From assembly GCF_963667135.1 (NCBI RefSeq), contig NZ_OY762974.1, positions 3,472,001 through 3,536,000 of the forward strand: a stretch of 64,000 nucleotides of DNA, in the 5' to 3' direction. A model generated the notes under the pieces. The model had not been told where the DNA came from and did not search any database. It was given only the letters and a program-made list of their open reading frames with translations. A program made the translations under genes and the position numbers. Positions 1-64,000 of this stretch are shown here, in pieces. Position 1 is the stretch's first letter, and each line of letters starts with the position of its first letter. Origin of the DNA: an uncultured Macellibacteroides sp. GTDB taxonomy: Bacteria; Bacteroidota; Bacteroidia; Bacteroidales; Tannerellaceae.

Positions 1-31
1 TTACTTTCTGATCAGAGTGGACTCAATAATT

Positions 32-66
32 AAAAACATTTGTAATTTTTCTTATAAATGTTTTTG
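32..66. terminator. Hairpin upstream of hppA, probable terminator of the preceding gene
   Basis: Perfect 10-bp arms, AAAAACATTT (32-41) and AAATGTTTTT (56-65), with a 14-base loop and a T run in the right arm. It probably ends a transcript entering from the left. The right arm lies next to the likely hppA promoter. Confidence 0.5.
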
Positions 67-91
67 TTAAATTCTTTTTTATCTACATTTA
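63..91 (+). promoter_or_regulatory. Possible hppA promoter
   Basis: TTTG at 63-66 and TACATTTA at 84-91 resemble the Bacteroidota -33/-7 boxes (TTTG and TAnnTTTG). The last base of the -7 box is wrong and the spacing is 17 rather than about 19-21, so this is a weak call. Confidence 0.35.
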
Positions 92-118
92 CGGAGTTAA
101 ACTTTAATTCTGATAAAT

Positions 119-2323
119 ATGATTACACCTATCTTTATGATCGTGCCCATCGCCTCTATTTTGGCGCTTGCTCTTGCTTTTTATTTCTACAAACAGATGA
201 TGAAAGAAAGTGAAGGAACAGAAATGATGGCTAAAATTGCTTCGCATGTACGTGCAGGAGCAATGTCTTATTTAAAACAACAATATAAGGTTGTTGCATT
301 GGTATTTCTGGTATTGGTTATTTTGTTTTCTATCATGGCATTTGGTTTCGGCGTACAAAACGAATGGGTACCTGTAGCTTTTCTTACCGGAGGTTTCTTT
401 TCCGGGCTTGCAGGTTTTTTGGGAATGAAAACCGCTACATACGCTTCTGCAAGAACTGCAAATGCAGCCCGTACTTCATTAAATAAAGGTCTTCAAATTG
501 CATTTCGAAGTGGTGCTGTAATGGGTTTGGTGGTTGTAGGATTAGGATTGCTGGATATCTCTTTCTGGTACTTCCTGCTTAATTCACTGATTCCGGATAA
601 TGCAATGGATCCGACTCATAAACTTTCAATTATTACTACGACCATGCTAACCTTTGGTATGGGGGCTTCAACGCAGGCTCTTTTTGCTCGTGTTGGTGGA
701 GGTATCTATACCAAAGCAGCCGATGTGGGTGCCGACCTGGTTGGTAAGGTTGAAGCTGGTATTCCTGAGGATGATCCCCGCAACCCTGCGACTATCGCCG
801 ATAATGTGGGTGATAATGTGGGAGATGTAGCTGGAATGGGTGCCGACTTATATGAATCTTACTGTGGATCTATATTGGCAACCGCAGCTCTTGGAGCTGC
901 TGCTTTTGTGGCTACAGGTGATGTGGAGATGCAGTATAAGGCCGTTATCGCACCTATGTTGATTGCTGCTGTAGGTATTGTTCTGTCAATTATAGGTATT
1001 TTTGCTGTACGTACCAACGAGAATGCAACTATTAAAAATCTGTTACGTTCGCTGGCTGTTGGAACGAACCTTAGCTCAGTTCTTATCGCCATTTCTACTT
1101 TTGGTATACTATATATGTTACAAATAGAAAATTGGGCATGGATTTCTGGATCTGTTATCACAGGTTTGGTGGTTGGTATTATTATTGGCCAGTCTACCGA
1201 ATATTATACATCCCAATCGTATCGTCCTACACAACGGATTTCTGAAGCAGGAAAAACAGGTCCTGCCACTGTTATTATTTCAGGTATAGGTCTTGGTATG
1301 ATATCTACAGCTATTCCTGTAATAGCAGTGGCTACAGGTATTATTTTATCCTTCCTTTTTGCTTCCGGATTTGACTTTTCCAATGTATCCATGGGGCTTT
1401 ATGGTATTGGTATTGCTGCTGTGGGAATGCTTTCTACACTAGGTATAACCTTGGCTACGGATGCTTATGGTCCAATCGCCGACAATGCAGGAGGTAATGC
1501 CGAAATGTGTTCGTTAGGTGCCGAAGTTCGCAAACGTACGGATGCGTTGGATTCTTTAGGTAATACAACCGCTGCAACAGGCAAAGGATTTGCTATTGGC
1601 TCGGCCGCTCTTACAGGTTTGGCTTTGCTGGCTTCCTATATTGAAGAAATTAAAATTGGCCTGATCCGTCTTGGGCAAACCGTGCTAACGTTTACCGACG
1701 GCAGAGAAATCCCGATTCACAAGGCAACCTTTACCGATTTTATGTATTATTACGATGTTACACTTATGAATCCGAAAGTGTTGGCAGGTATGTTCCTGGG
1801 TTCCATGATGGCATTTTTATTCTGTGGTCTTACGATGAATGCTGTTGGTCGTGCTGCAGGGCATATGGTTGAAGAAGTAAGAAGACAGTTCCGCGAAATA
1901 AAAGGAATTCTTACCGGTGAGGGAGAGCCTGATTATTCCCGTTGTGTTGAAATCGCAACAAAAGGAGCTCAGCATGAAATGGTTTTCCCTTCCTTGCTGG
2001 CAATTATTGCTCCGGTTTTAACCGGTTTTATCTTTGGAGTTACCGGAGTAATCGGTTTATTGATTGGAGGACTTAGTACCGGATTTGTACTTGCTATCTT
2101 TATGGCTAACGCCGGAGGAGCATGGGACAATGCAAAGAAATATGTTGAGGAAGGTAATCATGGAGGAAAAGGTAGCGACGTACATAAAGCAACTGTTGTT
2201 GGAGATACCGTTGGCGATCCTTTCAAAGATACATCCGGTCCTAGTTTGAACATCCTTATTAAGTTGATGAGTATGGTTGCCATTGTAATGGCTGGTCTTA
2301 CCGTTGCCTGGAGCATATTTTAA
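119..2323 (+). CDS. hppA: Membrane-bound ion-pumping pyrophosphatase
   Basis: Inner-membrane pump that couples pyrophosphate hydrolysis to cation export; 734 residues and many membrane spans, the normal size for the family. The pyrophosphate/Mg site is seen as [20 protein letters not shown] and a following DNVGDNVGD repeat. The [10 protein letters not shown] stretch has alanine where potassium-independent enzymes carry lysine, which indicates a potassium-dependent enzyme. Residues T90, F94, D146 and M176 match the four-residue signature I recall for the Na+/H+ co-pumping Bacteroides-type subfamily. The gene is monocistronic, with a strong terminator after it. Family assignment is certain; ion specificity is inferred. 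Confidence 0.97.
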
Positions 2324-2346
2324 GGATTAGTTTATTTTATAAATAG

Positions 2347-2382
2347 GCCGTCTCAATTTATTTTGAGGCGGCTTTTCTTTTT
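2347..2382 (+). terminator. hppA terminator
   Basis: GCCGTCTCAA (2347-2356) pairs with TTGAGGCGGC (2363-2372) through a 6-base loop and is followed by a T-rich tail. This is a textbook intrinsic terminator. Confidence 0.85.
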
Positions 2383-2532
2383 CCAGGCAGTCAGGATAAT
2401 ATTTAATACCTCACTCTCCAATTCCGGTAATTTATATGCAAAAATATGGAAAATTATAACTTTTTGCTTTTCTAGGTGTTAATATAGAATACTTATTAAG
2501 AAGAAAAGAATGGAATCAAGTATTACTTAGAA

Positions 2533-2563
2533 GACTTTTGGACCATTTTTAACGAGAAACAGA
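2533..2563 (+). promoter_or_regulatory. Upstream element shared with the inositol operon promoter
   Basis: This 31-base stretch, beginning GACTTTTGGA and ending AAACAGA, matches 6761-6791 at 24 of 31 positions without gaps. It starts 56 bases before the -7 box here and 55 bases before the -7 box there. It may be a binding site for a common regulator. Confidence 0.4.
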
Positions 2564-2565
2564 AC

Positions 2566-2596
2566 TTTAACGGATAGATGCGTATCACTAACTTTG
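2566..2596 (+). promoter_or_regulatory. Promoter of the phosphoesterase/DUF5686 operon
   Basis: TTTA (2566-2569), 19 bases, then TAACTTTG (2589-2596), a perfect TAnnTTTG -7 box. Transcription would start near 2603, just ahead of the ATG at 2621. Apart from the hppA terminator, the region 2383-2565 shows nothing but the shared upstream element at 2533. Confidence 0.65.
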
Positions 2597-2620
2597 CATC
2601 GTCGTCAATAGAGAGGATAT

Positions 2621-3424
2621 ATGATAAAAAAAGGTTTTTATTTAGGCTTAGGTATCAGTTTATTGCTTACTGGTTGTGATTTAATAGAGTATCATCCCTA
2701 TGATGTCCGGATAGACGGAGAAACGGGAATCAATGTAAAGAATATAGAAAGGATTGAGAATGCATGCGAAGGAAAAGATACAATTCGCTTTGCGTTTATG
2801 GGCGATTCACAGCGTTGGTACGATGAAACATCCGATTTTGTAAAACATGTAAACAGTCAGGATAGCATCGATTTTGTTATTCACGGAGGTGATATTTCCG
2901 ATTTTGGGATAACAAAAGAATTTCTTTGGGTACGTGATATCATGTCGGGCTTGCATGTTCCTTATGTGGCATTGATTGGCAATCACGATATCTTAGGCAA
3001 TGGCAAAGAGGTGTTCGAACGGGTTTACGGCGACGAGAACTTCTCTTTTGTTGCCGGAGACACAAAGTTTGTATGCATGAATACGAATGCGCTTGAATAC
3101 GATTACTCGCATCCGGTTCCCGATTTTAAATTTATAGCTGAAGAGATGACTGATACGATGGCCTTTTCAAAAACGGTTGCTGTAATGCATGTGAAGCCAT
3201 TCGATGATCAGTTTAACAATAATGTCGCACCTCTTTTTCATGCAGAAATTAAAAAGTATCCATCCTTACAGTTTGCTTTACACGCACATAATCATAGATT
3301 ACAGGTTACAGATGCGTTTAATGATGGGTTGCTTTACTATGGTTGTGCCTCGATGAAAGAAAGAAATTATATGGTATTCACACTAACACCTGAGGGATAT
3401 AGTTATGACGTGGTCAATTTTTAA
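2621..3424 (+). CDS. Calcineurin-like metallophosphoesterase lipoprotein
   Basis: Predicted surface or periplasmic phosphoesterase. The N-terminus is a lipoprotein signal with lipobox LLTGC (Cys19). Metal-binding motifs appear in order: GDSQ (D62), GGDISD, GNHD, a lone H in MHVKP, and HAHNH near residue 225. The first motif has Gln where the classical DxH has His, a variation tolerated in some branches. Substrate unknown. The last 20 bases overlap the next gene, and three envelope genes run together to 6590, so they are probably one operon serving the cell surface. Confidence 0.85.
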   Translation: MIKKGFYLGLGISLLLTGCDLIEYHPYDVRIDGETGINVKNIERIENACEGKDTIRFAFMGDSQRWYDETSDFVKHVNSQDSIDFVIHGGDISDFGITKEFLWVRDIMSGLHVPYVALIGNHDILGNGKEVFERVYGDENFSFVAGDTKFVCMNTNALEYDYSHPVPDFKFIAEEMTDTMAFSKTVAVMHVKPFDDQFNNNVAPLFHAEIKKYPSLQFALHAHNHRLQVTDAFNDGLLYYGCASMKERNYMVFTLTPEGYSYDVVNF

Positions 3425-4037
3425 GCGTATCCTGCTATGTTTGCTGTTATTGTCTGTTACCTATTCGTTGGTAGCAAAGGAAACATATAGCCCCGGAGTC
3501 GAAAAGTATCATACTCTGTGGAATAAGCTGATTCCCCGTTATGGGAAAATTCAGTACGCAGGTTCCATGGGCTTTCTTTCGGCTGGAACAGGATGGGCAT
3601 ACGGTACAAACGATCAGTGGGAAACCGATTTGCTGATCGGTATTATTCCACGTTATTCTTCTAAACGGGCTAAGACAACATTAACGCTCAAACAAAACTT
3701 TATGCCGTGGAAAATAAGGTTGAATGATCAGTTTAATATTGAGCCCTTGGCTTGCGGATTATATTTGAATACGATCCTGGATAACGAGTTCTGGGTTAAG
3801 GAACCCGAAAAATATCCTTCGGGATATTATGGCTTCTCAACTAAGTTGCGGACGAATATTTTTCTGGGACAGCGTTTTTCTTATATGTATGATCGCAATG
3901 ACCTGAACAAGAAAATTACACTGTTCTATGAACTTAGTACATCCGATTTGTATTTTATAAGTGGAGCAACAAATAAATATATTCACCCCAGAGATGTTTT
4001 AAGCCTTTCTTTTGGTGTAAAACTTCAATTATTTTAG
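3405..4037 (+). CDS. Exported protein, probable outer-membrane barrel
   Basis: A 210-residue protein with a signal peptide (about residues 1-24, FKRILLCLLLLSVTYSLVA). The remainder has alternating hydrophobic/aromatic strands and ends in FGVKLQLF with a terminal Phe, as outer-membrane barrel proteins do. I recognise no catalytic motif. It overlaps the phosphoesterase gene by 20 bases and precedes the DUF5686 gene by 3 bases, so it is almost certainly translationally coupled and works with them. Function unknown. Confidence 0.75.
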   Translation: MTWSIFKRILLCLLLLSVTYSLVAKETYSPGVEKYHTLWNKLIPRYGKIQYAGSMGFLSAGTGWAYGTNDQWETDLLIGIIPRYSSKRAKTTLTLKQNFMPWKIRLNDQFNIEPLACGLYLNTILDNEFWVKEPEKYPSGYYGFSTKLRTNIFLGQRFSYMYDRNDLNKKITLFYELSTSDLYFISGATNKYIHPRDVLSLSFGVKLQLF

Positions 4038-4040
4038 AAT

Positions 4041-6590
4041 ATGTACCATAAATATATTTCATTACTTATTATTTTATTGGTTGGTGGTTCCCTTTTTTCT
4101 CAGACTAATGCGCAGACATCCGTTAAAGGACTGGTTACAGATTCTATAACAGGTGAAGGATTGCCTTTTGTCTCAGTCTTCCTGAAAGGATCAACACAAG
4201 GAACAACGACAGATGCAGATGGATATTTTGCATTTGCAAGTCCGTCGAAGTCGGCTACCTTAGGTTTTTCATATCTTGGTTATAACGAAAAGTTTGTTCA
4301 GTTAAAATCCCGGAAAGATAACAATTTGAATGTAGAGCTTGCTCCAACATCCTATACGCTGGAGGAAGTTGTAATCAAGCCGGGAAAAGAGAAGTATGTG
4401 AAGAAAGGTAATCCTGCCGTAGCATTTGTTAAACAGGTAATTGAATCGAAAGATGCCAATAATCCCCGCAATCATGACTTTTATAATTACGAACGTTACG
4501 AGAAGATGACTTTTGCGCTGAATAACTTTAGTGAGGAAAAGCGTAAAAAAGGATTGTTCAAGAAGTTCGATTTTCTTCAGAATTATGTTGATACGTCCAG
4601 TGTGACCGGGTTGCCAATCCTTAATATTTCAGTAAAAGAAGCATTGGAAGAAGTATATTACCGGAAAAATCCGAGTGATGAAAAAAGGGTAATCACAGGA
4701 ATTAAACGTTCAGGTATTGATGAGGTATTTTCGGAAGAAGGAGTGCAGCAGTTCTTGAAAGAAGTACTTAAAGATGTGGATTTATTTAAGAACGACATAC
4801 CCCTTTTTTTAATTCGTTTTGTTAGTCCGTTGTCAACCATGGGACCTTCGTTCTATAAGTATTACTTAATGGACACGGTGCAAGTTAATGGCACTAAATG
4901 CATGGATTTGGGTTTTGTGCCCTTTAATTCCGAATCATTTGGTTTTACGGGACATCTCTACATTACGTTGGACTCAACCCATTTCGTCAAACGGGTTAAG
5001 TTGCAAGTACCTAAAGACATCAACCTGAACTTTGTGGATGGGATGACGATAGATCAGGAATACGACAGAGCGCCCGATGGTACTCGTTTACTTATCCGGG
5101 ATGATATTGCAGTGTCCTTTAAACTTACTGCGAAGTCCGACGGATTACATGCCAGAAGAACCGTAACGTATAAAAATCATTCGTTTGAACAGCCGTCAGA
5201 TTTATCCGTATTTGGAAAATCCGGATCAGTTATCGAACTGGCTGAAGCAAAATATAAAGACAATAAATTCTGGAAAGAAAACAGGCATGTTCCAATCGGA
5301 GAAAAGGAAAAAGCGGTAGATGCCATGCTTGCCCAATTACGGGAAGTTCCTTTATTCTTTTACACCGAACAGGTTGTTAAAGCCCTGGTTTCGGGTTATA
5401 TTCCAACAGCAATCAAAGGAAGTAAAATTGATATTGGACCAATGAATACTTCGATAAGTGGAAATGCGGTAGAGGGAATGCGTTTTCGCGCAGGAGCAAC
5501 TACAACTACTCATTTGAATGACCGATTGTTTGCCGATGGATACGTTGCTTACGGAACAAAAGATGATAAGCTTAAATATTCTGCAGGAGTCGAATACTCT
5601 TTTATTGATAAAAAAGAGCATCCCAACGAGTTTCCTGTTCATTCTGTAAGGGCAGAATATCAATACGATATTAATCAACTGGGGCAACATTATCTGTATA
5701 CCAATATGGATAATATGTTCCTTTCGATTAAACGAAAGAAAGACGATCGGATAACTTATCTCAGGAAAGCCGAACTGAGTTACAACCGCGAATATCAGTC
5801 CGGGTTATCCTATGGAGCAACCCTTCGGCATAAAACGGAATCGGCCACTTCCTATGTTCCGTTTATAGAGACAAGTTCGGATGGAATGATCAGGCCTGTT
5901 ATTGATTATTCAATGACCGAGATGGAATTTCGCTTGCGATTTGCTCCGGGCGAAAAATTCTACCAGACCAGAAACCATCGTATTCCAATTACATTCGATG
6001 CCCCGGTGTTTTCACTTAGTCATATTGTTGCAAGGAAAGGACTGATGGGAACCGATTATAATTATAACCGTACGGACTTTGGTTTTCAGAAAAGAGTCTG
6101 GTTTTCTGCCTATGGATACACCGATATTATCTTGAAAGCAGGTAAAATTTGGGATAAAGTGCCTTTCCCTTTGCTTATGATTCCAAATGCAAACTTGTCC
6201 TATACGATTCAGTATGAATCCTATGCATTAATGAATGCGATGGAATTTCTTAACGATCAGTATCTGTCCTGGGATGTAACCTACTTTGTAAATGGGGCAT
6301 TGCTTAACCGTATTCCGTTGATAAAGGAATTGAGGTGGAGGGAAGTCCTTTCTTTCAGAGGTCTGTATGGCGATTTGAGTGATAAGAACAATCCGGCATA
6401 TAGCGATGGACTGTACTTATTCCCGGAGGGATCGTACAAAATGGATAACAAGCCTTATATGGAAGTGGGAGTAGGGGTAGAAAATATATTTAGATTTCTT
6501 CGTTTCGACTATGTATGGAGGTTAACATACCGCGATCTGCCTGATGTAGACACAAGCGGGCTTCGGGTAAGTTTTCATTTTACATTTTAA
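4041..6590 (+). CDS. DUF5686 outer-membrane protein with carboxypeptidase-D-like N-terminal domain
   Basis: An 849-residue outer-membrane protein. A signal peptide ends near residue 24 (SQTNAQ). Residues about 28-110 form the carboxypeptidase-regulatory-like beta-sandwich (VKGLVTDSITGEGLPFVSVF) seen at the start of many SusC-like receptors. The rest is the long Bacteroidota DUF5686 region, ending in a barrel with terminal SFHFTF. Unlike SusC it has no evident plug domain or SusD partner. It is the last gene of the 2.6-6.6 kb operon. Role unknown; export or envelope assembly is a guess from location only. Confidence 0.85.
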   Translation: MYHKYISLLIILLVGGSLFSQTNAQTSVKGLVTDSITGEGLPFVSVFLKGSTQGTTTDADGYFAFASPSKSATLGFSYLGYNEKFVQLKSRKDNNLNVELAPTSYTLEEVVIKPGKEKYVKKGNPAVAFVKQVIESKDANNPRNHDFYNYERYEKMTFALNNFSEEKRKKGLFKKFDFLQNYVDTSSVTGLPILNISVKEALEEVYYRKNPSDEKRVITGIKRSGIDEVFSEEGVQQFLKEVLKDVDLFKNDIPLFLIRFVSPLSTMGPSFYKYYLMDTVQVNGTKCMDLGFVPFNSESFGFTGHLYITLDSTHFVKRVKLQVPKDINLNFVDGMTIDQEYDRAPDGTRLLIRDDIAVSFKLTAKSDGLHARRTVTYKNHSFEQPSDLSVFGKSGSVIELAEAKYKDNKFWKENRHVPIGEKEKAVDAMLAQLREVPLFFYTEQVVKALVSGYIPTAIKGSKIDIGPMNTSISGNAVEGMRFRAGATTTTHLNDRLFADGYVAYGTKDDKLKYSAGVEYSFIDKKEHPNEFPVHSVRAEYQYDINQLGQHYLYTNMDNMFLSIKRKKDDRITYLRKAELSYNREYQSGLSYGATLRHKTESATSYVPFIETSSDGMIRPVIDYSMTEMEFRLRFAPGEKFYQTRNHRIPITFDAPVFSLSHIVARKGLMGTDYNYNRTDFGFQKRVWFSAYGYTDIILKAGKIWDKVPFPLLMIPNANLSYTIQYESYALMNAMEFLNDQYLSWDVTYFVNGALLNRIPLIKELRWREVLSFRGLYGDLSDKNNPAYSDGLYLFPEGSYKMDNKPYMEVGVGVENIFRFLRFDYVWRLTYRDLPDVDTSGLRVSFHFTF

Positions 6591-6760
6591 TGAAAGCAAA
6601 CAGGTTAACACCAATCCCGATAAGTATATAATTATGAAAGAGATTTAAAAAAACTCTTTTATATTAGAATATTTTATAATTTTGTGTTGTATGTAAGACT
6701 CATAATACCTGGAAATATACATTTAACTTTTTCGGATAGGATGATGAATTTACTGATAAC

Positions 6761-6823
6761 GACTTTTGGAACACAATTGAAGAAAAACAGACTAGGTAAC
6801 TTAAATGCTTTATAGTACTTTTG
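6761..6823 (+). promoter_or_regulatory. Promoter region of the inositol operon
   Basis: TACTTTTG at 6816-6823 fits the -7 consensus. The element at 6761-6791 (GACTTTTGGA...AAACAGA) resembles the one at 2533. A second TAnnTTTG match lies at 6677-6684. No good -33 TTTG is present at the usual distance, so an activator may be needed. Nothing else is seen in 6591-6918. Confidence 0.5.
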
Positions 6824-6918
6824 TCCCCTGTTTTCCCAGTTTCAGTTTAGTATATATTAATTAGTTTCTTTTTGAATCATAAATATTTTTTTGGATCAAA
6901 TTTAATGAATAAAAGAAA

Positions 6919-8217
6919 ATGAAATTAGAAGTTAAACCAGCTAGCGGCAAGCTAGGTGTATTGGTCGTTGGAGTAGGAGGGGCAGTATCCTCCACTTTTA
7001 TCGTGGGAACTTTAGCTGTAAGAAAGGGATTAGCTACCCCTATCGGTTCAATCACACAGTTGGCAACTATGCGATTGGGAAAACGAAACGAAAACAAATT
7101 CCCTAAAATAAAAGATATTGTTCCTTTGGCAACATTGGATGATATTGTTTTTGGCGGATGGGATATTTTCCCGGAAGATGTATACGAAGGTGCTGTTCAT
7201 GCAGAAGTGTTGAATCAAAAAGACCTGGAAGGCGTAAAAGATGAACTGAAAGCAATTAAGCCGATGAAGGCAGCTTTCGATCAGAACTTTGTAAAACGGT
7301 TACATGGTACCCATGTAAAGGAAGCAGCTACCCGTTGGGAATTGATGGAACAGGTTCGCGAAGATATCCGGAACTTTAAGGCAGCGAACAATTGCGAACG
7401 TGTGGTTGTTATATGGGCTGCAAGTACCGAGATATATCTTCCGCTGGGCGAAGAGCATAAAACACTGGAAGGATTACGCAAGGCGATGAAGGACAATAAT
7501 GTTGAGCAAATTGCACCAAGTATGTGTTATGCGTATGCCGCTATAGCCGAAGGCGCTCCATTCATTATGGGTGCTCCAAACTTATGTGTTGATATGCCTG
7601 CTATGTGGGACTTCTCCAAAGAGATGAATGTGCCAATCTGTGGAAAAGACTTTAAGACCGGTCAGACTATGTTGAAAACGGTTTTGGCTCCGATGCTTAA
7701 AACCCGTATGCTGGGTCTCGACGGCTGGTTCTCTACAAACATTCTGGGCAACCGTGATGGCGAAGTATTGGACGATCCGGATTCATTTAAAACCAAAGAA
7801 GTAAGTAAGCTTTCTGTAATTGATACTATACTTCAACCGGAATTGTATCCTGAATTATACGGAAATATATATCATAAGGTGCGTATTAACTATTATCCTC
7901 CCCGCAAAGATAACAAAGAAGGTTGGGATAATATCGACCTTGTAGGCTGGATGGGATATCCAATGCAGCTGAAAGTGGATTTCCTTTGTCGTGATTCAAT
8001 ACTTGCAGCGCCGCTTTGTCTCGACTTGGTATTGTTTGCAGATTTAGCTTTGCGATGCAATTTTTCGGGTATTCAAGGTTGGTTGTCTTTCTATTTCAAG
8101 AGTCCTATGCACGACCTTGAACATGTGCCGGAACACGACTTGTTTATCCAGTATATAAAACTAAAAAATACATTGCGTTCTATTATTGGAGAAGAGACGC
8201 TGGACTATATTGATTAA
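6919..8217 (+). CDS. ino1: Inositol-3-phosphate synthase
   Basis: Cytosolic NAD-dependent enzyme that converts glucose-6-phosphate to inositol phosphate, the committed step to inositol lipids. The 432 residues start with a Rossmann loop (LGVLVVGVGGAVSSTF) and contain the family stretches NTLRS and KDFKTGQTM near the active site. Length fits bacterial homologues. It heads an operon with a nucleotidyltransferase, an ATP-grasp protein, a CDP-alcohol phosphotransferase and a HAD phosphatase, so its product most likely feeds a CDP-inositol route. A hairpin with T run separates it from the next gene, which suggests more transcript for this first gene than for the rest. Confidence 0.93.
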   Translation: MKLEVKPASGKLGVLVVGVGGAVSSTFIVGTLAVRKGLATPIGSITQLATMRLGKRNENKFPKIKDIVPLATLDDIVFGGWDIFPEDVYEGAVHAEVLNQKDLEGVKDELKAIKPMKAAFDQNFVKRLHGTHVKEAATRWELMEQVREDIRNFKAANNCERVVVIWAASTEIYLPLGEEHKTLEGLRKAMKDNNVEQIAPSMCYAYAAIAEGAPFIMGAPNLCVDMPAMWDFSKEMNVPICGKDFKTGQTMLKTVLAPMLKTRMLGLDGWFSTNILGNRDGEVLDDPDSFKTKEVSKLSVIDTILQPELYPELYGNIYHKVRINYYPPRKDNKEGWDNIDLVGWMGYPMQLKVDFLCRDSILAAPLCLDLVLFADLALRCNFSGIQGWLSFYFKSPMHDLEHVPEHDLFIQYIKLKNTLRSIIGEETLDYID

Positions 8218-8246
8218 GTTTTTTAATTATATATTACAATAGTAAC

Positions 8247-8294
8247 AAAAACCTTTGAAGGCATAGAGTTGATTTCTTCGCCTTCAGGGTTTTT
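8247..8294 (+). terminator. Intra-operon terminator/attenuator
   Basis: The left arm 8247-8262 (AAAAACC then TTTGAAGGC) pairs with 8280-8294 (GCCTTCAGGGTTTTT) and ends in a T run. It lies between ino1 and the nucleotidyltransferase gene, so it should lower expression of the downstream genes relative to ino1. Confidence 0.75.
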
Positions 8295-8321
8295 GTTTGT
8301 ATATTATTTTATTCTTATTTT

Positions 8322-9017
8322 ATGAAATATGCTATAATAGCAGCAGGTCTTGGATCGCGTCTGCAATCGGAAGGAGTATCTTTGCCTAAGCCTCTTGTAA
8401 AACTTGGCGGTGAAGCGATGATAGACAGGTTGATTCGTATTTTTTTGGCTAACAACGCTGAATCTGTAAGTGTTATTGTAAACGAAGAAATGAAAGAAGT
8501 TCAGGAGCATTTGCAAGCACTTTCGTTGCCTGTGCCCCTGCATTTGGTTGTTAAAAGTACGCCAAGCTCCATGCACAGCTTTTTTGAACTTTCTCAAACG
8601 CTGGCCGGAGGTAAATTCTGTTTAACGACAGTTGATACGATTTTTAAAGAGGAAGAGTTTTCCGATTATATTAAAGCATTTGAAACCGATTTGACAAGCG
8701 ATGGCCTGATGGCCGTAACAGACTACATTGATGATGAAAAGCCTCTTTACGTTGTTACAGACAACGCATTGGCTATAACAGACTTTCGTGATACGTATTA
8801 TGCTGAGGCAAAATACATATCAGGAGGGATATACTGCTTAAATCAATCAGGTATTGATACCTTACGGGCATCCATGGAGGCGGGAGTATCGCGAATGCGT
8901 AATTATCAACGGAGATTAGTTACACACGGTCTTAAGTTAAAAGCATATCCATTCACAAAAATAATCGATGTCGATCATGCAGAAGACATCGAAAAGGCAG
9001 AAAAATTTATATACTAA
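8322..9017 (+). CDS. Nucleotidyltransferase, probable inositol-phosphate cytidylyltransferase
   Basis: 231 residues with the sugar-nucleotidyltransferase fold. The N-terminal loop AAGLGSRL and the following LPKPLVKLGG are the nucleotide- and phosphate-binding signatures, and TTVD near residue 104 is the likely metal site. From its place between inositol-phosphate synthase and a CDP-alcohol phosphotransferase I infer that it makes CDP-inositol, as the analogous enzyme does in archaeal di-inositol-phosphate synthesis. Another nucleotide or alcohol cannot be excluded. It lies 15 bases ahead of the ATP-grasp gene. Confidence 0.8.
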   Translation: MKYAIIAAGLGSRLQSEGVSLPKPLVKLGGEAMIDRLIRIFLANNAESVSVIVNEEMKEVQEHLQALSLPVPLHLVVKSTPSSMHSFFELSQTLAGGKFCLTTVDTIFKEEEFSDYIKAFETDLTSDGLMAVTDYIDDEKPLYVVTDNALAITDFRDTYYAEAKYISGGIYCLNQSGIDTLRASMEAGVSRMRNYQRRLVTHGLKLKAYPFTKIIDVDHAEDIEKAEKFIY

Positions 9018-9032
9018 TCATTGTTCAGATAA

Positions 9033-9902
9033 ATGAAAGAAAATAGAATTGCCGGCATTGTTCGGGGCAACTGTTATTCACCCAATCATGTGGGAAACGA
9101 TGCGGCTGTTTTCAATGAGACTGTTCGCCATTTAGAGGCAGCAGGATACCAGGTAACTACGTATACCGAAGAAGATGTGTTAAACCGTGAGGTTAAGGAA
9201 CAAGTCATCTTTACAATGGCAAGAAGCAAAGAAGTCGTAGAAAAGTTAAAGAATTACGAAGACGAAGGTCGAGTGGTAGTTAATTCTGGTTACGGAACAT
9301 CCAACTGTACCCGCGAACAGATGACAAGGTTACTGATCGATAACCATATCCCTCACCCAAGAAGTATAATAACACCTACAGTCGGACATTCAATTTCAGA
9401 AAAATTAAAAGCCGAAGGGATGGACAACTGCTGGATTAAGCGAGGAGATTTTCATGCCATCCACCGTGAGGATGTTACCTATGTACGTCACATCGAGGAA
9501 GCTAAAGGAATAATAAACGAATATGCACTGCGTGGAATTTCGAGCGCGGTGATAAACGAACACCTTGTAGGCGATTTGGTTAAGTTTTACGGCGTAGCAG
9601 GAACCGATTTCTTCTATTGGTTTTATCCGTTTAATATGAACCATAGTAAATTTGGTCACGAACAGATCAATGGAAAAGCAATAGGCATCCCATTCTCTGT
9701 TACCGATATGCACCAAATATGCGAAAGAGCAGCCCAGGTGTTGCGGGTTAAAATCTATGGAGGAGACTGTATCATTTCTCCCGAAGGTGAAATCAGAATC
9801 ATCGATTTTAACGACTGGCCAAGCTTTGCACCTTGCAGAGAACAGGCTGCTCCCGAAATAGCTCGTTGTATTATTGAATGTGGTAAGGAAAAACTGAAAT
9901 GA
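9033..9902 (+). CDS. ATP-grasp family protein of the inositol operon
   Basis: 289 residues. The C-terminal half shows ATP-grasp features: a nucleotide-binding lysine in CWIKRGD, a hinge-like VINEHLVGDLVKFYGV, and the metal ligands in IIDFNDWPSFAPCREQA. The N-terminal half looks like a pre-ATP-grasp domain with NSGYGTSNCTREQM. ATP-grasp enzymes join a carboxylate to an amine, thiol or hydroxyl through an acyl phosphate, so this protein may decorate the inositol product with an amino acid or other acid. Its stop overlaps the next start (ATGA). I know of no characterised member in such a setting, and the substrate is unknown. Confidence 0.75.
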   Translation: MKENRIAGIVRGNCYSPNHVGNDAAVFNETVRHLEAAGYQVTTYTEEDVLNREVKEQVIFTMARSKEVVEKLKNYEDEGRVVVNSGYGTSNCTREQMTRLLIDNHIPHPRSIITPTVGHSISEKLKAEGMDNCWIKRGDFHAIHREDVTYVRHIEEAKGIINEYALRGISSAVINEHLVGDLVKFYGVAGTDFFYWFYPFNMNHSKFGHEQINGKAIGIPFSVTDMHQICERAAQVLRVKIYGGDCIISPEGEIRIIDFNDWPSFAPCREQAAPEIARCIIECGKEKLK

Positions 9903-10813
9903 AAGAAGAAATAAAATCTACGCTTAAGTCGATGGATACCGAGGAATTTATTGACTTGGTATTTTATCGCCCGATAGGCTATTTATGGGCAAAATTGTTT
10001 GAAAAGCTAAATGTTACGCCCAATGCCGTTAGTGTCGCTTCCATATTTTTAGGCGTAGCAGCCGGGATCTTGTTTTATTTCGACGATCTTAGTTATACCA
10101 TTCCGGGTATCTTATTACTTATTTGGGCAAATTCATTTGATAGCGCAGATGGGCAGCTAGCCCGTATGACGGGACAATACTCCAGACTGGGCCGTGTTCT
10201 CGATGGCGTTTGTGGTGATATCTGGTTTATCACAATTTATGCAGCTATCTGTTTACGGCTAACCCCCGAGTTTGGTATATGGATATGGGTACTTGGAGCT
10301 GCAGCAGGCTATTTTCATAGTATGCAGGCATCCATGGCCGATTACTACAGAAACTTCCATCTCTATTTTCTAAAAGGGAAAAAGGGCAGCGAGCTCGAAG
10401 ACTCCTCAGTGCTGGTAGCCAGAAACAGTGAAATAACATGGAAGTCGGATCCGGTCGAGAAGTTCTTTATGTTCTTTTATGTACCCTATACACAAAATCA
10501 GGAAAAGCGTACAACCAAGATGCAACAGTTCCGGAGCACACTTCGCAATGTGTACGGCGACCAGGAGATTCCTCAGTGGTTACGCGACATGTTCCGTGCA
10601 AAGAGCAAGCCATTAATGAAATATACAAACATACTCTCATTCAATACCCGGGTGATAGCGCTGTTTATTTCATTGCTAATCAATATACCCTGGCTCTATT
10701 TTGTGTTCGAATTAACCGTGCTGAATATCCTTTTGGTGTATATGCGTACAACCCACGAGAAAATTTGTACGGAGACTGAATCTATTGTCTTACAGAAAGA
10801 AAACAACGTATGA
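9899..10813 (+). CDS. CDP-alcohol phosphatidyltransferase family membrane protein
   Basis: 304-residue membrane enzyme that transfers a phospho-alcohol from a CDP-activated donor. The family motif is visible as D81-x2-D84-G85-x2-A88-R89-x8-G98-x3-D102. The fourth Asp, expected at 106, is Gly, with Asp at 107 instead. Several membrane helices surround it, and a soluble stretch (about 160-245) is inserted in the middle, making it longer than ordinary phosphatidylinositol synthases of about 200 residues. It overlaps both neighbours by ATGA. Likely reactions are condensation of CDP-inositol with an acceptor alcohol, or of CDP-diacylglycerol with inositol phosphate. Confidence 0.85.
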   Translation: MKEEIKSTLKSMDTEEFIDLVFYRPIGYLWAKLFEKLNVTPNAVSVASIFLGVAAGILFYFDDLSYTIPGILLLIWANSFDSADGQLARMTGQYSRLGRVLDGVCGDIWFITIYAAICLRLTPEFGIWIWVLGAAAGYFHSMQASMADYYRNFHLYFLKGKKGSELEDSSVLVARNSEITWKSDPVEKFFMFFYVPYTQNQEKRTTKMQQFRSTLRNVYGDQEIPQWLRDMFRAKSKPLMKYTNILSFNTRVIALFISLLINIPWLYFVFELTVLNILLVYMRTTHEKICTETESIVLQKENNV

Positions 10814-11511
10814 TTAAAGGATTGATATTTGACTACGGAGCCACCATCGATTCGAACGGAAAGCATTGGGCCGAAGTTATCTGGGAACAATATGTTGCTG
10901 CCAAAGTACCCGTTACCAAACAGCAATTCAGAGCCGCCTATGTGTATGCTGAAAGAGCGCTTGCCGTAAATCCGTACATAAAGCCCGAAGACAACTTCCG
11001 TCAGCTTATGCTGGTTAAGATAAAGCTGGAGTTCGATTATTTACTGAATGAAGCAATTCTTGGACCCGATGATGCCTGGAACGAAACTATAAAAGCCATT
11101 GCAGAGGGATGCTATCAGGAAGCTAAACACACGGTAGCAGAGGCAATAAAGACATTAAAGATATTGTCCGAACGCTATCCCATGGTATTGGTTTCCAATT
11201 TTTATGGAAACATACAGGCGGTACTTGCCGATTTTGGTGTCGATTCATTCTTCCCCTCAATCATCGAATCGGCCATAGTAGGCGTGAGAAAACCCGATCC
11301 GGCCATCTTTATGTTGGGCGTGGAGGCACTTAATCTAAAGCCATCCGAAGTAATGGTTATCGGAGACTCTTACCGAAAAGACATCCAGCCGGCTCAATCC
11401 ATCGGATGCGAAACCATATGGATAAAAGGAATCGGATGGGATGAGTCGGAAGATAAAATTGATCATCCCGCCATCATTACAGACTTCTCCGAACTCTGCA
11501 ACCTGCTATAA
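10810..11511 (+). CDS. HAD-superfamily phosphatase
   Basis: 233-residue cytosolic HAD hydrolase. Motif I is FDYGAT (nucleophile D8). The usual second Asp is Gly, as in many Bacteroidota paralogues. Motif II is VLVSNF, the motif III lysine is in GVRKPDP, and motif IV is VIGDSYRKD. It ends the inositol operon and starts inside the phosphotransferase gene (ATGA). The natural guess is removal of the phosphate left on an inositol-phosphate-containing product, the last step in both phosphatidylinositol-phosphate and di-inositol-phosphate pathways. Confidence 0.85.
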   Translation: MIKGLIFDYGATIDSNGKHWAEVIWEQYVAAKVPVTKQQFRAAYVYAERALAVNPYIKPEDNFRQLMLVKIKLEFDYLLNEAILGPDDAWNETIKAIAEGCYQEAKHTVAEAIKTLKILSERYPMVLVSNFYGNIQAVLADFGVDSFFPSIIESAIVGVRKPDPAIFMLGVEALNLKPSEVMVIGDSYRKDIQPAQSIGCETIWIKGIGWDESEDKIDHPAIITDFSELCNLL

Positions 11512-11521
11512 TAACACAGGA

Positions 11522-12463
11522 CTATTGCCTGCCTCTTCTGTATTCGGCCGGCGATAGTCCTGCATGTTTTTTGAAAAACTTTCCGAATGTAGATTGATTT
11601 GCAAAACTTAGCATATCCGAAACTTGCTGAACAGTGGCGTTCGGAGCCTTTAGCATCACTTTAGCATCCAGAATAAGCGAATTATCAATCCAGTTGTTCG
11701 TTGTCTTTCCAGTCAGATCTTTCAATATCGCAGACAAATACTGAGGCGAAATGCAAAGTTTATTTGCATAAAAGCTAACGGCATGCTGTTCGCGGTTATG
11801 TTTGAATAGCAACTTCAGAAACTGTTGGAACAGCTCCTCCTTACGCGACAGCACAACAGGAACTATATCGTTTTTCTGGAAGATTATATTTTTCAGTTCA
11901 AAAAACAGATGAAACAAAAGAGACTGTATGGCTTCTTTATGAAACAAATGATTTTTTACTTCAGCCCTCTTTCTAATCAATCTAAACAATGAGCCAATCA
12001 CCTTTACCTCGTCTTCATCCAGTTTAGCCGAAGGATTCTTTCGCAGAAACATATATTGAAGCGAGTCGTCCGTATCCCCCACTGGCCTTAACGAGTTTAC
12101 CAGAAAATCTTTCGAAATAACCAGGATTTGCCCTTCTATGTCGGGCGTATGGGAGCAAAACTCCACAATATGATCCGGCAAAGTAAAAAACAGCGAATTC
12201 TTTTTTATTTCAAATTTGACGTAATCAATATTTACCGTCAGACTACCTTTTGTAACAAGAATGAAGCAGATTCCATTAATCCGGACATTCATTGGATTGT
12301 CTACGTCCCTTTCTACATGCATGCAAGCCTCATTACAATCCTCCGGCTCACCAAATTTAGACTCAAGAGTTTCAATTACTAAATCGTTCGGAAAAGCATG
12401 TGGATGCCCTATTATTTCATTAATAAGTAAAATATCGACGAATGGTAAATCTTTCGGCTTCAT
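11522..12463 (-). CDS. AraC-family transcriptional regulator
   Basis: 313 residues. The C-terminal 100 residues carry two helix-turn-helix units (YANKLCISPQYLSAILKDLT and VSDMLSFANQSTFGKFFKKH) followed by the family's SPAEYRR ending. The N-terminal 170 residues look like a cupin-type sensor (GSLTVNIDYVKFEIKKNSLF). It converges on the inositol operon and diverges from a small outer-membrane protein gene. The 13-bp inverted repeat in the shared upstream region is the obvious candidate operator. The ligand is unknown. Confidence 0.9.
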   Translation of the reverse strand: MKPKDLPFVDILLINEIIGHPHAFPNDLVIETLESKFGEPEDCNEACMHVERDVDNPMNVRINGICFILVTKGSLTVNIDYVKFEIKKNSLFFTLPDHIVEFCSHTPDIEGQILVISKDFLVNSLRPVGDTDDSLQYMFLRKNPSAKLDEDEVKVIGSLFRLIRKRAEVKNHLFHKEAIQSLLFHLFFELKNIIFQKNDIVPVVLSRKEELFQQFLKLLFKHNREQHAVSFYANKLCISPQYLSAILKDLTGKTTNNWIDNSLILDAKVMLKAPNATVQQVSDMLSFANQSTFGKFFKKHAGLSPAEYRRGRQ

Positions 12464-12498
12464 GAATTGTTTTATTTTAAGGGTGCAAAGGTAATATA

Positions 12499-12540
12499 TA
12501 TTGGTCTGAAAATGATGATTTGTTTCGTTTCAGACCAATA
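12499..12540. promoter_or_regulatory. 13-bp inverted repeat between divergent genes
   Basis: TATTGGTCTGAAA (12499-12511) and its perfect complement TTTCAGACCAATA (12528-12540), 16 bases apart, lie 36 bases upstream of the AraC start and 100 bases upstream of the barrel-protein start. There is no T run, so an operator fits better than a terminator. Confidence 0.6.
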
Positions 12541-12640
12541 ACAGCTATGATTGGAACAATTAACACACCCTTAAGAGATATTTCAGAAAATAGCATCTAA
12601 ATTTGTCAAACTATAAACGTCGGAAATAATTAAATTACTT

Positions 12641-13312
12641 ATGATTAGAAGATTAACCCTATATATTGCATTCCTTATCTATTTGTGTCTGCCAGCCAAT
12701 GCCCAGGAAAATAATACGTTTTTGAAACACCTTTCCCTCTCGGCAGGAATCAGCACAATGGGAGCCGGCTTTCAATTGGCAACACCACTGGGCACCCATT
12801 GGGGCGTTAGGGCTGGGTTTAGCGCATTACCCATAAATTTCTCATACAATTACTACGAAGAAAATATCGAAATTACAACCGATACGAAGCTAAGGCTTTA
12901 TAATGGAAATATGCTAGCCGACTGGTATCCGAAAGAAAATGGACTACTTCATGTAACATCAGGCCTCTATTTTGGCGAAAGCGGCGGGACCGGCGTTGCC
13001 CGAAGCGCCGATTCATACATCTTACGTGGAAAAGAATTTACGGCAGATTACTTTGGAACAGCCGATATAAAAGTAAACACAGCCTTTTTAAAACCATACC
13101 TGGGTGTAGGATTAGGCCGATTATTTACCAACTCACGCTTTGGATTTAAGTGCGAACTGGGAGCCATGTATCACGGCACACCAAACGTACATGTAGTAAA
13201 CAATACCATCTTTTCTCTGTCGGTAGGCGATTTGCCCGAATTCAGAAAAGAAGTCGTAAAATATAAATTCTACCCCATGCTATCATTGCAATTAGTCTAT
13301 AAACTTTACTAA
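12641..13312 (+). CDS. Small outer-membrane beta-barrel protein
   Basis: 223 residues with a signal peptide ending near residue 21 (CLPANAQ). The rest has short amphipathic strands with Gly and aromatic residues (SAGISTMGAGFQLATPLG, PYLGVGLGRLF) and ends in LQLVYKLY with a C-terminal aromatic, typical of 8-strand barrels of the OmpW/OmpA kind. It is read away from the AraC gene, and the palindrome between them suggests that regulator may control it. Specific function unknown. Confidence 0.75.
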   Translation: MIRRLTLYIAFLIYLCLPANAQENNTFLKHLSLSAGISTMGAGFQLATPLGTHWGVRAGFSALPINFSYNYYEENIEITTDTKLRLYNGNMLADWYPKENGLLHVTSGLYFGESGGTGVARSADSYILRGKEFTADYFGTADIKVNTAFLKPYLGVGLGRLFTNSRFGFKCELGAMYHGTPNVHVVNNTIFSLSVGDLPEFRKEVVKYKFYPMLSLQLVYKLY

Positions 13313-13379
13313 TTAAAACGTTACTTCGCTTTTTTTAAAGATGGAGGCTTGCCATTGTTAGGTTTTGAATAATTCTTAT

Positions 13380-13387
13380 TACCTTTG
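13380..13387 (+). promoter_or_regulatory. pheT promoter -7 box
   Basis: TACCTTTG matches TAnnTTTG and lies 40 bases ahead of the pheT ATG. No clear TTTG is seen at the -33 position. Confidence 0.5.
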
Positions 13388-13426
13388 TCGGTCATTTATA
13401 GAAAATAAGAATAAACTTATATAACG

Positions 13427-15889
13427 ATGAATATATCTTACAACTGGCTGAAGGAATATCTTGATTTTGATTTACAGCCTGAAGAAGTTGCTGCGGCCCT
13501 GACATCTATTGGTTTGGAAACAGGTGGAGTAGAAGAGGTTCAAACAATTAAAGGCGGACTCGAAGGCCTTTTTATTGGCGAAGTACTTACTTGCGAAGAA
13601 CACCCTAACTCAGACCATTTACATGTAACAACCGTAAATGTAGGCGAGGAAGCACCTTTACAAATAGTATGCGGTGCACCCAATGTAGCAGCCGGACAAA
13701 AGGTTGTTGTTGCTGTAAATGGAACCAAGTTATACGACGGCGAAGAATGTTTTACCATTAAACGTTCAAAGATCCGTGGAGTAGAGTCGAACGGTATGAT
13801 CTGTGCCGAAGACGAGATTGGAATCGGAACCGACCATGCAGGAATAATTGTACTTCCCGAAACAGCAGTTGTAGGTACATTGGCAAAAGATTATTATAAT
13901 GTGAAGAGCGACTATGTTTTGGAAGTGGATATCACACCAAACAGAGTAGACGCAACCTCACACTACGGAGTGGCACGCGACCTTGCTGCCTATCTGAAAC
14001 AAAATAACAAACCGGCAGCATTGAAACTTCCTTCGGTGGAAGCATTCAAGATTGACGACGAAACTCCGGCAATCGAAGTGGTAGTCGAAAATACAGAAGC
14101 ATGCCCCCGTTACTCCGGACTAACCATCAAGGGCGTAACCGTAAAGGAAAGCCCCGAGTGGTTGCAGAACCGTTTGAACGTTATCGGACTTCGTCCTATT
14201 AATAACGTGGTAGACATTACCAACTTCATCTTGCATGAATTGGGTCAGCCACTACATTCGTTCGATGCCGCCAAGGTAAAAGGCAATAAGGTAATTGTGA
14301 AAACACAACCCGAAGGAACCCCGTTTGTAACATTAGACGGCGTAACCCGTACCCTTACAGAACGCGATCTGATGATATGTAATACCCAGGAAGCCATGTG
14401 TATTGGTGGTGTATTTGGCGGACTGGACTCTGGCGTTACAGAACAAACAACCGATGTTTTTCTTGAATCAGCCTATTTCCATCCAACCTGGATTCGTAAA
14501 ACGGCCCGTCGCTTCGGACTAAACACCGATGCCTCTTTCCGTTTCGAACGAGGATTAGATCCAAACAACACCGTATATGTATTGAAACGTGCCGCTCTCC
14601 TTATTCAGGAACTTGCCGGAGGTAAGATCTGCGGAGCTGTGCAGGATGTATATCCGGAGCCGGTTAAACCCTATTCGGTGTCTGTGTCATTCGAAAAGAT
14701 AAACACACTGATCGGAAAAAACATACCCGTTCAGACGGTAAAGAATATCCTTGCAAGCCTCGAAATGACAATCGTTTCGGAAACTGCCGAAGGTTTGGAC
14801 ATCGAAGTGCCCGTTTATCGTGTGGATGTACTGCGCGATGTGGACGTAATTGAAGATATACTCCGTATTTACGGCTATAACAATATTGAATTCAGCGACA
14901 GCGTAAAGTCGAATTTAAGCTATAAGACACCGACCGACAAAAGCTACGATCTTCAGAACCTGATTTCGGAACAGCTTTGTGGATGCGGATTTAATGAGAT
15001 CCTTAATAATTCGCTTACCCGCGCCGCCTATTACGAAAGTCTGTCCACTTACCCGGCATCACACTCGGTAATGCTGATGAATCCGCTTAGTGCCGACTTA
15101 AACTCTATGCGTCAGACCTTGTTGTTTGGTGGATTAGAAAGCATAGCACACAACCGCAACCGTAAAAACGGCGATGTGAAGTTCTATGAATTCGGAAATT
15201 GCTACGATTACGATATCGACAAAAAGAAGGACGACGAAACCTTGTCGGCCTTCAGCGAAGACTATCGCTTAGGATTGTGGATCAGCGGAAACAAAGTTTC
15301 CAATAACTGGGCACACCCCGACGAAAAGGCAACCGTTTACGAATTGAAAGCCTATGTGGTAAACGTTTTGGTTCGCCTTGGTGTAAACGTAAGCAAAGTA
15401 ATATTCGGCAACCTTACAAACGATATATATTCTGCCGCCCTTAGTATCACTACGGTTTCGGGCAGACAACTGGGAACCCTCGGTATTATAAACAAGAAAG
15501 TTTGCAAAGCCCTGGATATAGATACCGAAGTATACTACGCCGAATTGTCGTGGACACTGCTAATGAAGGAAATTAAGAAGAGTAAGGTAACCTTCTCCGA
15601 CATATCAAAGTTCCCTGCTGTAAAGCGAGATCTTGCACTCCTTTTGAATAAGAACGTACAGTTTGCCGAAGTTCAGAAAATCGCTTTCGACAGTGATAAG
15701 AAATTACTGAAAAAAGTAGAACTGTTCGATGTATACGAAGGAAAGAATCTGTTACCTGGAAAGAAATCCTATGCCGTAAGCTTCTATCTTCAGGACGAAG
15801 AAAAAACGTTGAACGACAAACAGATCGACACCATCATGAAGAAGATCCAGACGAACCTGGAACAAAAACTAGATGCGAAGTTAAGATAA
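13427..15889 (+). CDS. pheT: Phenylalanyl-tRNA synthetase beta chain
   Basis: Cytosolic subunit of the (alpha-beta)2 enzyme that charges tRNA-Phe; 820 residues, full length. The EMAP-like tRNA-binding domain covers about residues 40-150 (HPNSDHLHVTTVNVG). The B3/B4 editing region is central (RYSGLTIKGV), followed by B5 and a catalytic-like domain. The C-terminal ferredoxin-fold anticodon-binding domain contains FPAVKRDLALLLNK. The start gives the usual MNISYNWLKEYL. pheS is not in the window. The next gene, yebC, follows 33 bases later, probably in the same transcript. Confidence 0.98.
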   Translation: MNISYNWLKEYLDFDLQPEEVAAALTSIGLETGGVEEVQTIKGGLEGLFIGEVLTCEEHPNSDHLHVTTVNVGEEAPLQIVCGAPNVAAGQKVVVAVNGTKLYDGEECFTIKRSKIRGVESNGMICAEDEIGIGTDHAGIIVLPETAVVGTLAKDYYNVKSDYVLEVDITPNRVDATSHYGVARDLAAYLKQNNKPAALKLPSVEAFKIDDETPAIEVVVENTEACPRYSGLTIKGVTVKESPEWLQNRLNVIGLRPINNVVDITNFILHELGQPLHSFDAAKVKGNKVIVKTQPEGTPFVTLDGVTRTLTERDLMICNTQEAMCIGGVFGGLDSGVTEQTTDVFLESAYFHPTWIRKTARRFGLNTDASFRFERGLDPNNTVYVLKRAALLIQELAGGKICGAVQDVYPEPVKPYSVSVSFEKINTLIGKNIPVQTVKNILASLEMTIVSETAEGLDIEVPVYRVDVLRDVDVIEDILRIYGYNNIEFSDSVKSNLSYKTPTDKSYDLQNLISEQLCGCGFNEILNNSLTRAAYYESLSTYPASHSVMLMNPLSADLNSMRQTLLFGGLESIAHNRNRKNGDVKFYEFGNCYDYDIDKKKDDETLSAFSEDYRLGLWISGNKVSNNWAHPDEKATVYELKAYVVNVLVRLGVNVSKVIFGNLTNDIYSAALSITTVSGRQLGTLGIINKKVCKALDIDTEVYYAELSWTLLMKEIKKSKVTFSDISKFPAVKRDLALLLNKNVQFAEVQKIAFDSDKKLLKKVELFDVYEGKNLLPGKKSYAVSFYLQDEEKTLNDKQIDTIMKKIQTNLEQKLDAKLR

Positions 15890-15922
15890 TTGTTTATTAT
15901 AAAATATAATTGAATTAATAAT

Positions 15923-16657
15923 ATGGGAAGAGCGTTCGAATATCGTAAAGCGAGAAAAATGAAACGTTGGGGGAACATGGCCCGTGTTTTTACCAAATTG
16001 GGAAAAGAAATCACAATAGCTGTAAAAACCGGAGGCCCCGATCCTGAAACAAATCCCCGCCTTCGTGTACTTATACAGACTTCCAAGAAAGAAAACATGC
16101 CGAAGGAAAATGTAGAACGTGCAGTCAAGAAGGCAACTTCGAAAGATTTCACCGACTACAAGGAAATGAACTACGAAGGTTATGGTCCTTACGGTATTGC
16201 AATCTTTGTTGAAACAGCCACAGACAACACCACCCGTACCGTGGCAAATGTTCGCAGCTACTTCAATAAATTAGGAGGCTCGCTTGGCACATCAGGCAGT
16301 TTAGAGTTTCTTTTCGACCACAAGTGTGTATTCCACGTAGTAAAGAAAGAAGGCCTGTCTCTCGAAGATCTGGAGTTGGAATTGATAGACTATGGCGTAG
16401 ATGAGATTGATGAAGACGAAACCGAAATTGTTATTTACGGTGAGTTTGCACAAAACTCAAACATCCAGAAGTATTTGGAAGAAAACGGGTTCGAAATCAC
16501 AAGTGCCGAATTCGAACGTATCCCTAACGATACAAAAACTGTTACACCCGAACAACGCGAACAGATCGAAAAACTGATCGACAGACTGGAAGACGACGAA
16601 GACGTACAAAATGTTTTTCATAACATGAAGGAAGACGACGTTGACGACGAAGAGTAA
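15923..16657 (+). CDS. yebC: YebC/PmpR-family protein
   Basis: 244 residues, full length. The family N-terminus is MGRAFEYRKARKMKRWGNMA, followed by KTGGPDPETNPRLR and a central KENMPKENVERAVKKAT segment. Members act as transcription regulators or help ribosomes pass polyproline stretches; the sequence alone does not say which. It is co-directional with pheT and ended by a strong terminator. The region just downstream is where the accessory island begins. Confidence 0.95.
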   Translation: MGRAFEYRKARKMKRWGNMARVFTKLGKEITIAVKTGGPDPETNPRLRVLIQTSKKENMPKENVERAVKKATSKDFTDYKEMNYEGYGPYGIAIFVETATDNTTRTVANVRSYFNKLGGSLGTSGSLEFLFDHKCVFHVVKKEGLSLEDLELELIDYGVDEIDEDETEIVIYGEFAQNSNIQKYLEENGFEITSAEFERIPNDTKTVTPEQREQIEKLIDRLEDDEDVQNVFHNMKEDDVDDEE

Positions 16658-16697
16658 TTCTCCCTTTCCTGTTTCAACCGTACTAGATTTAGCTTAA
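16658..16697. repeat. Direct repeat copy A, yebC 3' flank
   Basis: This 40-base stretch recurs with few changes at 18358-18396. A 21-base core (16677-16697 and 18376-18396, beginning ACCGTACTAG) is identical. In copy A the yebC terminator follows at once and is then followed by AATAAAACCGCAA; in copy B that last block follows directly without the terminator. Confidence 0.8.
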
Positions 16698-16750
16698 AAA
16701 AAACGCCTCCCAGGCTTGCCGAAAGGCAGCATACCTGGGAGGCGTTTTTT
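16697..16750 (+). terminator. yebC terminator
   Basis: AACGCCTCCCAGG pairs with CCTGGGAGGCGTT (right arm 16734-16746), flanked by an A run on the left and a T run on the right, so it can stop transcription from both directions. An inner GCC/GGC hairpin is present. A decayed relative lies at 22738-22783. Confidence 0.9.
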
Positions 16751-16838
16751 ATTTAATAAAACCGCAAACGCATTAATATGAATCGAACGTTTTTTGCGAA
16801 CAATATTATTGAGCCAAACAATTTAGAAAAACCAATTG

Positions 16839-18272
16839 CTAATTAATTTCCAGCAACAGTTCCTTTTTTTTATCGGAATCTTTCAACTTGTTGACGAAAT
16901 AGATCGCATCATTCTTATTAGATTCAGTTTTATTTTCTTTATATTTTTCTACAAAGCGAGTTGCATGCTCTACTAAAAACTTTCGACAATCAATATTCAA
17001 CATTACTCCATCTTCGTAATTACTATGGGAAAACCCGGTTATTGAATTATTTGTAATAATGGACGTAATATTATCTTTTTTCAGTCCTCGAAGGTTAACA
17101 GTAACCGTAGGGTAGTAAAAATACTGATCAGAAGGAAGGGTTACAGTTATTTTTAAGACATTATTTGTTACAGTCTTTGTAACAGATCCATGAGTTCTAT
17201 AATAATTGTATTCATAATACTCTTCCAGATTAGGAACCCAAACAGAATCATCTCCATCTTTTCCATACGTATCATTTAACCAAAGGAAAAATAATGCCCA
17301 CTGACTATCTGTGTTATGAAGAGCTATATGTATTGCTTTTCGGCTTTCTTTTTTTAACAATAATTGAGAGTATATTTCATCCTTTATCTGATCCTGCTCA
17401 AGAAAATCTCTATCTAAAAGCTTTTTTTTCAAATCATCTTTAACCTGAAACGGATACAATATTTCTGCTCCTTCCTGGGCAGCCATCGTTTGAATAAATT
17501 GGCAATTTTGCGCAGCTGTAACATAAACTTTATTTCCATTAGGCTCCGCCAAAGTTTTACAACCCCGACCTGATAAATTACTTAAAATTATTTCCTGCGA
17601 TTTCTCAAAATGAGTTTTTATTGAATCGGGATCGTCTATATTTTCAGTAATAACATCGTGAAAAGCAATTCCTACTCCATAATTAAGCATCTCTATTACG
17701 TTATTCCAAACTAATCCAGTTTTTCTGTAAAAGCGATAATAGTTAGCATTAAATCCAACATCTACTTTTGTTTTTTCATTCATACAATCGTTTTCAGGAG
17801 CAAGTGATGTAGTGAAAGAAAATCTCACTTCGTTGCCAGCCCCATCTGTACTACCTAATGTTTTTTCTAAAAAATAAGTGTCGGGAGGTAAATCTCCTGC
17901 TTTGAGTTGATCTGTATCATAGAAATAGTCTTTTGATAAAGGTTTTCCATTAATAGATGCCCAAGTAGAACAATAAGCAGAATGCGCACAATCATCTTGA
18001 GTTATAAGAAATAGCCATGACTTATTATATTTCAAAAAGGGGATTTCAGCTTCTACAGTTTTTAGATCAATATTAGCATCGGCCTGAATCGATATTTCGG
18101 CAACTATGTTTCTACTTTCATCTTTAAAAGGGTAAATGTAAGATTCTTTTATCTCTCCTCCTATTTCGTTGTCTATTTCTTTTTCTTCGTATAAGTTTTT
18201 AAATTTAACACAAGATCCAGTTAATAGAAATGTTATTAAAACTAGGGCCAAGTTTATCGCTTTTAGATTCAT
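16839..18272 (-). CDS. Lipoprotein with a deacetylase-like fold, function unknown
   Basis: 477 residues. A lipoprotein signal ends at LLTGSC (Cys21). The middle resembles a degenerate NodB-type polysaccharide deacetylase in the order of its elements: ITQDDCAHSAYC (the DD of motif 1), GLVWNNVIEMLNYGVGIAFH (histidine of motif 2) and LAEPNGNKVYV. The usual zinc-binding HxxxH is not evident, so activity is doubtful. The C-terminus (TVTVNLRGLKKDNI) looks like a small beta-sandwich. Its promoter has a TATATTTG -7 box on the minus strand (18310-18317). AT-rich, and flanked by repeats of the yebC 3' end. Confidence 0.6.
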   Translation of the reverse strand: MNLKAINLALVLITFLLTGSCVKFKNLYEEKEIDNEIGGEIKESYIYPFKDESRNIVAEISIQADANIDLKTVEAEIPFLKYNKSWLFLITQDDCAHSAYCSTWASINGKPLSKDYFYDTDQLKAGDLPPDTYFLEKTLGSTDGAGNEVRFSFTTSLAPENDCMNEKTKVDVGFNANYYRFYRKTGLVWNNVIEMLNYGVGIAFHDVITENIDDPDSIKTHFEKSQEIILSNLSGRGCKTLAEPNGNKVYVTAAQNCQFIQTMAAQEGAEILYPFQVKDDLKKKLLDRDFLEQDQIKDEIYSQLLLKKESRKAIHIALHNTDSQWALFFLWLNDTYGKDGDDSVWVPNLEEYYEYNYYRTHGSVTKTVTNNVLKITVTLPSDQYFYYPTVTVNLRGLKKDNITSIITNNSITGFSHSNYEDGVMLNIDCRKFLVEHATRFVEKYKENKTESNKNDAIYFVNKLKDSDKKKELLLEIN

Positions 18273-18357
18273 GTTAAATATAAAATTTGTTTATTAAAAC
18301 TTAACTTTACAAATATAGATAATTATATTTACATTACTTCTTTTTGCGCCTGGCATC

Positions 18358-18396
18358 TTCTCCTTTTCTGTTTGGACCGTACTAGATTTAGCTTAA
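18358..18396. repeat. Direct repeat copy B of the yebC 3' flank
   Basis: Near-copy of 16658-16697, with an identical 21-base core at 18376-18396. Together the two copies bracket the lipoprotein gene, as expected if that segment was inserted or duplicated at the yebC 3' end. Confidence 0.8.
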
Positions 18397-18404
18397 TAAA
18401 ACCG

Positions 18405-18460
18405 CAACCTATCATATAATATACAAAAATGGCTGTTTATGTATATTATATGATAGGTTG
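18405..18460. repeat. Perfect 21-bp inverted repeat
   Basis: The arms 18405-18425 (CAACCTATC... ending ATACA) and 18440-18460 are exact complements, with a 14-base loop. There is no T tail. It sits immediately after repeat copy B and may be a small mobile hairpin element or a very strong RNA structure ahead of hipBA. Confidence 0.85.
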
Positions 18461-18522
18461 AGTGTAATTCAATGGAAATTTAACTTCCCCGCAAACCCGG
18501 GCAAAAGCTACAGATTGTCTTT

Positions 18523-18608
18523 GTTGCTATAGAAATATCTATATTTTACGCTAAATAGTTGTTATAATTATAGATTTACCTATATTTGTAAATCTAATAT
18601 AGAAGGAT
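18523..18608 (+). promoter_or_regulatory. hipBA promoter with two palindromic operators
   Basis: Palindrome 1 is TATAGA-AATA-TCTATA (18528-18543). Palindrome 2 is TAGATTTAC-N8-GTAAATCTA (18571-18596) and encloses the -7 box TATATTTG (18581-18588). An inverted repeat with an 8-base gap is the geometry of E. coli HipB operators, so self-repression by the HipB-like protein is likely. AGAAGG (18601-18606) is a ribosome-binding site only two bases from the ATG. A second copy of the 74-base block lies at 24604-24677. Confidence 0.75.
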
Positions 18609-18899
18609 ATGTATAGCAATTTATATGAAAAGTCCGGAAGTGATATAATTCGGGAGTTGGGGAAACGGTATAGTGATTACCGCAAACGGATGGGATATAC
18701 CCAAAAAGAAGTTGCCGAAAAATCCGGGTTGAGTGTATTTACTATAAGTTCTTTCGAGAACGGATCTTCCACAGGAATCACATTAGCCTCATTCATAAAA
18801 TTGCTTCGGGCAATTGATAGTCTGGACGAAATAGAAAAGATCTTACCGGAATTGCCCGAAAGTCCACGAGCTTTATTTAAGAAACAAAATAAAAAGTAG
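18609..18899 (+). CDS. hipB: HipB-like antitoxin, XRE-type DNA-binding protein
   Basis: 96 residues with one helix-turn-helix (about residues 20-75: RKRMGYTQKEVAEKSGLSVF and ISSFENG). A basic, disordered tail (RALFKKQNKK) follows. It lies 3 bases ahead of the HipA-like gene and has palindromic operators overlapping its own promoter, which is the standard arrangement for an antitoxin/repressor. The symbol is by family, not by proven function. Confidence 0.88.
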   Translation: MYSNLYEKSGSDIIRELGKRYSDYRKRMGYTQKEVAEKSGLSVFTISSFENGSSTGITLASFIKLLRAIDSLDEIEKILPELPESPRALFKKQNKK

Positions 18900-18902
18900 T
18901 CT

Positions 18903-20156
18903 ATGGAAACAAATGTGGTAAAGGTGAAACTATGGGGAATAGAAGTAGGCTACCTTTCGTGGGATAAGAAATCAGGTGTAGCCGTTTTCGAATATGAGCC
19001 TTCATTCCTGGAATTGGGATTAAATATCGCACCATTGACTATGTCAATAGATTCCCCCCGGAGCCAGAAACAACTGCCGTGGACAGGAGATAAAGATAAA
19101 CTCTACCAGGGACTCCCGCCTATGATTGCAGATTCTTTGCCCGACAAATGGGGAAATTCTCTGTTTAAGGCATGGCTAAAGAATAACAATATTCCAGCGA
19201 AGAAAACAAATCCGGTAGATCATTTGTCATTTATTGGTAGCAGGGCAATGGGAGCATTGGAATACGAGCCTGCTCAAGAATTAGGTGATTACTCTGCGTT
19301 CTCGGTCGATGTGCAAATATTGTATGAGTTTGCCAGGCAGGTATTAAACGAGAGAGAGGGTACCGTGTTAAATGAAGAAAATTCTATTCTGTGGCAGGAT
19401 TTAGTAAAAATAAGTTCATCGCCAGGAGGAAAACGACCGAAAGCGATTGTAGCCCTGAATAGAACGACGGGGGAGGTTGTATCCGGACAAGGACTAATTC
19501 CCGAAGGCTTTCAGCATTATATTCTTAAGTATGATGATAATTCAGTATATCCTTATGCTAAGCTGGAATATATTTATTACCGGATGGCACTGGATAGCGG
19601 AATTAATATGATGCCATCGGAGCTAAGGACTTACGAAGGAATAAAGCATTTCCTTACCCAACGTTTTGACCGCAACGGTAACGAAAAGATACATACACAA
19701 ACACTGGCAGCCATGTCGCCAATGAGCGATAGCTACGAAGATATTTTTGCAGTAATCCGTCGACTTAATCTTCCATATGAAGATATCCGGCAACAATATC
19801 TGCGTATGGTATTCAACGTAATCGCCCGGAACGTGGACGACCATTCCAAGAACTTTGCATTCTGCATGAATCGGGCAGGAGTGTGGCGGTTATCACCGGC
19901 ATACGATCTGACTTATAGTGTGGATATGGCTGCTCCAGCATATTCAAACAGGCATTCGTTAACGATAAACGGCAAGAGCGAGAATATTACGCGTGAGGAT
20001 TTAGAAACAGTAGGCTTTAATAATGATATACCAGACAGCAAAGCCCTAATCGACACCGTAGCCTGTGCCATTGCTAATTTTGAGCATTACGCCAAGGAAT
20101 TAGGCATTGATGAAAAATTAATCGAGAGTGTTAAAGCTGATTTTGTACAGATATAG
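18903..20156 (+). CDS. hipA: HipA-family serine/threonine kinase toxin
   Basis: 417 residues, near the length of E. coli HipA (440), so it carries its own N-terminal domain. Visible signatures are the flexible Ser/Gly loop SSPGGKRPKA, the nucleotide-binding lysine in ILKYDD, the catalytic loop RNVDDHSKNF and the metal motif LSPAYDLTYS. E. coli HipA phosphorylates glutamyl-tRNA synthetase and causes persistence; the target here is unknown. All catalytic residues look intact. An in-frame coding-like tail follows its stop. Confidence 0.93.
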   Translation: METNVVKVKLWGIEVGYLSWDKKSGVAVFEYEPSFLELGLNIAPLTMSIDSPRSQKQLPWTGDKDKLYQGLPPMIADSLPDKWGNSLFKAWLKNNNIPAKKTNPVDHLSFIGSRAMGALEYEPAQELGDYSAFSVDVQILYEFARQVLNEREGTVLNEENSILWQDLVKISSSPGGKRPKAIVALNRTTGEVVSGQGLIPEGFQHYILKYDDNSVYPYAKLEYIYYRMALDSGINMMPSELRTYEGIKHFLTQRFDRNGNEKIHTQTLAAMSPMSDSYEDIFAVIRRLNLPYEDIRQQYLRMVFNVIARNVDDHSKNFAFCMNRAGVWRLSPAYDLTYSVDMAAPAYSNRHSLTINGKSENITREDLETVGFNNDIPDSKALIDTVACAIANFEHYAKELGIDEKLIESVKADFVQI

Positions 20157-20261
20157 TTTCTCCGAGTTAAAGGAGCAATAAAAGCTTCATCTACCGACTT
20201 TATCAATGATCCAAATCGTTCTATCTATGAAGGAGTTAAATTTATTAGCTATTTGAAATAA
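20157..20261 (+). pseudogene. Possible gene remnant after hipA
   Basis: Directly after the hipA stop and in the same frame there are 34 sense codons (containing ASSTDFINDPNRSIYEGVKF) before TAA at 20259. There is no start codon. It could be the 3' end of a lost gene or of an ancestral longer hipA. The family is not recognised. Confidence 0.3.
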
Positions 20262-20263
20262 TT

Positions 20264-22093
20264 TTATTTTGATTCAATTGGTTGATTTATACTTTTTTTA
20301 TTCCGTTTTTGCAACTCCTCTATTGTTTTTTGCCTATGTTTTATTATTTTTATATCCATCTCTAAAGCTTTGTCGATAGGGACTTCTTTTTGACCTATAT
20401 TGGCGCAATCTGTGTTTTTAATGAAAAACACACCTTTATATCTTTGATATAAGTTAATTGGATAAAACTCCTGTGGCATATGATGACTACCCTTAAACCG
20501 GGATAAGGTTAATTTGTTAAAATCAGGAGTTAAAGGAATATAAAAAGCATTGTCTTCAATGGAGTTTAAAGAGTATTCAATACTATTTTTAGGAGGAATA
20601 CTTAACGAATTGTTTTTTCTGTTATAACATTCATCATAAGCCATAGATTTCCCATTTTCTATCAGAAACAGTAAAGGAGAATAACTTTCAGTGTATGTTT
20701 CACGCATATAACACCCGAAAGGCGTACAAGGTACAGCAGGATAAGTTGAAATGGGGTTAATATGTACTGCATGTCCGTAGATTATTGTTTTTACACATTC
20801 ATTTTTGGCAAACTTGTCAATTAAAAATTTCGCATTTACAAACATGACAGAATCTCGTTGTCTGAATCTTTCTATTCCATCGTCTCCCATTTTCTTTGAG
20901 ACTCTCAAAATATGCAAGATGCATTCGGTTTCTTCTGTTGTAAGTAGCTTTTCTATTTTTTCTCGATAAGCATCAAGAAAGTTAATTGCATCGCTAAGGT
21001 CTTCTTTCGTTAAAAGAAGGGAAAATTGATCAACTTCGGGTATCTTCAGCTCTTGATTTAGATTCGTAATAAAATCAAAAATATCCATAGCTGAATTTTG
21101 AGTTGAAGAATGGATTGAATTATAATCAAAACCATATAGTTTTACTTTAGAATCCTTTGTTTTATCCGAATTAAAGATTCGCAAATTATTTAAAAAATTA
21201 ATTTCAGCTTGATCGATAACTGTTGAAGAATCAAGCTCGTAACTTTCATCCTGAATGAATCTATTATAAGCGAATGATTTTTCAAGGGGCATTTCCAGCA
21301 ATATTAATTTGCAATTTAATCTTTCTACTGCCTGAAAAATTAATTGGTACGCTAAATTCTTTATACCATCGTTTCCATGTATTGACTCCCCTAATCCGAT
21401 AATCTTTTTATTGAAAATTTCATTGATTTGCTCCAATTCAATTTTTTCATTACTATTTATAGTCGTGTAATTAGTTTTTCTATCTACAGTTAATGGAGGA
21501 AGAGCATTAATAGGAAATGCATCGATTGGTTTGCCATCAATTAATATATTCAACTTAGAAAAAGCGATGTATGCATCTTTATCAATATCTCCTTCTGCAT
21601 TAATTCTGACATTCATCATCTTCGCATTTGTTAACGCTATGCTTTTTGAAGCTGAACTCAATACGGAATCTGGTATTAGCATTAAGGTATCAGAAAAAAG
21701 AGTGTTCTCCAGCCCATCTATAACATCCAAAACTACAGAAACAAGTTTTATGTTTTTTCCTTTACTTTCGAACTCAACTATAGCTTCTTTCATATTACTA
21801 TCAGGAAGTAAAATCCGCTGCTCGAATTCCGTTTTTAACCGATTATAAAAAGGAAATCCTTTGAAATATATCTTCATAAAAAAATTACGGTTTGAATCTC
21901 GCCCGTAAGCGGACATACAGTAATTACTATATGACGCATTTTCAAGCCATGGGTAAGTTATTGTAGAGTCAGACTGCATGGTAAAATTTAAATCATATGC
22001 ATTCGTATATGTTTGTCTTTCTAATTGTGCTGTACATGGCGTGGTAAAAATTAGAAACAGAAATAGAAGATAAGCTTTTGTGGTTGAATTCAT
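20264..22093 (-). CDS. Exported erythromycin-esterase-like protein
   Basis: 609 residues with a signal peptide ending near residue 22 (TTPCTAQ). Residues about 25-195 look like a beta-sandwich accessory domain. The rest matches the erythromycin-esterase superfamily: GLGESIHGND (the GExxHG signature), LLEMPLEKSF, LYGFDYNS and YGHAVHIN. Characterised relatives open macrolide lactones, but secreted Bacteroidota members with an extra N-terminal domain have no proven substrate, so resistance should not be assumed. AT-rich island gene. Confidence 0.75.
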   Translation of the reverse strand: MNSTTKAYLLFLFLIFTTPCTAQLERQTYTNAYDLNFTMQSDSTITYPWLENASYSNYCMSAYGRDSNRNFFMKIYFKGFPFYNRLKTEFEQRILLPDSNMKEAIVEFESKGKNIKLVSVVLDVIDGLENTLFSDTLMLIPDSVLSSASKSIALTNAKMMNVRINAEGDIDKDAYIAFSKLNILIDGKPIDAFPINALPPLTVDRKTNYTTINSNEKIELEQINEIFNKKIIGLGESIHGNDGIKNLAYQLIFQAVERLNCKLILLEMPLEKSFAYNRFIQDESYELDSSTVIDQAEINFLNNLRIFNSDKTKDSKVKLYGFDYNSIHSSTQNSAMDIFDFITNLNQELKIPEVDQFSLLLTKEDLSDAINFLDAYREKIEKLLTTEETECILHILRVSKKMGDDGIERFRQRDSVMFVNAKFLIDKFAKNECVKTIIYGHAVHINPISTYPAVPCTPFGCYMRETYTESYSPLLFLIENGKSMAYDECYNRKNNSLSIPPKNSIEYSLNSIEDNAFYIPLTPDFNKLTLSRFKGSHHMPQEFYPINLYQRYKGVFFIKNTDCANIGQKEVPIDKALEMDIKIIKHRQKTIEELQKRNKKSINQPIESK

Positions 22094-22154
22094 TTTTTTA
22101 TATTATTTGAAGAAAGTATTGATCCCTCCTCGCTTTACGTTTTCAGGTTTATGT

Positions 22155-22562
22155 TCAAGTCCACAATGATGTTATAAACATAGGTACTTTTTCTTCGCCA
22201 ACTGTAAATCCACAATGTTCATAAAATCCGATTTCTTTGTCATAGGCAATAAGGATGATTCTCAAATAATCTTTATATTTTTCCGTGACCAATTTTATTA
22301 AATTCTCACCAATACCAATATGCTGATATTCGGGAGTAATTAATAGATAATGTGCGTATGCTGTCATAATTCCATCATCTAAAATATTGATAAGTCCCAC
22401 TAACTTTTCACCGTCCCAGGCCGAAAATACAGAAGAAGAATTTTCCATTGCTTTTACTAACTTTTCGGGATAATTTCCCGAAGACCAGTTCACTGAAAGA
22501 AACAACTCTTTTAATTCATTTTCTGAAAAGTTTTTAGTTGTCTTGTATTGAATATCTTTCAT
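22155..22562 (-). CDS. GNAT-family N-acetyltransferase
   Basis: 135 residues forming a single GNAT domain. LLITPEYQHIGIGENLIKLV contains the acetyl-CoA pyrophosphate loop (Q/R-x-x-G-x-G type), followed by YDKEIGFYEHCGF, the typical C-terminal alpha/beta element. The substrate is unknown. A frame without a start (22565-22723) ends two bases before its ATG, so it was once the second gene of an operon. Confidence 0.85.
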   Translation of the reverse strand: MKDIQYKTTKNFSENELKELFLSVNWSSGNYPEKLVKAMENSSSVFSAWDGEKLVGLINILDDGIMTAYAHYLLITPEYQHIGIGENLIKLVTEKYKDYLRIILIAYDKEIGFYEHCGFTVGEEKVPMFITSLWT

Positions 22563-22564
22563 TT

Positions 22565-22723
22565 CTATAAAGTTGTTTTATTATATATACTCTCTACATG
22601 TACTTGGTCAAAGTCGTATAGATAGACTAAACGTCCTAATCCTTTATGGCTTTGTTCCTCAACATCAAATAGTTTTCCGAATTTACTGAATATTGTTTTA
22701 AGTTTGCAGCCAATTCCATTAAA
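22565..22723 (-). pseudogene. 3' fragment of a lost gene ahead of the GNAT gene
   Basis: An open frame of 52 codons (containing FSKFGKLFDVEEQSHKGLGR and ending SIYNKTTL) with stop at 22565-22567 and no start codon; an in-frame stop lies just before it. Codon use looks coding. Probably a truncated gene whose 5' part was lost when the segment to the right arrived. Family not recognised. Confidence 0.4.
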
Positions 22724-22737
22724 TTAATTAATTCTTC

Positions 22738-22783
22738 AAAAAAATAAGTCTCCCAGGCTTGTTATTGGATAGTATACTTAGGA
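22738..22783. repeat. Decayed copy of the yebC terminator
   Basis: A run of A, then CTCCCAGGCTTG (22750-22761, identical to 16707-16718) and a degenerate ATAGTATACTTAGGA matching GCAGCATACCTGGGA. The hairpin no longer pairs well. It shows that material from the yebC 3' flank was copied more than once into this island. Nothing else is seen between 22784 and 22893. Confidence 0.5.
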
Positions 22784-22893
22784 TCACTGTGCGTCATTTC
22801 TGCTCATAGTTGAACCCAATTAACAGGTGTCTTAATGCGACGTTCAAAAAACTTAATAGTATCAACTATGTATTATTAAATAATTGATAATTA

Positions 22894-23595
22894 TTATTTT
22901 ATTATTGATTGAGTTATCTCTTCTGCTCCTTTATTCCAAGGCCGGGCACTGTATTTACTAGTTTTGTTTTTTTCCAAAATAGGGTGCTTAATATAGTATC
23001 GGTAAGGCTTGGGAAGATGCTTTTCAAAATTCTCAAGGATCTTTTCGTAATCATTTTCTGCCTTTTCTTTTTTGTAAGGTATCCATCGGTTCGTTTTGTA
23101 AATATCGAACTTATCTCCTGCAGGTTTTTGCTCTATTATGGGCAACTCATCAGGACAAAATTCGAACGCACTGAAAGAATCAAAAAGCTCCCATGTACAC
23201 TTTTGAGGACCGGTAATTACATCCGTTCCATTCTTTACTAAACTCCGGATCAATATGCCTCCAAAAAAGTTATTTTCTGCTTTACTTTTTTTATCGAATC
23301 CTTTTACACACGAACTCTCAAATGAGATATCCATGCCACTGTTATGGAAGAACCATTTGCCTTTTCCGATTGTGCGTGGATAAGTAATATAGTCTGGATG
23401 GTCTTTATCAAAATAATAAAATTCAATCTCAAGGAAATCATACGTTGAGTCACCCTTTTTGATATGGTATTCGTTGAATAACTTTTTAGCAATCGCATCA
23501 AATATTTTATCTATCTCTTCGATAGGATAAGTTTGCAATATACTTTTGATGTCTAATAATTCAATAAGCTGATAATCACATAAGTTTTTGTTCAT
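22894..23595 (-). CDS. Hypothetical protein, possibly related to 3-methyladenine DNA glycosylase
   Basis: 233 residues. The segment DFLEIEFYYFDKDHPDY, followed by KGKWFFHNSGMDISFES and GGILIRSLVKNG, follows the order of the AAG-type glycosylase core (EIEAYY, then the FMT-like strands, then VLIRAL). The overall match is weak and active-site residues cannot be assigned with confidence. The C-terminal region is basic (YRYYIKHP, KYSARPWNKG). It is the last gene of a tight four-gene operon starting at 24510. It could be a nucleic-acid enzyme; treat the function as unknown. Confidence 0.5.
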   Translation of the reverse strand: MNKNLCDYQLIELLDIKSILQTYPIEEIDKIFDAIAKKLFNEYHIKKGDSTYDFLEIEFYYFDKDHPDYITYPRTIGKGKWFFHNSGMDISFESSCVKGFDKKSKAENNFFGGILIRSLVKNGTDVITGPQKCTWELFDSFSAFEFCPDELPIIEQKPAGDKFDIYKTNRWIPYKKEKAENDYEKILENFEKHLPKPYRYYIKHPILEKNKTSKYSARPWNKGAEEITQSIIK

Positions 23596-23605
23596 AATAG
23601 TATTT

Positions 23606-23755
23606 TTAATTTTTACGATTCTGTTTCTTTAATTCTTCAAGAATCTTCTTTTGGTTTTTGGCAATCATCTGACTACCAATTACCCATCTGTTGAGTTTTG
23701 TTCCAATCCAGAACAGAACTACAAATACAATGATAAAGATAATAAGTTCTTTCAT
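23606..23755 (-). CDS. Small single-span membrane protein (49 residues)
   Basis: ATG at 23755 (reverse strand), stop at 23606. An N-terminal membrane helix (LIIFIIVFVVLFWIGTKL) is followed by a charged helical tail (KNQKKILEELKKQNRKN). It lies 10 bases upstream of the 233-residue gene and 12 bases after the 68-residue gene, so it is surely part of the same operon. It could anchor a partner or act as a toxin-like peptide; neither is shown. Confidence 0.65.
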   Translation of the reverse strand: MKELIIFIIVFVVLFWIGTKLNRWVIGSQMIAKNQKKILEELKKQNRKN

Positions 23756-23767
23756 ATAAATTAATTT

Positions 23768-23974
23768 TTAAGATAAACATTCAATGTAATATGTTGAAAT
23801 TCCGGGATATTTATCAGAAAAAGCATCTAAATTATATCGGGCCATGAAAATAATCTCTTCATCTGAGAAGCTCAGTTTCGAACCATGATTTATGTTGGAT
23901 TCGGATTGATTTTCATTTTCAAAACGATTCATTAACCGCTCAAAAATCTCTTCTAATGTGTCATTGTTAATCAT
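23768..23974 (-). CDS. Small acidic protein (68 residues)
   Basis: The acidic, Asn/Ser-rich N-terminal half (LEEIFERLMNRFENENQSES) is predicted helical, and the C-terminal half (FSDEEIIFMARYNLDAFSDK) is also helical. No family recognised. It starts 5 bases after the stop of the deiminase-like gene and leads into the small membrane protein, so it is probably translationally coupled. A binding partner or inhibitor role is a guess. Confidence 0.6.
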   Translation of the reverse strand: MINNDTLEEIFERLMNRFENENQSESNINHGSKLSFSDEEIIFMARYNLDAFSDKYPGISTYYIECLS

Positions 23975-23979
23975 TTCAT

Positions 23980-24510
23980 TTAAATTTTAATGTTCCACGA
24001 TATACAGTTTAAAGCACCACCTTGTTTAACGATTTCAGTAACATCTGCATGACCGTATTTTTCATTTCTATCCCATGGAATAACAACGATATTACATTGA
24101 AAAGCATTTGCCAGGGTATCGATTAGCTGTGTTCGTGTCTGGTTCCGGTTTTCAACAAATACTTTGTCTGTTAGAATAATTGCATCAGTGCATTTTATAA
24201 TATTTCCACCATCTAGTACTACATCGATTTTCTTGGTTGAAATGTTAAGATGTCTGCAGCACTTTTCCGGATTGGTAATATAGGTTGGTTTGTTTTGCAG
24301 ATAATCCGGATTGTATTTGTACTCAATAAATTCCGTTTCGGAAATCTGTATTGGCATAAAATCTCTTATCCAGTAGTCATTTGTAAAGGGTAACAAATCA
24401 AACTTAATTTGATTTCTATTCAGCTTTTCGATAATGGATTCATAGCATGTAAAATCTTTAATCCATTCCGAAAAATAAACCATATTTGAATCTTTGTCTA
24501 CAGGTAACAT
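23980..24510 (-). CDS. Miniature agmatine-deiminase-like protein
   Basis: 176 residues from the ATG at 24510; the upstream ATG at 24552 lies before the -7 box and is unlikely. It belongs to the Porphyromonas-type peptidyl-arginine/agmatine deiminase family: NDYWIRDFMP (catalytic Asp), VVLDGGNIIKCTDAIILTDK, YGHAD (catalytic His and Asp) and, only 15 residues later, GGALNCISWN with the catalytic Cys. Full-length relatives have about 340-370 residues, with roughly 140 between the His and Cys, so a large internal block is missing in frame while all four catalytic positions remain. It may be a degraded enzyme or a minimal variant with a new role. Confidence 0.75.
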   Translation of the reverse strand: MLPVDKDSNMVYFSEWIKDFTCYESIIEKLNRNQIKFDLLPFTNDYWIRDFMPIQISETEFIEYKYNPDYLQNKPTYITNPEKCCRHLNISTKKIDVVLDGGNIIKCTDAIILTDKVFVENRNQTRTQLIDTLANAFQCNIVVIPWDRNEKYGHADVTEIVKQGGALNCISWNIKI

Positions 24511-24537
24511 TTTTTTTCCACTTGTATTTTGTTTGTA

Positions 24538-24567
24538 CAAAAGTACTTCCACTACTTAAATAGCAAA
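24538..24567 (-). promoter_or_regulatory. Promoter of the deiminase-like operon
   Basis: Reverse strand: TTTG (24564-24567), 18 bases, TACTTTTG (24538-24545). The transcript would start near 24531, which favours the ATG at 24510. Confidence 0.7.
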
Positions 24568-24603
24568 CTACTCAAAAGTGAAGAAATCAAGATGTTTTGT
24601 TCC

Positions 24604-24677
24604 GTTGCTATAGAAATATCTATATTTTCTGATATATTTTGATGTTAATTATAGATTTACCTATATTTGTAAATCTA
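24604..24677 (+). repeat. Orphan copy of the hipBA operator/promoter block
   Basis: A 74-base block, the same length as 18523-18596. The first 25 and last 31 bases are identical and only the middle differs. Both palindromes (TATAGA-AATA-TCTATA and TAGATTTAC-N8-GTAAATCTA) and the TATATTTG -7 box are kept. No antitoxin gene follows; 24678-24725 shows no reading frame. Confidence 0.85.
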
Positions 24678-24725
24678 AAAAATAAGATATTCTGTTTTGT
24701 GAGGTAGCAGCTTTACTAAGCAAAA

Positions 24726-24757
24726 ACCCCCTTCCGGCCTATAGGGCGGAAGGGGGT
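24726..24757 (-). terminator. Terminator of the replication-gene operon
   Basis: ACCCCCTTCCG (24726-24736) pairs with CGGAAGGGGGT (24747-24757). Read on the minus strand the stem is followed by a T run (24722-24726). It ends the primase transcript and insulates it from the island to the left. Confidence 0.85.
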
Positions 24758-24804
24758 AAAAACAATAGATAATGAAACGAAATGAAAGCTAATTTTTTTG
24801 TATC

Positions 24805-26247
24805 TTAATACCACACTTTGGGGCGGTTTAGTTGTTTGGCTATTTGTTTTAGTTGGCTGTGGAGGTTCATTAGGTCGATGTTTAGTTGGATGCGGTCGGG
24901 GCAGTATCCGGTTATGAATCGTTTGTTGTATAACTTATCTATTTGTTGTTGTAGTTCCACTTCGCGGGCTTCCAGCCGCGGGCGGTCGCTTCCTAATATG
25001 GCTTCCTCTTGTATTTTCTCTTCCGTTTCTACTTTGGACTGAGGTATTTCCTCGTTTTTGGGGGTGGTGGATTGGATTTGGTCGGTTAGTTGGGACTCGC
25101 GGATGATGGCGCGGAAGGATTTGCGGCCCAGGCGGCGGAAGAGGGAGTCGGGGTCTTCGCCGGGAGGGAGTACCAGGTCGCAGGTTTGGATGCCGTTCTT
25201 TTGTAATACCTTGATGGCTTCGGCGGCTATGTTGCGTCCGCGCTCGTCGGCATCCATTAATACGGCTACGCGGCTGGTGTACTTTTTTAGCAGTAATGCC
25301 TGGTCGTTGGTAAAGGCTGCTCCGCATTGGGCTACCGAGTTGGGGTATCCTGCCGCCACCATGGCCAGCACATCTTTGTATCCTTCGTTTAGGAAACAGA
25401 ATCCTTCGTTGCGGATGGCGTTGCTTGCCTGAAACAGTCCGTACAGGGTTTCGTTCTTTTTATACAGTCCGTCGGAGCTACTGTTCATATACTTTTTAAT
25501 GTGCTTTTTCTGTTCTTGCGTGGGGTTGAAGGTGGTTCGACCGGCAAAGCCCACTAGTTTGCCGTTGGCGTCGCGGATGGGGAAGATAATTCGTCCTGCC
25601 ATGGCCGCGAAGCCGTGGGGGACTGATCTTCCTGCCATGCCAACTTCGAAATCAACATAGGTTTGTGCTATGCCCCGGCAGTCCGGGTGGTACTTTCCGG
25701 AAGGCTCAATCGCCTTCACTCCAGTCAGGGCTGAAGTGGGCTGGGTGGTATCCAAATCAACCCCATTAATAGAATCCAATTGGGTGGGAGAGTGGCTCTC
25801 ATCCCACTCACCAACTTCAGCCAGGTCGGGGTGGAAGCAGTAGAGGGTTAGCAGGAATCTGTGGTTTTGGGCCTCGAGGGCTTCCAGTTGGGCGGGGGTA
25901 AGTTCCGGCTTTGGCTTGCTTTCTACCTTGCGGGGGGTGTGCATTATCAACGGCACAGAGCCGCCGGCAAAGCGTTCGCGCAGTATCTTTACCGCATCGG
26001 CAAAGCTGCACTGCTCGCGTTTTTGGATAAAAGCAAACACATCGCCTCCTACATCGCATGAAAAACACTTAAAAATCTGCTTCCCCTTGTGCACACTCAT
26101 GGAAGGATGGCTGTCGTCGTGAAAGGGACAAATTCCCACGCACTTGCCGCCCGCCTTGTGCTCCAGGTGCACGTATGCGCCAATCACATCCTCGATGCGC
26201 AGGGAATCCTTCAGCTCGTTTATTTGTTCCTTGTAATTTGAACTCAT
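24805..26247 (-). CDS. CHC2/Toprim DNA primase-like protein
   Basis: About 480 residues from the preferred start MSSNYKEQ at 26247 (a start at 26277 is possible). The N-terminal CHC2 zinc finger is seen in GICPFHDDSHPSMSV and FKCFSCDVGG. The Toprim catalytic core has NEGYKDVLAMVAAGYP (the Glu) and VLMDADERG (the DxD). Such proteins prime DNA synthesis, and this one is paired with a DnaB-type helicase in the same operon. The C-terminal tail (about 390-480) is Gln/Glu-rich and could contact the helicase. The gene is visibly GC-richer than the island to its left. Confidence 0.92.
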   Translation of the reverse strand: MSSNYKEQINELKDSLRIEDVIGAYVHLEHKAGGKCVGICPFHDDSHPSMSVHKGKQIFKCFSCDVGGDVFAFIQKREQCSFADAVKILRERFAGGSVPLIMHTPRKVESKPKPELTPAQLEALEAQNHRFLLTLYCFHPDLAEVGEWDESHSPTQLDSINGVDLDTTQPTSALTGVKAIEPSGKYHPDCRGIAQTYVDFEVGMAGRSVPHGFAAMAGRIIFPIRDANGKLVGFAGRTTFNPTQEQKKHIKKYMNSSSDGLYKKNETLYGLFQASNAIRNEGFCFLNEGYKDVLAMVAAGYPNSVAQCGAAFTNDQALLLKKYTSRVAVLMDADERGRNIAAEAIKVLQKNGIQTCDLVLPPGEDPDSLFRRLGRKSFRAIIRESQLTDQIQSTTPKNEEIPQSKVETEEKIQEEAILGSDRPRLEAREVELQQQIDKLYNKRFITGYCPDRIQLNIDLMNLHSQLKQIAKQLNRPKVWY

Positions 26248-26309
26248 GGTATAGTTGTTTGTTAAGCAAGTCAGCACGCCACCGAAGTGGCGGCCAACAA
26301 GTCTATGGA

Positions 26310-27647
26310 TTAATAGTCGCTCAGGCGAGTCATGTTTGAATTGTAGCGGAAGCGAGCCATCCCCGTGGTACCGTTTCGGTTCTTTATTATCGAAATAAAA
26401 CCAATACCCGCCAGCGATTCGCCGTTAACATCCTTCACCTTGCCTTGCGTTTCGGGACGGTTTATAACCATCACGATATCCGCCGCCTCCTCCAACACAC
26501 CCGAGTCGCGCAAGTCGGTCATTTTGGGCTTTGGGTCGTCCGTGCGCTTCTCTATCTCGCGGTTAAGCTGCGAAAGCAACAAAATGGGAATATTCTCCTC
26601 TACAGCAAGATTCTTGATACGTTTTATGGTATTACCCAACACCGTGGCATGGTTGCTTTTGTTGCCTTCTTCTTCCACTTCCATCTGATGCAGGTAGTCA
26701 ATCACCACAAAATCGCACTGGTTGCGGTTGCGGGCCAGCTTAACCTTGGCGCGAATATCCTCCACCCGGGCCGAAGAGATGAAGTCGATGTACAAAGGCA
26801 ACTCCTTCAGCTTGCTCTCGTTCAGACTTTTTACCGCCTCAATCTCTGCAATGGTAAGGCCATGCTGACGCAGATTAGCGGCCGACACCTCGGTAAGCGA
26901 TAGCAAGATACGCCCGTACAACTGCTCAAGACTCATTTCGAGGGTGATAAAATAGACCGGATGCCCCGTCCGGGCCACATTCAGGGCGATAAAAAGAGCA
27001 AGAGCCGATTTACCTTGTCCAGGTCGGGCGCCGATACAAGGCACCTCGCCGGGAAGCAAACCCCCGATAACCTGATCCAACCCCTTTAGCCCCGTAGAAA
27101 AGCCCACCGCGTCGATACCCTGTTCCTGCATTTGCTTGTGCTTGGCAATCACCTCGTCGCCAATCTGCGAAACCTGGCGGACGGTCGAGTTATCCACACC
27201 CACCTCGGAAATCTGCTGCAACTTTTTGGCCCCATCGTTCAGTAATTGCGGTATCGGAATATTGAATTGCCCGCACTTGGCCTGCAATTCCACCGTAAGC
27301 ATGTACAGCTTGCGCCGCTGATAATTTTCAATGACATGATCTGCATACATACTTGCATTGCTACCATCCAGCACCGAAGCGAACCCCTCCCTTACGGCAT
27401 CGATACCATTAATTTCGTTGAAATACTCCGGATCCATGCGCCGCATCTCTTCCTCCAGCAAGGTAAAATCCATGGCGATACCGTTGTTGTAAAGGTTAGT
27501 CACCGCATTGTACACAAACCCATTGGCCTTGCTGCCAAAATGCTCGCCCTTAAGCCGTGGATACACGTCGCCCATGTCCACCTGTCCCGTAAGAAGGGCA
27601 CATAAAATAGATAATTCCTGTTTAATTTCCAGTGTTTGATTCTTCAT
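26310..27647 (-). CDS. DnaB-like replicative helicase
   Basis: 445 residues. The N-terminal DnaB domain (about 1-110) is followed by a RecA-type motor: Walker A GARPGQGKSALA, motif H1a region HPVYFITLEMS, Walker B CDFVVIDYLHQ, and LRDSGVLEEAADIVMVINRP. It lies 32-62 bases upstream of the primase gene depending on the primase start. Because it travels with its own primase and a DNA-binding protein, it is an element-borne or accessory copy rather than the housekeeping dnaB, which is usually longer. No integrase or relaxase is visible in the window. Confidence 0.93.
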   Translation of the reverse strand: MKNQTLEIKQELSILCALLTGQVDMGDVYPRLKGEHFGSKANGFVYNAVTNLYNNGIAMDFTLLEEEMRRMDPEYFNEINGIDAVREGFASVLDGSNASMYADHVIENYQRRKLYMLTVELQAKCGQFNIPIPQLLNDGAKKLQQISEVGVDNSTVRQVSQIGDEVIAKHKQMQEQGIDAVGFSTGLKGLDQVIGGLLPGEVPCIGARPGQGKSALALFIALNVARTGHPVYFITLEMSLEQLYGRILLSLTEVSAANLRQHGLTIAEIEAVKSLNESKLKELPLYIDFISSARVEDIRAKVKLARNRNQCDFVVIDYLHQMEVEEEGNKSNHATVLGNTIKRIKNLAVEENIPILLLSQLNREIEKRTDDPKPKMTDLRDSGVLEEAADIVMVINRPETQGKVKDVNGESLAGIGFISIIKNRNGTTGMARFRYNSNMTRLSDY

Positions 27648-27696
27648 GATAATTTAATTTTTTGTTAGAAGTTGATTGTGATACGCCCCAAAACCG

Positions 27697-28158
27697 TTAC
27701 CCGTTGCCGGCTTCCCGAAACATTTCCTCCATATTGATGTTTGCCACATCGTCCGCTTGTTTAGGCGCCTTGGGGGCAGACACTTCCCTAAGCTTAGCAC
27801 CAATCAGCTTATCGTAAGCAATCAAAGTGATGCGCGTGCCATATCTGAGACGCTCCACCTGGATTACATTCTCCTCTTTCAGGTCCTTAAAGTACCGATC
27901 CCAATCCCTTGAGTTAATTTTCAGCTCGATAACAAGGTCTTTGTGATTGGTAATAAGCTGCCCCCGCATGCAAGGGTAGGCGGACTCCTTTATTACTACG
28001 ATCCCCTGCTTAAAGTAAGCATCACGAAAAAAGATAAACAAAGCCTTTGCAATGGTCCGGATCTGTTTTTCCGGATGATCCAGGTTTTCGATCACTGCTC
28101 TTGGGAACGAACAATAGCCGCCCTTGATCAGATTTTCCATTGAATAAAATTTTGACAT
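27697..28158 (-). CDS. Probable DNA-binding replication accessory protein
   Basis: About 153 residues from the start MSKFYSMENL at 28158; the longer frame to 28299 adds an unlikely Pro-rich N-terminus. The body is predicted mixed alpha/beta with a winged-helix look (SRDWDRYFKDLKEENVIQVE and YGTRITLIAYDKLIG), and a charged tail follows. First gene of the operon with DnaB and primase, 49 bases ahead. Probably a replisome organiser or initiator; no specific family is recognised. Confidence 0.6.
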   Translation of the reverse strand: MSKFYSMENLIKGGYCSFPRAVIENLDHPEKQIRTIAKALFIFFRDAYFKQGIVVIKESAYPCMRGQLITNHKDLVIELKINSRDWDRYFKDLKEENVIQVERLRYGTRITLIAYDKLIGAKLREVSAPKAPKQADDVANINMEEMFREAGNG

Positions 28159-28530
28159 AACGAAAGTTTTAAAATGGTTAACACCCCCTTTTATCAAATT
28201 TGCGGCACACTTTGCGGTAACTTTTCCCTGAAAACAAGCGGGTTTTGAGGGGGTGTTTGGCGGAACTTGTGGCGGAACGTATCTTAATATAGTATACATA
28301 CTTTTAATACTCTATTTAATTTTTCCAGTTTGAAGACCAATCAACTGATTGGCCGGGAGCAAAAAATGGTTAACATAACGGGAACATAGTACGACCTCCC
28401 GTTTTGGTCTTTGTGTAAGCCGGCTCCGTTACCGAAGCCGGCTTGTGTGCTTTTCAAGTTGTGGTCGTAAAAAGATTGCTTTTTGTGATCACCGGGACAA
28501 AAGTAAAAAGGATTAATTTGGCCTCTCAAA
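28159..28530 (-). promoter_or_regulatory. Promoter and long structured leader of the replication operon
   Basis: Reverse strand: TTTG (28527-28530), 21 bases, TACTTTTG (28498-28505), giving a start near 28491 and a leader of about 330 bases. The leader holds AAGCCGGCT...AGCCGGCTT (about 28426-28454), AACGGGA...TCCCGTT (about 28377-28404) and CCAATCA-AC-TGATTGG. No gene is seen here. Confidence 0.55.
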
Positions 28531-28652
28531 ACAGATGGGTTGCCCTTTTGCTTATAAATGATTGAAAAAGAACTATATAATCAAAAAGATTGGACCAACA
28601 AAATTTGTTAACACATGTATTAAAAGATAAAATATTTATTGGTTAACCCAGT

Positions 28653-29159
28653 TTAGTATTTGAGATTATGAGCCTTAATTATTTCATTTATAGACTCTAT
28701 CAGATCTTTGGCGCATTCGTCAGTCATACAATCCATCATCTTTTCCAACTTTTTTTTGCCCTCCGGAAACATGAAAAAGATGGAGCAGTTGTTAGCGATT
28801 GATTTTGAGGAATATGACTCAAAACTTTGGAGTTTGGAACAGGCAGCAATAATCAATCCCATGGTTTCGTGATGCTTTGAAATTTCAAGTATTAAGGCTT
28901 TCTCTTTATCCTTGTGTTGCATAATTTTGTATTTATTTAGTCGGCCTTCGTAGTGTTTTAAGCAATTACGAATAAAACGGCCCCATAAGTCTGTTTGCGC
29001 TTCCTGCGGATCAAACAAAAGCTTTTCAATGGCGTAAATTATTTCCATTTCATCTTTACGACCTTTTATCGCCAGATGAAATTTTTTAAAAGAGGGCTTT
29101 CCCGGGCCCGTATGCTTAAGAACTATCTCTTTTTGTTTTTGTAAAATAAACAAAGTCAT
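28653..29159 (-). CDS. Hypothetical helical protein
   Basis: 168 residues, mostly predicted alpha-helical and charged (KGRKDEMEIIYAIEKLLFD, FPEGKKKLEKMMDCM). No signal peptide or membrane segment and no recognised domain. It sits alone between the replication operon and the DUF4248 gene, with a palindrome-rich 310-bp region upstream. Helix pattern and codon use support a real gene; function unknown. Confidence 0.6.
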   Translation of the reverse strand: MTLFILQKQKEIVLKHTGPGKPSFKKFHLAIKGRKDEMEIIYAIEKLLFDPQEAQTDLWGRFIRNCLKHYEGRLNKYKIMQHKDKEKALILEISKHHETMGLIIAACSKLQSFESYSSKSIANNCSIFFMFPEGKKKLEKMMDCMTDECAKDLIESINEIIKAHNLKY

Positions 29160-29201
29160 TTTAATAGTGTATTTATGTCTTTATCAGACAAGTTAGTTTC
29201 G

Positions 29202-29382
29202 TGTAACAGATTGCTGTTACATGAATTCATAGTTTTGTTTTATGTTATAAGCGTTATAGAATCAGGGAAGTTCATTGGTAATTGGTTTGAAAACGGGGTA
29301 AAAATACAGTTACATTTAGACAAAAATGTAACCACTTTTTGGTCGAAATGTCTTGCATTTCGTTCAAAAAGTACCTGTATTT
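29202..29382. promoter_or_regulatory. Cluster of nested palindromes
   Basis: TGTAACAG-ATTG-CTGTTACA (29202-29221). TTACATTT...AAATGTAA (29310-29331). A 17-bp arm pair with two mismatches, beginning ACTTTTTG (29334-29350) and ending CAAAAAGT (29356-29372). Outer arms AAATACAG (29302-29309) and CTGTATTT (29375-29382). The short reading frames on both strands here look accidental, so I see no gene in 29160-29469. Confidence 0.65.
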
Positions 29383-29469
29383 CTAAAATGTTCAAACCTC
29401 TTCCTGATCTGTTTCCGCTTTTGCCGGAGTAACAGGGAAAAGCCGGAGGCCCCCTTAGTGGGGGGAGAC

Positions 29470-29694
29470 TCATGGTTCGCCCAGGTAGCTTACAATAATT
29501 CTAACCTGCATGGACGTGAGCCTTCGGTTTCCCTTTACCCAACCATCCTGGGCAAGCGCTTCACTGAGTTGGGGATGGTTCTTAATCCACCGTAACAACT
29601 GTTTGTTTTGTGCCGAACTGCTTAAAGAAGGCGAATAAAGTTGCGCCAGTTCGTTCCATCCGTACGGATGAATGGGTATAGTATAGCTGGTCAT
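29470..29694 (-). CDS. DUF4248-family protein
   Basis: 74 residues. It matches the Bacteroidales DUF4248 pattern: a YGWNELAQLYSP start, QLLRWIKNHPQL in the middle and LTSMQVRIIVSYLGEP at the end, with the look of a small helix-turn-helix DNA-binding protein. In Bacteroidales genomes it typically sits beside an HU-like gene and a peptidoglycan hydrolase, as here, divergently from the HU gene. Function not established. Nothing else is seen in 29695-29968, which is very AT-rich and then GC-rich. Confidence 0.8.
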   Translation of the reverse strand: MTSYTIPIHPYGWNELAQLYSPSLSSSAQNKQLLRWIKNHPQLSEALAQDGWVKGNRRLTSMQVRIIVSYLGEP

Positions 29695-29968
29695 AAGGCT
29701 ATGGTTGCTTTTTTAAGGTTTCTGTAATTTGATCTAATAAATGTGTGTTTCATGGAATAAAACAGTTATATAATAGTGTTTTTATATTCATTTAAATAAT
29801 AATCAAATATACTATATTACTTTTTAATAAACAAACATTTAGGCAATAAAATAACTTTATAGTGTAAAATAGTAACCATTTTAAGACACTATCGGGAAAT
29901 ATCACGCCTTATCGCGCCCATTCGGGACACAGCCGGACATAGCGGGCAAGGAGGGGGTGGGGAGGTTG

Positions 29969-29992
29969 TACTTTTGCATTGTTACGTAACAA
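29969..29992 (+). promoter_or_regulatory. HU-gene promoter with overlapping palindrome
   Basis: The -7 box TACTTTTG (29969-29976) is followed by a perfect 14-base palindrome TTGTTACGTAACAA (29979-29992) at the likely transcription start. This suggests repression at that site, perhaps by the HU-like or DUF4248 protein. The position rules out a start at 29974. Confidence 0.65.
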
Positions 29993-30027
29993 AAGCAACT
30001 TTTACAAACTCTTTAAAACAAAAATGT

Positions 30028-30465
30028 ATGGCTTTATCTTATTCTTTAGTTAAGCGTAGAAACATGGAGAAAGATGCTCCTGTGGGAAGTAAACTGGTGT
30101 ATGGTTCAACCAGAGCAACATCGCGAATGGATTTTAACAAACTGTGTGATGCAGTGGCGGCACACAGTACGGCTTCACGCGGAGATGTGATGTTGGTATT
30201 GGAAGGGTTGATCTATGTGTTAACCACTAATCTTCAGCAATCCAGTGTTGTAGAGATGGGTAACTTCGGAAGTTTCCGCATGGTGGCTGGCTCTCGTGGA
30301 GTCGAAACGGAAGAGGAGTTCTCGACCTCACTTTTTAAGAAACCGCGTATCGTTTTTAGACCGGGTATTTTGTTGCGCGATGTAACCAACAACGCAAAGT
30401 TTGAAAAACTGCAGACCGTTACCGTTACGGTAACCGAGGTGTGCGACAAGGAACACTTAGTATAA
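30028..30465 (+). CDS. HU-like DNA-binding protein
   Basis: About 145 residues from MALSYSLVKRRN. It follows the Bacteroidales HU-like family: an N-terminal YSLVKRRNM stretch, MDFNKLCDAVAAHSTASRGD helices, LEGLIYVLTTNL, and VVEMGNFGSFRM as the start of the beta arm. A C-terminal extension after residue about 120 is Thr/Val-rich (TVTVTVTEV). It should bend or coat DNA as a dimer. Transcribed with the glucosaminidase gene unless the hairpin between them stops it. Confidence 0.88.
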   Translation: MALSYSLVKRRNMEKDAPVGSKLVYGSTRATSRMDFNKLCDAVAAHSTASRGDVMLVLEGLIYVLTTNLQQSSVVEMGNFGSFRMVAGSRGVETEEEFSTSLFKKPRIVFRPGILLRDVTNNAKFEKLQTVTVTVTEVCDKEHLV

Positions 30466-30478
30466 GCAACTCCTTCAC

Positions 30479-30513
30479 ATTGAGCCCTGGTGTATTGTGC
30501 TCCGGGGCTCAAT
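30479..30513 (+). terminator. Hairpin after the HU-like gene
   Basis: ATTGAGCCC (30479-30487) pairs perfectly with GGGCTCAAT (30505-30513). The tail is CTTACTT, only moderately T-rich, so it may be a weak terminator. Confidence 0.55.
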
Positions 30514-30557
30514 CTTACTTGTAGGTAAATTGGATTAATCAACGCAATATAGTTTTT

Positions 30558-31028
30558 ATGATAAAAGAAATATTTGTACAAACATACTACCCCACGGTAA
30601 AGGAAGCCGGTCAGAAGTTCAAAATCAACCCCTTGGTTCTGCTGGCTCAAATAGCCATCGAGACTGGTTGGGGTGAGTCCCGGCTTTGCACGGAGTATAA
30701 CAATTTCGGCGGACTAACCGGTTTTGGCAAGCCTACCGATTACTGGCCGGGCACTAAGATACAACTTAGCGAAAAGAGCCTGACGTTCCGCAGTTACCCC
30801 GATGCCCGAAGCGGTATATTCGACATGGCCCGCCTGCTTCGTTCGTGTTATGCTTCGGCCTGCAACGTGAGTATGTTACCTGCTGCCTATGCGCAGGAGA
30901 TAGCTTACAGCAAGTATATCAGCGAAGTAAATGGCGATAACCGGGACAATTACAAGCAGTTGCTTGTTAAGATATCGGCCGATTTGGCTCGGCTGATAAT
31001 CTTGCAGTTTACCCGGCGAGCCAGTTAG
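30558..31028 (+). CDS. Glucosaminidase-domain protein (FlgJ-like peptidoglycan hydrolase)
   Basis: 156 residues, essentially one glucosaminidase/muramidase domain. QIAIETGWGESRL has the catalytic Glu and is followed by YNNFGGLTGFG, the normal family arrangement; YPDARSGIFDMARLL follows. There is no signal peptide, as in phage-type and element-borne lysins. In the HU/DUF4248 neighbourhoods of Bacteroidales an amidase usually takes this place, so this looks like a functional substitute. Confidence 0.88.
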   Translation: MIKEIFVQTYYPTVKEAGQKFKINPLVLLAQIAIETGWGESRLCTEYNNFGGLTGFGKPTDYWPGTKIQLSEKSLTFRSYPDARSGIFDMARLLRSCYASACNVSMLPAAYAQEIAYSKYISEVNGDNRDNYKQLLVKISADLARLIILQFTRRAS

Positions 31029-31128
31029 GGTTGCTTGCTATCCTGCCCTGATTGCTTGCTTCCCAGTCAGGTTTGCATGCTTCCCTGCTTTGATTCTTGA
31101 AGCTGTTTCAACGGGGTTGGTCGTGCGG

Positions 31129-31588
31129 CACTTTTTTCTTGACAAAAAAGTACCCAAAAAGTCAAGGCTTACGCTGCAAGGGCTAAAAATACTCCGGTTT
31201 GCCGCGCGGAAAGAACTCGCTTCGCTCAAACAGCTTTCCGCTTCTCCGGCATCCCGAAGTATTTTTTTAACGCCCTCTCCGCTGATGCCAAGGTGTCGCT
31301 TCTCCGAAGCGATTAAGCGAGCAGGCTTTTATGTAAAACCTCCCCATTAATGGAGTAAGTAGGTCCTGTTGTAAAGCCTCACCCAAACGACTCGTTGGGG
31401 CAGAGGTAGGGCAAAGCAGGATTGGCCTCGTCGGAGCAAGCGTTAAGAAACTGCCTTCCGGAGGCGATTAAAACGGAAAGCTGTTTGAGCGCAGCGAGTT
31501 CTTTCCGTTCAGCCGTAGGGAGGTAGTTTTAGCTTGCGCAGGCGCCTGCCTTGACTTTTTGTTTCTTTTGCGTCAAGGCAAAAGAAAG
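31129..31588. repeat. 460-bp element with long imperfect inverted repeats
   Basis: The outer hairpins ACTTTTTT-CTTGAC-AAAAAAGT (left) and TTTCTTTTGC-GTCAAG-GCAAAAGAAA (right) have complementary loops. Inside them, CAAAAAGTCAAGGC (31155-31168) pairs with GCCTTGACTTTTTG (31548-31561), and a 34-base arm at 31207-31240 pairs with 31474-31507 with a single mismatch. The 34-base arms themselves begin CGGAAAG and end CTTTCCG. Short reading frames inside look accidental. This has the form of a non-coding mobile or structural element; I see no gene in 31029-31689. Confidence 0.75.
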
Positions 31589-31689
31589 TAAGAAGAAAAA
31601 TTAGAAGAAATGAGCAACTTCGAATCAAGGAAGAAAGTAAGAAGAAATGAGAAATTAATAAAACTATTAACAACAAAAAAAGAAAGAAA

Positions 31690-31992
31690 ATGAAACAAGT
31701 TAAACAGATTATCGAATTAATATTAGTTTTGGCAAGCTGCTTTTTTCGGAGCAAAAAACAGCAAAAAGGCAACCATAACCTTCCTGAAGATCCTTATCCT
31801 CCTGGCACTTGTAATGGAAGAAAAGGAGATTGCCCTTGCGGCCCTGGGTGTTCTTGTAACACTGAGCCAGCGCAACCCCCCGGACAATCCGGGGGCACAG
31901 CAGACAACTCCGCAAACGGAGCAGCCAACCTGTTAGGCTGGTGCCTTATCGCAGTAGCCGGAACCAGTTACCTCTATAAGTTACTGGTATAG
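31690..31992 (+). CDS. Possible small membrane or lipoprotein-like protein
   Basis: 100 residues. It has an N-terminal hydrophobic stretch ending in Cys (IIELILVLASC), a Cys/Gly/Pro-rich middle (GRKGDCPCGPGCSCN) and a C-terminal hydrophobic segment (LLGWCLIAVAGTSYLYKLLV). Small membrane proteins commonly follow HU/amidase pairs in Bacteroidales. However, another frame over 31750-31930 also reads as a hydrophobic protein (FLKILILLALV, then EIALAALGVLVTLSQRN), so a frameshift may divide one original gene. Low confidence in the exact product. Confidence 0.35.
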   Translation: MKQVKQIIELILVLASCFFRSKKQQKGNHNLPEDPYPPGTCNGRKGDCPCGPGCSCNTEPAQPPGQSGGTADNSANGAANLLGWCLIAVAGTSYLYKLLV

Positions 31993-32042
31993 TATTACCA
32001 TTCCCTTTGTATTGGGTGTGTTGTACAACCGCTTACCGTGTT

Positions 32043-32092
32043 TAAAGGTCTGTAATTATACGGAACCAGTTCCATAAAATTACAGACCTTTA
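32043..32092. terminator. Two-tier hairpin between convergent genes
   Basis: TAAAGGTCTGTAATT (32043-32057) pairs perfectly with 32078-32092, and inside the loop GGAAC-CA-GTTCC forms a second hairpin. It lies between the small ORF and the fucosidase 3' end, so it probably acts as a bidirectional terminator although the T run is short. Confidence 0.6.
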
Positions 32093-32098
32093 TGGCGT

Positions 32099-33166
32099 TT
32101 AACGTGAGGTGGAAGCTAAATTTAGTTTTTTAGCTAAGTCCATCAATAGTTGAACATCTTTCTCTCTTAGTTGTCCGTCTCTGTTTGGAGGTGTATTTAA
32201 GATCAAAATATTGTCTTGAGCAGTTGCCTTAACGTATAATTGCGCCAGTTCGTCGGTCGATTTATACATATTGTCTTCTGTGTGATAGAACCATTTCTGA
32301 CTGATGCAAACGGTCGACTCCCATGGCATGTAATACGTTTTTCCATTGTGAGTAAACAACTTGGGGTCGGGATTAGCCGGCAGGTAAGGGTCGCCTAACC
32401 GGAAGTCGCTCGGAAAATATCGGATAGGAAATCCCGCTTGCTGATTTTCAGGAAGAACAGGGTGTTGATCTGGATTACCGGGTAAACCGATGCTCCAGTT
32501 TATACCAATCTGACATTGAGGAGCCTTTGCCTTTATCGTGCTATATAGTTGTTGAACCGGCCAGCGTTGGTTGCTTTTTTCCCATCCGCCGTCGAACCAG
32601 AATTCAACCACCTTGGTGTGTTTTTGAACCATGTCGATCAATTCATTTAGCTGACCTATCATGTAGCTGTTGTAGGCTTTGTCAAGAGATTCGTCTTTTA
32701 CATCGGCGTTTTGTGTTCTGTCCCACAGCGAGTAATACAATCCAAGTCCAATTCCCTGGCGTTTGCACTCTTTTGCCACCTCTTCGACTACGTTTGTCTG
32801 ATTTCCCGAGTTGGCCACATCATATTCTGTGTACTTGCTGTCCCACAGGCAAAAGCCTTCGTGGTGTTTGGTTACAAGTATAATATACTTCATACCCGCT
32901 TTTTTTGCTGTTTCTACCCATTGCCGGGCGTCTATGCGGGTAGGATGATAAGAAGAAGCCGGCTTGGACCCATCTGTCCATTCTTCATTGTGGAAGGTGT
33001 TGATCCCGAAATGAATAAACATTCCGTATTTGCGCTTGATCTGATCCTTCTGATGTTTATTTGGCTTGTTTGAAGGAATTGGTTCAGTTTGGCCCTTTTG
33101 AGCATAGGTGCAAACAGCATGAAGCATAAGAAAAAATAAAATCGTACATAACCCTTGTGTTTTCAT
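32099..33166 (-). CDS. Alpha-L-fucosidase, glycoside hydrolase family 29
   Basis: 355 residues with a signal peptide ending at CTYAQ. The GH29 barrel is clear: YGMFIHFGINTFHNEEW at the start, VTKHHEGFCLWDS, and EFWFDGGWEK with the catalytic Asp nucleophile. The C-terminal beta-sandwich present in many GH29 enzymes is missing, and the protein ends soon after ILILNTPPNRDGQL, as in the short, substrate-selective Bacteroidota forms. It would release fucose from host or plant glycans in the periplasm. No SusC/D pair stands next to it. Confidence 0.93.
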   Translation of the reverse strand: MKTQGLCTILFFLMLHAVCTYAQKGQTEPIPSNKPNKHQKDQIKRKYGMFIHFGINTFHNEEWTDGSKPASSYHPTRIDARQWVETAKKAGMKYIILVTKHHEGFCLWDSKYTEYDVANSGNQTNVVEEVAKECKRQGIGLGLYYSLWDRTQNADVKDESLDKAYNSYMIGQLNELIDMVQKHTKVVEFWFDGGWEKSNQRWPVQQLYSTIKAKAPQCQIGINWSIGLPGNPDQHPVLPENQQAGFPIRYFPSDFRLGDPYLPANPDPKLFTHNGKTYYMPWESTVCISQKWFYHTEDNMYKSTDELAQLYVKATAQDNILILNTPPNRDGQLREKDVQLLMDLAKKLNLASTSR

Positions 33167-33293
33167 GATAATAACAATTAATTAAGCATTTTAAGTTAAG
33201 CAAAATTACAGTAAATACTTACAGTAATAAATGGACTATACGGTGAATATGATGGATTATTATACTATTACAAAAGAGATCTTAACGGTTTAT

Positions 33294-33344
33294 GCTTCCA
33301 GTTTTACCAGATAAAGCGTAACCCGGGTGTTGTTGCTTGGGGTA
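33294..33344. repeat. 51-bp perfect direct repeat, left copy
   Basis: Identical over 51 bases to 35162-35212, which is the 3' end of the beta-propeller gene. Here it is not attached to any intact gene. It marks the left edge of a 1.9-kb AT-rich cassette. The rest of 33167-33435 shows no gene. Confidence 0.92.
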
Positions 33345-33435
33345 ATATTCGTCTTTCTTTATTTTAAATGTACGTATAATATTATTTACTGATATCACAA
33401 TATAATCATTGTGCTATACAACATCGCCCGATTCT

Positions 33436-33535
33436 TTTGCTTTTACGCGGTAAGTCCTATCTTTGTAACTAGATATTACGCACTAATATCATCAAAATCC
33501 AAAGAAAGTCTGGCCCGCGAGAGTCGGACTTTTTT
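33436..33535 (+). promoter_or_regulatory. Promoter followed closely by a terminator (attenuator or small RNA)
   Basis: TTTG (33436-33439), 18 bases, TATCTTTG (33458-33465): transcription would start near 33472. Only about 30 bases later AAAGTCTG (33505-33512) pairs with CGGACTTT (33525-33532), followed by a T run. The product would be an RNA of about 65 bases, or an attenuated leader for the genes to the right. Confidence 0.5.
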
Positions 33536-33570
33536 ATTCGTAGTAAAAGGGCGATGTTATTAAACTTTCA

Positions 33571-33605
33571 ATCATTAATGGTCCCGATCGTGAGCCATTA
33601 ATGAT
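33571..33605. repeat. 11-bp inverted repeat in the cassette leader
   Basis: ATCATTAATGG (33571-33581) and CCATTAATGAT (33595-33605) with a 13-base loop. It lies between the attenuator-like hairpin and the repeat-peptide ORF. Confidence 0.6.
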
Positions 33606-33638
33606 ACTATAAATGGACCTATAAATGGGCCTGTAAAT

Positions 33639-33833
33639 ATGATTCAATTAGTTGATATGCAATGTGATGATGTTTTGATTGTCGATGGTGAATTAAATAA
33701 TGGCCCTATAAACGAACCTATAAACGAACCTATAAATGAACCTATAAATGAGCCATTAAATGAATATGAAATTTCATTGACTTCGTATTTGAAAGAGAGA
33801 CCGGGGCAAATTCAGAAGTTATCTTTGCCATAA
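33639..33833 (+). CDS. Small protein with PINE tetrapeptide repeats
   Basis: 64 residues. The middle is encoded by five tandem 12-base units (33705-33764, consensus CCTATAAAYGAA) giving repeated P-I-N-E. The frame stays open upstream through a related repeat (INGPINGPVN) back to 33594 but has no earlier ATG. Flanks are acidic (CDDVLIVDGELN) and mixed (SLTSYLKERPGQIQKL). It may be a real repeat peptide or just a repeat array that happens to be open. Family unknown. Confidence 0.35.
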   Translation: MIQLVDMQCDDVLIVDGELNNGPINEPINEPINEPINEPLNEYEISLTSYLKERPGQIQKLSLP

Positions 33834-34015
33834 TATATATTGGGGCTATCAAACATTTAAAGGTAATGTGAAATGATTTTCTCAGTCCGCAGCTACGAAT
33901 AATGAGTAAATTTGGTGAAAAATTATTAAATAATTAGTATCTTGCAGGCTTATTGAAGATTATATTTCTGGTTAGGCAATAAACGAAATTTTAAATAAAT
34001 ATTATTATTGTTATT

Positions 34016-35116
34016 ATGAAATTGTATATTAAAAAGATAAAAAAGGATAGTATAGAACAAACCCAGTATAGTGAAGGAAAGATATTATTAGATAGAAGCC
34101 AGTTTAGTCTTTCGGAACCAATAAAAATTGGTGATATATATATTTTTTTTGAGCCGATCACCAATCAATGTTACTATTCATTGTTGGAAAAGATTGATTC
34201 GATTCTAACTTTTATAGTTTTGGAGAACGCTTTCTGTCCGAATTTAATCAGTATCGAAAAAAACACTACGTTGCTGATTGACACAGATAGCCTAAATGAA
34301 GCTAATTTATTTCAGGAATATTACCCTAAGCTTGTAGCAGTTTTTCGTTCTGCATACGCTTTAAGGACGTTGAACGATTTTAATGAAGTTGATTTGTATT
34401 ATAAAATTAATTCATCTTCTAATTCGGTTGTTTTGAATAATAAACGTGATAAATCGGACGAGAATATTAAAAGTAAGTCGACAGTATATTTTGTCTTTTT
34501 ATTTGATAAAGTGCTATCTGTAGATTCGAATGGAATTATCAAACAGGATTTTGAGAAATTTGTTTCATGCGATTTATCTTCATTGGTATATTGGTTTGAC
34601 GAAAATTATATTTATGTTTCCAGGAAAGAGAGTGGCGGTCATAAAATTTATTATAAGATACTAAAAGACACCATTTCACCGCAGTTTAATAAACTACTAC
34701 GTTCATTGTCTGCAAACAATAAAACTTTTTTTCAATTTTCGACAGAAAGTTATTTCCTTCAAGAGTATATTATTTCACGGAAGGAAACAAATTTTTCGAA
34801 TTTAAATGAAAAGTTTCTACTTGAAGAACTTTTCATAATAATAAAAAAATATTTTGCTGATAATGATGTTCTCATTTTACAGCATTACAATGAACTGAGC
34901 AGTAATCACAGACCTTCGGTAAAAGAATTGTCCCTTTTTGTATCGCCAATAATCAGAGATGTATACATTTATTTGTTAAGTAAAGGTTTTGATAAAAGGT
35001 CCGTTTTAAATTGTATAAAAGAGCTTTCTCCCAATGTTTATTCTTCTGAGATAAAAAAGATAGAGAATATGCTGTCAACGGAAGAAGATCATCTTCATAA
35101 TCTGCCACAAGATTAG
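34016..35116 (+). CDS. Unknown protein carried by the 1.9-kb cassette
   Basis: 366 residues, Lys/Asn/Ser-rich and very AT-rich in codon use compared with the genes on either side. No signal peptide or membrane segment. The N-terminal part is strand-rich (KIGDIYIFFEPITNQCYYSL), the middle contains VYFVFLFDKVLSVDS, and the C-terminus is helical (IRDVYIYLLSKGFDKRSVLN). I recognise no domain. It is the only sizeable gene between the two 51-bp repeats. A phage-defence or other accessory role is possible but unsupported. Confidence 0.6.
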   Translation: MKLYIKKIKKDSIEQTQYSEGKILLDRSQFSLSEPIKIGDIYIFFEPITNQCYYSLLEKIDSILTFIVLENAFCPNLISIEKNTTLLIDTDSLNEANLFQEYYPKLVAVFRSAYALRTLNDFNEVDLYYKINSSSNSVVLNNKRDKSDENIKSKSTVYFVFLFDKVLSVDSNGIIKQDFEKFVSCDLSSLVYWFDENYIYVSRKESGGHKIYYKILKDTISPQFNKLLRSLSANNKTFFQFSTESYFLQEYIISRKETNFSNLNEKFLLEELFIIIKKYFADNDVLILQHYNELSSNHRPSVKELSLFVSPIIRDVYIYLLSKGFDKRSVLNCIKELSPNVYSSEIKKIENMLSTEEDHLHNLPQD

Positions 35117-35157
35117 AAAGTAGTTCAAGTTCGATAAGATTTTTATATTATCAAAAT

Positions 35158-36213
35158 TCACGCTTCCAGTTTTACCAGATAAAGCGTAACCCGGGTGTTG
35201 TTGCTTGGGGTATTTGCAGTGGCCGATGGGGTGGTTATGCTGCAATAGTAGTAGTTTTTGCCTTGGATATCCAGCGGTTTGAATTCGGCTATCCGGCCTG
35301 TTTGATAGTAATCGTCCACCAGTCCCCCTTTGGCAAAATAGGCTATGTTGTTTCTGCGATCGAAACAATAGGTGTAGCAGGTGTCGGCATCCTGGGTGTT
35401 GTTGTAGCTTGAGATAAGGAACCGGTTGCTAAGCTGCAAGGGTAATATTCTGGACGTTTGTTCGGTTTGAAAGAGTTCGGCATCCAGCTGGTTGCTTTCT
35501 ATCAGGTAGAGTGTGTCTTGTACAAGACTATCTGTACACAGGGAGGGCGAATAGGCGTACATGTTTCCTTCCGAAACTGCAACCTGTGGGTCGAAATCTG
35601 CTGCCAGGTAGAAGCGCCCAAGGTCGGCCTGACAAAGTGTTTTGTGACTTGTTTGCTGTAATTCTGTTGTAAATCCGCATAGTCTTTTTTCGATCCGTGT
35701 TGTTGTTTTGCCGGGTACAACCTGTTCGGTTGTTGCCCAGAGTTGTTCGTTGTAATAGGAGAGGTGGAGGAGTTTGGCGTCCGGCAGACTTAGTTTAAGG
35801 TCTTTGACTTTTATCAGCACTCCGTTGTAATCGTAAAAGTAGGCTATCTGGTTGTTTGCAATGGCAACCAGCTGTTTGCCGGCTGTATTTAAGGTGAAAT
35901 GGGTTACCGAAATGGTTTCTGTTCCGGCTTTATGGATGGAGATCTTGCCCAGACAGGCGCCGCTTTTGTCGAAATGAAAAAGTATATGATCGCAAAGCAC
36001 AAACAGGTCGTTGCCGTCTTTTTGAACCGAATGGATGCTGTGGGGGTTGTATCCTGCCGGAAAGGCAAGGGGTATGGAGGACACTTCTTCGGCAATGTCG
36101 GACAGTTTGCCATCCACGCAGCGGGGGGCATTCTGGGCTAAATACCAGGGGATATACAGGTATCCGACAGTCAGCACAAACAGAAATAGAAGAAACTTGA
36201 ATCCTGATTTCAT
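35158..36213 (-). CDS. Membrane-anchored six-bladed beta-propeller protein
   Basis: 351 residues from the ATG at 36213; the ATG at 36273 lies within the promoter and is rejected. An N-terminal membrane anchor or signal (FKFLLFLFVLTVGYLYI) is followed by blades of the Bacteroidota 6-bladed-propeller type (DLFVLCDHILFHFDKSGACL, NQIAYFYDYNGVLI, LVDDYYQTGRIAEF). These proteins stand in the periplasm and probably bind carbohydrate or peptide ligands. The last codons coincide with the right 51-bp repeat, so an insertion here could have kept or restored this end. Confidence 0.75.
   Translation of the reverse strand: MKSGFKFLLFLFVLTVGYLYIPWYLAQNAPRCVDGKLSDIAEEVSSIPLAFPAGYNPHSIHSVQKDGNDLFVLCDHILFHFDKSGACLGKISIHKAGTETISVTHFTLNTAGKQLVAIANNQIAYFYDYNGVLIKVKDLKLSLPDAKLLHLSYYNEQLWATTEQVVPGKTTTRIEKRLCGFTTELQQTSHKTLCQADLGRFYLAADFDPQVAVSEGNMYAYSPSLCTDSLVQDTLYLIESNQLDAELFQTEQTSRILPLQLSNRFLISSYNNTQDADTCYTYCFDRRNNIAYFAKGGLVDDYYQTGRIAEFKPLDIQGKNYYYCSITTPSATANTPSNNTRVTLYLVKLEA
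35162..35212. repeat. 51-bp perfect direct repeat, right copy
   Basis: Encodes the C-terminal residues ending TLYLVKLEA of the propeller protein on the minus strand and is identical to 33294-33344. A 3'-end target that leaves a complete copy in the gene is the usual pattern of site-specific integration. Confidence 0.92.
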
Positions 36214-36243
36214 ACAATTTGCTACGGTTTGTTTATTCTGTTG

Positions 36244-36274
36244 CAAATGTATGTTTTTGGATTGTATAATCAAA
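36244..36274 (-). promoter_or_regulatory. Promoter of the beta-propeller gene
   Basis: Reverse strand: TTTG (36271-36274), exactly 19 bases, TACATTTG (36244-36251), a perfect Bacteroidota promoter. Transcription near 36237 fixes the start codon at 36213. Confidence 0.8.
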
Positions 36275-36335
36275 GGGATAAGGCGTAAATAGGAGATGGA
36301 TTCGTTTGTGGTGTCAAAATGGCATGAATTTGTTC

Positions 36336-36350
36336 TGGCACTTCTTTTGC
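36336..36350 (+). promoter_or_regulatory. Sigma-54-like promoter match ahead of clpB
   Basis: TGGCAC (36336-36341) and TTGC (36347-36350) with the exact -24/-12 spacing of the RpoN consensus (TGGCACG-N4-TTGC, one mismatch). A start near 36362 would give a 43-base leader. No TAnnTTTG box is evident in the same interval. A short palindrome (TGGCA...TGCCA) spans the same bases and could instead be an operator. Confidence 0.4.
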
Positions 36351-36404
36351 CATACTATACATGAAACAAGGATTGAAACAAGAAAAGAAAGGAGATATAA
36401 ATAT

Positions 36405-38993
36405 ATGAATTTAAACAACTTTACGATTAAATCGCAAGAAGCAGTACAACAGGCTGTTCAGTTGGTTTCACAGCGCAACCAACAGGCCGTGGAAACAACT
36501 CATTTACTTAAGGCTGTCATAATGACCGGCGAAAGTGTTGTGAATTTTTTGTTCCAGAAGTTGGGTGTAAACGTTCAGAACCTGCAAATGATTCTGGACC
36601 GTCAGTTGGATTCTTATCCCAAGGTATCGGGTGGCGAACCTTACCTTAGCAACGAGTCTAACGCAGTTTTGCAAAAGGCCATCGATTACTCGGGCAAGAT
36701 GGGAGACCAGTATGTTTCGCTGGAGCATATTTTGCTGGCCTTGCTTACGGAAAAGAGTGTGGCTTCCAGTATGCTGAAGGATGCGGGCGTTACCGAAAAG
36801 GAGCTGCGTTTGGCTGTTACGGAACTGAGGAAGGGAAGTAATGTTACGAGTCAGTCGGCCGAAGATACGTACAACTCCCTGAACAAGTATGCCATCAATC
36901 TGAATGAACGGGCCCGTTCGGGAAAGTTAGATCCTGTAATTGGCCGAGACGACGAAATACGCCGGGTGCTTCAGATATTAAGCAGGCGAACCAAGAACAA
37001 TCCTATTCTTATTGGCGAACCAGGGGTAGGTAAAACAGCTATTGCCGAAGGATTGGCCCATCGTATTATTCGTGGGGATGTGCCCGAAAACCTGAAAAGC
37101 AAACAGCTGTTCTCGTTGGATATGGGTGCTCTTATCGCCGGAGCAAAATATAAAGGAGAATTCGAAGAACGTCTTAAATCCGTTATAAACGAAGTTATCA
37201 AAGCCGAAGGAGAGATCATCCTGTTTATTGATGAAATCCATACGTTGGTGGGTGCCGGTAAAAGTGAGGGTGCCATGGATGCGGCAAACATTTTGAAACC
37301 TGCCCTGGCACGTGGCGAATTGAGGGCTATCGGTGCCACAACTTTGTCGGAATACCAGAAGTATTTCGAAAAGGATAAGGCCCTGGAACGTCGTTTCCAG
37401 CTTGTGAATGTGGACGAACCCGACGAGCTTAGTACCATTTCCATCCTTCGTGGGTTAAAGGAAAAGTACGAGAATCACCACAAGGTACGTATCAAAGATG
37501 ATGCGATTATTTCGGCTGTTCATTTGTCGCACCGGTATATCACCGACCGGTTCTTGCCCGACAAGGCCATCGATTTGATGGATGAAGCGGCAGCGCGCTT
37601 GCGTTTGCAGATCGATTCTGTTCCCGAATCGCTCGACGAAGTGAGCCGGCGCATTAAGCAGCTGGAGATAGAACGGGAGGCCATTAAAAGGGAAAACGAT
37701 ACTTCTAAGCTCGAACAGTTAAACAAAGAAATTGCCGAGCTGAAGGATGAGGAAAAGACGCAGATGGCGCAGTGGCAAAACGAAAAGGAGCAGATTAATA
37801 AGATTCAACAGAATAAGATTGATATCGAAAACCTGAAGTACGAAGCTGATAAGGCCGAACGTGAAGGCGATTACGGACGGGTTGCCGAGATTCGCTACGG
37901 TCTTGTTAAAGCCAAGGAAGAGGAGATTAAATCTGTGCAGGAGCAATTGCATAGTCTGCAGGGTGGATCTGCCATGATTAAGGAAGAGGTGGACAGCGAA
38001 GATATTGCCGATGTGGTTTCTCGTTGGACGGGTATTCCGGTAAGTAAGATGCTTCAGAGCGAGAAAGATAAGTTGCTGCATTTGGAAGACGAACTGCATA
38101 AACGGGTAATTGGGCAGGAGGAGGCCATTACGGCGATTGCCGATGCGGTAAGACGCAGCCGTGCCGGATTGCAGGATCCGAAGCGTCCCATTGGTTCGTT
38201 TATATTCCTGGGCACAACGGGTGTAGGTAAAACTGAGCTTGCCAAAGCGTTGGCCGAGTATTTGTTTGACGACGAAAACCTGATGACGCGTATTGATATG
38301 AGTGAGTATCAGGAAAAATTCAGTGCAACAAGGCTTATTGGTGCTCCTCCGGGATATGTTGGATACGACGAAGGCGGACAGCTTACCGAAGCCATCAGGC
38401 GTAAACCGTATTCGGTTGTATTGTTCGACGAGATAGAGAAGGCGCATCCCGATGTATTTAATGTGTTGTTGCAGGTGTTGGACGATGGGCGGCTGACTGA
38501 TAATAAGGGTCGTGTGGTGAATTTCAAGAATACAATCATCATAATGACTTCCAATATGGGTTCTTCTATTATCAGAGACAGTTTTGAAAAGATTACGGCT
38601 GCAAATCATGATGAGATTATCGAGCAGACGCGGAATCAGGTGATGGAGTTGCTTAAAAAGACCATCCGTCCCGAATTTCTTAACCGTATCGACGAAACCA
38701 TTATGTTTACGCCGCTAAACGAAAATGAAATTCGTCAGATTGTGAATCTTCAGCTTCGGGGTGTATCCGAAATGCTTGCATCCAATGGTATTACGCTTAC
38801 ATTTACCGAAGAGGCTCTTTCATTTATTGCACGCGAAGGGTATGATCCGCAGTTTGGTGCGCGTCCGGTTAAGCGGGTAATTCAACGTTATGTGCTTAAC
38901 GAACTGTCCAAAGAAATACTTAGTCAGCGGATCGATAAGAATAAAGTCATAACGATCGACAAAAAAGGACAAGAGTTGGTTTTTCTGAATTAA
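36405..38993 (+). CDS. clpB: ATP-dependent disaggregase ClpB
   Basis: 862 residues from [18 protein letters not shown] at 36388 supports this start over the ATG at 36306. Hexameric cytosolic AAA+ chaperone that rescues aggregated protein with DnaK. An N-domain (1-145) precedes two ATPase domains with Walker A GEPGVGKT and [10 protein letters not shown] and Walker [10 protein letters not shown] and VLFDEIEKA. Between them lies the coiled-coil middle domain (about 400-530, rich in [10 protein letters not shown]-type sequence) that distinguishes ClpB from ClpA/ClpC. Full length with no defects. Transcribed alone. Confidence 0.97.
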
Positions 38994-39007
38994 TCCAATT
39001 TTATTCG

Positions 39008-39040
39008 GCAGGAGAGACGTAAATTTTACGTTTCTCTTGC
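39008..39040. terminator. Hairpin after clpB
   Basis: GCAGGAGAGACGT pairs with ACGTTTCTCTTGC along 13 bp with two G-T pairs, and the stem continues through AAA/TTT to a one-base apex. There is no T run after it. Probable terminator. Confidence 0.6.
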
Positions 39041-39061
39041 TGATTGTCTCGACCGAAGTGT

Positions 39062-39069
39062 TACCTTTG
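39062..39069 (+). promoter_or_regulatory. -7 box for the acidic EF-hand-like gene
   Basis: TACCTTTG fits TAnnTTTG and lies 31 bases ahead of the ATG at 39100. No clear TTTG at -33. Confidence 0.5.
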
Positions 39070-39099
39070 CGTTATCTATACAACTAAACAAGGAATGTT

Positions 39100-39429
39100 A
39101 TGAGTGAGAAAGACGATTTGTTAATTTACGACGAGGACGATTCTGTGAAGTTTATCCAGAACTTCCTGCCGCAGGATATGAAAGGTAAGTTTAGCAATGA
39201 CGATATAAATTATATCGTTGATTTAATTTATGATTTTTATGAATCTAAAGGTTTCCTGAATGAAGATCCCGATAAAGACGGAGATGTGGAAATCGATGAA
39301 GACGAGCTTATTAGCTACGTTATTAAAAACGCTAAGAAAGACGGCGTAGGCAAGTTTGAACCTGAAGAAATTAGTTTTATTGTACAAGGAGAATTGGAAT
39401 ATTGCGAATCTATCAACATGTTTGACTAA
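39100..39429 (+). CDS. Small acidic protein with an EF-hand-like loop
   Basis: 109 residues, strongly acidic, no signal peptide. Residues 56-67, DPDKDGDVEIDE, fit a canonical 12-residue EF-hand calcium loop: Asp at 1, 3 and 5, Gly at 6, a hydrophobic residue at 8 and Glu at 12. Helices are predicted before (INYIVDLIYDFYESKG) and after (DELISYVIKNAKK), as an EF hand needs. The rest is a second, similar helix pair without a loop. It could be a calcium-responsive or simply acidic regulatory protein. Own promoter, downstream of clpB. Confidence 0.7.
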   Translation: MSEKDDLLIYDEDDSVKFIQNFLPQDMKGKFSNDDINYIVDLIYDFYESKGFLNEDPDKDGDVEIDEDELISYVIKNAKKDGVGKFEPEEISFIVQGELEYCESINMFD

Positions 39430-39494
39430 TTTACTGTTATAATGATGTTGATTTGAATTTAAAAATTATTTATATTAACTTAACTATTTGATTT

Positions 39495-40169
39495 ATGAGA
39501 AATTTTAAGGTGATTTCGGTTTTTATGCTGTGCGTTGCAGTATTATTTTCGGGTTGTGGAGCTAGTAATACGGTAAAAGGTACTGCTATTGGTGTTGGCG
39601 GTGGTGCAGCAGTGGGTGCCGGAGTAGGTAAAATAGCTGGTAATACTGCCCTTGGTGCTATTATCGGAGCAGCCGTTGGCGGAACAGCAGGAGCTTTGAT
39701 TGGCAAGAAAATGGACAAACAGAAAAAAGAACTTGAATCAACTCTTCCTGATGCTACAGTTGAATCTGTAAATAATGGAGAGGCTATTAAAGTTACTTTT
39801 GACTCAGGTATTTTGTTTGCAACCAATTCAAGCACAGTAAGCGAAGCTTCTAAGTCTGCTTTGCGTAACTTTGCAACCAGCTTGAATACGAATCCAGATA
39901 CAAACATCAAAATTATTGGTCATACCGATAATACAGGTAAAGTGGATTACAACCAGACATTGTCAGAAAAACGTGCTAAGAGCGTTTATGATTATTTGTT
40001 GAATCAGGCTGTATCAAGCAACCGTATGGTTTACGAAGGTAAAGGTATTTCTGAACCTGTTGCAGATAACTCAACTGTTCAAGGAAGACAACAGAACCGT
40101 CGTGTTGAGATTTTAATACTTGCTAATCAGAAGATGATTCAGGAAGCTCAACAAGGTACGCTCAAATAA
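39495..40169 (+). CDS. OmpA-family lipoprotein (YiaD/Pal-like)
   Basis: 224 residues. A lipoprotein signal has lipobox LFSGC (Cys22). Residues about 30-70 form a glycine zipper (GVGGGAAVGAGVGKIAG, ALGAIIGAAVGGTAGALIG). The OmpA-like peptidoglycan-binding domain follows, with the binding helix region IIGHTDNTGKVDYNQTLSEK and RAKSVYDYLL, and the terminal QGRQQNRRVEI. It should tether the outer membrane to the cell wall. A strong terminator follows. Confidence 0.93.
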   Translation: MRNFKVISVFMLCVAVLFSGCGASNTVKGTAIGVGGGAAVGAGVGKIAGNTALGAIIGAAVGGTAGALIGKKMDKQKKELESTLPDATVESVNNGEAIKVTFDSGILFATNSSTVSEASKSALRNFATSLNTNPDTNIKIIGHTDNTGKVDYNQTLSEKRAKSVYDYLLNQAVSSNRMVYEGKGISEPVADNSTVQGRQQNRRVEILILANQKMIQEAQQGTLK

Positions 40170-40189
40170 ATTTATTTTATTTTTTTTAC

Positions 40190-40228
40190 AAGTCCGGACA
40201 ACAAATCAGGTTGTCCGGACTTTTTTTT
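40190..40228 (+). terminator. Terminator of the OmpA-family gene
   Basis: AAGTCCGGACAAC (40190-40202) pairs perfectly with GTTGTCCGGACTT (40210-40222), followed by eight T. Confidence 0.93.
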
Positions 40229-40241
40229 GCTATTTATTCCT

Positions 40242-40249
40242 TACGTTTG
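40242..40249 (+). promoter_or_regulatory. -7 box for the 40.3-kb outer-membrane protein gene
   Basis: TACGTTTG fits TAnnTTTG, 20 bases ahead of the ATG at 40270. Confidence 0.5.
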
Positions 40250-40269
40250 CAGGAAATTAATGCAGTTTT

Positions 40270-41502
40270 ATGAAGGCAAGCCATCCCGGATTTAATTTTT
40301 TCTTTCTAGTACTAATTATTCTGGTAACACCTCTTTGCAGCGCTCAGATTCAAGATAACGTATTTATGTCTGATTACAAGCTTGATCCCGCCAAAAAAGG
40401 TCAGCTTTCTGTCGAAATAGATAATATCAGTTTCTTCCAAAATAATGAATTCAGCAGCGACCTGGTTAAAGGTTATACCCTTCCCGGAATGTGGCTTCAG
40501 CCAAAAGCTGTTTTTTATCCGCTTAAGCATATCAAGCTCGAAGCCGGATTGCACCTTTTGCGTTATTGGGGAGCAAATAAATACCCAAGTTTTGCTTATA
40601 CTGATATTGCCAAATGGAAAGGCAATCAATTTCAGTCAGGAGTGCATATGTTACCCATTTTCCGTGTTCAGGTTGCGTTGTCCGATCATCTCGATTTAAT
40701 TATGGGTACTATCTACGGAGGTGCAAATCATCGGCTTATCGATCCGCTCTATAATCCGGAACTAAATTTGTCTGCCGATCCCGAATCGGGCTTACAGTTA
40801 AAATACACATCGAAGGTTTTGGATTTGGACACCTGGGTAAACTGGGAAAGTTTCATTTTTGAAACAGATACCCACCAGGAGGCATTTACATTTGGGGTGT
40901 CATCAAAAATCAAACTTAACAATCCTAATGCCAGACTTCATTTTTACCTGCCTGTCCAGGCTTTAGCTCAGCACAGGGGAGGCGAGATTGATACCATTTT
41001 CACCAACTCGATTCAAACCAACATGAATGCTGCCGCTGGAGTTGGAGTAACTTATGCCATGAATTACGGGGCGCTGAAACAAATTAACTTTGAAATGATG
41101 GGGGCCCTGTATTACCAGCAAGCCGGAAATATCATACCTTTCGAAAAGGGATATGGTATTTACCCCAAACTATCCGTCGATGTTTCGGACTTTCGCTTCA
41201 AGGCGGCTTACTGGAAATGTGATAAGTTTGTATCACTTTACGGAAGTCCCTTTTTTGGCGCACTATCAACAGCATACAAAGGCAGAACATACTCAAAGCC
41301 CGGATTCATATCAGCAGGTTTGGAGTACTCGCGTACCTTTGGAAAAGGCTTTTCCTTAGGCGCCGATCTTGATATATATAAACACTTTGCCGTAGATACA
41401 TTTGATCCGGCATTGGGACCAATAAAAGAACAATCGGCCATGAGCTTTTCTGCCGGAGTATATCTTCGAATCAATCCCTCATTCCTGATTAAAAGTTTTT
41501 GA
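40270..41502 (+). CDS. Outer-membrane beta-barrel protein, function unknown
   Basis: 410 residues with a signal peptide ending near residue 26 (TPLCSAQ). The remainder is a long run of amphipathic strands with many Trp, Tyr and Phe (HIKLEAGLHLLRYWGANKY, DHLDLIMGTIYGGANHR) and ends INPSFLIKSF with C-terminal Phe, as expected for a 14- to 18-strand barrel. No plug or TonB box. Monocistronic between the OmpA-family gene and the sigma factor. No named family recognised. Confidence 0.75.
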   Translation: MKASHPGFNFFFLVLIILVTPLCSAQIQDNVFMSDYKLDPAKKGQLSVEIDNISFFQNNEFSSDLVKGYTLPGMWLQPKAVFYPLKHIKLEAGLHLLRYWGANKYPSFAYTDIAKWKGNQFQSGVHMLPIFRVQVALSDHLDLIMGTIYGGANHRLIDPLYNPELNLSADPESGLQLKYTSKVLDLDTWVNWESFIFETDTHQEAFTFGVSSKIKLNNPNARLHFYLPVQALAQHRGGEIDTIFTNSIQTNMNAAAGVGVTYAMNYGALKQINFEMMGALYYQQAGNIIPFEKGYGIYPKLSVDVSDFRFKAAYWKCDKFVSLYGSPFFGALSTAYKGRTYSKPGFISAGLEYSRTFGKGFSLGADLDIYKHFAVDTFDPALGPIKEQSAMSFSAGVYLRINPSFLIKSF

Positions 41503-41626
41503 ATTATGAAATCCGCTTGTTAATTTAAAAATATTAACAAAATATTTGTAATAGTAAATTAAATAAAAATCCTTAAGTTTGCAGCTTGTACCTTAAGAAA
41601 TTATAAATGGTTAGAAGATTAACTTA

Positions 41627-42229
41627 ATGAGCATTAGGTCTGATGATAATACATTGATGAATATTCAACTTGTTAACCGCGATGCGTTTGATGAGTTGTT
41701 TCGTTGTTATTATCCGCGATTGATCTCTTATATATCTTCAATACTTGATGGTAAAATTGCTGAAGACATCGCCCAGGATGTATTTCTCTATGTATGGGAA
41801 AATAGAAAGAAAATTTACTTTGGTCAAGGTTTCCAATCTTATCTTTTCCAGTCGGGTTATACTCGTGCGATGGATTATTTGAGAAAACAGCATACTGTTA
41901 TGGATTATGCTCAAAATGTTCAGACGGATTTTTTTGAGGTTTACGAAAAGTTGGCAGGAAATGAAGATGGCATTCTTGAACATTTGTATTCAAAAGATTT
42001 TTACCAGACTCTTCATCAATTACTTGATAAAATACCAGAACAACGCAGAAATGTATTTCTGTTGGCCTATGTGGATGGCTTAAAATCCAAAGATATTGCA
42101 GAGCAATGCAATATGTCGCAGCGAACAGTTGAAAGCCACATCTACCTTACCATAAAGTTTCTCAGAGAACGCCTTTTGAAAAAAGATTTTTATATTTTTC
42201 TGCTATTATTCTACTTTTCTATAAAATAA
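41627..42229 (+). CDS. ECF-type RNA polymerase sigma factor (FecI-like)
   Basis: 200 residues. The region-2 helices include FDELFRCYYPRLISYISSIL and EDIAQDVFLYVWENR. The region-4 helix-turn-helix is KSKDIAEQCNMSQRTVESHI. It heads a sigma/anti-sigma/SusC set, so it should direct transcription of the receptor genes on a signal passed through FecR. A TAAGTTTG -7 box lies at 41574-41581. The very C-terminus is hydrophobic (DFYIFLLLFYFSIK), which is odd for a sigma factor and may be a slight read-on past the ancestral stop. Confidence 0.93.
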   Translation: MSIRSDDNTLMNIQLVNRDAFDELFRCYYPRLISYISSILDGKIAEDIAQDVFLYVWENRKKIYFGQGFQSYLFQSGYTRAMDYLRKQHTVMDYAQNVQTDFFEVYEKLAGNEDGILEHLYSKDFYQTLHQLLDKIPEQRRNVFLLAYVDGLKSKDIAEQCNMSQRTVESHIYLTIKFLRERLLKKDFYIFLLLFYFSIK

Positions 42230-42293
42230 TACTGTTTTTGCTCCGTAGTTTTTGCTTGTAGTCCGTTATGCTTATATATTTATAATAGCATCT

Positions 42294-43262
42294 ATGGATT
42301 TTGACTACAAAATATTAGCAAAATATATTACAAACGAACTTACGCTTGAAGAACAAGCCAGGTTGAAAGAATGGAGTTGCCTATCAGAAGATAACAAGCA
42401 GTTATTGGAAGAGGTTATTCAGATGCGCATGCTGAAAAAATTTAATTTTGATACAGATAAAGATAAAACAGAACTTGCTTTGGCATCGATCCATTCAATA
42501 ATAAATAAAAAATCTGTTCGATCAATTGTTCGTCCTCTTTTCAAATATGTGGCTATTCTGTTTGTAGTTGTTTTGTCGGCAACTTTAGGTTGGTATATTT
42601 TAAACCCGGCGGAATCTTATGTAAGTATAGTTGTAAAACCAGGTGAAGCAGTAAAGAAGATAATACTGGAAGATGGATCGGTTGTTTGGCTGAATAGTTC
42701 ATCTACACTTCGTGTGCCAGAATCTTTCTCTTTTAAAAAAAGGGTAGTATCCCTGGAAGGAGAGGCTTTCTTTGATATAACTAAACACAAAGGATCTTCA
42801 TTTAGAGTCCAGACAGAATATGTAGATGTGAAAGTGTTGGGAACCTCGTTCAATTTAAATACGCATACCGAGAATAATGAACTAAAGGCTGTGTTGGTGT
42901 CAGGGAAAATTTCACTTCAGAATAAAGAAGAAAAAGAAATCTTAAGAATGTCTCCGTCCGAAATGGTAACCTACAATCCAATCAGAAACGAATACAGTAT
43001 TGAGACAGTAAATGCAAATATAAGCTCTGCCTGGCATCTTAATCAGATGACATTTGAAAATTCGACTTTAAGAGAAATTGTAAATAAACTATCAATGATT
43101 TATGATGTAAATATAAATCTTGAATCGAAGGAGCTGGCAGACAGAAGGTATCGCTGCGTAATCAATAGAGAAGAGACCTTGGAAGAGGTATTGGATATAT
43201 TAAAGCTTTTAGCGCCAATCAATTATAGAATAGATGAAAACGAAGTGTTTATAAACAATTAA
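42294..43262 (+). CDS. FecR-family anti-sigma factor
   Basis: 322 residues from MDFDYKILAKYI (the earlier ATG at 42252 adds an unlikely N-terminus). A cytoplasmic sigma-binding part occupies residues 1-70, then one membrane helix (about 75-95, FKYVAILFVVVLSATLGWYI). The periplasmic FecR domain has EDGSVVWLNSSSTLRVPESF and VLGTSFNLNTH, and a C-terminal STN-like domain (DUF4974) has YDVNINLESKEL. It receives the signal from the N-terminal domain of the SusC-like receptor just downstream. Confidence 0.92.
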   Translation: MDFDYKILAKYITNELTLEEQARLKEWSCLSEDNKQLLEEVIQMRMLKKFNFDTDKDKTELALASIHSIINKKSVRSIVRPLFKYVAILFVVVLSATLGWYILNPAESYVSIVVKPGEAVKKIILEDGSVVWLNSSSTLRVPESFSFKKRVVSLEGEAFFDITKHKGSSFRVQTEYVDVKVLGTSFNLNTHTENNELKAVLVSGKISLQNKEEKEILRMSPSEMVTYNPIRNEYSIETVNANISSAWHLNQMTFENSTLREIVNKLSMIYDVNINLESKELADRRYRCVINREETLEEVLDILKLLAPINYRIDENEVFINN

Positions 43263-43305
43263 TAAAATATATTGCCTATGAATAGATAAAAAAGTGACAA
43301 AAAAA

Positions 43306-43336
43306 GCCGGGAAAATGTTGCAGCATTTTACCCGGC
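43306..43336 (+). terminator. Hairpin between FecR and SusC genes
   Basis: GCCGGG and CCCGGC enclose AAAATG-TTGCAG-CATTTT in one extended stem. The tail AAGAGAATTAA is not T-rich, so it may be a processing or stabilising hairpin that separates regulator from receptor expression. Confidence 0.55.
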
Positions 43337-43388
43337 AAGAGAATTAATTATTAAGAATTTTACTAATAACTAAAAATCATTCAAATGT

Positions 43389-46300
43389 ATGAATAAACCT
43401 ATAACACTCCAAAAAATTGTAAGTAATTTTTGGAGCAAAAGATCTGTAAGAATTATGAAAATCTCGTTGATTTTATGCTTGATGGCTCTTCAGGTTACCG
43501 CGAGTAATGTTTATTCGCAGTATGTGAATCTAAAACTCTCAGTCAAAAACACAACTGTAGCTGCCGTTATAAGCAGCATTACTCATCAAACCGGATACGA
43601 ATTTTCTTATGATGCTGAATTATTAAACAAGCAAATTAAGAATGTATCTGTAAGTGCGAAAAATGAACGCATAGAAAATGTGTTAACCCAGCTATTTAAA
43701 GATACTGGTATCGGTTTTAAAATATTAGATAACCGAGTTTTTCTGATCGAGAACTTTGAAAAGAATAAAACTTCGGAAAATAAAACCGTGGAAGTACAAC
43801 AAAAACAAAAAACTGTTACTGGTACAATCCTGGATCAGAGTGGCATTCCTGTTATTGGGGCCAATGTTATTGTTAAAGGATCATCGGTTGGTACAATTAC
43901 AGATTTGGACGGAAATTTCACGTTGACCAATGTTCCTGACGGAGCCTCTCTGTTAGTTTCGTATATTGGTTTTTTGGAACAGACAATACTCGTTACGAAC
44001 AAAACTTCTTTCAATATTACGCTGAAAGAAGATGCTCAGAAATTGGATGAAGTTGTTGTTGTTGGTTATGGAACACAGAAGAAAGTTAATCTGACTGGAT
44101 CTATCACAAACGTTAAAACAGACGAACTGAGTTCAATCGCTACGTCGAATTTGTCAAATACACTGGCTGGACGTGCACCGGGTATGACCATTACAGGAAA
44201 CTCAGGATTGATGGGATCATCTTCTGAAATCCGTATGCGTGGTGGTTTTGGTGATCCTCTTTTTGTTATTGATGGGGTTATCCGTGATAAAGCTTCTTTT
44301 GATGCTTTGCAGCCAAATGAAATTGATCAGTTAAGCTTCTTGAAAGATGCTGCTACCGCTTCAATTTACGGATCATCTGCAGGTAACGGGGTTGTGCTTG
44401 TAACAACTAAAACTGGTAGTAAAGATAGCAAGCCTGTTTTTGATTATCAAGGTAGTTATTCTTTTAGTAAACCAACGAAGACTTTATTTTCTGATATGTT
44501 TACAGCTACAGATGAGCTGACTTATCAGAATCGTGTTGCCGAATTTCAAGGTCTTGCCATACCTAACGGGGATGATGAATTTGAATATTTTAAAGACCGC
44601 AGTTATAATGTAAATGATTATATCTGGCAAAATCCTTGGAATACAAAACATTCATTGAGCGTATCCGGTGGTAATGAAGATGTTCAGTACTATGTTTTGG
44701 GTAGTTATTTGGGTGAAGAGGGTTCGTATGTTAACCTGAAGAACCAGAAGTTTAGTCTTCGTTCAAACCTTACTACCAAGTTGTCGAAATACCTTACCAT
44801 GAACCTAAACTTGTCGGCTTATCAATCTGACGACAAGCGTTTCTTTTGGCCTTATTCCGACGACGATGAATTTGGAGTTTATGACTTGTATCGTTGTACA
44901 TTTAACGCATTGAAAACAATTCCATTCTATGAAAATGCAGATGGGACACCTTCTACTGCGCGTACAGACTATCCTATTTATCCGGCAATTGGTAGCTGGC
45001 AAAGCTGGAATGTTGTAGACCAGGTTATTGGTGATCGTTACATAAAGACTCGCAAGAGAAATATGAATGCCATTTTATCATTTAACGCTGATTTGGGTTT
45101 CCTTCTTCCGGGATTATCAACTAAAGTGTTGGCTAACTACATTGGCAACGACTACACCCGTAAAAAATATATGACTCACCAGAAGAACTATAAGTTCCAG
45201 CAAGCTGATCCAAAAGGGAATCGTTTCCTTCCGGGCCCAATTGATAAAGATCAGGTTAATATCTTTACTTTTGGTAATGCATATGAAAACTTGCAGTATG
45301 GTATGAATACGTTATGGAGCGAACAGTTTAACTGGTTCCTGAACTATAACCATAGCTTTGGAAAACACGATGTTGCTGCTACTGTAGTATTTGAGCAATC
45401 GTCGAACGGTGGTGAATATGTATATGCAAAGGCTGATAATCCTTTAACTTCTTATGACCAGATGTTTGTTTATTCGACAGATGCTGAAATGAGAACAGGT
45501 GACGCTTCAGAAGAGACTGGCGGTCGTCTTTCGTGGATTGGTCGTTTCAACTATAGCTACGCTCAGAAATACATTGCAGAATTTTCTTTCCGTTATGATG
45601 GTAACACCTTGTTTGCTAAAAATCAGCGTTGGGGATTCTTCCCTTCTGTGTCTGCTGCATGGCGCTTAAGCCAGGAAGATTTCATGGAAAACACTTCAGA
45701 CTGGTTGAGCGATTTGAAGATTCGTGCTTCTTATGGTACAACGGGTAACGACCTGGATGTATATGGAAATAAGATCACTCCGTTTTCGTACATTGAGAAA
45801 TATGTTTCTGGTTCTAGCTATATCTACGGTGATGCACTTGCTAATGGTATTACACCGGGTGATGTTCCTAATCCTTACCTTACTTGGGCAACTTCTACAA
45901 CGTACAACGGAGGTCTGGATTTTGGTTTCTTAAATAACCGGTTATCTGGTACATTGGATGTGTTCTACCGTAAAGAAAAAAATATTCTTGGTACCCGTGT
46001 TGTTACTTTACCAAGTACTTACGGACAGTCTCTTGCTCCTGAAAATTATGCCTCAAGATCATGGAGAGGTGGTGAAATGTCATTGATATGGAGAGATCAG
46101 GCAGCCAATGGAAAGATCAAATACTCTTTGTATGCTAACGTAGGTTATTCAAAAGATCAATGGGATGTCCTGGATCAAAGCGCTGTTTATACCACCGGAA
46201 ACTTGTCTTATTTGTCACAAATAGGTATGGCTGATAGTCGTGTTGTAGGATATAAAGCAGTTGATATTATCCGTACACAGGAACAAGTTGATGCCTTAAA

Positions 46301-46931
46301 ATCTTCTGGCTTTAAGCAGTGGGGTCGCGATCCATACCTTGGTGGTATCTTGTATGAAGATACACACAGTGATGGTTATGCGTTAGGTCCTGATGGAAAG
46401 ATTGACAGTAATGACTCTTATAACCTGTTGTCGGATAACGCAAAACCCCGTATCAATTATGGTTTCGGTGGTAGTTTGAATTTTAAAGGGATTTCTATAG
46501 ATCTTCTTTTCCAGGGTGTAGGAGGTTACGATCGCTTTATGGGAGGCCCTTCAGGTGGTTTCTATCAGTATGGTAGTACAACTCGCCCATATTACCCAAT
46601 CTGGACAAGCGACGACTGCTGGAGAACAGATAACGTTGACGGTAAATATCCGCGTGTAATTGGTAAGAGTTGGTACGAATCAGGAGCTGGTACATCAACA
46701 TTCTGGAAGAGAAACGGAGCTTACCTGCGTTTAAAGAATGTTAATCTTGGATATGATCTTCCTGCTAATTTCTTACGTCCGCTAGGATTAACGAAAGTTC
46801 AGGTATTCATGAATGCGTCAAACTTGTTCTCTATCTCTGCTGTGAACGAGTTTATGGATCCGGAACAGGAGTATTACGACTCTTATCCTTTGATGAAAAC
46901 GTTCACATTTGGTCTTAACTTCACATTTTAA
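43389..46931 (+). CDS. SusC/RagA-type TonB-dependent receptor with signalling domain
   Basis: 1180 residues. After a signal peptide comes an STN signalling domain (about 50-125, AVISSITHQTGYEFSYDAEL), then a carboxypeptidase-D-like domain (about 140-215, VTGTILDQSGIPVIGANVIV), the plug with the SusC-typical VVVGYGTQKKVNLTGS and DPLFVIDGVIRD, and a 22-strand barrel ending MKTFTFGLNFTF. Imports a glycan or glycoside across the outer membrane with its SusD partner. The STN domain shows it also signals to the FecR/sigma pair upstream, giving substrate-dependent self-induction. Confidence 0.96.
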   Translation: MNKPITLQKIVSNFWSKRSVRIMKISLILCLMALQVTASNVYSQYVNLKLSVKNTTVAAVISSITHQTGYEFSYDAELLNKQIKNVSVSAKNERIENVLTQLFKDTGIGFKILDNRVFLIENFEKNKTSENKTVEVQQKQKTVTGTILDQSGIPVIGANVIVKGSSVGTITDLDGNFTLTNVPDGASLLVSYIGFLEQTILVTNKTSFNITLKEDAQKLDEVVVVGYGTQKKVNLTGSITNVKTDELSSIATSNLSNTLAGRAPGMTITGNSGLMGSSSEIRMRGGFGDPLFVIDGVIRDKASFDALQPNEIDQLSFLKDAATASIYGSSAGNGVVLVTTKTGSKDSKPVFDYQGSYSFSKPTKTLFSDMFTATDELTYQNRVAEFQGLAIPNGDDEFEYFKDRSYNVNDYIWQNPWNTKHSLSVSGGNEDVQYYVLGSYLGEEGSYVNLKNQKFSLRSNLTTKLSKYLTMNLNLSAYQSDDKRFFWPYSDDDEFGVYDLYRCTFNALKTIPFYENADGTPSTARTDYPIYPAIGSWQSWNVVDQVIGDRYIKTRKRNMNAILSFNADLGFLLPGLSTKVLANYIGNDYTRKKYMTHQKNYKFQQADPKGNRFLPGPIDKDQVNIFTFGNAYENLQYGMNTLWSEQFNWFLNYNHSFGKHDVAATVVFEQSSNGGEYVYAKADNPLTSYDQMFVYSTDAEMRTGDASEETGGRLSWIGRFNYSYAQKYIAEFSFRYDGNTLFAKNQRWGFFPSVSAAWRLSQEDFMENTSDWLSDLKIRASYGTTGNDLDVYGNKITPFSYIEKYVSGSSYIYGDALANGITPGDVPNPYLTWATSTTYNGGLDFGFLNNRLSGTLDVFYRKEKNILGTRVVTLPSTYGQSLAPENYASRSWRGGEMSLIWRDQAANGKIKYSLYANVGYSKDQWDVLDQSAVYTTGNLSYLSQIGMADSRVVGYKAVDIIRTQEQVDALKSSGFKQWGRDPYLGGILYEDTHSDGYALGPDGKIDSNDSYNLLSDNAKPRINYGFGGSLNFKGISIDLLFQGVGGYDRFMGGPSGGFYQYGSTTRPYYPIWTSDDCWRTDNVDGKYPRVIGKSWYESGAGTSTFWKRNGAYLRLKNVNLGYDLPANFLRPLGLTKVQVFMNASNLFSISAVNEFMDPEQEYYDSYPLMKTFTFGLNFTF

Positions 46932-46942
46932 ATACTATCAAT

Positions 46943-48733
46943 ATGAAGAAAATGAATAAAATAAAATATATTTTTCTTAGTGCGTTTGCAGCATTGACAC
47001 TCAATAGCTGTGACTCGCTGGATATTGAAAATACGACAAGCTATGATGCAAATCTGGTTTGGAACGATGATGCATTGGCTACCGCTTATGTAACCAATTT
47101 GTATGCAAATGTTTTTGATAACTGGTCTTGTTCTGCAGATTATGCTTCTGAACAGGTTCACGGGATGCCATTCTATGATACGTCGATTACTTTGACAAGT
47201 GGAAATTTTAAGAAGTTTGACTATACAACGATTCGTTTGATTAATGAAGCGATTGCAAAAATTGAAGCTGGTGGTCTTGATCAATCTGTAAAAGATGAAC
47301 TTTTGGGACAGGTATACTTTATGAGAGCTTATGTTTACTCGGATATGGTATTTTATCACGGAGGAATACCTTACATCACTGTACCTCAGGATAAAGACAA
47401 AGATGATCTGTATGTTTCCAGAAACACAACAGCAGAATGCTTCGACTACCTGATTGCCGACCTGGATAAGGCTATCTCTATGCTTCCCGAAAAAGTTTCC
47501 GGAGCTTCTAGTGAATACGGGCGAATTGACCAATGCTTTGCAAAAGCTTACAAAGCTAAGGTGTTGCTTTACAAAGCATCTCCTCAGTTCAATCCAAAGA
47601 GTATGTATACCAACAGCCATTGGCAGGAAGCTTATGAAGCGGCAAAAACTGCTTATGAATTTTGCGTGAATAAGGGTGCTGCTTTGACGCCAAGTTACAG
47701 CGATATTTGGTTACAGGAAAAGGGCGACGAAGTAGTTTTTGCCGTAGTTAACTCTTATCCGAACAAAGTAGCGTACTGGGATTATTACATCCGTCCGGGA
47801 TCTTTAAGCCGTAGTACTGCGCAGAATCCTCCTACATGGAATCTTGTAAAAGCATTTCCGATGCTTGATGGTAAAACCTACAACGATCCGACGGGTAAGT
47901 ATTATGTAGGAACCGAGGCTGATTTGCTTCAACGTTTTTGGAAAAACAGGGATCCTCGTTTTGCAAGTTCTATTCTTTATAATGGAGATCTTTATCCTGT
48001 TCAGGGTACAAAAAGTGGTTACCGCCAATATACAGCGTTGGGTATAGCCGATCAGGATGATTCATACGGAACGAATCCCAAAGCAGGTGTAAATGCTACT
48101 AACAACGACTTTAATACAGGGTTTTTTGTTCGTAAGGGTTCAGATTTATCTTTATCGCAGGATTTGGTTGCCACATATAGTATAGACTATATTTTGATGC
48201 GTTTTGCCGAAGTGATGCTAACTTATGCTGAAACTGCCAATGAAACCGGTCACCAGGATGTAGCTTTGGAAATGTTGAAACAGATCCGTAAACGTGCCGG
48301 TCTCGAAGCCGGTAGTGATAACATGTATGGTATTGCCGGTACAGATCGTGAAACACTTCGTAAAGCTATTCTTGACGAGCGAAATATTGAGTTTTGCTTT
48401 GAAGGGCATCGTTTCATGGATTTACGTCGCACCCGCAACATGATGAAATTAAATGGACTTGAAAAATTTGGAGTTGAAGCTATTGCGATAAATGTGGACG
48501 GAACGGATATGAACTTGAACGAAGCAAAGGAAAAAGCCGCAAAATTCGAGTTAAAACCCGAAAATTTCCGTTATAAATTGCAGCAGGTTCCTCTAAGCAA
48601 GAATTCTGAAAAGCAATTCCTGGTTAAAGAATCCTACTATTTCTTTCCGATTCAGCAATCAAAAATTGATGAAAACCAAAATCTTCAGCAGAACATTGAC
48701 TGGGGTGGAACATTTAATCCGGCTTTGGAGTAG
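46943..48733 (+). CDS. SusD/RagB-family glycan-binding lipoprotein
   Basis: 596 residues, lipoprotein signal with ALTLNSC. The N-terminal tetratricopeptide-like helices contain YFMRAYVYSDMVFYHGGIPY and FAKAYKAKVLLYKASPQFN. The C-terminal SusD domain has ILDERNIEFCFEGHRFMDLRR and ends FFPIQQSKIDENQNL. It lids the SusC barrel 11 bases upstream. The terminator follows 24 bases after the stop, separating it from the enzymes downstream. Confidence 0.96.
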   Translation: MKKMNKIKYIFLSAFAALTLNSCDSLDIENTTSYDANLVWNDDALATAYVTNLYANVFDNWSCSADYASEQVHGMPFYDTSITLTSGNFKKFDYTTIRLINEAIAKIEAGGLDQSVKDELLGQVYFMRAYVYSDMVFYHGGIPYITVPQDKDKDDLYVSRNTTAECFDYLIADLDKAISMLPEKVSGASSEYGRIDQCFAKAYKAKVLLYKASPQFNPKSMYTNSHWQEAYEAAKTAYEFCVNKGAALTPSYSDIWLQEKGDEVVFAVVNSYPNKVAYWDYYIRPGSLSRSTAQNPPTWNLVKAFPMLDGKTYNDPTGKYYVGTEADLLQRFWKNRDPRFASSILYNGDLYPVQGTKSGYRQYTALGIADQDDSYGTNPKAGVNATNNDFNTGFFVRKGSDLSLSQDLVATYSIDYILMRFAEVMLTYAETANETGHQDVALEMLKQIRKRAGLEAGSDNMYGIAGTDRETLRKAILDERNIEFCFEGHRFMDLRRTRNMMKLNGLEKFGVEAIAINVDGTDMNLNEAKEKAAKFELKPENFRYKLQQVPLSKNSEKQFLVKESYYFFPIQQSKIDENQNLQQNIDWGGTFNPALE

Positions 48734-48756
48734 TCTGACCGGGTTTTAATTAATAG

Positions 48757-48793
48757 CAAAAGAAGCGGTCTGTTTTGCGGACAGCTTCTTTTG
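48757..48793 (+). terminator. SusD terminator
   Basis: CAAAAGAAGC (48757-48766) pairs with GCTTCTTTTG (48784-48793). The T-rich right arm and following TTTATT complete it. The rest of 48794-49025 shows no gene. Confidence 0.8.
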
Positions 48794-49025
48794 TTTATTA
48801 GGCTTGTTTGAAGTAAGTAAAAGCAAAGAATAATATATTCGGTCGAAAAAGTTCCCGGTTTGAGTATTTTTTAATAAAAATATCGTTATATAGGGAAAGC
48901 TGTAAGCCGAGTTCATATTATTAATACAGCTATAAATTAAATAATTTGAACGATATTTTTGTAAAAACAACATTTATAGCGTTCTTTATGATAGTAAACA
49001 GAATGGGATTATTAAATATAATATC

Positions 49026-49033
49026 TAATTTTG
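49026..49033 (+). promoter_or_regulatory. -7 box for the oxidoreductase/DUF1080 pair
   Basis: TAATTTTG fits TAnnTTTG and lies 38 bases ahead of the ATG at 49071. Confidence 0.5.
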
Positions 49034-49070
49034 CAAGTGTTAAAACTTTCAGTCTAACATATTTCATACT

Positions 49071-50327
49071 ATGAAAACAAACAGAAGAGATTTCTTAAAG
49101 ACTCTGGGAGGTGTTGCGGCATTTTCGATTGTACCGCGGCATGTACTGGGGAATGGGTTTATTGCCCCAAGTGATCAACTAACAAAAGGTATTATTGGTA
49201 CTGGCGGAATGGGGCGTGGTCATGTTGACTATGCTGGGACCCGTTTAGTGGCCGTTTGCGATGTTGATAAGAATCATTTGGAACTAGGTAAAAATCTTGT
49301 AAAAGACAGGATTGCAGCTTATACTGATTTCCGTGATTTGATTTTAGATAAAAATGTGGATATTGTGCATATTGCTACTCCTCCTCACTGGCATGGAATT
49401 ATGTCGGTCGAAGCAGCTAAGGCAGGTAAGGATATATGGTGTGAAAAACCAATGACCCGTACCATTGGCGAAGGAAAACGTGTGATGGAGGCTGTAAAGC
49501 AATATGGTAATATGTTCCGTCTGAATACATGGTTCCGCTTCAAAGATCCTTTCTATGGATTGGGAACTCCTGTTAAGCCGCTCAAGAAGCTTGTACAGAG
49601 TGGTATGTTGGGTTGGCCTTTAAAAGTAACCATAAGCAAACATACTGGTTTTGACTGGAAATTTTACTGGGTTGGTAAAGAATACCTTGAACCACAACGT
49701 GTGCCTGCAGAGCTTGATTACGATATGTGGTTAGGCCCGGCTCCTTTCAAACCTTACAATGAGCATCGTGTTCATCAGACTTTTCGCGGTTACTGGGATT
49801 ATGATGGAGGTGGACTAGGGGATATGGGGCAACATTATATTGACCCGGTTCAATATTTCTTAGGAAAAGACCATACTAGCCCGGTTAAAGTTGAAGTAGA
49901 CGCTCCGCAACAACATCCTGATGCTGTTGGAACATGGCGTTCTATTACTTATACGTACGAAGACGGATGTCAGATTGTGCTTTGGGGTGGCGATTACGGA
50001 GATCCAAATACACCGTATATTGCTGGTCCTAATGGAAATGTTTACAAGAACTTTGTTTGTGATATTCCTAACTGGGAAAAGAAGTTGGCAGATTATCCCG
50101 AGCCAGAACCACAGATAACAGAATTCCTTACGAGCGTAAAAACACGTCAGAAGTTTGCATTGAACGAACAGAACGGATTCCGTTCGGCAACCATTGTAAA
50201 TATGGGAGCTGTGGCATTGCGATTGAACCGGACTTTGCAATTTGACCCGGTGAAGCTTGAGTTTATTAACGACGAAGCCGCTAATCGTTTGCTGGATCAG
50301 CCGATGCGCGCACCTTGGAATATTTAA
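49071..50327 (+). CDS. Exported Gfo/Idh/MocA-family oxidoreductase
   Basis: 418 residues. The N-terminus is Tat-like (NRRDFLKTLGGVAAFSIV). An NAD(P)-binding Rossmann domain starts at KGIIGTGGMGRGHVDY, and the dinucleotide-fold signature continues with CEKPMTRTIGEGKRV (the Lys of the EKP motif). The C-terminal alpha/beta domain contains DMGQHYIDPVQYFLG. Cofactor-loaded export through Tat fits. With the tandem DUF1080 protein 20 bases downstream, it probably oxidises a sugar hydroxyl to a ketone (3-keto-glycoside) before cleavage, or works on the released sugar. Confidence 0.9.
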   Translation: MKTNRRDFLKTLGGVAAFSIVPRHVLGNGFIAPSDQLTKGIIGTGGMGRGHVDYAGTRLVAVCDVDKNHLELGKNLVKDRIAAYTDFRDLILDKNVDIVHIATPPHWHGIMSVEAAKAGKDIWCEKPMTRTIGEGKRVMEAVKQYGNMFRLNTWFRFKDPFYGLGTPVKPLKKLVQSGMLGWPLKVTISKHTGFDWKFYWVGKEYLEPQRVPAELDYDMWLGPAPFKPYNEHRVHQTFRGYWDYDGGGLGDMGQHYIDPVQYFLGKDHTSPVKVEVDAPQQHPDAVGTWRSITYTYEDGCQIVLWGGDYGDPNTPYIAGPNGNVYKNFVCDIPNWEKKLADYPEPEPQITEFLTSVKTRQKFALNEQNGFRSATIVNMGAVALRLNRTLQFDPVKLEFINDEAANRLLDQPMRAPWNI

Positions 50328-50347
50328 TCTTATTAATTGAATCCTAG

Positions 50348-53300
50348 ATGAAAAAAATATATTTACCAATAGGTGCCTTGTTATTATCAGCCTCATTGTG
50401 GGCTCAGCAGCCTCAGGGCAGAACGGCAAGCACTATTGTAGCTGATGTTTTGGCTCAGATGCCTGCTCAACAACAGGCCGAATACAATAAAATGCTGGAA
50501 TCTCTTAGTTCTTCAGGTGAAGAGGGAGTGACTATGCTTGTTAAAATGATCAATGAACCAGGCAAAGGAAGTAACGCACAGGTAGATTATGCCCTGAGTG
50601 GTCTGACATACTATGTAATGGCTACCGGAAAAGAGGAAGCTCGGTTAACAACTGCCAAAGCTTATGCAAAGGCATTGGATATGGTTTCGGATCGTGAAAT
50701 GAAGGCCTTTATAATCCGTCAGCTTCAGTTTCTTGGAAAAGAAGAAAGTATTCCTGTTTTAACAAAATATCTTTCTCAGGAAAACCTTGCTGGTCCTGCT
50801 ACCCGGGCTTTAGTAGCTATAAATTCAGACAAAGCAGACCTTGCACTTACAGAAGCGCTTAAAAACACAAAGTCGAACGCAACGATACAGAAAGATATTG
50901 TGCTGGCGATAGCCGAAGCGGATGCTTCCGGTGCAGAGCAAGCAATTAAAGACTTGTTGAACAGTCCTGATGAAAATATGCGTAAAGTTGCCCTCTATGC
51001 TCTTAGTCAGATTGGCTCAGTTGGCTCTTTGAGTACGTTGGGTGATTTGGCTGCAAAGTCAGGCTATTCCATGGAGAAAACAGGCGCAAACGAAGCTTAC
51101 ATTGCGTTGATTAAGAAGCTGGCTAACCAAGGTGATACAAAAGTTGCCGAGAGTGCTGCTTCCGATTTGATGACCAAAGCTACAAAGGCCGGTAAAACTC
51201 AGACACGAGATGCAGCCCTCGAAATACTTGTTTCCATTCAAAAAGAAAAAGGATTAAAACTTATACTTGATGCCCTGAAAGATGATTCAAAAGAATATAG
51301 AAACGCAGCGCTTTCCTATGCTTCAGGTATAGTTAGTGATCCGGTTTATATCGAACTTATCAAGGCAATGGACAAGGCTAAACCTGCACCCAAAACGGAT
51401 GTGCTAAACTGGATTGCCAGTCAGTGCCAGTGTCTGGTTCAGAAAGAGAATCTTCGAAAATTGATGGTTCGTTTTGATTTGCCGGCAATTGATTTAATTC
51501 GCAAGCAATTAAAAAATAATGACTACGATGTAAAAGAGGCTACAGTTTGGGCACTTGTTAAACTGGGAGATCCCAATACAATAGGAGATATCGCAGCCTT
51601 GTTGAATTCTAAAGACCCTAAAGTGGTAACTCTTGCCCAGCAGGGACTCGCATCTTTTAAGGGAGATATTTCTCCCTCTGTTTCCCGTGTAATGGACAAA
51701 GCTCCTGATGCTGGGAAGGTTGCCGGTATTGAATTGTTGTCATTACGTAAATCTGCAGTTCATCTGAATTCCGTACTGGCTCAGACAAAGTCGTCCAATG
51801 CGGATGTTAAAACAGCTGCTTATGAAGCATTGAAGAATGTTGTAGAAGAAAAAGATTTCACCAATATGTGTGGTATGCTTGAAACGGCCGATGCCGCGAC
51901 AATCACTCCTCTTCAGCAGGCTGTAATTTCTTCTATCTCCGAAATGTCTAAAGAAGCTCAGGTTTCTTCCGTTCTTAACCGGATGAACCTGGCTGGAGAG
52001 AGTAAAAAGCATCTTTATTATGTTGTATTGGCTCAAACAGGAGACAACAAGGCTCTTTCAATTATTTCTGAAGGGTTTGCTAACGGTCAGGGAGCAGCCA
52101 AGGATGCTGCATTTGAAGCGCTTTTGAGCTGCAAAGGACTGGAAGCTGCTGATGCACTTTACGATATATGCAAATCTGCATCGGCTTCATCCTATTCAGA
52201 TCGTGCATTAACGGCCTATGTTAAATTGGTTTCCAATCCTGCTTATACAGGAGAGAACAGATTGATCCGTTTACGTAAAGCTATGGAAATTGCTGACAAT
52301 GATACACAGAAAGTAGCAATTCTTCGTCAGATTGAGCGCACAGGTACTTATCTTGGTATGCTTTACGCCGGAGAATTTCTGGATCAGAAACCTTTGCAAC
52401 AAGCTGCAGCAAATGCTGTCATGAATATTGCTTTAGGAAATAAGTCATTTACAGGTCAGAATGTGAAAGCTCTCCTTAATAAAGTAAAGAGTGTGCTCGA
52501 CAATCCGGATGCTGGTTATCAGAAACAAGCAATTCAGAAACATCTGGATGAAATGGCTGACGTAACAGGTTTTGTTTCATTATTTAATGGAAAAGATCTT
52601 TCAGGCTGGAAAGGATTGGTTAAGAACCCAATTGAACGCTCGAAGATGAAACCTGCAGAGTTAGCAAAAGAACAGGTTAAAGCCGACGAACTGGCAAAAA
52701 ATACATGGACTGCAACAGATGGTTTGCTTGTTTTTAATGGAAAGGGTGATAATCTTTGTACAGAAAAGCCTTACGGCGATTTTGAAATGTATGTGGATTG
52801 GATGCTTGATCCTGCTGGTCCTGAAGCTGATGCTGGTATTTATTTACGTGGTACGCCTCAGGTACAGATTTGGGATACATCGAGGGTTAATGTTGGCGCT
52901 CAGGTTGGATCAGGTGGTTTATATAACAACCAGGTAAATCCGAGCAAACCTTTAAAAGTGGCTGATAATAAACTTGGAGAATGGAATTCTTTCTATATTA
53001 AAATGGTTGGCGACCGTGTAACGGTTTATCTTAATGGAGATTTGGTTGTAGACAATGTTATGCTAGAAAACTATTGGGATCGTAGCCTGCCTATTTTCCC
53101 AACAGAACAGATCGAGCTTCAGGCGCATGGAAGCAAAGTTAGCTACCGTAATATCTATGTGAAGGAATTGGAACGCCCTGAGGCTTTCCAGTTATCTGCA
53201 GCCGAAAAGAAAGAAGGCTATAAAATTTTGTTTGATGGAACAAACATGCACGCATGGACAGGTAACACAGTTGATTATTCAATAGAAGATGGAGCAATTT

Positions 53301-53791
53301 CTATGAATCCGAGCAAAAGCTTTGGTGGTAATCTGTACACAAAAGATGAATACAAAGACTTTGTATACCGTTTCGAGTTTCAGTTAACTCCTGGTGCTAA
53401 CAACGGGCTCGGTATCCGTACTCCAATGGAAGGCGATGCTGCTTACGTAGGTATGGAGCTGCAAATACTAGATAGCGAACATCCAATTTATAAAGATCTT
53501 CACGAATATCAGTATCATGGCTCTGTTTATGGTATTATTCCTGCTAAGAGAGGTTTTCTGAAACCTACAGGCGAATGGAACTATCAGGAAGTGATTGCCA
53601 AAGGGAATCATATTAAGATAACCTTGAATGGTACTGTAATTGTTGATGGCGACATCAAAGAGGCGACTAAAAATGGTACACCTGATAAAAAACAGCATCC
53701 TGGATTGTTCAACGAAAAGGGTCATATTGGGTTCTTGGGTCACGGTTCGCCGGTAAAATTCCGGAATATCCGTATCAAGGAATTGAAATAA
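50348..53791 (+). CDS. HEAT-repeat protein with two DUF1080 (3-keto-glycoside hydrolase-type) domains
   Basis: 1147 residues with a signal peptide ending at LWAQQ. Residues about 40-730 are HEAT-like helical repeats (for example DENMRKVALYALSQIG, DYDVKEATVWALVKLGDPN). Two DUF1080 beta-sandwiches follow: one from about 740 (GFVSLFNGKDLSGWKG, AGIYLRGTPQVQIWDT) and one from about 955 (YKILFDGTNMHAW, NNGLGIRTPMEG). DUF1080 proteins are linked to hydrolysis or elimination of 3-keto-glycosides. The HEAT part may be a scaffold. Probably periplasmic and co-transcribed with the oxidoreductase. Confidence 0.88.
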   Translation: MKKIYLPIGALLLSASLWAQQPQGRTASTIVADVLAQMPAQQQAEYNKMLESLSSSGEEGVTMLVKMINEPGKGSNAQVDYALSGLTYYVMATGKEEARLTTAKAYAKALDMVSDREMKAFIIRQLQFLGKEESIPVLTKYLSQENLAGPATRALVAINSDKADLALTEALKNTKSNATIQKDIVLAIAEADASGAEQAIKDLLNSPDENMRKVALYALSQIGSVGSLSTLGDLAAKSGYSMEKTGANEAYIALIKKLANQGDTKVAESAASDLMTKATKAGKTQTRDAALEILVSIQKEKGLKLILDALKDDSKEYRNAALSYASGIVSDPVYIELIKAMDKAKPAPKTDVLNWIASQCQCLVQKENLRKLMVRFDLPAIDLIRKQLKNNDYDVKEATVWALVKLGDPNTIGDIAALLNSKDPKVVTLAQQGLASFKGDISPSVSRVMDKAPDAGKVAGIELLSLRKSAVHLNSVLAQTKSSNADVKTAAYEALKNVVEEKDFTNMCGMLETADAATITPLQQAVISSISEMSKEAQVSSVLNRMNLAGESKKHLYYVVLAQTGDNKALSIISEGFANGQGAAKDAAFEALLSCKGLEAADALYDICKSASASSYSDRALTAYVKLVSNPAYTGENRLIRLRKAMEIADNDTQKVAILRQIERTGTYLGMLYAGEFLDQKPLQQAAANAVMNIALGNKSFTGQNVKALLNKVKSVLDNPDAGYQKQAIQKHLDEMADVTGFVSLFNGKDLSGWKGLVKNPIERSKMKPAELAKEQVKADELAKNTWTATDGLLVFNGKGDNLCTEKPYGDFEMYVDWMLDPAGPEADAGIYLRGTPQVQIWDTSRVNVGAQVGSGGLYNNQVNPSKPLKVADNKLGEWNSFYIKMVGDRVTVYLNGDLVVDNVMLENYWDRSLPIFPTEQIELQAHGSKVSYRNIYVKELERPEAFQLSAAEKKEGYKILFDGTNMHAWTGNTVDYSIEDGAISMNPSKSFGGNLYTKDEYKDFVYRFEFQLTPGANNGLGIRTPMEGDAAYVGMELQILDSEHPIYKDLHEYQYHGSVYGIIPAKRGFLKPTGEWNYQEVIAKGNHIKITLNGTVIVDGDIKEATKNGTPDKKQHPGLFNEKGHIGFLGHGSPVKFRNIRIKELK

Positions 53792-53820
53792 GTAAACACC
53801 TTTAATAGGATAGAGTAAGA

Positions 53821-53859
53821 GGGAGTTCGGTCATTAGATCGAGCTCCCTTATTTTTTTA
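53821..53859 (+). terminator. Terminator after the DUF1080 gene
   Basis: GGGAG-TTCG and CGA-GCTCCC (53821-53848) form a stem with one mismatch region, followed by TTATTTTTTT. Confidence 0.85.
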
Positions 53860-53929
53860 TACCATGATCATGGTAGGAAATATGCCATTTAATGGTGATA
53901 GATGATTCCGCTTGTTGTCTCTATCTTTG
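53860..53929 (+). promoter_or_regulatory. metY promoter region with a 16-bp palindrome
   Basis: TACCATGATCATGGTA (53860-53875) is a perfect 16-base palindrome. The -7 box TATCTTTG is at 53922-53929, 34 bases ahead of the metY ATG. The palindrome lies about 47 bases above the -7 box, a place suited to an activator or upstream repressor site. Confidence 0.5.
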
Positions 53930-53956
53930 CTAAAGAATCAATCAATAAAATAATAG

Positions 53957-55264
<1,308 letters not shown>

Positions 55265-55279
55265 TCTTTATTGAAAACA

Positions 55280-55328
55280 AAGAAGTTTCTTTTGCTGCCC
55301 TTTACTGACAGATCAAAAGAAACTTCTT
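55280..55328. terminator. Bidirectional terminator between metY and marC
   Basis: AAGAAGTTTCTTTTG (55280-55294) and its perfect 15-base complement (55314-55328), with AT-rich tails on both sides, lie between convergent genes. Confidence 0.88.
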
Positions 55329-55350
55329 ATTTTAAATTATGTCTGTTTTA

Positions 55351-55941
55351 TTAAAGACTACCAATCAATGAAGTGAGGTTAGCTGTAATAAGTCTTACTG
55401 CAATAGCAAGTAAAATAATTCCGAAGAACTTACGCATCACGTAAATACCGCTTTTTCCAAAGAACTTCTCAACTACATACACTTTTTTAAGAACAATGTA
55501 TACAACAATCATATTTAATGCTACAGCAATGATTATGTTGAGCAAGTTGTATTCGGCACGCAACGAGAGAAGTGTAGTAAAAGATGCAGCACCTGCAATC
55601 AAAGGAAATACTAGCGGGACAATCGTTGCAGTTCCTCCCGGACTATCGTTTTTGAATATTTCAATATTAAAAATCATTTCTACAGCCAAAACGAAGAGTA
55701 CGAGTCCTCCAGCTACGGCAAAAGAAGAGATATCCACTTGAAACAAGGATAGAAGCGCTTGTCCTACAAATAAAAAAGCCACTAAAATGATGAAAGAGAT
55801 CATGGCAGCCTTTCCTGCCTCGAAGGTCTGGTCTTTCTGTTCCAGACTAATAATAATGGGAATGGCTCCCAAAATATCAATCACTGCAAATAGTACAACA
55901 AAGGCACTGAATACTTCTTTAAAACTGAAAAACAAGTCCAT
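55351..55941 (-). CDS. MarC-family integral membrane protein
   Basis: 196 residues, about six membrane helices. The family's FKEVFSAFVVLFAVIDILGAIPI start, a central VPLVFPLIAGAASFTTLLSL and a C-terminal GIILLAIAVRLITANL are clear. The role of MarC proteins is not settled; they were once thought to affect multiple antibiotic resistance, which was not supported later. Single gene, convergent with metY. The 240 bases to its right hold only the pmbA terminator and no gene. Confidence 0.9.
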   Translation of the reverse strand: MDLFFSFKEVFSAFVVLFAVIDILGAIPIIISLEQKDQTFEAGKAAMISFIILVAFLFVGQALLSLFQVDISSFAVAGGLVLFVLAVEMIFNIEIFKNDSPGGTATIVPLVFPLIAGAASFTTLLSLRAEYNLLNIIIAVALNMIVVYIVLKKVYVVEKFFGKSGIYVMRKFFGIILLAIAVRLITANLTSLIGSL

Positions 55942-56133
55942 TTGGCTTAAAATTAAACTGTTATTACCCCGGTAAAATATAAATCAACACTTTTTTCTTT
56001 AAAATGAATATATCATTTTGTCTGCAAAGTTATAAAAAATTAGCATAATGTAAATAATATTTATAAAATCCGTGGTTGATTTCTGAAGTTTGACAAGATA
56101 ATTGTAAGAGAAGATTCTGTTTTAAGGAATTAA

Positions 56134-56176
56134 AACTCCCGAATAAAATCCTTTGGACGAATTATATTCGGGAGTT
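56134..56176 (-). terminator. Terminator of the Dabb-maturase-TldD-PmbA operon
   Basis: AACTCCCGAATA (56134-56145) and TATTCGGGAGTT (56165-56176) are perfect 12-base arms just after the pmbA stop on the minus strand. Minus-strand sequence continues TTTTAATTCC. Confidence 0.85.
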
Positions 56177-56181
56177 AATAA

Positions 56182-57501
56182 TTATAAGCCGCTAAAATCT
56201 ATATCATTAAATAGTAAAGAAGGTATTCTCCAGGAAGATGATTTACGAATATCATTTCCGGCTTCTTCAAGATTATTCCATAACGTAATCATATTTCCGG
56301 TTACATTCATCTCAGAAATAGGTTGAGTGGTTTTGCCGTTTTCAATTAGGAAACCTTCTATTCCATACGAGAAATCGCCGGTGGTACTGTTGCAATTACC
56401 GCCGTTAAAACCTGTAACCAGTATTCCTTTGTCGAGTGAAGACACCAATCCATCCACATCTTTTGTACCGTTTTCCATGGTAAGAATAGACGGAGAGCTG
56501 ATGGTTGGGCTCAATTGCATTTTGTTTGAAATGTAGGTGTCGATAAAATATGTATTTAAAACACCCTTATCAAAAATTGCACGGGGTGTAGTTGCAACGC
56601 CTTCGCTATCGAAGTATCTTGCTCCTTCCGCTTTTACAAGATGGGGTTCGTCTTTTATCGTAATGTTCTTACCCAGTATAAGTTTGTCTTGTTTGTCAAG
56701 AAGAAAAGAATTCTTTTGCTGAATTGCTGAGCCGTAAAGCGCTCCGATAACAGGAGATAGCAAACGGGATGAATTCATATTGTCGACAACCATGGCATAT
56801 TTTCCGGATGCTATTTTTTGTTGTCCCAATTTGCGAAGTACCCGTTCTATAGACTTTGTACCGATTCCGTCTTTCTGAAGTACGTCAAAATAAATAGACG
56901 AGTCGTACCAATAGGATTCCGGACGTGCCTCACCATCACCTTTAATACTAACATTGCCTACCAGCGTAAATGAAGAGTTGGAGTTTTCTCCTTCGAAACC
57001 ATTACTGGCAACCATATATTTAAAACTCTTTTCATCTCCATAGGAACCGTTGGCAGAGATAATTCTGCTATCCTTTCCGTATATTTCATCGCATACCTTC
57101 ATTGCTAAAGCAACCTTATCATCAGGCTGAATAGAATCGAATGCAGGATCAATTAATGATAATGGTGCACCACCACCTTTGTAATAAAGAGACGCATTCG
57201 GCAAGGTACGGAATTTATCTTCAGCAAGAAAGCGGGTCGAATCTATCCCTCCTTTGATGAATCTTTCCAACTCTACCTTATTAAGTCTGTTGGTTGAGAA
57301 AGAGCCATATCTTCCGTCGACAAATATGTTAATTACCAAACCGTTCTCGGAAGCTTGCTGCAGCTTGTCGATTTTCATGTCACGTACTTCAATGGAGCTG
57401 CTAAATCCTGTATATAAGCTTACGCGTGAAGCCTGACATCCGTTTTTAAGGGCATACTCCATCGCCCATTGTGCAAGTCTTTTATGTTCGTTCGATATCA
57501 T
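56182..57501 (-). CDS. pmbA: TldE/PmbA-family metalloprotease subunit
   Basis: 439 residues. The non-catalytic partner of the TldD/TldE protease: it shows the PmbA-type DNMNSSRLLSPVIGALYGSA and NSTTGDFSYGIEGFLIENGK but no HExxxH. It follows tldD by one base. No signal peptide is seen, whereas TldD has a Tat-like one, so either they are exported together or they work in different places. TldD/TldE complexes cleave unfolded or modified peptides, for example leader peptides of microcins. Confidence 0.9.
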   Translation of the reverse strand: MISNEHKRLAQWAMEYALKNGCQASRVSLYTGFSSSIEVRDMKIDKLQQASENGLVINIFVDGRYGSFSTNRLNKVELERFIKGGIDSTRFLAEDKFRTLPNASLYYKGGGAPLSLIDPAFDSIQPDDKVALAMKVCDEIYGKDSRIISANGSYGDEKSFKYMVASNGFEGENSNSSFTLVGNVSIKGDGEARPESYWYDSSIYFDVLQKDGIGTKSIERVLRKLGQQKIASGKYAMVVDNMNSSRLLSPVIGALYGSAIQQKNSFLLDKQDKLILGKNITIKDEPHLVKAEGARYFDSEGVATTPRAIFDKGVLNTYFIDTYISNKMQLSPTISSPSILTMENGTKDVDGLVSSLDKGILVTGFNGGNCNSTTGDFSYGIEGFLIENGKTTQPISEMNVTGNMITLWNNLEEAGNDIRKSSSWRIPSLLFNDIDFSGL

Positions 57502-57502
57502 A

Positions 57503-59035
57503 TTAATTTTCTCCTCCTACCGTTAGTTTACTAACTAATGCCGATGGCATTCCACAAGTAACCGGGCAAGACTGTCCGTCTTTTCCGCATGTCCAGGTAC
57601 CGTTGTCCATTTTATAGTTATTGCCAACCATAGTGATGTCGGCCAAAGCTTTGGGTCCATTACCGATAATATTAATATCTTTAATGGGCTGTGTTAGTTT
57701 TCCATTTTCAATTAAGTAACCCGATTTAACGAAGAAGGTGAAATCTCCGGCGCCAATTTGAACCTGTCCGTTGGTAAACACATCAGCAAAAATCCCTTTT
57801 TTTACTGTTGATATCATATCTTCTTCCGAAACATTTCCAGATTCCATATAGGTTGCACGCATTCGGGGGATAGGCATCTGACGGAATGATTCGCGTCGGC
57901 CATTACCGGTAGACGCTATTCCATAATGCTTTGCACTTATTCTGTCGTGCAGGTAACTGGTAAGAATACCCTCTTTTACTATATAGGTTTTCTGACCTTC
58001 AACACCTTCATCGTCAATATTAACCGAGCCACGGTTAAACGGAATAGTGCCATCGTCGACCACATTTATATGTTCGTTGCAAATCTTTTTATTTAACTGG
58101 TCAGAAAAAATAGAAGTATTCTTTCTGTTAAAGTCCGCTTCAAAGGCATGACCTATAGCTTCATGTAATAAGATACCAGATCCTCCGGCACCCATTACCA
58201 CTGGCATTTCACCGCCTTTAGGTTTTACCGCCTGAAATAGAATAGCTGTTTTACTAACAGCTTCGTTAGCCACTTCGCTGATAAGTTCGTCTGTCAGGAA
58301 TTCAGTACCCATACGGAAGGCTCTGGATGCATAAGAATTTTCAATCTTACCGTTTTCCTCCATAATACATTGAGCGCCCAATGTAACCATTGGCCTATAA
58401 TCGTAATACATTACCCCTTCCGAATTACAAAAGAAGATGTGAGATGTTGAATCGCTTAGCGAAGCTGAAACTTTATGTACCCGTTTATCCAAAGAAAATA
58501 CCAAATCATTCAGCTTCTGGAGGTAAGGCATCTTTGTATTAACAGCCACTTCATCCCATGGCGATTTGATAGCGTAGTAGTTCTGTACGATAGGCATTTC
58601 TGTAAGATTTACCATTGCTTTTCCTGCAGAACCATTCGCAATTCTGGCTGCAGTTCGAGCTGCTGTAAGCATTTCTTCCAAAGTTACGTTTTCCACGTAA
58701 GCATATCCACTCTGATCGCCGGCTAGGACACGAACACCTACACCAAAGTCGATGTTTGAACTCGCCCGGTTTACTGCACCGTCTTGCAATCCGATATAAT
58801 TGTTGTACGTATGCTCGAAAAATAGGTCAGCATAATCGCCCCCTTTTTCCAGCGCTGCCTTTAGAACTTTCTTTAAATCACTTTCGGAAACACCAAAGTG
58901 ATTTAAAGCAAACAATACACCGGTAGCTTTGTCGGCAACCTGTGCGGTAACCTCTCCTAATAATGAAGGAGCCGCTAATGATCCCAACATAACAATTCCT
59001 CCTGTTTTAATAAATTCACGTCTGTTAAAGCTCAT
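57503..59035 (-). CDS. tldD: TldD-family metalloprotease with Tat-like signal
   Basis: 510 residues. A Tat-like N-terminus (NRREFIKTGGIVMLGSLAAP) extends the usual protein by about 30 residues. The zinc site is HEAIGHAFEADF (HExxxH), and the C-terminal CGKDGQSCPVTCGMPS carries the distant Cys ligand region. Catalytic half of the TldD/TldE peptidase. Located between the radical-SAM maturase (16 bases upstream) and pmbA (1 base downstream), so the three are surely co-expressed. Confidence 0.93.
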   Translation of the reverse strand: MSFNRREFIKTGGIVMLGSLAAPSLLGEVTAQVADKATGVLFALNHFGVSESDLKKVLKAALEKGGDYADLFFEHTYNNYIGLQDGAVNRASSNIDFGVGVRVLAGDQSGYAYVENVTLEEMLTAARTAARIANGSAGKAMVNLTEMPIVQNYYAIKSPWDEVAVNTKMPYLQKLNDLVFSLDKRVHKVSASLSDSTSHIFFCNSEGVMYYDYRPMVTLGAQCIMEENGKIENSYASRAFRMGTEFLTDELISEVANEAVSKTAILFQAVKPKGGEMPVVMGAGGSGILLHEAIGHAFEADFNRKNTSIFSDQLNKKICNEHINVVDDGTIPFNRGSVNIDDEGVEGQKTYIVKEGILTSYLHDRISAKHYGIASTGNGRRESFRQMPIPRMRATYMESGNVSEEDMISTVKKGIFADVFTNGQVQIGAGDFTFFVKSGYLIENGKLTQPIKDINIIGNGPKALADITMVGNNYKMDNGTWTCGKDGQSCPVTCGMPSALVSKLTVGGEN

Positions 59036-59051
59036 AACTAATACATTTTTG

Positions 59052-60284
59052 TTATTGCCTTTGTTCGCGGGCCCATTCCATCACATTGGCTGGCGGACGC
59101 TGGGCAAGAAGCTCCCGTTTCATGAAATCCATGTAGGGGGCAACATGCGCGAAATACTTTTTTAATCCTATACACAAATAATTAAGCCCGGGTTCGCCAT
59201 CTGATGTAATCAAAAAACGATTCTTTGGGCATTCGCCGTTACAGGCAAATAAATATTCGCAAGCTTTACACTGACCGGGTAATGCATCAGCTTTATCGTT
59301 TCCGAATTTCAATTGCTTGGGCGAATACATCATTTCTGTTAACGAGTGGGTACGTATGTTTCCCAGTTTATATTCGGGAAAAACGTAGTGATCGCAGCTA
59401 TATACATCGCCGTTAAATTCTAAAATACCTGCATGACCGCAAGTTTTGGCAAGAGTACAAACTCCAGGTTGCTGACCGACCCAATTGGCCAGTGTGGCAT
59501 CAAACAGTTGTATGTAGTAATTACCTACATCCTCTTTAATCCATTCATCAAATATAGCACAAAGGAAATCACCCCACTTTTCGGCATCAACAGAAAAAGG
59601 AGCAAGTTTTATTTCCTTACTTTGTTGTTGCGGATGTGTGAGTTTAGTCCCTTTTGTCTGTTCAGTGATTCGTTCTACAATGGGTGAAAACTGTATGTAG
59701 TGACAATCCATTTCTTTGAAAAAGTTATAAAAGTCCAATGGATAATCCACATTGTAATCATTTACAACTGCCATCGCATTGTATTCGACTCCATGTTTTT
59801 TTAGTAATTCAATCCCTTTCATTACTTTATAGAAAGAGGGGAGTCCTTGCTTATTTCTTCGATATTCGTCGTGAAACTCCTGAGGACCGTCGATAGAAAT
59901 ACCAACAAGAAAATTATTCTCCTTCAAAAATATACACCATTCGTCCGTAAGCAACGTACCATTAGTTTGAATGCTATTGTCAATCTGCCTGCCACGACCA
60001 TAGACGCGCTGTAAATCCAATGCCTTTTTGTAAAAGCTGATAGGGCGCATCAAGGGTTCTCCGCCGTGCCAGGTGAATAGCACTTCATTCATTGTCTGAC
60101 TGTTCAGGTAATCCTGAATAAACTTATCAAGCAATTCGTCAGATAATATACTTGTTTTCTTTTCAGGATAAAGATTTCCCTTTTCTAAATAATAACAGTA
60201 TTCGCAGGCAAGATTACATACAGATCCAACCGGTTTAACCATTACATATAATGGACGGGCAAAAGGAGAAGCAAATGAACTCAT
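59052..60284 (-). CDS. Anaerobic sulfatase-maturating radical SAM enzyme
   Basis: 410 residues. The radical SAM cluster motif is CNLACEYCYY. The two auxiliary clusters are in the SPASM part (CTLAKTCGHAG, CDHYVF, CKACEYLFACNGECPKNR). The N-terminal FARPLYVMVKPVGSVCNLAC and the C-terminal HVAPYMDFMKREL are close to the Bacteroides anSME/ChuR, which turns a Cys or Ser of sulfatases into formylglycine. No sulfatase is encoded in the window, so it must act on enzymes made elsewhere. It overlaps the Dabb gene by 4 bases. Confidence 0.94.
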   Translation of the reverse strand: MSSFASPFARPLYVMVKPVGSVCNLACEYCYYLEKGNLYPEKKTSILSDELLDKFIQDYLNSQTMNEVLFTWHGGEPLMRPISFYKKALDLQRVYGRGRQIDNSIQTNGTLLTDEWCIFLKENNFLVGISIDGPQEFHDEYRRNKQGLPSFYKVMKGIELLKKHGVEYNAMAVVNDYNVDYPLDFYNFFKEMDCHYIQFSPIVERITEQTKGTKLTHPQQQSKEIKLAPFSVDAEKWGDFLCAIFDEWIKEDVGNYYIQLFDATLANWVGQQPGVCTLAKTCGHAGILEFNGDVYSCDHYVFPEYKLGNIRTHSLTEMMYSPKQLKFGNDKADALPGQCKACEYLFACNGECPKNRFLITSDGEPGLNYLCIGLKKYFAHVAPYMDFMKRELLAQRPPANVMEWAREQRQ

Positions 60285-60685
60285 AGAGCTTCGTAATCAG
60301 TTTCCTGAAAACCGCTTACTTCCGTTTCCCATCGTTTGGAGACGAAAGCAACATGATCCGGATAGTTATTGTAGGTTTCAAAATCTTTTCTGTTTTTGAA
60401 GACCATGGAAAATCCAAAATTAAAATCACACTTCGCACTGGTTTGACGGAATACCTGAAAGTTTTTAACTACCGGAATAGCAGAAAGTATTTGTTTGCCG
60501 TCGGCTAAAAATTTATTGCTTGCTTCTGATTCAGCCTCATGTTTAAGACTAAAAGCAACTGTATGAAGAATTTCACCTGCTCTTAATTCGCAGGAAGTAT
60601 TGCTATTACATGCGGTAACTGATACTCCTGTCGCAGTAACAGCAGTTGCCACCGAAGCGGCTCCAATAAATTTACGTCTGTTCAT
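60281..60685 (-). CDS. Dabb-domain (stress-responsive alpha/beta barrel) exported protein
   Basis: 134 residues. A Tat-like start (NRRKFIGAASVATAVTATGV) with a possible lipoprotein Cys in SVTAC. The rest is one ferredoxin-like Dabb domain (ILHTVAFSLKHEAESEAS, FGFSMVFKNRKDFETYNNYP, DHVAFV). Dabb proteins are small dimeric barrels, sometimes enzymes; the role is unknown here. First gene of the operon with the maturase, tldD and pmbA. Confidence 0.82.
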   Translation of the reverse strand: MNRRKFIGAASVATAVTATGVSVTACNSNTSCELRAGEILHTVAFSLKHEAESEASNKFLADGKQILSAIPVVKNFQVFRQTSAKCDFNFGFSMVFKNRKDFETYNNYPDHVAFVSKRWETEVSGFQETDYEAL

Positions 60686-60726
60686 TGATTAATATATATA
60701 TATGTATTAGAGAACCGTTTAGATTA

Positions 60727-60734
60727 CAAATGTA
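60727..60734 (-). promoter_or_regulatory. -7 box of the Dabb-maturase-TldD-PmbA operon
   Basis: TACATTTG on the minus strand, inside the inverted repeat ATTACA-AA-TGTAAT. Transcription would start near 60720, 35 bases ahead of the Dabb ATG. No -33 TTTG is seen. Confidence 0.5.
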
Positions 60735-60831
60735 ATGGAATTTAGAAAAAGTTGGGTAGCATTACTTATTTATTTCTAATTTTCTTTAATCCCAGATTGG
60801 ATTAACTTAGCTATACGGGAAAAAAAATACC

Positions 60832-60839
60832 TACATTTG
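60832..60839 (+). promoter_or_regulatory. -7 box of the SGNH/MBOAT operon
   Basis: TACATTTG fits TAnnTTTG. A start near 60846 excludes the ATG at 60845 and supports the one at 60869. Confidence 0.55.
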
Positions 60840-60868
60840 CAGCTTTGAAAATAAGCAGAAAGCTCCAA

Positions 60869-62317
60869 ATGAATAAAGATACTACTTTTGGCAGATTGTT
60901 GGGATTACTTTTTATAACCCTTTTTGTCTGCCTTGCTTTATACTTGCTACCAGATAAGATTTTGGGATACAAGATAAAGAAGGTCGATTTATTGTCCGAT
61001 CTTCGTATTGAAGACGATTCTGTGTCGTTGGACGAATTAAAACGTAAACTTGCCATTGCAGATTCACTCCTGGCCGACTCCATATCCAAAGCCCGAATAA
61101 GACAGTTCCCCGAATCCGACTCTTCGGCCATTGCAATGAGAGACTCATTATATAGAGTAATGCAATCATCCTGGTCGATTGCCGATTCCTCCGGAGTAAG
61201 GTTGGAAGATTTTTCTGTTGGACACGTAGGTCTGAAACGTTTTTTTGCTGCATTGAAGCGTGCCAATGAGAAAAAAGGACAAGTAAGAATTGCTTTTTTG
61301 GGCGATTCATTTATTGAAGGCGATATTATGGTGGCCGACTTCAGGAATGCTTTGCAACAAAAGTTTGGAGGAAGAGGGGTTGGATTTATCCCTATAGCTT
61401 CGCCGGTTTCTCAATTCCGCCCAACTGTAGAGCACCATTTTGAAGGGTGGAATACCTTTTCACTACTTACGGACAAGAGTCATAAGTACACTTTGCCTGG
61501 AATGGTATTCGAAGCAGAAGAAGGAGCCAGCGCCGACTTTCATGCCGTTAAACGTTATGCAAGTCTACGGGAATTCTCTGCATTAAAACTAGTTTACGAA
61601 CGTAACAGCTCTTCCGTAGTTAAACTTCAATACAATGGAAGTACGGATACTACCTATCAATATTTGCCTGCAACAAACAATATCACGCAACGAGTATGGA
61701 CAGGCCGTTTTACTGAAGCCTCTTTTAAGTTTAATAAAACAGAAGGTCTCCGGGTTTTGGGTGTATCTATGGAAGATACTACTGGTGTTGTAGTCGATAA
61801 TTTCTCGTTAAGAGGTAATTCTGGTCTTATTCTTGAACAACTTGATCAACCTAGATGCGAAGCTCTTAATGCTATTCGTAAATACGATTTGATTGTGTTG
61901 CAATATGGATTGAACGTTGTAAGCGATGAAGTTCTTCAATACGGCTGGTACAGACAACGAATGGTTCACGTCCTGGCACATGTACGCCAATGTTTCCCGG
62001 ATGCAGATATTTTATTACTTGGAGTATCCGACAGGAGCAGGCAGGAAGAAGGAACTTTTCAGACAATGCCCGCTGTTTTGGCACTTTTGCATGCGCAACG
62101 TCAGACTGCTCAACAGGCGGGAGTTTGTTTCTGGAATGTGTTTAGCGCGATGGGAGGAGGAGAGAATAGTATGGTACGTTTTGTTGAAAACAATTGGGCA
62201 AGCAAAGATTATACACACTTGAGCTTTAGAGGAGGGAAGGAAATTGGAATGTCTCTCTTCAAATCAATTTTATTAGAAAAACAATTTTATGATGAAGCGG
62301 AAAAAGCAGTTCGCTGA
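60869..62317 (+). CDS. Membrane-anchored SGNH-fold protein, probable glycan acetylation factor
   Basis: 482 residues from MNKDTTFGRLLG. One N-terminal membrane helix (LLGLLFITLFVCLALYLL) is followed by a periplasmic SGNH/GDSL hydrolase fold: FLGDSFIEGD (nucleophile Ser), LIVLQYGLNVV (oxyanion Asn), and DYTHLSFRGG (DxxH). A beta domain lies between the first two motifs (about 170-320). With the next SGNH gene and the MBOAT gene it resembles the AlgJ/AlgX plus AlgI arrangement for O-acetylating a secreted polysaccharide. It overlaps the next gene by 29 bases. Confidence 0.82.
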   Translation: MNKDTTFGRLLGLLFITLFVCLALYLLPDKILGYKIKKVDLLSDLRIEDDSVSLDELKRKLAIADSLLADSISKARIRQFPESDSSAIAMRDSLYRVMQSSWSIADSSGVRLEDFSVGHVGLKRFFAALKRANEKKGQVRIAFLGDSFIEGDIMVADFRNALQQKFGGRGVGFIPIASPVSQFRPTVEHHFEGWNTFSLLTDKSHKYTLPGMVFEAEEGASADFHAVKRYASLREFSALKLVYERNSSSVVKLQYNGSTDTTYQYLPATNNITQRVWTGRFTEASFKFNKTEGLRVLGVSMEDTTGVVVDNFSLRGNSGLILEQLDQPRCEALNAIRKYDLIVLQYGLNVVSDEVLQYGWYRQRMVHVLAHVRQCFPDADILLLGVSDRSRQEEGTFQTMPAVLALLHAQRQTAQQAGVCFWNVFSAMGGGENSMVRFVENNWASKDYTHLSFRGGKEIGMSLFKSILLEKQFYDEAEKAVR

Positions 62318-63647
62318 AATAGTCTGGCTATTATTTTCATTTGTATTCCTCTTATTGATTGCAGGTATACATCTTGCATTCACTGTTAAACGAAACGGCG
62401 GAATAGAAGATGTGTTGCCCATGCAGCCGCTTACTCCTATAGAACTTCCCTTGTCTGGTTCTTCTGTCTCTTTTGTAACAGATTCATCGAACTTGATAGT
62501 TGACGACAAACAGTCGCTTTCTGTTATTTATGATATGCTCGACTCTTTGAGGATGGGAAAAGACACAATCCTGACGATCGTTCATTTGGGAGATTCGCAT
62601 TTGCAGGCAGGTTATAATTCTGGCCGGATTATGCGGTTGATGCATAAAGACTTCGGAAATGCTGGAAGAGGATGGATTTCGCCATTAAAGCTGACTAAGT
62701 CCAACGAACCCGACGACTATTTTATTCATTCTGAGATTAAAAGCTGGGTGTCTGGACGTATTACACAATCTTCTCCGAAATGCAAGGTTGGTCCTGGAGG
62801 AATTGGAATCCTTTCCGATGCTTCGTCAATTAATTTTGATATATCAATTACTCCGAATAATGGCTCAGGATATTGGTTTAGTCAGGCCGTATTATTCCGT
62901 CATCCCCAAGCAATGCCTCAAAGTCTTGTTGGCTCCGGGGATAATACAAAAACGAATACAGGCAGCAGCGAACTCGTTCCGGATTTAACAACAGATACGT
63001 TTAGGCTACCGACTTTGACTGATGCAATTAAATTAGTAAGTACTGTAAACCCGGGAATTCCTACGGACTCATTAATGAATTTATACTATGGTTTTTCCCT
63101 TACAAATGGAAACCCTGGTGTATTGTATCATTCAGTAGGAGTTAATGGAGCGTTGTTTCAAAATTATACAAATGAATCGTACATCAGGCAACTGGCTGTT
63201 TTGAAACCATCCTTGCTGATAGTTTCTCTGGGAACAAACGAAAGCTTTGGACGGAACTTCCGTAAAGAAATGTTTAAAGAGCAGCTCGATCGCTTTATTA
63301 CTATGGTACAGACTTATATGCCCCAGACAACCTTGTTGCTTACTACGCCTGCAGAATGTTATAAACGAACCAGAGTAAAGAGAAAAAGGGTTTATGTAAG
63401 AAATGACCGTACAGAGTTAGTAGCTCAGACCATTGTTGCTTACGCCCGCGAAAAAGGAATTGCTTGCTGGGATTTATTTACTGTAAGCGGAGGAAAAGGA
63501 TCTGCTAAAAAATGGTACAAAGCAGGTCTGTTTGGCAGAGACCGTGTTCATTTTACCGTAACTGGTTACGAGGAACAAGGAACGTTGTTCTACCGGGCAT
63601 TCATACAAAACTATAATAAATCAAACAAAGAAAATGTTACCCGTTAA
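62289..63647 (+). CDS. Second membrane-anchored SGNH-fold protein
   Basis: 452 residues. An N-terminal anchor (IVWLLFSFVFLLLIAGIHLAF) precedes an SGNH domain: HLGDSHLQAGY (Ser), SLGTNESFG (Gly/Asn block), and DRVHFTVTGY (DxxH). The spacing is like the previous gene but sequence similarity is low, so the two may take different acceptors or one may act as a binding partner. Overlaps both neighbours (29 and 14 bases), which means tight coupling with the MBOAT gene. Confidence 0.82.
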   Translation: MMKRKKQFAEIVWLLFSFVFLLLIAGIHLAFTVKRNGGIEDVLPMQPLTPIELPLSGSSVSFVTDSSNLIVDDKQSLSVIYDMLDSLRMGKDTILTIVHLGDSHLQAGYNSGRIMRLMHKDFGNAGRGWISPLKLTKSNEPDDYFIHSEIKSWVSGRITQSSPKCKVGPGGIGILSDASSINFDISITPNNGSGYWFSQAVLFRHPQAMPQSLVGSGDNTKTNTGSSELVPDLTTDTFRLPTLTDAIKLVSTVNPGIPTDSLMNLYYGFSLTNGNPGVLYHSVGVNGALFQNYTNESYIRQLAVLKPSLLIVSLGTNESFGRNFRKEMFKEQLDRFITMVQTYMPQTTLLLTTPAECYKRTRVKRKRVYVRNDRTELVAQTIVAYAREKGIACWDLFTVSGGKGSAKKWYKAGLFGRDRVHFTVTGYEEQGTLFYRAFIQNYNKSNKENVTR

Positions 63648-64000
63648 TATAGACTTTACACGCATTCCTGATCTTTTACAATATCAGGCTGGAGCACCCA
63701 TGATATTTAGCAGTGGCCTTTTTTTCTTTTTGTTTATTTTATTTGTGCTGATTTATATTCCGCTGCAAAAACATACCTATGCAAGAGTATTGTATGTAAC
63801 TCTTTTTTCGCTGTATTTTTACTATAAAAGCAGTGGCATATGGTTTTTATTACTGGTATTTACCGCAACATCCGATTTTTGCATCGGACGGCTTTTATCC
63901 ATGACTACTGTCCATTGGAAACGGAAACTATTGGTTGTTGTAAGTTTGTGCGTTAATCTTGGTATGTTGGGGTATTTTAAATATACTAACTTTCTCTGGC
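63634..64000 (+). CDS. MBOAT-family O-acyltransferase, 5' part (runs off the window)
   Basis: The first 122 residues only. At least three membrane segments are visible (FFFLFILFVLIYIP, VLYVTLFSLYFYYKSSGIWF, LLVVVSLCVNLGMLGYFKYT). The FYYKSSG and LGYFKYTNF stretches are typical of AlgI/DltB-like O-acyltransferases, which carry acetyl groups across the membrane to surface polymers. The start overlaps the SGNH gene by 14 bases. The catalytic His lies beyond the window. Confidence 0.85.
   Translation, partial: MLPVNIDFTRIPDLLQYQAGAPMIFSSGLFFFLFILFVLIYIPLQKHTYARVLYVTLFSLYFYYKSSGIWFLLLVFTATSDFCIGRLLSMTTVHWKRKLLVVVSLCVNLGMLGYFKYTNFLW

Follow-up and report, generated by a model that had tools for sequence, protein, structure and literature searches.

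A five-gene inositol operon of an uncultured Macellibacteroides sp., very probably for a membrane lipid, with an ATP-grasp enzyme as candidate ITPK-like kinase

A run of five genes headed by a myo-inositol-3-phosphate synthase (MIPS) in an uncultured Macellibacteroides sp. raises the question of which inositol compound the run makes and what its ATP-grasp enzyme contributes. The run lies at 6919..11511 of the window, that is, the whole 64,000-nt stretch analyzed (NZ_OY762974.1 of assembly GCF_963667135.1, positions 3,472,001-3,536,000, forward strand), and the gene positions and identities were confirmed as originally predicted (Table 1). The product of the five genes is very probably a membrane lipid bearing inositol, most likely a phosphoinositol (dihydro)ceramide; we give a probability of about 0.45 to a CDP-activated route to an inositol phospholipid in which an ITPK-like kinase takes part and all five genes are used. 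In Bacteroides thetaiotaomicron, inositol lipids affect capsule, peptide resistance and host fitness, according to Heaver et al. 2022 (PMC9246714).

Table 1. Features of the inositol operon and its surroundings, in window coordinates.
Feature	Position	Strand	Evidence
CarboxypepD_reg + DUF5686 protein upstream, possible neighbour	4041..6590	+	PF13715, PF18939
MIPS, myo-inositol-3-phosphate synthase, 432 aa	6919..8217	+	PF07994 357.6 bits, PF01658 115.1 bits
Hairpin then T-rich stretch, possible terminator/attenuator, MIPS-NTP gap	8239..8302	+	folding energy
Nucleotidyltransferase (NTP), probable inositol-phosphate cytidylyltransferase, 231 aa	8322..9017	+	NTP_transf_3/NTP_transferase (Pfam)
ATP-grasp enzyme, ITPK-like, candidate inositol-phosphate kinase, 289 aa	9033..9902	+	
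CDP-alcohol phosphotransferase (CDPOH), Gly at fourth signature Asp	9899..10813	+	
HAD-superfamily hydrolase, 233 aa, motif I DYGAT (without second Asp)	10810..11511	+	PF00702 66.7 bits

Part of this picture was already available. The B. thetaiotaomicron cluster BT_1522-BT_1526 is, as the window operon, a MIPS-led inositol lipid cluster of Bacteroidota, but it uses CDP-DAG, a PIP synthase, a PIP phosphatase and a PI-DHC synthase. The alternative cluster of Bacteroides vulgatus and Prevotella (PMC9246714), in turn, brings together MIPS, NTP, CDPOH and HAD genes, and CDP-inositol in it is a prediction of Heaver et al. 2022; since the window operon matches that cluster, CDP-inositol included, this portion of it must be considered known. 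The CDP-inositol chemistry of the original prediction is the best reading, resting mainly on context, but it is not new. The word "ATP-grasp" does not occur in the main text of that paper. The tags of its NTP (RS13095), CDPOH (RS13105) and HAD (RS13115) genes leave a one-gene gap per pair, which is fitted by the order MIPS-NTP-ATP-grasp-CDPOH-LPG_synthase_TM-HAD of a Bacteroides graminisolvens locus. Searches of the open-licence literature, preprints aside, returned no assigned role for the ATP-grasp gene, and in the literature examined no enzyme of the alternative route, which is common in Prevotella, has been confirmed; one constant enzyme of this route had been left with no stated role. New here are the tie between the ATP-grasp gene and MIPS, the NTP fusions, the ITPK-like profile, the Gly at the fourth Asp of CDPOH, the HAD motif I, the Mla context and a hint at ceramide as acceptor.

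The MIPS domains NAD_binding_5 and Inos-1-P_synth both scored above their Pfam cut-offs (25 and 27 bits, respectively), and the gene is the single MIPS match within its own genome. The downstream genes had been expected to keep company with the synthase. At the level of the locus this did not always hold, MIPS being missing from the same strand in 20 of 48 loci with room for it; nevertheless the link survives, because 31 of the 32 genomes with the ATP-grasp gene (order sample and phylum search combined) hold a MIPS. In the order sample of 149 genomes MIPS was found in 18/18 genomes with the ATP-grasp gene and in 23 overall (Fisher 4.8e-19, genome relatedness being ignored here and for HAD below); the 18 include two weaker or partial cases, one at a contig end (G137) and one within a fusion (G111, 57.6 bits), the MIPS match of the latter containing one internal stop. 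The phylum search covered 395 genomes, 28 of which matched at E<=0.001; 15 were taken as true (at least 203 bits) and 13, with at most 29.4 bits and frames of about 470-545 aa, were dropped. Beyond the order sample, MIPS accompanied the gene in 13 of 14 further genomes, the sole exception (G440) having a PfkB sugar kinase adjoining its cluster. HAD, at a cut-off of E<=1e-25, was detected in 22 of 23 genomes with the ATP-grasp gene versus none of 17 without it, the latter hand-picked and not a random set.

These data bear on the published scheme, in which NTP would turn Ins(3)P into CDP-inositol, CDPOH would use it on DAG to give PI-DAG and HAD would convert PI-DAG to PI-DHC, the ATP-grasp enzyme being a dispensable accessory. 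Its authors did report PI-DHC in two cluster-bearing species and a CDPOH-HAD fusion (PMC9246714), but the ATP-grasp gene recurs across loci roughly as regularly as NTP and CDPOH, and in two genomes of different families it is fused with NTP in one frame (513 and 509 aa). Moreover, a PI-DAG intermediate is disfavoured because the lipids detected in B. vulgatus include Cer-PI and not diacyl-PI (PMC10056535). We regard this scheme as improbable. A divergent ATP-grasp copy is kept by genome G139 in a B. thetaiotaomicron-type cluster devoid of NTP, CDPOH and HAD, an observation that counts against the five-gene route. An NTP-CDPOH fusion in genome G039 was considered as proof of both enzymes working without the ATP-grasp enzyme and was rejected: the frame passes from the NTP end into mid-CDPOH, the whole ATP-grasp gene and the portion of CDPOH that carries D1, D2 and AR are missing, and Pfam detects only NTP in it. 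Neither MIPS nor HAD was found in this genome, and the fusion has the look of an assembly error or of what a deletion left behind.

The ATP-grasp enzyme has the fold of its superfamily, the ATP-binding Lys and the metal-binding acidic residue plus Asn; Lys136, Lys184, Asp258 and Asn260 are invariant in 96/96 family members, as they are in a wider set of 32. The original prediction had it adding an amino acid or another acid, i.e. a ligase forming an amide or ester with the inositol head group. When the family profile was compared with all PDB sequences, the top match was Entamoeba ITPK (1.5e-7; 1.3e-6 when the profile was broadened), and the matches further included plant ITPK4 and human ITPK1 (ITPK entries 1z2n, 7pup and 2odt); the ITPK match is composed of three short weak segments, one of them out of register. 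Ligases turned up in these profile searches as well, namely ArgX and PsnB, the latter second in the broader search at 6.5e-6 and nearly level with ITPK. Hhalign, run with ITPK, RimK and the Ddl of the same genome, gave a probability of 95 (score 59-60) for the family against two ITPK stretches and of 73-79 against Entamoeba ITPK alone; the values were 14-21 (score 30-32) for 20 RimK, 1.5-39 for six single RimK and 13-14 (score 30) for Ddl, as compared to a background of 21-23 (score 31) between RimK and ITPK. Lys184 was aligned to the ITPK lysine in one hhalign run, a placement not reproduced in a later one.

Not all the evidence points the same way. The Pfam ITPK model PF05770 detected 0/33 family members at E<=0.1, and in the same genome at E<=10 it matched another place only; ITPK is also absent among the best 50 fold matches listed by Foldseek, with Ddl at the top, and by VIA-align, with LysX/RimK at the top. 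Single members give weak matches to RimK-type models, but the enzyme is far under the TIGR00768 cut-off (16.1 versus 143.4 bits). Asp-x-Asn as a mark of kinases was tried and discarded: the same genome was searched with models of RimK and of Ddl (three and eight matches), five of the loci matched served as ligase-type controls, and while four carry E-x-N (two biotin-carboxylase-like and two carbamoyl-phosphate-synthase-like as read here), the Ddl carries D-I-N. An aminotransferase gene and an inositol-dehydrogenase-like gene occur in some distant clusters and could provide the amine that a ligase would acylate; the window operon has no amine-making gene. Finally, plain PI-DHC was reported in B. 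vulgatus and P. veroralis, in a study that leaves room for modified forms (PMC9246714). As the sequence lies nearer to ITPK than to either RimK or Ddl and B. vulgatus, a bearer of the published cluster, has plain PI-DHC, the acid-ligase role went unsupported and we hold it to be unlikely; a kinase is favoured, not proven, by sequence comparison, and the presence of the gene beside others for inositol-phosphate synthesis is one of the resemblances to ITPK. ITPKs have been reported from eukaryotes and Lokiarchaeota (PMC8024741), to which this family, if truly a kinase, would add a bacterial branch.

Regarding NTP, the best NCBIfam match was NF041135, the IPCT/DIPPS model of a bifunctional Thermococcales protein, at 45.7 bits, much below its cut-off of 580, and the top PDB profile match was 4jd0. 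R13, K23 and D105 are invariant in 23 sequences, an active-site Arg/Lys/Asp set that other cytidylyltransferases also share. In the Thermotoga maritima enzyme the corresponding residues are R16, K26 and D112, as given in PMC12275187, the R-K spacing of 10 being identical. NTP is a probable inositol-phosphate cytidylyltransferase.

CDPOH belongs to its family by fold and PF01066, and nevertheless departs from the full signature D1xxD2G1xxAR...G2xxxD3xxxD4: D1-D3, the glycines and AR are kept, whereas D4 is Gly in 96/96 sequences (97 were counted, one being truncated). It does not fit the pattern GX3DX3D quoted by Heaver et al. either. D4 is the likely catalytic base, a D93N mutant was nearly inactive and the signature is described as absolutely conserved (PMC4634129), making a phosphotransferase without D4 a testable exception. 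The HAD protein also deviates, its motif I being DYGGT, DYGAT or DFGGT in 74 of 75 members and the 75th being truncated, so the second Asp of DxD is absent in all 74 readable sequences (D-Y/F-G); among 25 sequences, S129, K161, D186 and D191 are conserved in all or almost all. The second Asp is likewise missing from some HADs that are active. Phosphodiester transfer by a HAD, as the published scheme demands, would be unusual for the fold.

The hyperthermophile IPCT/DIPPS enzymes (2xme, 4mnd, 4jd0) make and use CDP-inositol, and NTP and CDPOH match their folds and profiles; their product, however, is the soluble di-myo-inositol phosphate. Structural and profile comparisons do match IPCT-DIPPS and T. 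maritima IPCT, but it seems highly improbable that the operon makes a soluble phosphodiester like this osmolyte, given the MlaE/F/D and LPG_synthase_TM genes of some related clusters and the PI-DHC of species with the published cluster (PMC9246714). Of the two products originally envisaged, lipid or soluble phosphodiester, the lipid is favoured because of the Mla lipid-transport genes, present in 7/12 distant clusters examined. The published B. vulgatus lipidomics further suggests ceramide as the direct acceptor.

The five-gene route would then proceed as follows. MIPS, by its family assignment, would convert glucose-6-phosphate to Ins(3)P; the ATP-grasp enzyme, as ITPK-like kinase, may add a further phosphate to the inositol phosphate; NTP would couple inositol phosphate with CTP, in line with the published prediction; CDPOH would take phospho-inositol (or phospho-inositol-phosphate) off CDP and attach it to the hydroxyl of a lipid, ceramide being the probable direct acceptor; and HAD would act last, stripping the spare phosphate monoester. 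The kinase/HAD pair could thereby swap the linkage position, the lipid being joined at D-1 and not at the D-3 phosphorylated by MIPS. These reactions are proposals drawn from gene content, co-occurrence, fusions, sequence relationships and active-site deviations. Against them, a kinase followed by a phosphatase seems wasteful unless the linkage position changes, and the second Asp of motif I, which one would expect in many phosphatases, is missing from HAD. The stricter version, whereby Bacteroidota own an ITPK-like kinase within lipid synthesis with the MIPS product as its substrate, the second phosphate becomes the CDP-activated head group, the D4-less phosphotransferase passes it directly to ceramide and HAD clears the extra phosphate, is tentative and rather doubtful in its entirety. 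Should the ATP-grasp enzyme prove to be an inositol-phosphate kinase, the published scheme is short of one step and the stereochemistry of the linkage would have to be reconsidered. Under the stricter version, a true step through inositol bisphosphate would exist in bacteria, possibly along with sphingolipids that resemble phosphoinositides.

With respect to the surroundings of the genes, the segment 8215-8325, covering the MIPS-NTP hairpin, has a folding energy of -27.7 kcal/mol (z -5.07). This hairpin is absent from the output of a simple terminator scan, which gave seven other terminator-like sites versus 4.7 in shuffles; a promoter scan yielded 11 sites versus 13.0 in shuffles, i.e. no excess, and an Rfam scan of 6500-11700 gave no family at E<=0.5. 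The protein encoded upstream of MIPS resembles BT_1527 by domains only and is a possible neighbour of the operon; a carboxypeptidase-regulatory-like gene has been noted close to both published inositol clusters (PMC9246714).

The run of five genes described in the original prediction was borne out, all of them being present as placed and on the plus strand of a 4.46 Mb genome contained in one contig; in order, they encode a myo-inositol-3-phosphate synthase (MIPS), a nucleotidyltransferase (NTP), an ATP-grasp protein, a CDP-alcohol phosphotransferase (CDPOH) and a HAD-superfamily hydrolase (HAD), with intergenic gaps of 104, 15, -4 and -4 bases. The 104-base gap 3' of MIPS holds a strong hairpin with a T-rich tail, so that the remaining four genes may be to some extent uncoupled from MIPS. 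The ATP-grasp gene is 100% identical in a Parabacteroides MAG (locus L020), the closest named record among the matches listed. An AraC-type regulator is convergent with the operon end, and an AraC-type gene was also seen near the NTP-ATP-grasp pair of another locus (L244).

Coordinates of the features discussed
Feature	Location	Strand	Remark
Membrane protein	window 119-2323		large; resembles ion-pumping pyrophosphatase by reading alone; upstream of DUF5686 gene
Calcineurin-like phosphoesterase	window 2621-3424		upstream of DUF5686 gene
Five-gene run	window 6919-11511	+	MIPS to HAD
AraC-type regulator	window 11522-12463	-	
Second CDPOH locus (L155)	same genome, C1 about 4,294,900-4,298,900		
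PfkB sugar kinase	L240:5117-6040	-	next to HAD gene of genome G440
ATP-grasp tandem pair	G324:C4:50863-52505		
NTP-CDPOH frame	L162:620-1897		genome G039

The ATP-grasp gene belongs to the inositol pathway. Among the best 80 of 578 confirmed relatives, which make up the named loci, NTP lies immediately 5' of it in 72 of the 79 loci with enough room and CDPOH immediately 3' in 76/77. Within 149 genomes of the order, MIPS was present in 23 and the ATP-grasp gene in 18, all 18 of which fall within the 23 (Fisher 4.8e-19, relatedness being ignored). Three of the five remaining MIPS genomes (G059, G105, G124) have a weak CDP-alcohol phosphotransferase match at most 3 kb from MIPS, an arrangement consistent with the cluster type of B. 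thetaiotaomicron (BT_1522-BT_1526). NTP matches of at least 169 bits occur in 17 of the 149, with the ATP-grasp gene in 16; the seventeenth (G039) has a truncated NTP-CDPOH remnant alone, without MIPS, ATP-grasp or HAD. Its single frame runs from NTP into mid-CDPOH, lacks the ATP-grasp gene and the start of the CDPOH signature, and looks like either a deletion remnant or an assembly error. The HAD gene (E<=1e-25) was found in 22/23 genomes with the ATP-grasp gene and in 0/17 chosen, non-random genomes without it, again ignoring relatedness.

Of the 395 genomes searched across the phylum, 15 gave a strong ATP-grasp match (13 weak matches left out), and MIPS was present in 13 of the 14 other than the window's own. 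The sole exception, G440, carries NTP, ATP-grasp, CDPOH, LPG_synthase_TM and HAD with no MIPS match, as if inositol phosphate were supplied from inositol; its PfkB sugar kinase is a candidate inositol kinase. Tandem pairs of ATP-grasp genes were found in four genomes of one family (loci L236, L237, L238 and one in G324).

The core of the original prediction, CDP-inositol chemistry, is probably right but was already in print as a prediction: Heaver et al. 2022 (PMC9246714) reported that B. vulgatus and Prevotella carry, close to MIPS, an alternative gene cluster for an NTP transferase, a CDP-alcohol phosphotransferase and a HAD hydrolase. They proposed CDP-inositol by analogy with hyperthermophiles, and detected phosphoinositol dihydroceramide (PI-DHC) in both B. 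vulgatus and P. veroralis. A 2023 review restates this account (PMC10191378), and a 2025 review (PMC12482443), in its available text, goes no further than noting a variant route in Prevotella. The term "ATP-grasp" does not occur in the main text of Heaver et al.; the available portions of the three papers give the gene no role, and a search of the open-licence literature for one found none. What is new is the ATP-grasp member, which is constant, linked to MIPS and kinase-like, along with a phosphotransferase departing from its family's signature.

In the route that we propose, MIPS, by family assignment, would produce Ins(3)P, the ATP-grasp enzyme would phosphorylate it further, NTP would activate the product with CTP, CDPOH would transfer the head group to ceramide and HAD would take off the spare phosphate. 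Fused genes support neighbouring steps for NTP/ATP-grasp, which form one open frame in two genomes (G023 and G111; 513 and 509 aa), and for CDPOH/HAD, fused in P. veroralis (Heaver et al. 2022, PMC9246714). A HAD-like domain in plant ITPK4 offers a loose parallel (PMC7614388). The route has two weak points. The HAD enzyme is without the second motif-I Asp, and genome G139 (locus L174) carries a divergent ATP-grasp copy within a B. thetaiotaomicron-type inositol lipid cluster, with GtrA and MIPS genes, a PI-DHC synthase (NF052609, 486.3 bits against a cut-off of 480) and a PIP-synthase-like gene (NF052561, 272.1 bits against 350); a search of G139 for a close relative of NTP, CDPOH or HAD found none.

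Regarding the acceptor, phosphoinositol ceramide was found in B. vulgatus and diacyl-PI was not (PMC10056535), which suggests direct transfer to ceramide rather than via PI-DAG. From published locus-tag spacing and the gene order in B. graminisolvens (L036), we infer that B. vulgatus carries the same cluster as the window. Twelve distant clusters were read, 10 of them outside the class; with gene types assigned by Pfam for L237 and by length and first residues for the others, seven have MlaE/F/D-type genes between NTP and ATP-grasp, and seven an aminotransferase plus a GFO/IDH-type dehydrogenase, whose nearest model in L237 is inositol 2-dehydrogenase, below its cut-off. These genes point to a transported membrane lipid, possibly with an amino-inositol head group in that lineage.

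The second CDPOH locus of the window's genome encodes a paralogue 45% identical, alongside a glycerol-3-phosphate cytidylyltransferase-like gene (below the NCBIfam cut-off), an SDR, LPG_synthase_TM and an acyltransferase; by analogy with the inositol cluster, its product may be a phosphoglycerol-type lipid. A third CDPOH group (L159, L160, L161) adjoins an aminotransferase-like gene (Pfam, L159) and another NTP, and retains the fourth signature Asp.
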